A DNA stretch of 25,000 nt. Source: a virus. The stretch covers positions 1 through 25,000 of IMG/VR virus record IMGVR_UViG_3300031227_004784, one strand, 5' to 3'. Shown here piece by piece: positions 1-25,000 of this stretch. Within the stretch, counting starts at the first letter, position 1. Each line of letters starts with the position of its first letter. Both the position numbers and the translations under genes were made by a program. The notes beneath the pieces were generated by a model. It was given only the letters and a program-made list of their open reading frames with translations, did not search any database and was not told where the DNA came from.

Positions 1-9
1 AGTTATCTC

Positions 10-171
10 TCATTTTCCACGCTCCAGGTTATCGTGCCATTCTTTCGTTCCCTCATTATAGTATTTCGGCTTACAATCAAGAATGTATTTCGCTATGGCT
101 AGGGCAAGCTCCTTCGGTTGCTTACGATTATATACAATTATCTTCTCCAACCGGTCTGATAGTTTACTCAT
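10..171 (-). CDS. small hypothetical protein, 53 aa
   Basis: A short complete reading frame beginning MSKLSDRLEKII. Its ATG overlaps the TGA of the upstream CCA-adding enzyme gene in an ATGA arrangement, which suggests translational coupling and is the main reason to accept it. The protein is charged and probably helical, with Trp and Tyr near the C-terminus (KEWHDNLERGK). I recognise no family. It is the last minus-strand gene before the window edge; the operon probably continues to the left. Confidence 0.6.
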   Translation of the reverse strand: MSKLSDRLEKIIVYNRKQPKELALAIAKYILDCKPKYYNEGTKEWHDNLERGK

Positions 172-1553
172 ACCTTCTTCTCTTTCAGCTCACCCATAGA
201 ATCTTTGTTCCAGCTTTCGATTATTTGCTTTACTAAGATTGTCAGGTCATCATAGTTGTTCTTCTCTGGGAACTCAAGCACATAGTCAAGACAGGTGCGT
301 AGTAGTTTGCCCATGATGGGCCCTCGCTCTACATTCATGTCAAACAAGACATCACCATCAATCGCCAAGTCAGTGATTTTCAGTGCGTGTTTCTGCTCCT
401 CAATCTTATCAACCCGCTTCTTGAGTTCTGTATCCCATGTGAACGGAGAAAATCCCTTCAAGCCATTCCCTACTCTATCAGCATACTTCAAGAGCATCAA
501 ATCTGGAATACGGTGCTTACCCACACGTCTCAGAAGCCTTCTAATGGCGCTGTCTTTCATTTCTTGTCTATAGCCAAACATATGGCCACGTATCATGGTC
601 GTTATATATTCTACCTCGCTATTGCTGAAACGATATTCCTTGAGAATAGTATCAGCCATATCAGCACCAATAAACTCGTGATTATGAAATGATGCATCTG
701 GCTTACCATAATTCTTACATGACGCGGGCTTACCAACGTCATGCAGAAGCGCCGCCATGCGTAGCAAAGGTTTCGTATGGGGTACGGCATCTACTGAACG
801 GAAGATATGCTCCAGGACATCGTACTTGTGATACTTATTTTGAGCATACCCCTTGCATACTGACAAGTCGGGGAATATCTCAAAGAGCAACCCACAAGCA
901 GAGAGCGAGAATAATGCTCCCAAGACATTCTTTCCTGATAGTAGCTTGAGCATTTCCTCCTTAATGCGTTCCTTAGATACGTTGCGTATGCCTTCTTTAT
1001 GCTCACGCACTGCCTTATACGTGCTATTCGCTATGTTGAATCCCAGTATCGAAGAAAAGCGGAACGCGCGCAACATACGCAGTGCATCTTCCTTAAAGCG
1101 CACATGAGCAGAATTGACAGTCTGTATTACCCCACGTCTTATGGCGTCTACCCCATTGAACGGGTCTACGTAACGCTCCCCATCAAACGCTATGGCATTG
1201 ATGGTGAAGTCTCTACGTGATAGGTCTTGCACTATGTCTTTGACAAACATGACTTTATCTGGGTGTCGCCCATCTGTATAGTTTCCGTCAATCCTAAAAG
1301 TCGCGATGTCTACGCCCGATACTTTCGCTACCCCAAATTGCTTACCAACAACCTTAGCTCCTGGAAAGAGTTTCACCACATCGTCAAGCATGAGATTGGT
1401 GGCGACATCATAGTCATGCGGTACTTTCATCAGTATGGCGTCTCTCACACAACCACCAACGATATATGCCTCACCTTTAGCATTAAGTATGTTCTCTAGG
1501 ATTGTTTTAACGTGTATAGGCAATGCACTACTATCAAAATCTATATTGGACAT
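168..1553 (-). CDS. cca: tRNA nucleotidyltransferase (CCA-adding enzyme) with HD domain
   Basis: Predicted class II tRNA nucleotidyltransferase, which adds or repairs the 3' CCA of tRNAs using CTP and ATP; 461 residues. The nucleotidyltransferase core shows GGCVRD at 33-38, the metal-binding pair D47 and D49 in HDYDVAT, RRDFTINA at 113-120 and an EDxxRxxR segment from E155. A C-terminal HD phosphohydrolase-type domain follows, with H249 and HD at 271-272 in LLHDVGKP. The start is supported by AGGGAG upstream. It overlaps the end of the helicase gene by 13 bases, so it belongs to the replication operon. Some members of this superfamily are poly(A) polymerases or add only part of CCA, and the sequence alone does not separate these. 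A CCA enzyme is unusual cargo for a phage. Confidence 0.93.
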   Translation of the reverse strand: MSNIDFDSSALPIHVKTILENILNAKGEAYIVGGCVRDAILMKVPHDYDVATNLMLDDVVKLFPGAKVVGKQFGVAKVSGVDIATFRIDGNYTDGRHPDKVMFVKDIVQDLSRRDFTINAIAFDGERYVDPFNGVDAIRRGVIQTVNSAHVRFKEDALRMLRAFRFSSILGFNIANSTYKAVREHKEGIRNVSKERIKEEMLKLLSGKNVLGALFSLSACGLLFEIFPDLSVCKGYAQNKYHKYDVLEHIFRSVDAVPHTKPLLRMAALLHDVGKPASCKNYGKPDASFHNHEFIGADMADTILKEYRFSNSEVEYITTMIRGHMFGYRQEMKDSAIRRLLRRVGKHRIPDLMLLKYADRVGNGLKGFSPFTWDTELKKRVDKIEEQKHALKITDLAIDGDVLFDMNVERGPIMGKLLRTCLDYVLEFPEKNNYDDLTILVKQIIESWNKDSMGELKEKKV

Positions 1554-2407
1554 GCTGTATTCTCCCTGTTTTCAAATGCAAAGAAGTGTGGTTGAAAGTT
1601 AAACGTTACCATGCCGAGCGTACCGTGACGTTGTTTAGCAACGTGTACCTCAAACTCACATCTATCTAGGTAACTTGGTTCGTTGTGGCTTATCCAGTAC
1701 AAGAGGGCGATGGTATCACTATGTTCTTCAAGTGAGCCACTTCCCTTCAGTTCATCCATAGTCGGGCGTCTATTCTGCCGTCTTTCGTCCATGCGTCTTA
1801 TTTGCGACAATACGACCATTGCGCAGTTATACTTCTTTGCCAACTCTTTCAGCTTTCTGAAATACTCAGTTATGGCGTGGTACTGACTGCTGTAACCACC
1901 ATACGATACTAACTGTATATAGTCTAATATCACTACGTCTGGTCGTGGGTTCATATGAGCAACCAGCTTCTCTACGTCCTCAAACGTGTACCCACAGTTA
2001 TCTACAATGAGCATCGGTAGGTGCTCTATCAGCTTCTCAAAGGTTTCGATGCGGGACTTGGTATAGTCCGACATGCGCCCTTCTCGTAGCTCTGCATTGT
2101 GTATCTTACACGTCAGACAGAATAACCGTTCAACAATTTGTTCCTTTGACATTTCTAATGAGATAAATAATACGTTATGCCCGTTGTCTGCAAGGTTAAA
2201 TGCAATCTGCCCAGCAAGTGCTGTCTTGCCTTCCGATGGCCTTGCTCCGATTGTCATGAGTTCTTTTTTGTGCAACCCCCAGATTATCTTGTCTAACCCC
2301 TCTAGTCCAGTTGGTAGTTTTGGGCTAGAAGTCCTGTCTTTTAAGTCTTGTTTCACGCCATCGAAGATTTCCGATAGGTGTACTATCTCTATTTTGTTTC
2401 GGTGCAT
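1541..2407 (-). CDS. DnaB-type replicative helicase, RecA-like domain only
   Basis: Predicted hexameric replicative DNA helicase of the DnaB C-terminal family. Counting from the preferred start (288 residues), Walker A is GARPSEGKTA at 54-63, Walker B is the LDYIQ segment around 161-165, SQIRR at 201-205 matches the DnaB motif after it, and the KQRHG segment near 258-262 fits the arginine-finger region. DnaB is usually about 450 residues; the N-terminal collar domain is missing here. The frame is open upstream to 2476, but the ATG at 2407 has a GGGGG ribosome binding site and the upstream one has none, so 2407 was chosen. The neighbouring winged-helix initiator and OB-fold protein suggest a self-contained phage replication-initiation set. 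Confidence 0.92.
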   Translation of the reverse strand: MHRNKIEIVHLSEIFDGVKQDLKDRTSSPKLPTGLEGLDKIIWGLHKKELMTIGARPSEGKTALAGQIAFNLADNGHNVLFISLEMSKEQIVERLFCLTCKIHNAELREGRMSDYTKSRIETFEKLIEHLPMLIVDNCGYTFEDVEKLVAHMNPRPDVVILDYIQLVSYGGYSSQYHAITEYFRKLKELAKKYNCAMVVLSQIRRMDERRQNRRPTMDELKGSGSLEEHSDTIALLYWISHNEPSYLDRCEFEVHVAKQRHGTLGMVTFNFQPHFFAFENRENTACPI

Positions 2408-2642
2408 TATATCGCCCCCGTTGTTTCCAGTGCAAACTCTCTGACTGCATATGAGGTGATAGTCTATGCGCCTCATCTTGATACATTGTCAGAGTGTCCC
2501 TATATATTTCATTCGCCAGCTTAGAGATTGCTTTATCTCGCCAATAATAAGAGGTGAGATACGCACAAAGCTCTATTGTTTGTGTGGTTATTACTTTGCT
2601 ACGTTCAAGCCTGTTCTTGTCTACGCTTCTCATTGGCTTCAT
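2325..2642 (-). CDS. hypothetical protein between initiator and helicase, 105 aa
   Basis: An open frame filling the roughly 200 bases between the initiator stop and the helicase start. It overlaps the initiator end by 38 bases and the helicase start by 83 bases. The central part (SKVITTQTIELCAYLTSYYWRD and following, about residues 15-70) has protein-like composition with predicted helix; the C-terminal third lies over the helicase start and is arginine-rich. There is no convincing ribosome binding site (weak AAGAAG). By position it could be a helicase loader or the detached helicase N-terminal domain, but no motif shows this. I do not recognise a family. Confidence 0.4.
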   Translation of the reverse strand: MKPMRSVDKNRLERSKVITTQTIELCAYLTSYYWRDKAISKLANEIYRDTLTMYQDEAHRLSPHMQSESLHWKQRGRYNAPKQNRDSTPIGNLRWRETRLKRQDF

Positions 2643-3417
2643 CTATCTTCTTCAACCTATCCAAAGTAAACTGAGGCAACTCACCATGTTTCCGGTCTTC
2701 TGGGCGCTCATAAGTAGATAAGGGCTCAGGCTGAAGACGTACAACATACTGGTTTATCTTATCACTGGATGCAAAGATGCCTATAGTGTGTCCATGGTCT
2801 GTTATCCAGTAGTCTGTATCACGCAAGTAGCGGTCTATAGCCACGATAATGTCAGCGTGGGTCAGCCCACTATCGATTAAACGCTTCATACACGCACCGT
2901 CCTTCGCCCAGTTAGGCACATACTGCTTGCCGAACGTCTTCAGGTACTCAGCATAGAAGTATTTCACCAAGTTGGGCGTGGGTGCCTTGCTCTCACGTTT
3001 TTCTACTACGGTAGTAGTAGTCCTTCTACCATTCCTTCTGCTGTAGTTGTGCTCCATACTTTTAACCAGTTCTGCATCTTTAACATTTTGGTAAGTATCG
3101 TATTTGCATACGGTTACAAGAGTGAATCTATTAACTACTTTTGTAGTCACCACATCTAACTTGACTAGTTCCAATAGCTTACGACGGAACATACTGGAAC
3201 TCATGCCTAACTCTTTTGATGCAACATGTTGTCCCGTAAAGAATTGCCCACGTTTCAACATTATTTTGTTACATTTATGATCCTTAAAAGATGCTTTAAG
3301 TATGCACCAGATAAGGACTACGAACAATTTATGGTCGCGAATTATTGGGTTTTCTGACAATTTGCGCCATATGATAACATACCCACTGTTTACGTTATCA
3401 TTGTCTTCGGTGTACAT
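2605..3417 (-). CDS. winged-helix phage replication initiator (DnaD/O-like)
   Basis: Predicted replisome organiser that binds the phage origin and recruits helicase. The N-terminal half has the arrangement common to phage DnaD-like initiators: GYVIIWRKLSENP near the start, a hydrophobic helix with WCILKA, then IMLKRGQFFTGQHVASKELG, a turn leading into the recognition helix, and a wing ending TLVTVCKYDTYQ. The C-terminal half (TPNLVKYFYAEYLKTFG onward) is a separate helical domain. The preferred ATG overlaps the stop of the preceding OB-fold gene as TAATG; a GTG two codons upstream is possible. A short run of GTA/ACT triplet repeats encodes a Thr-rich linker around residue 140. It sits two steps upstream of the helicase. 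Confidence 0.8.
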   Translation of the reverse strand: MYTEDNDNVNSGYVIIWRKLSENPIIRDHKLFVVLIWCILKASFKDHKCNKIMLKRGQFFTGQHVASKELGMSSSMFRRKLLELVKLDVVTTKVVNRFTLVTVCKYDTYQNVKDAELVKSMEHNYSRRNGRRTTTTVVEKRESKAPTPNLVKYFYAEYLKTFGKQYVPNWAKDGACMKRLIDSGLTHADIIVAIDRYLRDTDYWITDHGHTIGIFASSDKINQYVVRLQPEPLSTYERPEDRKHGELPQFTLDRLKKIDEANEKRRQEQA

Positions 3418-3986
3418 TACCACTTTCTCTCTTTCTGAATCATCCTACTGATGATGAACGCGCGAACATCCTCAGATGCGAAGCCCTTCTCAGCTCCCAA
3501 CTTGACAATTTCACTTATAGCAGGATTGTTGAATACCACTTGTACTTCATCAACAACCTCAGTAATCATCATGTCAAATGTTTTAGGGGGCGCTACTGTT
3601 TCCTTTGATTTTGGAGTGGTGGTAGATGCGGGTGTAGTGGTTGATGGTAGTGTTGCTGGTTCCGTCTTAGCGTCCCTAGCCATCGTAATAACACACTCTT
3701 TACCAGTAGCTTCAAGACTGAGCTGTAATACCCCGTCCTTGTCAGTATAGCTGGAAAGTTTACACCCCGTCATTACTATGGGTTTTCCAGTGTCCTGGTT
3801 GGTTACAAAATCAGTCGCTATACTGGAGAATAGTTTTTCATCACCATCCACAAGTAATATGTTCTGTCTTTGGAATGTTCCATGCTGTCCACTGATAGTG
3901 CGTACTGGTAAAGCGCGTAGCACCTGCGCCTCTACTGAGAATCCCTGAGTACCCACGTCCAATTTTTTAATATCCGCAATCTTCAT
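3417..3986 (-). CDS. OB-fold single-stranded DNA-binding-like protein
   Basis: Residues 1-100 read as an OB-fold: alternating beta strands with VLRALPVRTISGQHGTF and QNILLVDGDEKLF, then KDGVLQLSLEA. A Pro/Thr-rich linker (about residues 113-138) joins it to a small helical C-terminal domain. This is the usual design of a phage SSB-like or annealing-accessory protein, and the place directly before the replication initiator agrees. The ATG at 3986 follows GGAGGA at eight bases; a GTG at 3992 is only two bases from the Shine-Dalgarno and was rejected. The C-terminus lacks the acidic DDxPF-type tail of bacterial SSB, so the role is inferred from fold and context. Confidence 0.65.
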   Translation of the reverse strand: MKIADIKKLDVGTQGFSVEAQVLRALPVRTISGQHGTFQRQNILLVDGDEKLFSSIATDFVTNQDTGKPIVMTGCKLSSYTDKDGVLQLSLEATGKECVITMARDAKTEPATLPSTTTPASTTTPKSKETVAPPKTFDMMITEVVDEVQVVFNNPAISEIVKLGAEKGFASEDVRAFIISRMIQKERKW

Positions 3987-4287
3987 CTGCACTGTCCTCC
4001 TCTAAATCTTTAACGAGCGTAGTTATTTCCTCATATACCCCGGTGAACAAATTAAAGAGTATCACTTCATAATGTCCTGGTACTGTCTCTACAAACCGTA
4101 CACCTCCAGCTTGAACCAGCATTTCAAATGCTTCTAACGATGCCTCAACTCCTAAGTTTCTCAATTCGTCTAACTCTTGCACCATCGAAGGTAATGTGTT
4201 GAAAAAATAATCTCTTACAGCTTTACGGAACTCCGGTGAACACTCACAAAAAGGTCTGTCTAGTGGAATTTGTTCACTTACACGCAT
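3967..4287 (-). CDS. hypothetical protein, 106 aa
   Basis: Unrecognised acidic protein. It starts after AGGAGC and its 3' end overlaps the start of the OB-fold gene, including that gene's ribosome binding site, so the two are probably coupled. The N-terminal half is likely helical (FRKAVRDYFFNTLPSMVQELDEL); the C-terminal half has a short beta-like stretch (VRFVETVPGHYEVILFNL) and an acidic tail ending DEDCGY. Context suggests a replication or recombination accessory, without direct evidence. Confidence 0.7.
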   Translation of the reverse strand: MRVSEQIPLDRPFCECSPEFRKAVRDYFFNTLPSMVQELDELRNLGVEASLEAFEMLVQAGGVRFVETVPGHYEVILFNLFTGVYEEITTLVKDLEEDSADEDCGY

Positions 4288-4343
4288 ATTGAATAGCTCC
4301 TATAATGTGGCGAACATGACAGCAGTTGCGTACTCCACCTCCT

Positions 4344-4739
4344 CTATGCAACGTCGCCCATTTGGGTTAGATGTTTCTTCTCAAATGACAATAATGACTG
4401 CATTGCCGATGCCTGTCTATCAGTTGTTTCCAGTAATCCATCGACAAGATTCCTCCAATATCGGTAGTCAGAAACCTGTGAATCCAATTTAAACTTTCTG
4501 TCTAGATCCGTTTCACCCTTATCCTTTATCGGTAAATGCTCAGCGAGGGCTCTATCCAAGAACCACTCAAGCTTGGCCAGCATTGTTGATAATGTTGGTC
4601 TATGGGTTAGTATATCCAGTAAGTGTTGCTTGATTATCTCTGCTTGGTCTTTGGGAATTGATTCCTTGAGTAACGCTTGTACCTCGTCTAAATACTCAGT
4701 CCTGCTTTCTATGTAACTCCTCAGATCCTCTATCGGCAT
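4344..4739 (-). CDS. hypothetical helical protein, 131 aa
   Basis: Unrecognised protein, almost entirely predicted helix, starting MPIEDLRSYIESRTEYL. A good ribosome binding site (AAGGAG, seven bases before the ATG) supports the start, which lies inside the 3' end of the nuclease gene. The conserved-looking aromatic segment DYRYWRNLVDGLLE lies around residues 91-104. Adjacent to the Cas4-like nuclease; a nuclease partner role would be a guess. Confidence 0.7.
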   Translation of the reverse strand: MPIEDLRSYIESRTEYLDEVQALLKESIPKDQAEIIKQHLLDILTHRPTLSTMLAKLEWFLDRALAEHLPIKDKGETDLDRKFKLDSQVSDYRYWRNLVDGLLETTDRQASAMQSLLSFEKKHLTQMGDVA

Positions 4740-5628
4740 TGCTATTCTCCTTTTCTACAAGTTCTTCATAGGCTTTACAGAAGTCCTTGGCATGACAGTA
4801 TTTATCGCATTTCCAAGTTTGCATATCGGGAGCACATTTGGGGGGCATGAGATTATTCGTGAAGGAGTTATACATAATCTCAGCACGCGGAAGGATGAAG
4901 TCCATCACTTGTTCATCACTCCAAATCTCTATCTCTGGGGTGTTATAGAATACACGATAGTTCCCATAGCCACCAGCATTGTAGTCAGTAGGTTCGATAA
5001 AATACTCAAAGCCTTGTTTCGACTTATTGGGTGCTCGTTTCAATGATTGGACAATCTCATTAAGTTTGCCTGTCTCAGCAAAGGACATCATTGTAAGGTA
5101 CATAATACGCAATCTCTTAACCGTGTATGGTGAGAGCCAGCGATAGATGTTTACCTGTGGTTTATGCTCCTCTTTCGCACCGTCTCTGACAACATAAATA
5201 AGACCTTTGTCGCCTATCGTCTTTAAATCCCATAGGGTTTGTGTGAGGTTATCATAACCATCAAGTTTTCCCGTAATTGCAATTTTTTCGTTATTCTTGA
5301 GGGTAATAGTTTTGGAAAATGTCTGCTCTGAAACCCACCCGGGGAGGTGAGGTCGCTCGAAGATGCTGTGTATTAAGGTGCCTCGCCATGAATAATACAA
5401 GGATTGGATAGGGGCATAGTAGGGGTACTTACGCAGGAGATAGGTTTCTCGCAGACAGCCAAGCAGAGTTGTTGCGGTGATTATGTTACCTTTATGGTAG
5501 TCCTTTCTTGAAGTTGCTATGATTGTATCGAGGAAAAATCTTGGGTAGCAGTCGCATTTCTTGTGGTTCAGTGCATCTTCAAACTTTACTTCCCCATGCC
5601 TGGGGCATTTGATACCTATTAGGGGCAT
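4696..5628 (-). CDS. Cas4/RecB-like PD-(D/E)XK nuclease with Fe-S cysteines
   Basis: Predicted iron-sulfur exonuclease of the Cas4/AddB-like PD-(D/E)XK superfamily, acting on DNA ends during phage replication or recombination. Counting from the ATG (310 residues): H87 in GTLIHSIF, D123 in GKLDGYD, D134 and K136 in WDLKT, and Q158 in QVNIYRW give the expected catalytic order. Cysteines suited to a 4Fe-4S cluster are C58 (GCLRE) and C274, C278 and C284 near the C-terminus, with C265 as an extra candidate. An N-terminal CPRHG...CDC segment (C8, C25, C27) may bind zinc. The ATG at 5628 follows AGAAGGA; a TTG two codons upstream is less likely. It is the first gene after the promoter at 5668-5696. 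Confidence 0.85.
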   Translation of the reverse strand: MPLIGIKCPRHGEVKFEDALNHKKCDCYPRFFLDTIIATSRKDYHKGNIITATTLLGCLRETYLLRKYPYYAPIQSLYYSWRGTLIHSIFERPHLPGWVSEQTFSKTITLKNNEKIAITGKLDGYDNLTQTLWDLKTIGDKGLIYVVRDGAKEEHKPQVNIYRWLSPYTVKRLRIMYLTMMSFAETGKLNEIVQSLKRAPNKSKQGFEYFIEPTDYNAGGYGNYRVFYNTPEIEIWSDEQVMDFILPRAEIMYNSFTNNLMPPKCAPDMQTWKCDKYCHAKDFCKAYEELVEKENSNADRGSEELHRKQD

Positions 5629-5667
5629 TGGCAATCCTTCTGTGATGTGTGTTTTTATATATGATAT

Positions 5668-5696
5668 AGTATATCACATAAATGATGATTTGTCAA
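5668..5696 (-). promoter_or_regulatory. sigma-70/sigma-A promoter for the nuclease-replication operon
   Basis: On the minus strand, TTGACA (5696-5691) and TATACT (5673-5668) are separated by exactly 17 bases, with TGA just before the -10 box (extended -10). Transcription should start near 5661, giving a leader of about 33 bases to the nuclease ATG at 5628. Confidence 0.85.
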
Positions 5697-5704
5697 GCCG
5701 AATT

Positions 5705-5899
5705 TCAAGATTTGTCAGATTGGGTTTTATGATAGTATTTGTTGGCCGCCTTTCTGTGTGCGTCCTGTCGCTTTGCGTCACGTTCCTCAATGCTCTTTAA
5801 GTACTCAGGGCACTCTGAACATGCCCCGCAAATCTTCCTATAGTGCTCACACTGCACCTCCTTGCAGGTCTGCGGTAGTGATATTCTCTTTTTAAACAT
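5705..5899 (-). CDS. small cysteine-rich protein, probable zinc binding, 64 aa
   Basis: Starts MFKKRISLPQ after a good AAGGAG ribosome binding site. Four or five cysteines are clustered (TCKEVQCEHYRKICGACSEC, residues 11-30), suggesting a zinc or metal site, followed by a basic, helical C-terminal half. It is the last gene of the ubiquitin-like cassette transcript before the next promoter. Family not recognised. Confidence 0.75.
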   Translation of the reverse strand: MFKKRISLPQTCKEVQCEHYRKICGACSECPEYLKSIEERDAKRQDAHRKAANKYYHKTQSDKS

Positions 5900-5921
5900 T
5901 GTATTTCTCCTTTTTAGTTAG

Positions 5922-5944
5922 TGGGCAGTTTTAAGAGGTGCCCA
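5922..5944 (-). other. intergenic RNA hairpin
   Basis: TGGGCA and TGCCCA form a perfect six-base stem with an 11-base loop between the 93-aa and 64-aa genes. No U-run follows, so it is not a standard terminator; it could shield or process the transcript. Confidence 0.4.
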
Positions 5945-5961
5945 GCTCCCGCCGAGGGAAA

Positions 5962-6243
5962 TTAGAATAGTCTTTCGGCGTAGAGCTTCTGACCTCTGGT
6001 GACGAGACGGATGTTCTTCATCTTCCTTAGTTTCATAAGCTCCGCTAAAGAAGAATACAGGCTGGCCATCTGTACGTGAGGGCACTTCACTTGTACCGGC
6101 GCGTTGACTGGCATGGAAGTGAGTTCTCCGACAATCTTGTCGTACTTACTCACGCCCTTGCGACGTACCCACGAACTATTGGGTATCTTTGTAACCGGCT
6201 CCATGGTGATGCTCTCCGCATCAACATTATTGAATCTTTTCAT
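5962..6243 (-). CDS. hypothetical protein, 93 aa
   Basis: Preceded by an excellent AAGGAGGTGA ribosome binding site. The C-terminal half is basic and looks like a small helical/winged region (MASLYSSLAELMKLRKMKNIRLVT, residues about 59-82), so nucleic-acid binding is possible. The middle contains VGELTSMPVNAPVQVKCPH. Not recognised. It is downstream of the E1-like gene in the same direction and may be an accessory to that operon or simply a small phage gene. Confidence 0.75.
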   Translation of the reverse strand: MKRFNNVDAESITMEPVTKIPNSSWVRRKGVSKYDKIVGELTSMPVNAPVQVKCPHVQMASLYSSLAELMKLRKMKNIRLVTRGQKLYAERLF

Positions 6244-6257
6244 TTATTTCACCTCCT

Positions 6258-6518
6258 TTACGTTGGTATGCTTACTATTGGTGTAATTGTAGGTAGTCCT
6301 ATTGGTTCTATCCAATCTACATTGGAATTATACTCCCCCTCAGCTCCTCGTTGCGTAAAAGTCCATCCACATTTGAAACCAAATGTATCGTCTGGTGCTG
6401 AACCCGACTTAAAGTTTTGACATAAGAACCAAACCCCTTTTTCACGTTGCAATCGGGCTATAGGGATAACACGATTTCCTATAGAACATTTGACCCAAGC
6501 ACCTATTGTAAGTTGCAT
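6258..6518 (-). CDS. hypothetical beta-rich protein, 86 aa, downstream of E1
   Basis: Begins nine bases after the E1-like gene stop, with GGGGGAGG only two bases before the ATG. The sequence is rich in Trp, Phe, Gly and beta-forming residues (GAWVKCSIGNRVIPIARLQ and KCGWTFTQ), suggesting a small barrel or sandwich domain, and ends in a Pro/Ile-rich tail. No family recognised. The tight spacing makes it a candidate fifth member of the ubiquitin-like operon, for example a target or adaptor, but this is inference only. Confidence 0.75.
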   Translation of the reverse strand: MQLTIGAWVKCSIGNRVIPIARLQREKGVWFLCQNFKSGSAPDDTFGFKCGWTFTQRGAEGEYNSNVDWIEPIGLPTITPIVSIPT

Positions 6519-6527
6519 AACCTCCCC

Positions 6528-7241
6528 CTATTGTCTTGTAAAGAACACATCGCTGGCGACATCATAGACTATTTCCGACGCGATAGGCGCTTTATTTTCT
6601 TGTTTTCCCGTGATTTGCTCCAATAACGCTTTCTTTAATTGCGATACGATTAGCCCGGCTATGATAGATGCACAATACATGGTTGCTTTAGCGGTGCATG
6701 GTGCTACCATCACATCTTCTGGGGGGCATAATGTTTTCTCGTACAGTTCAGCCTGCTCTTGAGAGAGAGGGTCGATAGTATAGATACGCATGACCTCAGC
6801 ACCCATCCTTGCGTCAATATACAGCGGTACGTGTGACCTATGATGCGAGAGCGACCGCCATATCTGATGTCTGGTCTCCATACTATCGACCGAGCAAATA
6901 TATACCCCATCAATATCTTTTTTATCCCATATTGTCGGATGAGTCTCTATCTCAACACCGTCGAACTCTTTTAAGATTTCACTAATCGCACTCACCTTTG
7001 GTTTCCCAATGTCAAGCATGCGGTAGATTGAGTTAGGAAGATTGTGCAATTCAACGGTATCATTATCGTAGACACGGATATTATGAAACCCGGTCTTCGC
7101 TAAGAACAATGCTGTCGTGCCTCCAACAGCACCAACCCCAATCAGACTGATTGGTGTGTTCAATATCTCTGCTGGTATAATGTCCCGCTGTCGTACATAC
7201 TTCGGGTCAGTCTCCTGCGTTAATGTGTTTTCTAATAACAT
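6528..7241 (-). CDS. E1-like/ThiF-family ubiquitin-like activating enzyme
   Basis: Predicted adenylating enzyme that activates the C-terminal glycine of the neighbouring Ubl with ATP; 237 residues. The Rossmann nucleotide loop is GVGAVGG at 35-41, followed by DND at 59-61 and VELHNLPNS at 63-71, the GKPK lysines K80 and K82, and the catalytic-type aspartate D119 in SVDSMETR. Candidate catalytic cysteines are C172, C182 (APCTAK) and C190. There are no paired CxxC zinc sites. The usual Arg-Gln after NL is replaced by Asn70-Ser71. A strong AAGGAG supports the start. It lies 12 bases after the JAB gene, as the fourth component of a Ubl-E2-JAB-E1 operon. Confidence 0.95.
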   Translation of the reverse strand: MLLENTLTQETDPKYVRQRDIIPAEILNTPISLIGVGAVGGTTALFLAKTGFHNIRVYDNDTVELHNLPNSIYRMLDIGKPKVSAISEILKEFDGVEIETHPTIWDKKDIDGVYICSVDSMETRHQIWRSLSHHRSHVPLYIDARMGAEVMRIYTIDPLSQEQAELYEKTLCPPEDVMVAPCTAKATMYCASIIAGLIVSQLKKALLEQITGKQENKAPIASEIVYDVASDVFFTRQ

Positions 7242-7253
7242 GGTCTGCTCCTT

Positions 7254-8327
7254 TTATGTGATGTTCTTTGGTTCAATTGTGATGCCATGCACTATACACT
7301 CTACGGCAAAACCATACTCCTCTATCTCAAGGCATTTTTCTTCTTGCCATGGTCGGTATTCTTGCATCTGGGCGTCCCATCTCCATTGTATTTTATATTC
7401 GTCATACACCGTTAGCCCTACGAAGCTTACTGGCTGTTGATTATAGTATTCTTCTTGCCAGTCAGTGATGGTTGATGCTTCTTGCTTTGTAATGGGTTTC
7501 TTTGGTACGACTTCTACTTCTTCATACTCATAAGGATACCCATATTTGCCGTACGTATTGTACGGCGTTTGTGGTTGTGCCATTCTTGCTACTGGATATG
7601 TTTTTCTTGCACACTTCTCCGATATTTCCTTGCGGCACTCGTCTTCAAGAGCGGTGAGTTCTTTATCGTCAGATATCACCTCAACGGGTATGTGATTGCA
7701 TGTTAGACGTGCAGGTGAATAGACATCAAGCCTACACAATAAGTCCCTATCGTGATTAGCCACGATTGAGAGTAGCCATGTATCGTTATTGTATTCGTCA
7801 CAGGTTGTATCATCTGTGGTTGACCAATGCGTGCCCATTGATGCATGAGAGTGCCACCATAGTTTCATATTGCTTGGGTTTTTGCTTTTGTCACCTTCAT
7901 CATATTGCTTGATGAGACCCATGGTGAGTTTTGCGAGGTCGTCATTGTCCAGCTTTGTTGAGCCAGCCGTATTTTCTTGCTTTACGATAAATATATCGGT
8001 AATACGGATGATATCACCTTCGTACTCGACTAAGCCAAGCCCACTGATTTCCTCTCTTGTATTTTTTATATACATAAAGAGTTTGTGGTAAATGTGACTC
8101 GACATTACCACACGACAGCTTATCTTGACTTCTGGTTCATTCCCAGTATCGACACGGTAGTCAAATCCTGGAAAGCTTATTGCATCTTTGGAACATAACG
8201 GTGACGATTGAAAGGGCATACCAAATGCGGGTTTGACTTCCGGGGCAAGTCCTACTTGCTGTACAGCACCATGTACACTACCCCGATTCTTTTTTCTTCT
8301 TTTTCTTGCTCCACTAAACTGTGCCAT
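7254..8327 (-). CDS. JAB/JAMM metalloprotease (predicted deubiquitinase-like)
   Basis: Predicted zinc isopeptidase that processes or removes the Ubl. In the 357-residue product, E93 (EISG) is the general base and the JAMM motif is complete: H159, H161, S169 and D172, that is HxH, seven residues, S, two residues, D. Residues 1-20 are highly basic (GARKRRKKNRG). After the JAB domain a Tyr-rich linker (about 255-270) leads to an unrecognised 80-residue beta-rich tail. The frame is open upstream to 8792, but AAGGAG six bases before the ATG at 8327, and the E2 gene lying over the extension, fix the start. It is 28 bases after the E2 gene. Confidence 0.95.
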   Translation of the reverse strand: MAQFSGARKRRKKNRGSVHGAVQQVGLAPEVKPAFGMPFQSSPLCSKDAISFPGFDYRVDTGNEPEVKISCRVVMSSHIYHKLFMYIKNTREEISGLGLVEYEGDIIRITDIFIVKQENTAGSTKLDNDDLAKLTMGLIKQYDEGDKSKNPSNMKLWWHSHASMGTHWSTTDDTTCDEYNNDTWLLSIVANHDRDLLCRLDVYSPARLTCNHIPVEVISDDKELTALEDECRKEISEKCARKTYPVARMAQPQTPYNTYGKYGYPYEYEEVEVVPKKPITKQEASTITDWQEEYYNQQPVSFVGLTVYDEYKIQWRWDAQMQEYRPWQEEKCLEIEEYGFAVECIVHGITIEPKNIT

Positions 8328-8355
8328 TGTATTCTCCTTTTGTTTTTGTGTTGTA

Positions 8356-10017
8356 TTATCTATCGCGGTGGGAGCACTCGCCATCCTCGTCCAGATATTC
8401 GCACTCATCACACGACACATCTTCTCCAAGTACATTATTCGGCGGGTTTTCGGCTGGACATCTGTCGCAACCACAGTTATCCAGTGTTTCTGAACATACA
8501 TGGCATGTTGCAGCCTCACTCCCCGCAACTGTCCTCGTAACTGTTCTACAAGAGCATAGTTCCCTAATCCTATGACATCTTCTACATATCGATAGACCCT
8601 GCTCTGTAAGATGCGGCCAGCCATCTTGTAAGCTGATGTATGGTGCGTGATGCGCTCCCCTGCCATGCCCATCGTTGTAGTGACATAGGAATTGGTACAT
8701 TGTGTCAAACACCAAACCATATTGTTGCTGTCGCATAAACGAGAGTACCGACTGGTCGAGATTACCCCAGCATGGATTGCCAGTGCTGACATGCGGGTGG
8801 TCGTAGTCGTTGTGTGACCCGACAGCTCCTTTTAGATTGATGCATTTGATACGCCCATCTAAATATAACTTTACCTCGAAGTGACCAATGTCATATTTAC
8901 CAAAGAGTAATATTGGCGATGTGACACCGATAATGCATTGTTCGCTGAACCTAAACTGTGTATATTTATTCGCTTTCTCCATGTTTTGTAGTAAGGTGTA
9001 ATCTTTTTCGAGTTGGTCTCTAAGCTCCTTGTTATCCATTCTGTTTTCTGTGGCATTAAGGAACTTTCTTTCTTTTTCTAATTCTTGTCCCTGCTTCAAT
9101 AGCCCTCTCATGTGGGAATCAACATCACGCCTAAGTTTATCTATCGCCTTATGAGTATTCTCTATGGTTACTGAAAACATATTGTCTAGGAATTCTAGAT
9201 ATTCCCTGTGCTTTCGTTCCTCCCGAAGTTGCTTTATGAATGTTCGTGCCTCTTCTTTCATTTTATCAAAATCGCTATTGTAAAATGATAGGATATAATC
9301 AAAATACAAGGCGATATACTTGCTTGGTACATCAGAGTTTGAAACACCACTCCATAACAGCATTAATGCTCCAAGTTGTTTGGACATATATGCTATGGCT
9401 AAGTTTTTGCTATCTTTGATAGTATATCCCATGCCTTCTGTACTTTTGGGCGGACATTGCATCCGCACCATAACTCCTGTTTCTGTTTCAAGGCTATTAA
9501 AGTTTATGGATTCAGATCCGATATCCATCCTTCTGCTTGTTGATAGTGACCCACCTGACTCCGTGTAGTTTGGTATCAGATGTATTGTATCGTCTCTTAA
9601 ATCACTCTCCGTTATCGCACTTATATCTTCTATTCCGAAGAAGGTTAGATTTTTCTGTAACCTAAAGGCATGTTTTGCGAGTACCGCAAGTGTGCTGTCA
9701 GTTGGCATTGAGAGCCGAGCGCGAGAGCATATTGTAATATACAATGTTGTCTCGCCATCGGTAACTGCAATTCGCAATTCCCCTAGATGCTCTGGACGGG
9801 GGTTGACAATTTGCACCTGCATTGTTTTCGGTGGTTCAATGGGTGTATCTTTATCAGCATTAGCCGATACTTCTATTGCTAATGGTATTTGTAGTATCAT
9901 ACCCTCGCATACACTCGCGCGGGCTAGTTCTCTTTCATCGCCTGGTCGTGGTGCTCTTTGAATAGGTGCTTCTGGGTCCCACGCCCCGCTTGCACTTGTT
10001 GTTGACATTGTTGCCAT
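8356..10017 (-). CDS. large E2-like conjugating protein with Ubl-like domain, coiled coil and zinc knuckles
   Basis: A 553-residue multidomain protein. Residues about 65-156 look like a beta-grasp domain ending DDTIHLIPNYTESGG, closely resembling the tail of the free Ubl (GDIIHVTPNIEGG). A charged coiled coil spans about 250-350. Residues 378-465 resemble an E2/UBC fold: FEVKLYLDGRI strands, HPHV at 407-410, predicted catalytic C416 in NPCWGN, a helix, and APY near 458-460. The tail has three tandem Cys motifs: C478, C481, C488, C490; C505, C508, C515, C517 (plus C520); and C536, C539, C548, H550. AAGGAGG seven bases before the ATG at 10017 fixes the start. Known bacterial E2-like proteins with an HPH...C motif are much shorter. 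The E2 assignment is by motif and neighbours. Confidence 0.85.
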   Translation of the reverse strand: MATMSTTSASGAWDPEAPIQRAPRPGDERELARASVCEGMILQIPLAIEVSANADKDTPIEPPKTMQVQIVNPRPEHLGELRIAVTDGETTLYITICSRARLSMPTDSTLAVLAKHAFRLQKNLTFFGIEDISAITESDLRDDTIHLIPNYTESGGSLSTSRRMDIGSESINFNSLETETGVMVRMQCPPKSTEGMGYTIKDSKNLAIAYMSKQLGALMLLWSGVSNSDVPSKYIALYFDYILSFYNSDFDKMKEEARTFIKQLREERKHREYLEFLDNMFSVTIENTHKAIDKLRRDVDSHMRGLLKQGQELEKERKFLNATENRMDNKELRDQLEKDYTLLQNMEKANKYTQFRFSEQCIIGVTSPILLFGKYDIGHFEVKLYLDGRIKCINLKGAVGSHNDYDHPHVSTGNPCWGNLDQSVLSFMRQQQYGLVFDTMYQFLCHYNDGHGRGAHHAPYISLQDGWPHLTEQGLSICRRCHRIRELCSCRTVTRTVAGSEAATCHVCSETLDNCGCDRCPAENPPNNVLGEDVSCDECEYLDEDGECSHRDR

Positions 10018-10029
10018 AACCATTCCTCC

Positions 10030-10173
10030 TTAGTAAATTACGATGGTACACATATCTTTTTTGATTTGGTGTGCCTGTTTCCATTCTTTAGGCGACCACC
10101 ATTTTTTGGGTATCACTATTACGCTGATATCCGCATTGTACTGCGCCAGAACATCTGCTTTACATATTAACAT
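10030..10173 (-). CDS. small hypothetical protein between Ubl and E2, 47 aa
   Basis: Starts MLICKADVLAQYNADISVIV after a weak GAGGGA ribosome binding site and ends 12 bases before the E2 ATG. It contains KKWWSPKEWKQAH and strands at both ends. A longer frame reaching 10284 would run through the Ubl gene end and the hairpin at 10196-10228 and is not believed. Its place inside the conjugation operon suggests translation, but no function can be read. Confidence 0.5.
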   Translation of the reverse strand: MLICKADVLAQYNADISVIVIPKKWWSPKEWKQAHQIKKDMCTIVIY

Positions 10174-10195
10174 AATGGTTCCCTCGTTTAAGGTG

Positions 10196-10228
10196 ACGCA
10201 GAGACGGAGTGCGAGTCCGCCCCTGCGT
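10196..10228 (-). promoter_or_regulatory. very stable intergenic RNA hairpin after the Ubl gene
   Basis: In the minus-strand transcript, ACGCAGGGGCGGA and TCCGTCTCTGCGT pair over 13 positions (11 Watson-Crick, 2 G-U) around a 7-base loop. It begins nine bases after the Ubl TAA. No U-run follows, so it is more likely a transcript-processing, 3'-protecting or partial-attenuation element that raises Ubl output over E2, JAB and E1. Confidence 0.75.
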
Positions 10229-10237
10229 AGTTGGTTG

Positions 10238-10447
10238 TTAGCAGCCACCCTCGATGTTCGGGGTAACGTGGATGATGTCGCCATCTTCCACTATTGTGTC
10301 GCTTGTTGCTGGCTCCGTGTTCAGACGAATCTCTTTCTCACGACCCGTGTTGACGCCCGCTTCGTTAAGGCACTGGCCTACTGTTGCATCATTGCCAACT
10401 TCGATTTCCTTGAATACTCCGCCCTGCTCTGCTATTCTGATTCTCAT
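10238..10447 (-). CDS. ubiquitin-like/ThiS-MoaD-like beta-grasp protein ending Gly-Gly-Cys
   Basis: Predicted ubiquitin-like modifier, 69 residues. The pattern fits a beta-grasp fold: strand 1 (MRIRIAE), strand 2 (VFKEIEVG), helix (TVGQCLNEAGV, about 22-32), strand EIRLN, then VEDGDIIHVTPNIEGGC. The DGD-I-x-V-x-P spacing and terminal GG resemble ThiS/MoaD family members and prokaryotic ubiquitin-like proteins. G67-G68 is followed by a single Cys69, so a JAMM protease may need to expose the diglycine before E1 adenylation. A strong AAAGGAG precedes the ATG. It is the first gene after a 290-base leader and promoter and heads the E2-JAB-E1 operon. A sulfur-carrier role is the main alternative. 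Confidence 0.88.
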   Translation of the reverse strand: MRIRIAEQGGVFKEIEVGNDATVGQCLNEAGVNTGREKEIRLNTEPATSDTIVEDGDIIHVTPNIEGGC

Positions 10448-10736
10448 TACTACTCCTTTGTTTTGTTAATTAACTTCTCCTTTACTGCTCATCTATATCA
10501 AAAGGGCTATAAGAACCACGCTTGTATAGTGCTACATTTAAGATTTCTCACCTCTCTTTCGGTAGTAGATTACTTACAAGCCGAGACAGTTTCGCCCCTC
10601 CCAACTGACTCTCTGGTGCGTTTTCATTCCCGCGCGAGTTTTGCATTGGGAGGTGCGTGAGGAATACTCACAACCCGCGCAGGATGTTGCAACCTTAACA
10701 TGTACAACAGGTTGCAAACTTCTTTTTGTTATGTAT
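10448..10736 (-). promoter_or_regulatory. long structured 5' leader of the Ubl operon
   Basis: About 290 bases between the predicted transcription start and the Ubl ATG hold no convincing gene. In transcript order it can form: a nine-base stem TTGCAACCT/AGGTTGCAA (10717-10709 with 10695-10687, 13-base loop); a GTGAG/CTCAC hairpin (10671-10657); and a bulged hairpin GAGA..CAGTT/AACTG..TCTC (10613-10583). Only a few very short frames without good ribosome binding sites are present. All other promoters in the window have leaders of 0-60 bases. Confidence 0.55.
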
Positions 10737-10742
10737 AGATAA

Positions 10743-10771
10743 AGTATATCATACAAAAACACATTTGTCAA
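10743..10771 (-). promoter_or_regulatory. promoter of the ubiquitin-like operon
   Basis: On the minus strand TTGACA (10771-10766) and TATACT (10748-10743) are 17 bases apart, with TGA before the -10 box. It lies just downstream of the zinc-ribbon gene, so the cassette can be expressed separately from the upstream small genes, which are themselves driven from 13135-13163. Confidence 0.85.
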
Positions 10772-10800
10772 GTAGGTTGTTTGATATTTCTACTTTTATT

Positions 10801-10968
10801 TCACCACTTTTTAGAACTCGAAACGAGGTGATGGCCAGCATACTGTTGTGTCTGAGGTTGTGTCACCTTCCACGTATGGGTACAACTTAAACAGATATAG
10901 CGTACCTTGTTTCCGATATGTACGGCGTGTGCATTACTTCTGTGACAAAACGGGCATCTCGGTGTCAT
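10801..10968 (-). CDS. small zinc-ribbon protein, 55 aa
   Basis: A complete frame with GGAGG six bases before the ATG. The N-terminus is CPFCHRSNAH (C5, C8), and a second knuckle is YICLSCTHTWKV (C26, C29), giving a classic CxxC...CxxC zinc ribbon of about 30 residues similar to those in transcription factors and transposase N-termini. The remaining 20 residues are Gln/His/Ser-rich. A DNA- or RNA-binding regulator is plausible. It is the last gene before the Ubl promoter. Confidence 0.8.
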   Translation of the reverse strand: MTPRCPFCHRSNAHAVHIGNKVRYICLSCTHTWKVTQPQTQQYAGHHLVSSSKKW

Positions 10969-10983
10969 CTCACACCTCCCATG

Positions 10984-11295
10984 TTAGTTCTGACCGCATA
11001 ACAGCTCTACTATTGCATCCTTGTATTCTTCCTTTGTCATATTACCATTTACCCAGTCGAGTTCTATGGAAAGGTGTTCTCCTAATTTCTCAGTTTCATC
11101 GCCATCCATTGGCTCATCCTTTCTTAACAAGGTCAACGCATGTGCGGCATTCTGTATGATACTTGACACCGTATCATCTGCCGGTAGTATCACATCACAC
11201 ATTGGATCCTCTCCGCAAAAGTTGCCTTTGAGTACTTGGTTTGTTGCATCCGATATATCATTACCTTCAACAACCCGTATGCTCCAATACTTCAT
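10984..11295 (-). CDS. hypothetical acidic protein, 103 aa
   Basis: Starts MKYWSIRVVEGNDISDA after GGGGAGGG; a longer frame to 11340 has no such site and overlaps the next gene more. The first 20 residues look like a beta strand with an acidic loop. The middle (VSSIIQNAAHALTLLRKDEP) and C-terminal part (TKEEYKDAIVELL) are helical. Family not recognised. Part of the run of small genes transcribed from 13135-13163. Confidence 0.75.
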   Translation of the reverse strand: MKYWSIRVVEGNDISDATNQVLKGNFCGEDPMCDVILPADDTVSSIIQNAAHALTLLRKDEPMDGDETEKLGEHLSIELDWVNGNMTKEEYKDAIVELLCGQN

Positions 11296-11464
11296 TTTGT
11301 TTTCCCTCCCCACTTTTGCTTGGTTTCTTTCTAATTTCAAATAAGATGCGGTATAATTGTTTCTTCCTCATCCTACGATACTGCGCCCTGTACGTAGGAT
11401 AGTGTGCTGATAGTAAGTCTATCAACTGCCACCTGTATTGCGGTATCCAGTATTTGTATTGCAT
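11267..11464 (-). CDS. small basic protein, 65 aa
   Basis: Starts one base after the preceding stop, with GGTGG upstream, so translation is coupled. Pattern WQLIDLLSAHYPTYRAQYRRM followed by RKKQLYRILFEIRKK is a two-helix arrangement seen in many small uncharacterised phage proteins of Gram-positive hosts. The C-terminal 25 residues lie over the start of the next gene. Very basic, so nucleic acid binding is possible; no specific function assigned. Confidence 0.75.
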   Translation of the reverse strand: MQYKYWIPQYRWQLIDLLSAHYPTYRAQYRRMRKKQLYRILFEIRKKPSKSGEGKQNEVLEHTGC

Positions 11465-11465
11465 C

Positions 11466-11657
11466 TTACACCACCGTTTTTATGGTTTTAATGAAACCAT
11501 TTTTCAGCTGGGTGATTCGCATATTCCCTTTCTCTGCTTCGGCAAGGATTTCACTATCTACTAATTCTTGCGCCTTAAATAGTGCCTCTTGATCCATCAT
11601 ATCATCGCTTGCCCACAACAACTTGTGGAGCTTTTTCAACAAGGTAACTTTAAGCAT
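11466..11657 (-). CDS. small hypothetical protein, 63 aa
   Basis: Begins MLKVTLLKKLHKLLW; the ATG at 11657 is correctly spaced from AGGAGGTGA, while a GTG three codons upstream overlaps that site and was rejected. Mostly helical and amphipathic (DQEALFKAQELVDSEILAEAEKG trimmed segment about residues 22-44). Not recognised. Tightly packed between neighbours in the early-type operon. Confidence 0.75.
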   Translation of the reverse strand: MLKVTLLKKLHKLLWASDDMMDQEALFKAQELVDSEILAEAEKGNMRITQLKNGFIKTIKTVV

Positions 11658-11672
11658 TGTACTCACCTCCTT

Positions 11673-12059
11673 CTATTTAGCATTAATTAGGTCTAACACA
11701 TCTTTATCAAATGTTCCTGTACGCGCCGCTTCTTGTATCTTCTTGTATTTCAATTCCGATAATAGCTGACGCTTCAATCCCTTCAATGTTTGCTGTACCT
11801 CTAACTCACTCACCAGTAACGCTTTATAGCTTTCCTTATTATCCGGGTTCTTTAAATACTGTGCTAACGCATCGGCTTTTTTAGCCCTTAACACCAATAG
11901 TGCTTGTAACTTGTCCTGTGCGGTGCGTTGCTCCACCTTGTCCTCTACTACTTCCTCTGGCTCTTGATGTAGATGACACATGTTGGCAAACTTATACCAG
12001 CCTCTAATATTGAGATATACGAGCCATGCGATTACCAATGTGCCTATGTGTTTTAGCAT
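11673..12059 (-). CDS. membrane-anchored coiled-coil protein, 128 aa
   Basis: One N-terminal transmembrane segment (about residues 4-18, IGTLVIAWLVYL) is followed by a long charged helix predicted as coiled coil (about 40-110), ending FDKDVLDLINAK. AAGGAGGA seven bases before the ATG supports the start. It looks like a small inner-membrane-anchored spanin-like or scaffold protein, but it lies in an early-type operon rather than a lysis cassette, so no function is given. Confidence 0.75.
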   Translation of the reverse strand: MLKHIGTLVIAWLVYLNIRGWYKFANMCHLHQEPEEVVEDKVEQRTAQDKLQALLVLRAKKADALAQYLKNPDNKESYKALLVSELEVQQTLKGLKRQLLSELKYKKIQEAARTGTFDKDVLDLINAK

Positions 12060-12294
12060 CGGTATTCCTCCTTTTAAGTTTTCGTATTATCTGGAGCTTA
12101 CTAAGAGCGGTCTGAAAGACATGGTGACGATTTTCTATGCAAGGTATCAGTTTGTAACCGAAATACACTTGATTATTATATGTGAGGCGCTTCCACCTTT
12201 GCTGTGTTAGCTGGCGCTTGTTTGCATATCCTTGAACCCACGCTTTATCCCAATTCCCGCAAGTCTTACAATATACATATCTTTCCTCTTCCAT
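12004..12294 (-). CDS. hypothetical zinc-finger-like protein, 96 aa
   Basis: Starts MEEERYVYCKTCGNWDKAW after GGGAGGTG. A single CKTC knuckle lies at residues 9-12 with a later Cys52 and several His that could complete a site. Basic and aromatic throughout, with QQRWKRLTYNNQVYFGY. The last 18 codons overlap the next gene and its ribosome binding site, so the C-terminus may be a by-product of overlap. Not recognised. Confidence 0.6.
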   Translation of the reverse strand: MEEERYVYCKTCGNWDKAWVQGYANKRQLTQQRWKRLTYNNQVYFGYKLIPCIENRHHVFQTALSKLQIIRKLKRRNTDAKTHRHIGNRMARISQY

Positions 12295-12316
12295 CGCGCA
12301 CCTCCCAGTTGTTATG

Positions 12317-12529
12317 TTACTCCTTGGTAAATATTATCCTAATCTCACTATCATCTACATCTATGTCTGTGGCTGTAAACCCTTGTTGTTCTAATGCTTG
12401 CCCTATATTACTGGTTTTGATATCATCAAGATACTGATTGGTGTATAGTTCTAAGCCTTGTTCTCCTAAGTCATTAACCATTTCATCATTGATGATTACC
12501 TCTATGCTGAAAACTTTGCTCCAGTCCAT
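12317..12529 (-). CDS. small acidic protein, 70 aa
   Basis: Begins MDWSKVFSIEVIINDEM after AAGGAG that lies inside the end of the upstream gene. Strongly acidic with alternating strands and a helix (IGQALEQQGFTATDIDVDDSEIR in part), compatible with a small alpha/beta protein or a DNA-mimic type inhibitor. The charge is the only support for the latter. Not recognised. Confidence 0.75.
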   Translation of the reverse strand: MDWSKVFSIEVIINDEMVNDLGEQGLELYTNQYLDDIKTSNIGQALEQQGFTATDIDVDDSEIRIIFTKE

Positions 12530-12530
12530 T

Positions 12531-12749
12531 TTATATCTCCTTTTCCAGTTTTGCTTGGTTTGCTAACCTTGCTTGCCCGACCTCGTGCATCTTGATTATC
12601 TCCTCTACTATTTGCCGTGTTTTATAATGGCAACAGTCAAGGAGTTTTTTGCCGGCAAGCCAAGCATCCACCTGCTCTTTAAGAGTAAGGTATTCAGCAT
12701 AATCACTTGCTATTGTAAGTAGGCGTTTATGAAGATACAATTCTGACAT
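12531..12749 (-). CDS. small helical protein, 72 aa
   Basis: GGGGGGAG precedes the ATG. Starts MSELYLHKRLLTIASDYAEY; nearly all helical with two adjacent cysteines (DCCHYKTRQ) near residue 38. The stop is one base before the ATG region of the next gene, typical of coupled small phage genes. Not recognised. Confidence 0.75.
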   Translation of the reverse strand: MSELYLHKRLLTIASDYAEYLTLKEQVDAWLAGKKLLDCCHYKTRQIVEEIIKMHEVGQARLANQAKLEKEI

Positions 12750-12767
12750 AGCGGGCTCCCCCCTGTT

Positions 12768-13088
12768 TTACAATGTTAGTTGTATGCAACCAGACTTACG
12801 AGGCGACTGCTTAAAATGCAATTCTACCTGCACATAATCTGGTGCTTGTAACAAGAACTGGTGTATTGTATTCTCCTCCCTTGGTGTCATATAGCCGTTG
12901 TTCTTAACTATTATACACCTCAGCTTACCTTCTGGTGTCATTGAGATTATATCGAATAACCCTCGTGACCCTTCTGCGTGTAGTGTGAATAGACCTCTAT
13001 CATCTTTAATGCGTCTATGCACCTTACGCTCGAAACTCATGCCGTTCTTCTGATTTAAGAACCCTGCATTTACTTTCAAGGCACTCAT
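12768..13088 (-). CDS. Hjc/RecB-like nuclease-fold protein, 106 aa
   Basis: Resembles small phage PD-(D/E)XK proteins related to Holliday-junction resolvases. Visible order: E20 in SFERKV, the GSRGLFDII segment at 40-48 with D46, then a strand CIIVKNNGYMT with K62. Where family members have Glu or Gln before VK, this protein has Ile60, so cleavage activity is uncertain; it could be a structural homologue. Length is close to the family minimum. The ATG at 13088 follows GGGGGTG; a GTG just upstream is possible. It is the first gene after the leftward promoter at 13135-13163. Confidence 0.65.
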   Translation of the reverse strand: MSALKVNAGFLNQKNGMSFERKVHRRIKDDRGLFTLHAEGSRGLFDIISMTPEGKLRCIIVKNNGYMTPREENTIHQFLLQAPDYVQVELHFKQSPRKSGCIQLTL

Positions 13089-13134
13089 CACGCACCCCCT
13101 CGTGTTTTAAAAGAACAATTATTTTTATATAGTA

Positions 13135-13163
13135 AGTATATCATATATTTTTAGTTGTGTCAA
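13135..13163 (-). promoter_or_regulatory. leftward early promoter
   Basis: On the minus strand TTGACA (13163-13158) and TATACT (13140-13135) with a 17-base spacer ending ATGA. Predicted start near 13128, about 40 bases before the first leftward gene. Confidence 0.85.
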
Positions 13164-13373
13164 GTAGGTATTAACATTTCTTCTCCTATCCTCCGCGAAC
13201 CTGAGACCCGCGTGTGTCTAGCCAGAAAGCGTCTTCTTCCATAAATCCTATACCTTGGACAGGCTTCATCCTCCTCCTGAAACAGGTTCAATTTTGTATG
13301 TAACCTGCTGTGCTTGTATGTGTTAGGGCTTCACTATATACTATATAGACACGAACAACCTACATAAACCTGC
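13164..13373. promoter_or_regulatory. divergent control region between early promoters
   Basis: About 210 bases separate two back-to-back promoters, with no gene. It contains a TGTCTAGCC element (13215-13223) preceded by GAACCTG, a CAGGTT/AACCTG inverted repeat (13283-13307, 13-base spacing), and a nearly perfect palindrome CTATATA-C-TATATAG at 13334-13348, 26 bases upstream of the rightward -35 box. These are candidate operators for the leftward/rightward switch. No repressor gene was recognised in the window. Confidence 0.5.
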
Positions 13374-13402
13374 TTGACATATCTATAATTATATGATATA
13401 AT
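13374..13402 (+). promoter_or_regulatory. rightward early promoter
   Basis: TTGACA at 13374-13379, 17-base spacer, TATAAT at 13397-13402, with TGA before the -10 box: the closest to consensus in the window. Predicted start about 43 bases before the first rightward gene. Confidence 0.88.
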
Positions 13403-13451
13403 TGTACTGTAATATAAGATAAAATAAAATAGCAGAGGGGAGGTGACCGAG

Positions 13452-13601
13452 ATGAACGAATTGCAAAGATTGCAACAAAACCTGTACGATATTGTTTGTA
13501 TAGCTGATAATATACGAACGAACGAACAGGTGACCGAAGCAGTCGCAAAGCAGATTGAGAGTATAGTAGATTTAGCCGATATACATAACGAGTTCAAATA
13601 G
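13452..13601 (+). CDS. small helical protein, 49 aa
   Basis: Begins MNELQRLQQNLYDIVC after GGGGAGGTGA. All helical, with heptad-like spacing (coiled coil or dimer likely) and ending ADIHNEFK. First gene after the rightward promoter. Not recognised. Confidence 0.7.
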   Translation: MNELQRLQQNLYDIVCIADNIRTNEQVTEAVAKQIESIVDLADIHNEFK

Positions 13602-13616
13602 AGGGGAAGGTGCGTA

Positions 13617-13790
13617 ATGAAGATTATATCGAAAGCACAACAGAGGTTGCTAGAGGTTCATTGTTTAGCAGAAAAGATTATTGATGAAATTGAAAGAACA
13701 CCGACTCATAACGACATTGAGCCGATGAAAGTATCGCAAGATTACATACTGGCACAAGCCTGTGCTATACTTGATATAGCATTAGCGTAA
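13617..13790 (+). CDS. small helical protein, 57 aa
   Basis: Starts MKIISKAQQRLLEVHC after GGGGAAGG; ends AQACAILDIALA. Two helices separated by a TPTHNDIEP turn. It has the same general helical pattern as the preceding 49-aa protein (LADxI versus LAEKI segments), so the two may be distant relatives; this is a weak visual impression. Function unknown. Confidence 0.7.
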   Translation: MKIISKAQQRLLEVHCLAEKIIDEIERTPTHNDIEPMKVSQDYILAQACAILDIALA

Positions 13791-13807
13791 ACAGGGGGAG
13801 GTGTAAG

Positions 13808-13960
13808 ATGTATATAGCAATATGTACTGCAACAGGTTTATTAGCAATAGGGCATGAAGAGGGACATTGTATTGAAATAAGCAGAGAAGATGTTATCCAG
13901 CTAAAGGATTTTCTGAAATGTACTGTTCTAACGAATATTGCCTCAAAAGATGAATTTTAA
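13808..13960 (+). CDS. small hypothetical protein, 50 aa
   Basis: Starts MYIAICTATGLLAIG after GGGGGAGGTG. Beta-like N-terminus and a helix at SREDVIQLKDFLK. Third gene in the rightward operon. Not recognised. Confidence 0.7.
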   Translation: MYIAICTATGLLAIGHEEGHCIEISREDVIQLKDFLKCTVLTNIASKDEF

Positions 13961-13987
13961 TGTAGCACAACATAAAGGAGGTGTCAG

Positions 13988-14158
13988 ATGAACAGGTACA
14001 GAGTAATTTTAGTACGAGAGGTTGACCTTGTGTGGCAAGAGGTTGATGCGAGGAGCAAGAAAGAGGCGAAGGAAAAGGCGTATGGCCTGTTTAATAAAAT
14101 TGATTCTAATGAATCAGACAGGTTAGAGGTTGAATTGTTAGAGGAAGAAGATGAATAA
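13988..14158 (+). CDS. small acidic protein, 56 aa
   Basis: Starts MNRYRVILVREVDLVWQEV after AAGGAGGTG. A strand-strand-helix pattern (RSKKEAKEKAYGLF) followed by an acidic tail LLEEEDE, similar in outline to many small phage proteins with a beta-beta-alpha domain. Not recognised. Ends 22 bases before the hydrolase start. Confidence 0.72.
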   Translation: MNRYRVILVREVDLVWQEVDARSKKEAKEKAYGLFNKIDSNESDRLEVELLEEEDE

Positions 14159-14180
14159 CCTTAATAGAAAGGGGTGTACT

Positions 14181-14600
14181 ATGTTTAGGGTATGTTTCGT
14201 AATATGTACAGTAATGATGTTTCTAGCCTCTTCCGCTCAAGCGGTTGAGCCACCTAACAACCTATATAAAGGCTTAATAGCCGAAGCTGTAGGTGAGGGC
14301 TATGAGGGTATGTTCGCGGTTGCTTGCTGTGTGCGTAATAGACTTGAAGAAGGCATGAACACGGGTCTATGCGGGCTCAAGCGAAAGGATATAGACAGTT
14401 TCGTAAAAAGACAAGGTAAGAGATATACGGTTATAGCACAACAAATAATCGTTGAGGTGTTCGAGAACAACGCTCCTGATGTCACAAACGGGGCGCTATA
14501 CTTTGAGAATATTGAGGCATTCGGGGTGCCGTATTTTGTGATACCTATGAATTTGTCACAGTCGGCGAAGATAGGGCTACACACCTTCTATAAGAAATAA
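14181..14600 (+). CDS. secreted SleB/CwlJ-like cell wall hydrolase
   Basis: Predicted peptidoglycan hydrolase of the SleB/Hydrolase_2 family (lytic transglycosylase-like), 139 residues. A signal peptide is visible: positive start, hydrophobic CFVICTVMMFLA, and an SAQA site near residue 21, so the mature protein is about 118 residues, near the size of a bare catalytic domain. Catalytic glutamate candidate is E35 in AEAVGEGYEG, followed by AVACCVRNR, and the typical end DVTNGALYF...GLHTFYK. AAAGGGG before the ATG at 14181 was preferred over an in-frame ATG at 14151. Known members open spore cortex or cell wall. It is in an early-type operon far from the late genes, so a role other than final lysis is possible. 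Confidence 0.88.
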   Translation: MFRVCFVICTVMMFLASSAQAVEPPNNLYKGLIAEAVGEGYEGMFAVACCVRNRLEEGMNTGLCGLKRKDIDSFVKRQGKRYTVIAQQIIVEVFENNAPDVTNGALYFENIEAFGVPYFVIPMNLSQSAKIGLHTFYKK

Positions 14601-14611
14601 GGGAGAATACA

Positions 14612-14812
14612 ATGAAGACTTATGAGGTCAATGTTATCGTAATAGCTGATGAGGGTACAACAGATACACAGATAGGATCCGCTATATCCGAGATCCTACA
14701 TAACGGGCTAGTCAATAGGGAATACGACTATATCGGCTCTGCTGATGTTGAGGCATCAGATGAGATGTCACAAGATATGGCTCCCCTAGTCATACCCTGC
14801 ATAAGACAGTAG
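14612..14812 (+). CDS. small hypothetical protein, 66 aa
   Basis: Starts MKTYEVNVIVIADEGTTD after AGGGAG. A strand, then helix IGSAISEILHNGL, then another strand, ending APLVIPCIRQ: a compact alpha/beta domain reminiscent of the beta-alpha-beta pattern in small uncharacterised phage proteins. Last gene before the terminator. Confidence 0.7.
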   Translation: MKTYEVNVIVIADEGTTDTQIGSAISEILHNGLVNREYDYIGSADVEASDEMSQDMAPLVIPCIRQ

Positions 14813-14827
14813 GTTTAATAGAGGTTA

Positions 14828-14862
14828 AACATTTGCGTTATTTCCCTAACGCATTTGTTTTG
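14828..14862 (+). terminator. rho-independent terminator
   Basis: TGCGTTA/TAACGCA seven-base stem with a six-base loop, extended through a 2x2 internal loop by AACA/TGTT, then a T-rich run (TTTTG). It closes the 13.4-14.8 kb rightward unit. Confidence 0.75.
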
Positions 14863-15393
14863 AGCTACTTAGGTGAACTCCACATACAACTCGGCGGCAG
14901 AGAGAGATAAAACCCTCTCCCTTAATAACATATAGAGAGTACCTAGAGTAAGAGACAGGCTTAGGCATAGTGTATATTAACACGATAACAGGTCTTTCCA
15001 GCATTAAGGTGACCTTGTGTTGAGCCTGTTGTCTAACCAGTTTAAGCACAAAACCATAGCAGGTGCCTTAGCACCTCTCTCTTATTTCTGTCTAGCCTCG
15101 TCGAGGTTTTCCTCAGAACGACTCTCTCACTACCCAGCACCTTAATCAGGTTCCTCGTGTCTAGCCGCTTTCAGGGCAACCTTGGAAAGGTCTCTTGTCT
15201 AACCGCGAAGTGGAAGGTTCCGCCCGAAATTGGGAACCTGCATCAGGTTCGCCTGTCTAGCCTAGAAGAGGGCAAAAAAAAAGAGAGAAAAAAAGCGAAC
15301 AAAAAAGAAACTTTTAAAAAACTCTTAAAAAGCTTATTAAGTGCTTTATATAAGAGTATCACAAATAACCTCATAAGACGCTTTTTACTGTAA
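14863..15393. ncRNA. gene-free, hairpin-rich region: candidate structured RNA or origin
   Basis: No convincing gene over more than 500 bases. It holds many potential stems: GAGAG/CTCTC near 14900-14920; AGGTGC-CTTA-GCACCT at 15061-15076; AGGTTCC/GGAACCT and the competing GAACCTG-CAT-CAGGTTC at about 15214-15250; and a long-range nine-base pair ATTAAGGTG (15003-15011) with CACCTTAAT (15138-15146). Five TGTCTARCC copies lie between stems. After 15270 it becomes A-rich with long A-runs. No promoter was seen at its left edge, so transcription is unproven; an iteron-plus-AT-rich replication origin is the main alternative. Confidence 0.4.
15030..15262 (+). repeat. five direct copies of TGTCTARCC
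   Basis: Copies at 15030-15038, 15089-15097, 15158-15166, 15196-15204 and 15254-15262, all on the plus strand, at spacings of 59, 69, 38 and 58 bases. The third and fifth share a longer unit beginning ATCAGGTTC (15145-15166 and 15242-15262). Spacing is too irregular and units too short for CRISPR. Confidence 0.7.
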
Positions 15394-15424
15394 GAGCTTT
15401 TCGCCTGTTAGAGCTGAAAAGCTC
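15394..15424. other. perfect inverted repeat before a promoter
   Basis: GAGCTTTTC (15394-15402) and GAAAAGCTC (15416-15424) are perfect nine-base arms around 13 bases. No T-run follows on either strand, so it may be an operator or RNA stem, located 25 bases upstream of the -35 box at 15450. Confidence 0.5.
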
Positions 15425-15449
15425 AAAGAGAAAAAAGACGAATTAAAAC

Positions 15450-15478
15450 TTGACACATGTATTTATATAGTGTATACT
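15450..15478 (+). promoter_or_regulatory. promoter of the 133-aa basic protein gene
   Basis: TTGACA at 15450-15455, 17 bases, TATACT at 15473-15478. Unlike the other promoters here the bases before the -10 box are GTG rather than TGA. Predicted start about 59 bases before the ATG. Confidence 0.82.
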
Positions 15479-15508
15479 TAGCTATGACAGTTTAATAAAC
15501 GTAACATA

Positions 15509-15527
15509 ACGCATGCGTGTAGCATGC
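15509..15527. promoter_or_regulatory. GCATGC palindrome pair, candidate operator
   Basis: ACGCATGCGT (15509-15518) is a perfect palindrome, and a second GCATGC follows at 15522-15527, between the predicted transcription start and the ATG of the basic protein. It could be an autoregulatory operator or a hairpin that hides the weak ribosome binding site. Confidence 0.4.
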
Positions 15528-15543
15528 AGAGAGTGAGCGAAAC

Positions 15544-15945
15544 ATGAAAAGCAAGAAGATAGTAAAGCGTATAGAAGATGCACGTAGTCGAGAGCGTGAG
15601 CGTGTACTGTATGATTTTGATAGCAAAAAATTTGTTATTAATGTCAGCACAACGTTTAACGATAACAAAGTGAGTATAGCAAAAGCTGATATACTTGCAT
15701 TGATTGCGCATGTCAATGATAAGCATGTTTTTTATGCTTATGTCAATAAGAGTATAAAGCTGTTGCGTCAGTTAGAGTGTGACGCACAAGCAAGAAAAGA
15801 ACAACTTTGCAAAAACACGCAATACGATTCACGCAAGAAACTGATTGCTATTTGTCAGCATATAGCACTCAGCGTGTTAAAGCAAAAGAGCAAGAGCAAG
15901 AGCAAGACAACAAAACGCGTGAGCAAGAAAATATCAAGTAAATAA
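15544..15945 (+). CDS. basic protein of unknown function, 133 aa, single-gene unit
   Basis: Starts MKSKKIVKRIEDARSRERER. The central part has strand and helix segments (FDSKKFVINVSTTFNDNK, ADILALIAHVN); the tail is a run of Lys/Ser repeats from AGCAAG codons (KSKSKSKTTKRVSKK). Very positive charge suggests nucleic acid binding. It is alone between its own strong promoter (15450-15478) and a very strong terminator (15968-16008), with palindromes in its leader and only a weak GAGTGAG ribosome binding site. This layout fits a regulator or an abundant small binding protein. No family recognised. Confidence 0.75.
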   Translation: MKSKKIVKRIEDARSRERERVLYDFDSKKFVINVSTTFNDNKVSIAKADILALIAHVNDKHVFYAYVNKSIKLLRQLECDAQARKEQLCKNTQYDSRKKLIAICQHIALSVLKQKSKSKSKTTKRVSKKISSK

Positions 15946-15967
15946 AATCTTGATATATTAAACTGTC

Positions 15968-16008
15968 AAGTGACAGTAAGAGAAGTTTTCTTACTGTCAC
16001 TTTTTTTT
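15968..16008 (+). terminator. strong rho-independent terminator
   Basis: A perfect 14-base stem, AAGTGACAGTAAGA with TCTTACTGTCACTT, around a 7-base loop, followed directly by a run of T. The best terminator in the window; it ends the 15544 gene unit. Confidence 0.92.
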
Positions 16009-16065
16009 GTTTAAAGTTGTAGAAAGGATACATGTTTTTTCTGTAGCGGAACTAGGTCTCCAAGA

Positions 16066-16191
16066 ATGCCTCAGCAAATCCTCATTATCATATATCCAAA
16101 AGTGTCACAGAGTGTACTCTCTCCGGAAAATATAAAAAAATACCAGGATGAGTTTAACTTTATAGCGACGAGGAAGGGAGAAAGTACTTGA
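16066..16191 (+). CDS. possible small protein, 41 aa
   Basis: Starts MPQQILIIIYPKVSQSVLS and ends over the next promoter's -35 box. Composition is protein-like, but the ribosome binding site is weak (AGGTC) and no promoter lies between it and the terminator at 15968-16008. Doubtful. If not real, 16009-16187 holds nothing I can identify. Confidence 0.25.
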   Translation: MPQQILIIIYPKVSQSVLSPENIKKYQDEFNFIATRKGEST

Positions 16192-16216
16192 CAAATGAGG
16201 TTTTATGTGATATACT
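16188..16216 (+). promoter_or_regulatory. promoter of the membrane-microprotein unit
   Basis: TTGACA at 16188-16193, 17 bases, TATACT at 16211-16216, with TGA before the -10 box. Only six bases separate the -10 box from the first ATG at 16223, so transcription should start on or next to the start codon. Confidence 0.85.
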
Positions 16217-16222
16217 AGATAC

Positions 16223-16381
16223 ATGATATTAAAATTCCTAGATACACTACTGTCTATTATACTAATTCTGTCAGTGCAAATAGCTGGTCTGATATTTGTG
16301 GCATTCATCTGCGCACTCCCGTTCTTGTTTGTCTTTGGAGTCATATTCGTGATATGTCAGATGATAGGAGCTGTACTGTAA
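16223..16381 (+). CDS. small membrane protein, 52 aa, apparently leaderless
   Basis: Sequence MILKFLDTLLSIILILS followed by AGLIFVAFICALPFLFVFGVIFVI: two closely spaced or one long hydrophobic segment, almost no charge. No ribosome binding site can exist upstream because the ATG sits seven bases after the -10 box. Small hydrophobic phage proteins include holins, anti-holins and superinfection-exclusion factors; the sequence does not choose among them. Followed by a coupled second membrane protein. Confidence 0.72.
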   Translation: MILKFLDTLLSIILILSVQIAGLIFVAFICALPFLFVFGVIFVICQMIGAVL

Positions 16382-16390
16382 GGAGGTAAC

Positions 16391-16516
16391 ATGTTTGATA
16401 TTCTACTCAATATATTCTTTGCGATAGTCATTCTATGGATCAGCATTATGATGTGCTTTGCACTTGTCCTGTGTTCGCAGGTCATGTGGTACGAATGGAA
16501 GCATAGAAATGATTAA
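16391..16516 (+). CDS. small membrane protein, 41 aa
   Basis: AAGGAGGTAAC precedes the ATG. One transmembrane segment (ILLNIFFAIVILWISIMMCFALVL, about residues 4-27) and a short charged tail MWYEWKHRND predicted on the cytoplasmic side. No family recognised. Confidence 0.75.
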   Translation: MFDILLNIFFAIVILWISIMMCFALVLCSQVMWYEWKHRND

Positions 16517-16604
16517 TCGTCCACCGTTATTCCATAAGCTTCGACAGAAACCCTTCTTTTATAACATCCTCGAACCATACACCCACAGGCATGTACAACA
16601 TTGA
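16509..16604 (+). CDS. possible tiny protein, 31 aa
   Basis: Starts MINRPPLFHKLRQ; its ATG overlaps the stop of the preceding gene by eight bases, suggesting coupling. Basic and aromatic (KPFFYNILEPYTH). Support is positional only. Confidence 0.4.
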   Translation: MINRPPLFHKLRQKPFFYNILEPYTHRHVQH

Positions 16605-16646
16605 GAGGTCTCTCGTGGACGTCCATCGTTCAGGTCAAAGTTTATA

Positions 16647-16736
16647 ATGTGTGCCAGGATCTGCGTGGCGCTCATAGCGCTCGTGCTTGGAGTACTACTG
16701 CTGTCAATGCTTATCTACTACCAGGGGGTTATATGA
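16647..16736 (+). CDS. possible membrane microprotein, 29 aa
   Basis: MCARICVALIALVLGVLLLS followed by MLIYYQGVI: a single clear transmembrane helix. Its TGA overlaps the ATG of the next gene as ATGA, which argues for translation; the ribosome binding site (CAGGTC, distant) is weak. Confidence 0.5.
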   Translation: MCARICVALIALVLGVLLLSMLIYYQGVI

Positions 16737-17005
16737 CGACTGAGCAATGGAAACACCTTACGACTGAAGACCTTGATAAGCGTGTAGAAGTCACTTGGAT
16801 CGACCCACAAGCTACCGTCAGAGTGCTTCTATCTGAATTCATACTGAACCCATGGCATATTGAGAAGACTATTGGCTATGTGAAGCACGCCAGCGACCAG
16901 CTCTTGGTAATCAGTCCCTCCATGAGTATTGAACTCTCAGACGATGAAATGGACTGTTATTCGATACATACAGCGTTGATTATAAAGATAGAGCGTATAA
17001 CATGA
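16733..17005 (+). CDS. hypothetical protein, 90 aa
   Basis: Starts MTTEQWKHLTTEDLDKRVEV after GGGGG. A longer frame from a TTG at 16601 exists but overlaps the microprotein in another frame and was rejected. Alternating strands (VEVTWIDPQATVRVLLSEF, QLLVISPSMSIELS) suggest a small beta-barrel. Not recognised; linked by ATGA overlaps on both sides. Confidence 0.75.
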   Translation: MTTEQWKHLTTEDLDKRVEVTWIDPQATVRVLLSEFILNPWHIEKTIGYVKHASDQLLVISPSMSIELSDDEMDCYSIHTALIIKIERIT

Positions 17006-17196
17006 AGGGATTGTGCTTAACTGAGTCACCTTACAACTGGGAGATAGTAGAAGGGATTATGAAGATTATGGAACATGTAGTGAGAACTCGTCAGCCTAAT
17101 GAATTTGGGGAGAAATTCTCATGCTTCCGCGGTGAAGGGGTAATAGCGAAAGACATTTATGATTATGTCAAAGAGCACAAAGAGGAGATTAAGTAA
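17002..17196 (+). CDS. hypothetical protein, 64 aa
   Basis: Starts MKGLCLTESPYNWEIVEGI by ATGA overlap with the previous gene. Ends AKDIYDYVKEHKEEIK. Two helices around a RTRQPNEFGEKFSCFRGEG loop. Not recognised. Confidence 0.7.
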   Translation: MKGLCLTESPYNWEIVEGIMKIMEHVVRTRQPNEFGEKFSCFRGEGVIAKDIYDYVKEHKEEIK

Positions 17197-17552
17197 TGCA
17201 TAAAGAACAAGCGCAAGCATTCAATCAGGATATAAGTGAGCAGATACAGGTGTTACGCGATAAACTTGTATCGAAAATGCGTGTTCGGGTCGTAGAAAGA
17301 ATAGAAGGTGGCCGTCGGCAAACGGTCGAAAGCTTTGACACAGACTATATCAACTTTGATGATTCCAGCTTGTTATATAAAGACTTACGTGCTAAATACA
17401 GTGATGTAAAGCAGTTCTTTGTCGTGTTAGAGCCGATAGAGGAGCGTAAGCGTTCAGTGCAGGTGGTACTGCCACGGAGAACTGATGACGAGAGAGACCC
17501 ACCTTCCAGCATGAAGACACCTGACGGAGTAGACCCATTCGCGGAAGCGTAA
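17196..17552 (+). CDS. hypothetical protein, 118 aa
   Basis: The ATG shares one base with the previous stop (TAATG) and follows GAGGAG. N-terminal helix (EQAQAFNQDISEQIQVLRDKL in part), then strands (RVRVVERIEGGRRQTVESFD, QFFVVLEPIEE), and a disordered Pro/Asp tail ending VDPFAEA. The acidic C-terminal DPF-type ending is reminiscent of SSB-interaction tails, but this is only a resemblance. Last gene before the terminator at 17592. Confidence 0.75.
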   Translation: MHKEQAQAFNQDISEQIQVLRDKLVSKMRVRVVERIEGGRRQTVESFDTDYINFDDSSLLYKDLRAKYSDVKQFFVVLEPIEERKRSVQVVLPRRTDDERDPPSSMKTPDGVDPFAEA

Positions 17553-17591
17553 GTATGTAGTAGACAATTAATAGTAGTAAGGAGCCTTGAC

Positions 17592-17633
17592 GGGCGTTGA
17601 TTTGCAGAAATGTAGATTGACGCTCTTTTTTTT
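17592..17633 (+). terminator. probable rho-independent terminator
   Basis: GGGCGTTGAT pairs with ATTGACGCTC (ten positions including G-U pairs) across a 14-base loop, followed by eight T. It lies directly before the ribosome binding site of the sigma-like gene, so it may be a partial terminator controlling entry into the late region. Confidence 0.7.
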
Positions 17634-17642
17634 GGAGGTATA

Positions 17643-17930
17643 ATGACGAAACGAATGCATGATATAGAACGACAGCGGGAGCTGAAACGATTGATTGACG
17701 AGCAGAGCGATGACCTATCATCAAGCATCATCTTCCCTGAACTCATACGTCCAATACGACCTGAGGTACTCGTGGGACTTAAGCTCAAAGAAAAGGCAGC
17801 ACTTATCCTAAGTGTAATAGCCTCAATGACTAACGAGGAAATTGGCGAGATAATGCACTGCAATGAGTCTGACGTAAGATATTGCAAGAGAATGGGTTAC
17901 AAGAAGTTACATGAAAAATACGATGGTTAA
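17643..17930 (+). CDS. sigma-70 region-4-like (ArpU-type) transcription regulator
   Basis: Predicted DNA-binding regulator, 95 residues. The C-terminal half (residues 44-93) reads like sigma region 4: LKLKEKAALILSVIASM, then TNEEIGEIMHCNESDVRY as helix-turn-helix, then CKRMGYKKLHEKY. The N-terminal half is charged helix. ArpU/RinA-type proteins with this fold sit just upstream of terminase genes in many Gram-positive phages and activate late transcription. Position and fold fit that role. GGAGG precedes the ATG, just after a probable terminator. Confidence 0.78.
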   Translation: MTKRMHDIERQRELKRLIDEQSDDLSSSIIFPELIRPIRPEVLVGLKLKEKAALILSVIASMTNEEIGEIMHCNESDVRYCKRMGYKKLHEKYDG

Positions 17931-17963
17931 ATTGGCGATTTTCGCAACCTTATGAGAGGTATT

Positions 17964-18086
17964 ATGTATAAATATCGTTATAGCAGGTTTAAAGTAGCGT
18001 TTTATCAGTTGCTTGAACTCGACGATGATACGCGCACAGAAATCAAATTTCTTAACACGATGCAGAAAAAAGAGGGCTGTGGCTGA
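17964..18086 (+). CDS. small hypothetical protein, 40 aa
   Basis: Starts MYKYRYSRFKVAFYQLLEL after GAGAGGT. Basic N-terminus and helix; ends KKEGCG. Support is the ribosome binding site, position and protein-like sequence. Confidence 0.55.
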   Translation: MYKYRYSRFKVAFYQLLELDDDTRTEIKFLNTMQKKEGCG

Positions 18087-18291
18087 AATAAGTCATAATA
18101 CGGACTAAGGCACGTTGCCGGCGGGGATTACTTGCGTGAGGCTAACAGTGTAGCGCAAGTAGTTGACGCAGAAAAAAGGAAAGCAAAAAGATAATCTTTC
18201 CCGTAACGGTCACGTCAGTTACACTCACACAGAGTGCAGATTACTGACGCGCATAGGTAAAGCAACAATCCTATCAGCTCTCAATTATACT
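18087..18291 (+). promoter_or_regulatory. intergenic region with two inverted repeats before the late genes
   Basis: ACTTGCG (18130-18136) with CGCAAGT (18154-18160), and CGTCAGT (18213-18219) with ACTGACG (18243-18249) enclosing a CACTC/GAGTG stem. An open frame from a TTG at 18163 crosses this region without a ribosome binding site. No TTGACA/TATACT promoter is present, so a late promoter depending on the sigma-like regulator, or a packaging site next to the terminase genes, are candidates. Confidence 0.4.
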
Positions 18292-18501
18292 ATGACAAAC
18301 ATACTGAAACAACTCACGGAATTCGCTGAAACTCAGGCAGAGAGACGAAATGTAGATAAACAAATATTCGTCTGGGCGGTCTTATGTTTTTGTGATTTTA
18401 TACGCAAGCACGGGTACGAGCTTGTATACAGGGGGAAGAAGCATGAAAAACAGAATATTCGGGAAGCAAAACGGTCCGGAGAATCCAGTGCCACCCTTTG
18501 A
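18292..18501 (+). CDS. hypothetical helical protein, 69 aa (start uncertain)
   Basis: Sequence MTNILKQLTEFAETQAERRN, then IFVWAVLCFCDFIRKHGYELVYRG, a compact helical protein with a hydrophobic core. The start has no clear ribosome binding site; a TTG at 18163 would add 43 residues encoded over inverted repeats. The C-terminal 19 residues overlap the next gene. Not recognised. Confidence 0.5.
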   Translation: MTNILKQLTEFAETQAERRNVDKQIFVWAVLCFCDFIRKHGYELVYRGKKHEKQNIREAKRSGESSATL

Positions 18502-18751
18502 TGGCTATCAAAAGTTTGTGCTTGGTAAACGACAGTCTGGACCTGACTTGAGACAGAAATTTTTCTTCTTACTTGGTTTATTCGCCTTCTGGGTCGTGCT
18601 GAGCGTTGGATTTGCTTATGCATTGATGATTCTCTTACAATCCATTGCTTTTATACCAAAAAGCTTTAGTATCTCAGTTCTTGATATACTTAAAATACAA
18701 TTAATCTTTACTATTATATGGGCTATCAAAAAAGCGTTTCCATTGATGTGA
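18443..18751 (+). CDS. two-pass membrane protein, 102 aa
   Basis: Starts MKNRIFGKQNGPENPVPPF after GGGGGAAG. Two transmembrane segments: FFFLLGLFAFWVVLSVGFAY (about residues 39-58) and a second hydrophobic C-terminal part (IQLIFTIIWAIKKAF). A Pro/Gly-rich cytoplasmic N-terminus precedes them. Possibly holin-like by topology, but located before the terminase genes; unrecognised. Confidence 0.7.
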   Translation: MKNRIFGKQNGPENPVPPFDGYQKFVLGKRQSGPDLRQKFFFLLGLFAFWVVLSVGFAYALMILLQSIAFIPKSFSISVLDILKIQLIFTIIWAIKKAFPLM

Positions 18752-18754
18752 ACT

Positions 18755-19318
18755 ATGGCTGACAAACTTACGTTCCAGACACATCCATTGAAGAATGACA
18801 TCATCGCAAGATGGGATAACGGCGAGAACAACACTCAAATATACAATTGGCTCAAGAAAGAGCATCTCACGCTTGTTATAAGTCACGCCACGCTCTGTAA
18901 ACACTACGCTCGCTATGCTTTTAATAAGAAACACGTTGAATCCGCAGATATACAACGCATGGAGCGCGAAAAGAAGAAGAAAAAAGAGGTTCCCATAGAA
19001 GTTATCTTGTGGGAAACGATACAGCAGTGTCGAAAAAAGAAAAAAGACACCACTATCTCAGTAAAAGATTGGCAATACTTAGACCAACAGCTTCAAGCGG
19101 CAATTGAGAAACTGATGCGCATCAAGACTGTTTCTGGCGATGAACGTGACATCAGTAGCTTTCTGGCTGAGGTTTTCTCTAAACTTGAGGCGGGTCATGA
19201 TGTTGAGCTTGCAGACATCAAACCTAAAGAATTGACTGATGACGAGAAGCTTAAGATTGCCCAAGGAGTAGACAGTGAGGATAAAGTGGAAGCCCCAATA
19301 CCTCCCGAAACTAGCTGA
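18755..19318 (+). CDS. terS: putative terminase small subunit
   Basis: Predicted DNA-recognition subunit of the packaging motor, 187 residues. An N-terminal helix-turn-helix is suggested by NDIIARWDNGENNTQIYNWL and SHATLCKHYARYAF (about residues 14-55), followed by a Lys-rich linker and a helical region for oligomerisation (WQYLDQQLQAAIEKLM), then an acidic tail. Overlap with the large terminase gene by 44 bases is the main support; sequence similarity itself is weak. No ribosome binding site is obvious. Confidence 0.7.
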   Translation: MADKLTFQTHPLKNDIIARWDNGENNTQIYNWLKKEHLTLVISHATLCKHYARYAFNKKHVESADIQRMEREKKKKKEVPIEVILWETIQQCRKKKKDTTISVKDWQYLDQQLQAAIEKLMRIKTVSGDERDISSFLAEVFSKLEAGHDVELADIKPKELTDDEKLKIAQGVDSEDKVEAPIPPETS

Positions 19319-20657
19319 GGGATTATTTCAGTTCGAGGGTCATCCATTCATTCTATACCCTTATCAGGCTGAGTTCATGCTCGACCCAGCACATTTTCGT
19401 ATCGTGATGAAGGCTCGACAGCTTGGAATGTCATGGGTTATCGCTCTTGAAGGTCTTTTATTCGCACTGACACATCCATACGTTACAGTTTTGTTTATAT
19501 CTTCTGGTGAAGAAGCAGCCAAGCGTGTTTTGAATTACGTATACTCATTTTTACACAGCATGCCATTTCCGGCACAACTCTTGAATCACTCCATGACTGA
19601 GTGCAGATTCACGAATCAGTCACGCATCGTCAGTTTGCCTAACAATGATAGAACTGTTCGTGGATATAGAGCACATAAGATTTATCTTGATGAGTTTGCG
19701 GCATTGATGAACGACAAAGAGATTATAGCCGCTATACAGCCCTCTATCTCGCGCGGCGGAGATATGACAATATTATCATCACCACGTGGAAGAGCGAATC
19801 AGTTTTGGGATATATGGGATAACCCTGACTCAGGATACTCACGACATCAGATTGAATGGTGGAAGTGTCCTGATGTAGCATATCGCACAATGATTAAATT
19901 GATGCAGAAGACAATGCTTGACTTAGATTTTCGTCAAGAGTATTGTTGTGACCCATCTGTCAGCGATATGGCATTCTTTACGCGTGAGTTGTTACGAGAA
20001 GTTGTTAATCCCCAAGCACAGTATCGCACACGACTTGATACTCAAAATCAAGTTGTTATGGGAGTCGATTTCGGGAAACGTGTTTCATCAACAGCAGTTA
20101 CTATCGCAGAGCGTTGCCCAGATAAGGTGCGCATACGATTTCAAGCAGAGTTACGCAACATGCCTTATGATTTTGAAGCTGGTGCGAAAGCAACACAGTT
20201 ACGCAAAATAGCTGATTGGAACGATGCTTTCAATGTCGATGAGATTAATATTGATGCTACAGGCGTTGGTGTTCGTCTTGAAGAAGATATGCGACGTTTG
20301 TTTGGTGCTAAAGTTGAGTCTGTAATATTTTCATCAAAAAACAAAGAAATAATGATTACCAATTTAAAGATATTGTGCGAGAAGCAGGGAATTGAACTTG
20401 TTGATGATTTAGAATTTATCGCACAGCTTCTTGCATTAGAAAAAGATGTTACCCCTTCTGGCAACATACGATACAAGCACATTAAAGGTAAAAAAGATGA
20501 TAGAGTTTGGAGCGCGGCTCTTGCAGTAAAAGACATGGTGAACGCAGATACTTCTGGTGGATATGTATTAGGTGACGAGACTTATGTTGTTGGTGTCAAT
20601 AAGCACCTTGATACATTGGAACCTATATCTGCGCCACAAAACATTATACTTATCTAG
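19275..20657 (+). CDS. terL: terminase large subunit
   Basis: DNA packaging ATPase-nuclease, 460 residues. The ATPase shows the terminase Walker A variant KARQLGMSW (46-54), Walker B IYLDEFA with D139 and E140, and a coupling motif SSP at 168-170. The nuclease domain begins VMGVDFGKRVSSTAV with D265, and a second acidic site is probable at INIDATGVG. Length is typical of this family. The start is GTG with AAGGAG six bases upstream. It is followed after eight bases by the portal gene. Confidence 0.95.
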   Translation: MRIKWKPQYLPKLAEGLFQFEGHPFILYPYQAEFMLDPAHFRIVMKARQLGMSWVIALEGLLFALTHPYVTVLFISSGEEAAKRVLNYVYSFLHSMPFPAQLLNHSMTECRFTNQSRIVSLPNNDRTVRGYRAHKIYLDEFAALMNDKEIIAAIQPSISRGGDMTILSSPRGRANQFWDIWDNPDSGYSRHQIEWWKCPDVAYRTMIKLMQKTMLDLDFRQEYCCDPSVSDMAFFTRELLREVVNPQAQYRTRLDTQNQVVMGVDFGKRVSSTAVTIAERCPDKVRIRFQAELRNMPYDFEAGAKATQLRKIADWNDAFNVDEINIDATGVGVRLEEDMRRLFGAKVESVIFSSKNKEIMITNLKILCEKQGIELVDDLEFIAQLLALEKDVTPSGNIRYKHIKGKKDDRVWSAALAVKDMVNADTSGGYVLGDETYVVGVNKHLDTLEPISAPQNIILI

Positions 20658-20665
20658 GATATCAT

Positions 20666-22003
20666 ATGAACTTTTTAAATTTCGCTAAGTCCCCAAAGAA
20701 ACGTAAGGTGCTTCAAGATGGCAAAATGCGTATTGGCGAAGCTGGCTTACAGCTTGTCAATTGGGACGCGCTAGGAGGAGAGTCATATAATCCTGATGAG
20801 ATTGGTATCTCTACATATAAGAAAATGATGCAAGACTCTGAAGTGCGAGCCGCATACAATTTGATAAAGTTTGCAACGCTTTCTCGTGATTGGAAAATCA
20901 TCACCGCTGAACAATCAAAAAACAATGAAGAAATTGTAAAATCATTAATGTATACGTTTGAACATATGAATGGTCGCTTAGAAGGTGGTATATCTAATAT
21001 TTTACTTGCGCTTCCATATGGGTTCTCAGTAATCGAAGTTGTCTATCAGCTAATCGCTGATGGTGAGTTTAAGGGTAAGGTTGGCATAAAGAAGATGAAA
21101 GGTCTCGACCCAGAGACAATCGAGTTTAAGTCAGACAAGTATGGCAATCTGAAGTATGTATTACAGGATACGACTGACTTTACTGGCAAGAAGATTAAAC
21201 TACCTATCGATAGACTTATAATTTATACAAATGAAAAAGAGTTTGGCAATCATTATGGTACGCCGCGCTTGCGCTCAATCTATAAAAATTGGTTCATCAA
21301 AGATGTCGTAACGAAGTTTTGGAATATTGCACTAGAACGCTTTGGTATGCCAATGCTCGTTGGAAAAGTACCCAGTTCGAAAGACTTGGAAACGATGCGT
21401 GATGTACTCTCTAACGCTCAAGCTCGTTCTTCACTTGCTACTGTTGAGGGCTGGGAAGTATCAACACTCGAAACAGGTATTGGTCGTTCAAGTGGTGGTG
21501 ATTATAAAACATGCTTAGATTATCATAGCGAGCAGATTGCTAAAGGTATGCTCATTCCTTCATCGATGTCAGACTCAGGTGGTGGTAGTTTCGCTAAAGC
21601 TAAAGTTGGATTTGACATCTTCGTATTGACACTTCGTTCATTAGAGCAAGACCTAACAAGTATCATTGAAAATTATCTTATTAAGCCACTTGTTGATTAT
21701 AATTATGGTGAGCAAGACTCATACCCTCAGTTTGTATTCGAGCCTCTTACGCACGCAGAGTTCTTAGAACTTGCGAAAGCATTTGCGATACTCGTTAAGA
21801 GTGGCGTGATTGGTTCAGACGAAACATGGATGAGAGACAAGATGAGAGTTCCTAAACGCTCAGAACTTGTTGGTTCGGGTAAAAGTGCGTCAGTTGGTGG
21901 TAAGGGTTCGCTGGAAAAAGTTCCTCAGCCAGAGCCAGCAAAAACAACGCAACAGGTGAAAACGCCGAAACCATCTCGCAGTTCAAGTACGCGAGTACGC
22001 TAA
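20666..22003 (+). CDS. phage portal protein (Mu gp29/DUF935-like)
   Basis: Predicted dodecameric portal through which DNA enters and leaves the head. Typical signs are STYKKMMQDSEVRAAYNLIK near residue 50, ALPYGFSVIEVVYQL near 115, the PRLRSIYKNWFIKD segment near 195, and the helix ALERFGMPMLVGKVP. The final 40 residues are a Lys/Ser/Pro-rich tail. AGGAT precedes the ATG. 445 residues is normal for this portal class. Neighbours are the large terminase and the head protease. Confidence 0.9.
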   Translation: MNFLNFAKSPKKRKVLQDGKMRIGEAGLQLVNWDALGGESYNPDEIGISTYKKMMQDSEVRAAYNLIKFATLSRDWKIITAEQSKNNEEIVKSLMYTFEHMNGRLEGGISNILLALPYGFSVIEVVYQLIADGEFKGKVGIKKMKGLDPETIEFKSDKYGNLKYVLQDTTDFTGKKIKLPIDRLIIYTNEKEFGNHYGTPRLRSIYKNWFIKDVVTKFWNIALERFGMPMLVGKVPSSKDLETMRDVLSNAQARSSLATVEGWEVSTLETGIGRSSGGDYKTCLDYHSEQIAKGMLIPSSMSDSGGGSFAKAKVGFDIFVLTLRSLEQDLTSIIENYLIKPLVDYNYGEQDSYPQFVFEPLTHAEFLELAKAFAILVKSGVIGSDETWMRDKMRVPKRSELVGSGKSASVGGKGSLEKVPQPEPAKTTQQVKTPKPSRSSSTRVR

Positions 22004-22020
22004 CTTTCTAGGAGTTTACA

Positions 22021-23589
22021 ATGCAGTCGAAAATTAAAGATTTAGATAAACAGAAAAAGGGAGCCGAGTCTCTTGAACTTGTCAATTTTGCTAGCAAGCT
22101 AAGTATTCAGAGCTTGAAAGACATCGAGACACAAGAAACTGAAGATGGCTTGCTCATTAAAGGTATACCAGTATTTAAGGCAGGCACATATCGAGATACT
22201 GTGTATGACAAAGATTATATTGATAGAAACTTTATTGGTCAATTCAGCTCTGATGATGATATACCAATTCAAGCAGACCACAATCCCAGTGTATATGCTA
22301 CGCTTGGTTGGGTGAAGAACTTATATCGTAAGTCGAAGACAATGTATTCAGATTTTTTACTTACGGATGAAAATGCAATTGCACGATGGAAAAAAGGCTT
22401 ACTGAAGAAATTCTCCATTGGTGTCGATTTGATGCATGACAGAATCAGAGAAATTAGTATTGTCGCATTCCCGTATGTCAAATCAGCACGTATTCATAGT
22501 GAGGATGTAGCTGAGGACGGTTTCCCAATTGAAGTTACAGAGGTCAATGGAGCTTATTTTATCACGATTGAAGGTGAGCAGTATGAAGTGAAGCCTAACG
22601 AGACAAGCACCAATGCTCCTGGTAATATGTGGATGTTTATACCAATCAATTCGCGCGATGAAAATGGTGAGATTCGTCAAGAAGAATATATAACAATCAC
22701 CGACGAGGACATAGACAACATTGATATCAAAGAAGATATCGCGGAAGATACAGATTATGGTGTTGATGACGATGGCGAATCTTTTAGTGAAGAAGACTTC
22801 GCTAACTGGTCAACTAAATACAAAAACTCTCTCCCTGACTCCAGCTTCTTACTTGTCAAGAAACCAGTCAAAGACAAGAATGGAGACAGAGCATTACCTA
22901 TAAAAGACAAAGATGGAAAGATTTCTCGCCCCCACATCAAGAATTCACTAGCGAGAGCTGACCAAGTAAAAGGCTTTACTCCTGCTTTATTAGCAGAGGC
23001 AAAGGCAAAGTTACAACGCATATTTAAGAAATTAGGTATGTTGTCTGATGATAAAAGTACTGAGGTGAAAACAATGTTAAAGTTGGATGAGCTTAAGAAA
23101 CTCGATTTGTCAAAAATTGAGGGTTCTGAAATTCTCAAAGAAGCGATTGAGCATATTACTGCTCTTGAGCAGGAGAGAGATAATGCTGTAACAAAGTCGA
23201 ATGAGACTGCGAAGCAGATTGATGAACTTTCAAAGAAGATAAAAACGAGTACTGTAAATGAAAAAGTCGCTGAGTTGAAAGCCGCTGGGAAGATTACTCC
23301 TGCACAGGAGGAATCAACCAAGGCGTTTATGCTTACACTAAGCGATGAGAAGATACAAGACTTCGTAAAAGTCATGTCAAGCAATCCAAAGGTCGTTGAT
23401 TTATCAGAAGCTGGTAAAGGTTCTGATGATGATGCGAGCAAGGATAAACTTGATATCGACAAATTAGAGGCTGCCGATATTAATCGCGTAGCTGAGAAGC
23501 TTGCCAAAGACAACAGTGTTGATTTTAATGAAGCACTGGATTGGTGTTACGATGGCAAGGTTAGTAAAGAAGGAAAGTTGCTGAGTTAA
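22021..23589 (+). CDS. prohead protease fused to scaffold
   Basis: 522 residues. The N-terminal protease shows H87 in QADHNPSVYATLGWV and S132 in KKFSIGVDL, followed by REISIVAFPYVKSARI (143-158), the usual end of U35-type prohead proteases. After an acidic linker comes NSLPDSSFLLVKK...HIKNSLARADQVKGF (about 272-322), a module common in protease-scaffold fusions, and then a charged coiled-coil scaffold (about 360-450) with an acidic tail. It should process itself and the capsid proteins during head assembly. AGGAG precedes the ATG. Confidence 0.85.
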   Translation: MQSKIKDLDKQKKGAESLELVNFASKLSIQSLKDIETQETEDGLLIKGIPVFKAGTYRDTVYDKDYIDRNFIGQFSSDDDIPIQADHNPSVYATLGWVKNLYRKSKTMYSDFLLTDENAIARWKKGLLKKFSIGVDLMHDRIREISIVAFPYVKSARIHSEDVAEDGFPIEVTEVNGAYFITIEGEQYEVKPNETSTNAPGNMWMFIPINSRDENGEIRQEEYITITDEDIDNIDIKEDIAEDTDYGVDDDGESFSEEDFANWSTKYKNSLPDSSFLLVKKPVKDKNGDRALPIKDKDGKISRPHIKNSLARADQVKGFTPALLAEAKAKLQRIFKKLGMLSDDKSTEVKTMLKLDELKKLDLSKIEGSEILKEAIEHITALEQERDNAVTKSNETAKQIDELSKKIKTSTVNEKVAELKAAGKITPAQEESTKAFMLTLSDEKIQDFVKVMSSNPKVVDLSEAGKGSDDDASKDKLDIDKLEAADINRVAEKLAKDNSVDFNEALDWCYDGKVSKEGKLLS

Positions 23590-23619
23590 GCAACTTTATA
23601 TAACGAAAAGGATATACAA

Positions 23620-24030
23620 ATGGCCATCACCGAAACTTATGCTGGTAATATACAAGTGATACATGGTGGCGATGATTATAGCTTTAAAGCATCTGGTGCT
23701 CTGTGTGAAGGTAGAGTTGTTGAACTTAACACAGGCATAACAGACACTGTTACCATTCAACCGGCAGACGCGAACTCGAAAGTTGTTCTCGGCTATGTTG
23801 GCGCTGATTGGGAAGCTAATGATTACGCTGTGATGTACACGGGTGGTATTGCCCGACTCGAAGACAGTGGTAGTGGTATTACTATTGGAACGCGCGTATG
23901 CGCTGACTCTAGTGGTACTATTAAAACATTACCATCTGGACAAGAGGCAGCCATTGTGGGAGTAGCTTTAGAGACGATTACAGCTTCCGAGTTTGGGAAG
24001 ATATTCGTCAATATTTGTTACAACGATTAA
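23620..24030 (+). CDS. capsid decoration/cement protein (DUF2190-like)
   Basis: 136 residues of beta-rich, Gly/Ala/Val-rich sequence, with KASGALCEGRVVELN, a VLGYVGADWEANDYAVMY strand pair, and DSSGTIKTLP...VGVALETITASEFGKI: the pattern of phage head-stabilising or decoration proteins. The position between protease and capsid genes is normal for this. AAGGAT precedes the ATG. Confidence 0.8.
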   Translation: MAITETYAGNIQVIHGGDDYSFKASGALCEGRVVELNTGITDTVTIQPADANSKVVLGYVGADWEANDYAVMYTGGIARLEDSGSGITIGTRVCADSSGTIKTLPSGQEAAIVGVALETITASEFGKIFVNICYND

Positions 24031-24043
24031 CTAGGAGATAGCG

Positions 24044-25000
24044 ATGTTTAAATATGAAGTGCAATCCGATTTACAGCCCAAGAAGCTGACGGGAATCGCT
24101 ATCAAGAAGACGCAGGGCGAAATGTTCGCCACTGATTTTCTTCCTGAGAGGTCGTTCCCAGAGTGGTCCGGGTATTACAAGACATGGAATAGCATCGGAT
24201 TTGGACAGCTTGCACCAAGAGTTGGTGAAGGCGCTCCAGACGAGTTGTTAAGTACAGATTATACGGAAGAGTCATTCACCATGAAGGAGTATCGAATTGG
24301 TGGAAGACTTACCGAAAGAGCTATTAAGTTTTTAATGGCTAAGGACTCATCAGTACATCGTAGCGCTGGCCAGTCGCTTGTGCGCGATGAAATTGAGTTT
24401 CTTGCTGATACGCTCAGACTCCGAGAGGAGAAAGTAATTATAGACGCTATTGTTGGTGCTACTGGTAAAGCTACGGCTGTTACCAATACCGCTAATGGTA
24501 GATGGGATTTATCGACGGGAACGCCGATAAAAGATATTAGAACTGCGATTAAGAATATTCGGGAAGAGTGGCATACGAATCCTGATACACTTTTAATCAC
24601 TCCACAGGTTGAGTTAGACCTGTTGACGCATTCTGATGTCACAGATATTCTGAAGTACAATGGGAGCGTCGGTCTTGGTGCTCAGATTGTACAGTCACAG
24701 GGTATCTCCCGTGCCATTCCGAGCTTTCTTGGTTTGGATGTCTATGTTACGGATGCTGTTACAACCGACATGATTCCAGTTCAGAACGTGGCAACGACTG
24801 CACGCGCTGAGTCACGTCTCGTTGAAGATACCTATGCGGTATGCTTCAAGAGAGGTGCTTCGACTGGTCTCACCTATGTGGCTGAACCATTAACCACAAG
24901 GCGTTGGTTCGAGAATGAGTATCGCTCACTGAGAGTCCAGCTGTTTAAGACTTTCACGACTGTGATATTCAGACCGAAGCAGTTATGTCTTATCACTGGC
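24044..25000 (+). CDS. major capsid protein, 3' end outside the window
   Basis: 319 codons without a stop up to the window edge. Starts MFKYEVQSDLQPKKLTGIAI after AGGAG. The sequence has the features of HK97-fold capsid proteins: N-terminal arm, EYRIGGRLTERAIKF (E-loop/spine region), a long helix (VRDEIEFLADTLRLREEKVI), PDTLLITPQVELDLL, and SFLGLDVYVTDAV. An order of protease, decoration, capsid supports the call. Incomplete at the C-terminus. Confidence 0.88.
   Translation, partial: MFKYEVQSDLQPKKLTGIAIKKTQGEMFATDFLPERSFPEWSGYYKTWNSIGFGQLAPRVGEGAPDELLSTDYTEESFTMKEYRIGGRLTERAIKFLMAKDSSVHRSAGQSLVRDEIEFLADTLRLREEKVIIDAIVGATGKATAVTNTANGRWDLSTGTPIKDIRTAIKNIREEWHTNPDTLLITPQVELDLLTHSDVTDILKYNGSVGLGAQIVQSQGISRAIPSFLGLDVYVTDAVTTDMIPVQNVATTARAESRLVEDTYAVCFKRGASTGLTYVAEPLTTRRWFENEYRSLRVQLFKTFTTVIFRPKQLCLITG

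What the first reader, a model, noticed from the sequence alone, without database searches (positions are those of the whole stretch)
6528..10447. Phage-borne ubiquitin-like conjugation operon in Bil-like order (Ubl, E2, JAB, E1)
Seen: a 69-aa beta-grasp protein ending GGC, a protein with HPHV...C416 as in E2 folds, a JAB protease with complete E, HxH, S, D motif, and a ThiF/E1 enzyme with nucleotide loop and D119, all consecutive on one strand. Known: bacterial Bil operons have the same gene order and protect against phages by attaching Ubl to virion proteins. Inference: here the set is carried by a phage, as shown by replication genes on one side and head genes on the other, so it may block competing phages, modify its own virion or host proteins, or counter a host system. 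The E2 architecture differs from described ones.
Basis: partly seen in the sequence, partly recalled or inferred. Interest (0 to 1): 0.95.

Follow-up and report, generated by a model that had tools for sequence, protein, structure and literature searches.

The report
Phage-borne ubiquitin-like protein tagging operon
A bacterial virus carries, next to its DNA-replication genes, a complete four-gene kit (tag, activator, conjugator, tag remover) for attaching a ubiquitin-like tag to other proteins, and the same kit occurs in about a hundred other virus contigs including crAss-like gut phages, which suggests that ubiquitin-style tagging is a widespread and so far undescribed viral tool.

Summary
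Confirmed and extended. On the minus strand, in order, lie a 69-aa beta-grasp Ubl (10447-10238), an E2-like protein (10023-8356; HPH...C418), a JAB/JAMM protease (starts at 8327, not at the longest-ORF start 8792) and a ThiF/E1 enzyme (7241-6528). The contig is viral. AlphaFold2 gives a confident Ubl fold and a confident E2 core. Profile searches of solved structures return Uba1/ThiF for E1, RPN11 for JAB and E2s for the core. Two independently anchored scans of viral contigs (E1 protein; E2-motif DNA) recover the same operon: 26 of 53 window-type loci have exactly Ubl-E2-JAB-E1 (most others are cut by locus ends), and 62 of 66 crAss-type loci have all four. In JAB-bearing loci the Ubl usually runs 1 to ~190 residues past its last conserved glycine; in four JAB-less records it ends in bare GG. 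That is what a JAB that matures the Ubl would leave, and it argues against a sulfur carrier. It is not Bil and not PRTRC, although the gene order is shared. Relatives also sit in a few bacterial chromosomes. Activity and targets are inferred, not shown. New variant of a known kind; no description of it in phages was found in the papers held.

The parts
10743..10771 (-). Promoter of the operon (TTGACA-17-TATACT with TG extension), inferred
   Evidence: 11 of 12 consensus matches; same type at five other places in the window. Consensus match only, not shown to work
10238..10447 (-). Ubl, 69 aa, single beta-grasp domain, ends ...IEGGC
   Evidence: AF2 pLDDT 87, Foldseek SAMP1/SUMO/MoaD/ubiquitin; ThiS 3e-4; G67 invariant in 10 relatives
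10030..10173 (-). Possible 47-aa ORF between Ubl and E2, doubtful
   Evidence: Sequence only
8356..10023 (-). E2-like conjugating enzyme, 555 aa; UBC core about residues 332-471, H409-P-H411...C418; coiled coil 252-328; Cys-rich C-terminal tail
   Evidence: AF2 core pLDDT about 90, VIA-align E2s on top, core profile to PDB E2s, invariant H409, P410, C418, G420 in 11 sequences
7254..8327 (-). JAB/JAMM protease, 357 aa; E93, H159, H161, S169, D172
   Evidence: Invariant in 20 relatives; profile hits RPN11 7e-14; start at 8327 by Shine-Dalgarno
6528..7241 (-). ThiF-type E1 activating enzyme, 237 aa; D119, C182
   Evidence: Pfam ThiF 8e-20; PDB profile hits Uba1 2.9e-24 and ThiF 4.9e-23; C182 and D119 invariant

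Best explanation
A complete, reversible ubiquitin-like protein-conjugation cascade encoded by a tailed phage. JAB cuts the Ubl after its conserved glycines (here ...EGG|C). The ThiF-type E1 adenylates the exposed glycine with ATP, probably forming a thioester on invariant C182, and passes the Ubl to C418 of the UBC-fold E2. The E2, through its variable N-terminal part, long coiled coil and Cys-rich C-terminal tail, selects target proteins and attaches the Ubl; JAB can remove it again. The unit has a sigma70-type promoter of the kind found elsewhere in the contig and lies with the replication genes, so I infer early expression and targets in the infected cell (host or phage proteins of takeover/replication). 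Shown by computation: folds, active-site conservation, operon conservation, tail/JAB covariation. Inferred: enzymatic activity, thioester sites, expression time, targets, purpose.
For: Ubl: AF2 pLDDT 87, beta-grasp; Foldseek matches SAMP1, SUMO, MoaD, ubiquitin. E1: profile hits Uba1 2.9e-24, ThiF 4.9e-23; G35, G37, D59, D61, N67, K82, D119, R124, R145 and C182 invariant in 11 sequences. E2: residues about 330-450 mostly at pLDDT about 90, order helix-strands-HPH-Cys-two helices; VIA-align top rows are mostly E2s (UbcH10 Z 7.6 over 118 residues at 3.5 A; UbcH7, Ubc13, Ubc12); the core profile's best PDB sequence rows are nearly all E2s (best E 0.011). JAB: E93, H159, H161, S169, D172 invariant in 20 sequences; best match proteasomal DUB RPN11 7e-14. 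Operon: exact order Ubl-E2-JAB-E1 in 26 of 53 window-type loci, most of the rest cut by locus ends; 62 of 66 crAss-type loci with enough upstream sequence have all four. Maturation: JAB-bearing loci usually have a tail after the last conserved Gly (GGC, GGE, GGRS, KGA, KSG+1 to about 190 aa). Four records without any JAB match (PhiXhv-12 whole genome, 238 kb and 178 kb contigs, a 1.8 Mb MAG) have bare SGG/RGG, in two separate places of the E1 tree; Fisher p 0.0009 by locus, 0.02 by loss event. Purifying selection on all four genes (dN/dS 0.04-0.61). Promoter-like TTGACA-17-TATACT at 10771-10743, same type at five other places in the window.
Against: No biochemistry exists. Foldseek on the full-length E2 model found no E2 below 1e-3; VIA Z values are under 8; the window's E2 alone has no Pfam hit. 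Loci fetched with the E2 DNA motif carry that motif by construction, so for them only the neighbours are independent evidence. A few JAB-bearing loci have a Ubl ending in bare Gly (L099, L108, L130; L034 ends IGG after an earlier KITGA). Only two independent JAB losses. Target, timing and purpose are unknown. Chromosomal relatives in a few bacteria show that the family is not solely a phage tool.
Confidence: 0.82

Rival explanations
1. Sulfur-transfer system: the Ubl is a ThiS/MoaD-like sulfur carrier, the E1 a ThiF-like adenylyltransferase, and the other genes serve a thiolation pathway (tRNA or cofactor).
For: The Ubl's best Pfam/NCBIfam hits are ThiS (3e-4; 1e-4), the E1 is of ThiF size and hits ThiF. 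Thermus TtuB-like proteins do both jobs (own knowledge).
Against: A UBC-fold protein with invariant H-P...C stands in the operon. The Ubl usually runs past the glycine and co-occurs with a JAMM protease, whereas ThiS/MoaD end in bare GG (own knowledge). No thi/moa/rhodanese/cysteine-desulfurase family appears among the best-represented neighbour families.
Confidence: 0.07
2. Purpose rival, competitor exclusion: the cascade tags structural proteins of superinfecting phages, as Bil is reported to do for the host.
For: Related operons sit in bacterial chromosomes without visible phage genes (L136, L145), where defence is a natural reading. E2 changes fastest by dN in all four pairs compared.
Against: Conserved in many phage lineages and placed among replication genes. 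Bil's defining protein features are absent.
Confidence: 0.2
3. Purpose rival, counter-defence: the cascade or its JAB modifies or strips components of host Ubl-based or other immunity.
For: Phages carry JAB, E1 and E2 as a set; host CBASS and Bil rely on E1/E2/JAB chemistry (own knowledge).
Against: A stand-alone JAB would do for stripping; the phage keeps its own dedicated Ubl and conjugation enzymes. No host defence link seen.
Confidence: 0.22
4. Purpose rival, virion maturation: the Ubl is attached to the phage's own capsid or cargo proteins, or is packaged.
For: The known phage Ubl/JAB pair (lambda TAPI/TAPK) belongs to tail assembly (Iyer 2006, PMC1779556).
Against: The operon lies with replication genes on the strand opposite to the head genes and has a promoter-like site of its own.
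Confidence: 0.12

Closest known systems
Bil (BilABCD) antiphage system
   Same: Four genes: Ubl, E2, JAB DUB, E1; DUB exposes the reactive C-terminal glycine of the Ubl (PMC11354881).
   Different: Here a single-domain 69-aa Ubl, a single-domain 237-aa ThiF-type E1 without Cys domain, an E2 with HPH before Cys instead of the CEHH motif, with long coiled coil and Cys-rich tail; carried by phage.
PRTRC plasmid system (resembles Iyer 2006 operon type 6d)
   Same: Separate Ubl (C), E2 (B), JAB (A) and ThiF (E1) genes in the same relative order, on mobile elements.
   Different: PRTRC_ThiF model 27.7 bits versus cut-off 144.75, no hit of the window proteins to the PRTRC A, B or C models; PRTRC_B of L134 lacks the HPH motif; no profile match; an extra gene stands between Ubl and E2 in the plasmid.
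Type II CBASS Cap2/Cap3
   Same: E1 and E2 chemistry plus JAB; PADLOC E1-E2 models hit the E1 (1.6e-11).
   Different: Cap2 is an E2-E1 fusion that conjugates a CD-NTase, not a beta-grasp Ubl (PMC12355090); here separate genes with a dedicated Ubl.
Lambda/T1 phage TAPI-TAPK tail assembly pair
   Same: Phage-encoded Ubl with a glycine region followed by a further domain, and a JAB protease (PMC1779556).
   Different: No E1 or E2 there, and it belongs to the tail module.
Caldiarchaeum Ub/E1/E2/Rpn11/RING operon
   Same: Compact gene cluster with RPN11-like JAB and Ub (structure hits 6fnn, 6fj7).
   Different: Cellular, with a RING E3 (PMC11354881). No RING is shown here.

Membership tests
Bil (BilABCD) | Gene order Ubl-E2-JAB-E1 | tested here: met
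Bil (BilABCD) | BilA with two consecutive beta-grasp domains | tested here: not met
   69 aa, one beta-grasp domain; definition from PMC11354881
Bil (BilABCD) | BilD with inactive plus active adenylation domain and ~80-aa Cys domain | tested here: not met
   E1 is 237 aa, one ThiF domain, residues 26-213
Bil (BilABCD) | BilB CEHH motif (C138, E144, H146, H151: C, +6 E, +8 H, +13 H) | tested here: not met
   After C418 these positions are Q424, V426, R431; HPH precedes the Cys instead
Bil (BilABCD) | Antiphage activity by tagging virion proteins | not testable with these tools
   Needs bench work
PRTRC system | PRTRC_ThiF model score above cut-off | tested here: not met
   27.7 bits against cut-off 144.75
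PRTRC system | PRTRC protein A, B and C models | tested here: not met
   No hit of JAB, E2 or Ubl to any of them at E<=1
PRTRC system | ParB and PRTRC protein E/F companions | not tested
   NCBIfam was run on the four proteins only
E2 (UBC-fold) conjugating enzymes | UBC fold | tested here: met
   AF2 core pLDDT about 90; VIA Z 7.6 to UbcH10, under 8, so supportive and not decisive; core profile to PDB E2s; Foldseek alone found none
E2 (UBC-fold) conjugating enzymes | HP[N/H] followed by catalytic Cys | tested here: met
   H409-P410-H411...C418; HP[HY]...C kept in the E1-anchored relatives, which were not chosen by the motif (L067 has HPHG...C)
JAMM deubiquitinases | E, HxH, S, D catalytic set | tested here: met
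   E93, H159, H161, S169, D172 invariant in 20 sequences
E1-like (ThiF/MoeB/Uba) adenylating enzymes | Nucleotide loop, Mg-binding Asp and catalytic Cys | tested here: met
   GxG..G, D119, C182 invariant; PDB hits Uba1 and ThiF. Equivalence of C182 to the ThiF Cys was not aligned residue by residue
ThiS/MoaD sulfur carriers | Protein ends in bare GG; no E2 or JAB partner | tested here: not met
   Ends GGC; E2 and JAB in the operon
Lambda TAPI/TAPK | Located in the tail-assembly module, without E1 and E2 | tested here: not met
   With replication genes, E1 and E2 present

The most novel reading that the evidence does not exclude
A large, ancient and undescribed branch of ubiquitin-like conjugation systems whose main home is tailed phages (crAss-like gut phages, Flavobacterium phages, giant phages and many environmental ones). 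There it is a conserved early-gene module that remodels the infected cell by reversible protein tagging, with an E2 that often carries its own Cys-rich, possibly E3-like, target-recognition tail.
Probability: 0.5. Interest if true: 0.95.

Novelty: new variant of a known kind. Interest (0 to 1): 0.86.

Why it matters
Bacterial Ubl conjugation is so far known mainly as host defence or plasmid cargo. A full cascade kept by many unrelated phages, including cultured crAss-like phages and Flavobacterium phages in which its genes are filed as 'thiamine biosynthesis' or 'hypothetical', would mean that viruses of bacteria use ubiquitin-style tagging themselves. It gives directly testable isolates (Bacteroides phage DAC15 and other crAss-like phages, Flavobacterium phage FpV4) and bears on where the E1/E2/JAB toolkit diversified.

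Tried and rejected
(1) JAB start at 8792 rejected: it would overlap E2 by 437 nt, while ATG 8327 has a Shine-Dalgarno. (2) Direct E2 and JAB tblastn against 50,697 phage records: no match; only the E1 reached relatives, and JAB and E2 were then found next door. (3) Full-length E2 profile against PDB sequences gave only coiled-coil artefacts; the trimmed core gave E2s. (4) Foldseek with the full E2 model gave nothing at E<=0.001 in PDB or viral libraries; no conclusion drawn from that. (5) Filing under Bil or PRTRC rejected on tested features. (6) A C-terminal RING finger in E2: Cys-rich pattern present (13 Cys after the active site) but low model confidence and no RING hit in Pfam, so not claimed. 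(7) L111, seemingly JAB-less, has a JAB elsewhere in its record, so it is no counter-example. (8) Ten literature searches found no description of a phage E1/E2/Ubl/JAB set; the phage mentions read were TAPI only. Preprints and most subscription journals are not held, so prior description cannot be excluded.

Full report
What is there. The window is a 25-kb virus record. Four genes lie head to tail on the minus strand: Ubl 10447-10238, E2-like 10023-8356, JAB 8327-7254, E1 7241-6528, each with a Shine-Dalgarno. A strong extended -10 promoter-like site (TTGACA-17-TATACT) lies at 10771-10743, about 300 nt upstream of the Ubl; the same type occurs at five other places in the window. To the left are a CCA-adding enzyme, DnaB, a DnaD-like loader and a Cas4-like exonuclease; to the right, on the plus strand, terminase, Mu-type portal, protease and scaffold genes.

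Identity of each protein. E1: ThiF Pfam 8e-20; the profile of 11 sequences hits Uba1 at 2.9e-24 and ThiF at 4.9e-23 among PDB sequences, with D119, K82, R124, R145 and C182 invariant. JAB: weak alone (0.012), but the family profile hits RPN11 at 7e-14 and its five invariant residues are exactly the JAMM set. Ubl: AF2 beta-grasp at pLDDT 87; SAMP1, SUMO, MoaD and ubiquitin are among the structural matches. E2: no Pfam hit alone, but residues about 330-450 form a mostly confident helix-strands-HPH-Cys-two helices domain. VIA-align puts UbcH10, UbcH7, Ubc13 and Ubc12 near the top (Z up to 7.6, 118 residues, 3.5 A), and the trimmed core profile retrieves almost only E2s from PDB sequences, best E 0.011. 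Each line is modest; together with the HPH...G..C motif in place of the eukaryotic HPN...C, and an E1/Ubl/JAB context, they make an E2 very likely. Outside the core the model is poor apart from a long helix (252-328): an uncertain N-terminal part and a Cys-rich tail.

Operon conservation. A tblastn of E1 found Flavobacterium phages (FpV), crAss-like Steigviridae (DAC15, cr85_1) and giant Xanthomonas/Erwinia phages. Their neighbours, annotated hypothetical or 'metalloprotease', are Ubl, E2 and JAB (PhiXhv-12 lacks JAB), while the E1 itself is often called thiamine biosynthesis protein. An E1-profile scan of viral contigs gave 111 relatives, 80 kept. An independent DNA scan for the E2 motif gave 43 contigs, 40 of which encode the E2, and 35 of those also a JAB. 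By HMM annotation 26 of 53 loci with window-type E2 show exactly Ubl-E2-JAB-E1 on one strand, most of the rest being truncated (a few contigs are represented by two loci); of 66 crAss-type loci with enough upstream sequence 62 have all four. Loci from the motif scan have the motif by construction; their neighbours are the independent evidence, and the reverse holds for E1-anchored loci. The crAss-type E2 has YxHSH...CxG, invariant in 16 aligned members, and aligns with the window-type core at the active site (hhalign P 2.7e-4 but probability only 42%).

The tail of the Ubl. In JAB-bearing loci the last conserved glycine is usually followed by extra residues: mostly one to four in window-type loci (GGC, GGE, GGR, GGK, GGRS, KGA), and 1 to about 190 in crAss-type loci after ...K-S-G. 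Four records have no JAB match anywhere: PhiXhv-12 (whole genome), the L067 and L077 giant-phage contigs and the Methylomirabilota MAG of L136 (contigs and MAG may be incomplete). In all four the Ubl ends in bare SGG or RGG. The three giant phages group together in the E1 tree and L136 lies apart, so this is two events. Fisher's test, not corrected for kinship, gives p 0.0009 by locus and 0.02 by event. Exceptions in the other direction exist (L099, L108, L130). The pattern is what a maturation protease would leave, and it makes a plain sulfur carrier unlikely.

Constraint. dN/dS is below 1 for all four genes in four close pairs of crAss-type loci, lowest for E1 in three of the four; E2 is the fastest-changing protein by dN in all four pairs. 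In at least three contigs the JAB gene is interrupted at the HxH codons by a group I intron at Rfam gathering score, and in two more by a similar insertion, one with a LAGLIDADG-like endonuclease; homing elements favour conserved codons (own knowledge).

How it probably works. JAB trims Ubl-GGC, E1 activates, E2 conjugates, JAB reverses. Targets are unknown. The place among helicase, primase, DnaB and DNA methyltransferase genes (no formal control was run) and the separate promoter-like site suggest early action on host or phage proteins. Competitor exclusion, counter-defence and virion modification remain live functional rivals; they are about purpose and do not exclude the mechanism above.

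Comparison. It fails three defining features of Bil (tandem-Ubl BilA, two-lobed E1 with Cys domain, CEHH motif; PMC11354881) while sharing gene order. It fails the PRTRC models, although PRTRC plasmids have the same relative order. It differs from Cap2/Cap3 (separate genes, beta-grasp modifier) and from lambda TAPI/TAPK (E1 and E2 present, replication side). Relatives occur in apparently chromosomal contigs: Methylomirabilota, Saccharibacteria, Kaiserbacteria (with GroES/GroEL next door), Myxococcales, so the family crosses between phages and bacteria; direction not resolved (one search is a quick tree with many open forks). No paper found in the library describes a phage set; preprints and most subscription journals are not held.

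Verdict. New variant of a known kind, unusually widespread, with cultured phages available for test.

Noticed in passing
L044 6106-6318; L059 5426-5672; L070 5492-5751; also L025 and L069: Group I introns (three at Rfam gathering score) and similar insertions, one with a LAGLIDADG-like endonuclease (L069 5561-6571), interrupt the JAB gene at or next to the JAMM HxH codons.
   Followed up: partly
L136, L145, L141, L139/L140: Relatives of the operon in apparently chromosomal contigs of Methylomirabilota (E2-E1-Ubl, no JAB), Saccharibacteria (E2-Ubl-JAB-E1), Kaiserbacteria (E2-E1 beside GroES/GroEL) and Myxococcales.
   Followed up: partly
window 5696, 10771, 13163 (minus) and 13374, 15450, 16188 (plus), first base of the -35 hexamer: Six near-identical extended -10 promoter-like sites TTGACA-17-TATAAT/TATACT, one before the Ubl operon, one divergent pair near 13.2-13.4 kb.
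   Followed up: partly
window 10742-10440, minus strand: About 300-nt leader between promoter-like site and Ubl folds somewhat better than shuffles (z -1.9); no Rfam family at gathering score.
   Followed up: no
L098 607-5916 (coordinates on the minus strand); L097: Tandem E2 paralogues (four E2-like genes in a row before JAB and E1 in L098; two in L097), as if one E1/JAB served several E2s.
   Followed up: no
L077 3981-9398: Giant-phage variant: 1315-aa E2-like protein, E1, and a 247-aa Ubl that looks like two beta-grasp domains ending SGG; no JAB in the record.
   Followed up: partly
L002 9902-11635; L089 7451-8483; L146: Archaeal-type virus contig and related loci with an E1, in L002 and L089 with a JAB nearby; a window-type E2 or Ubl was not recognised.
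   Followed up: no
window 10173-10030, minus strand: Possible 47-aa ORF between Ubl and E2 (MLICKADVLAQYNADISV...); no relatives sought.
   Followed up: no
window 168-1553, minus strand: Phage-encoded CCA-adding-type tRNA nucleotidyltransferase with HD domain next to DnaB.
   Followed up: no
window 14151-14600, plus strand: Cell wall hydrolase (Hydrolase_2) just inside the rightward half, possible lysis or entry gene.
   Followed up: no
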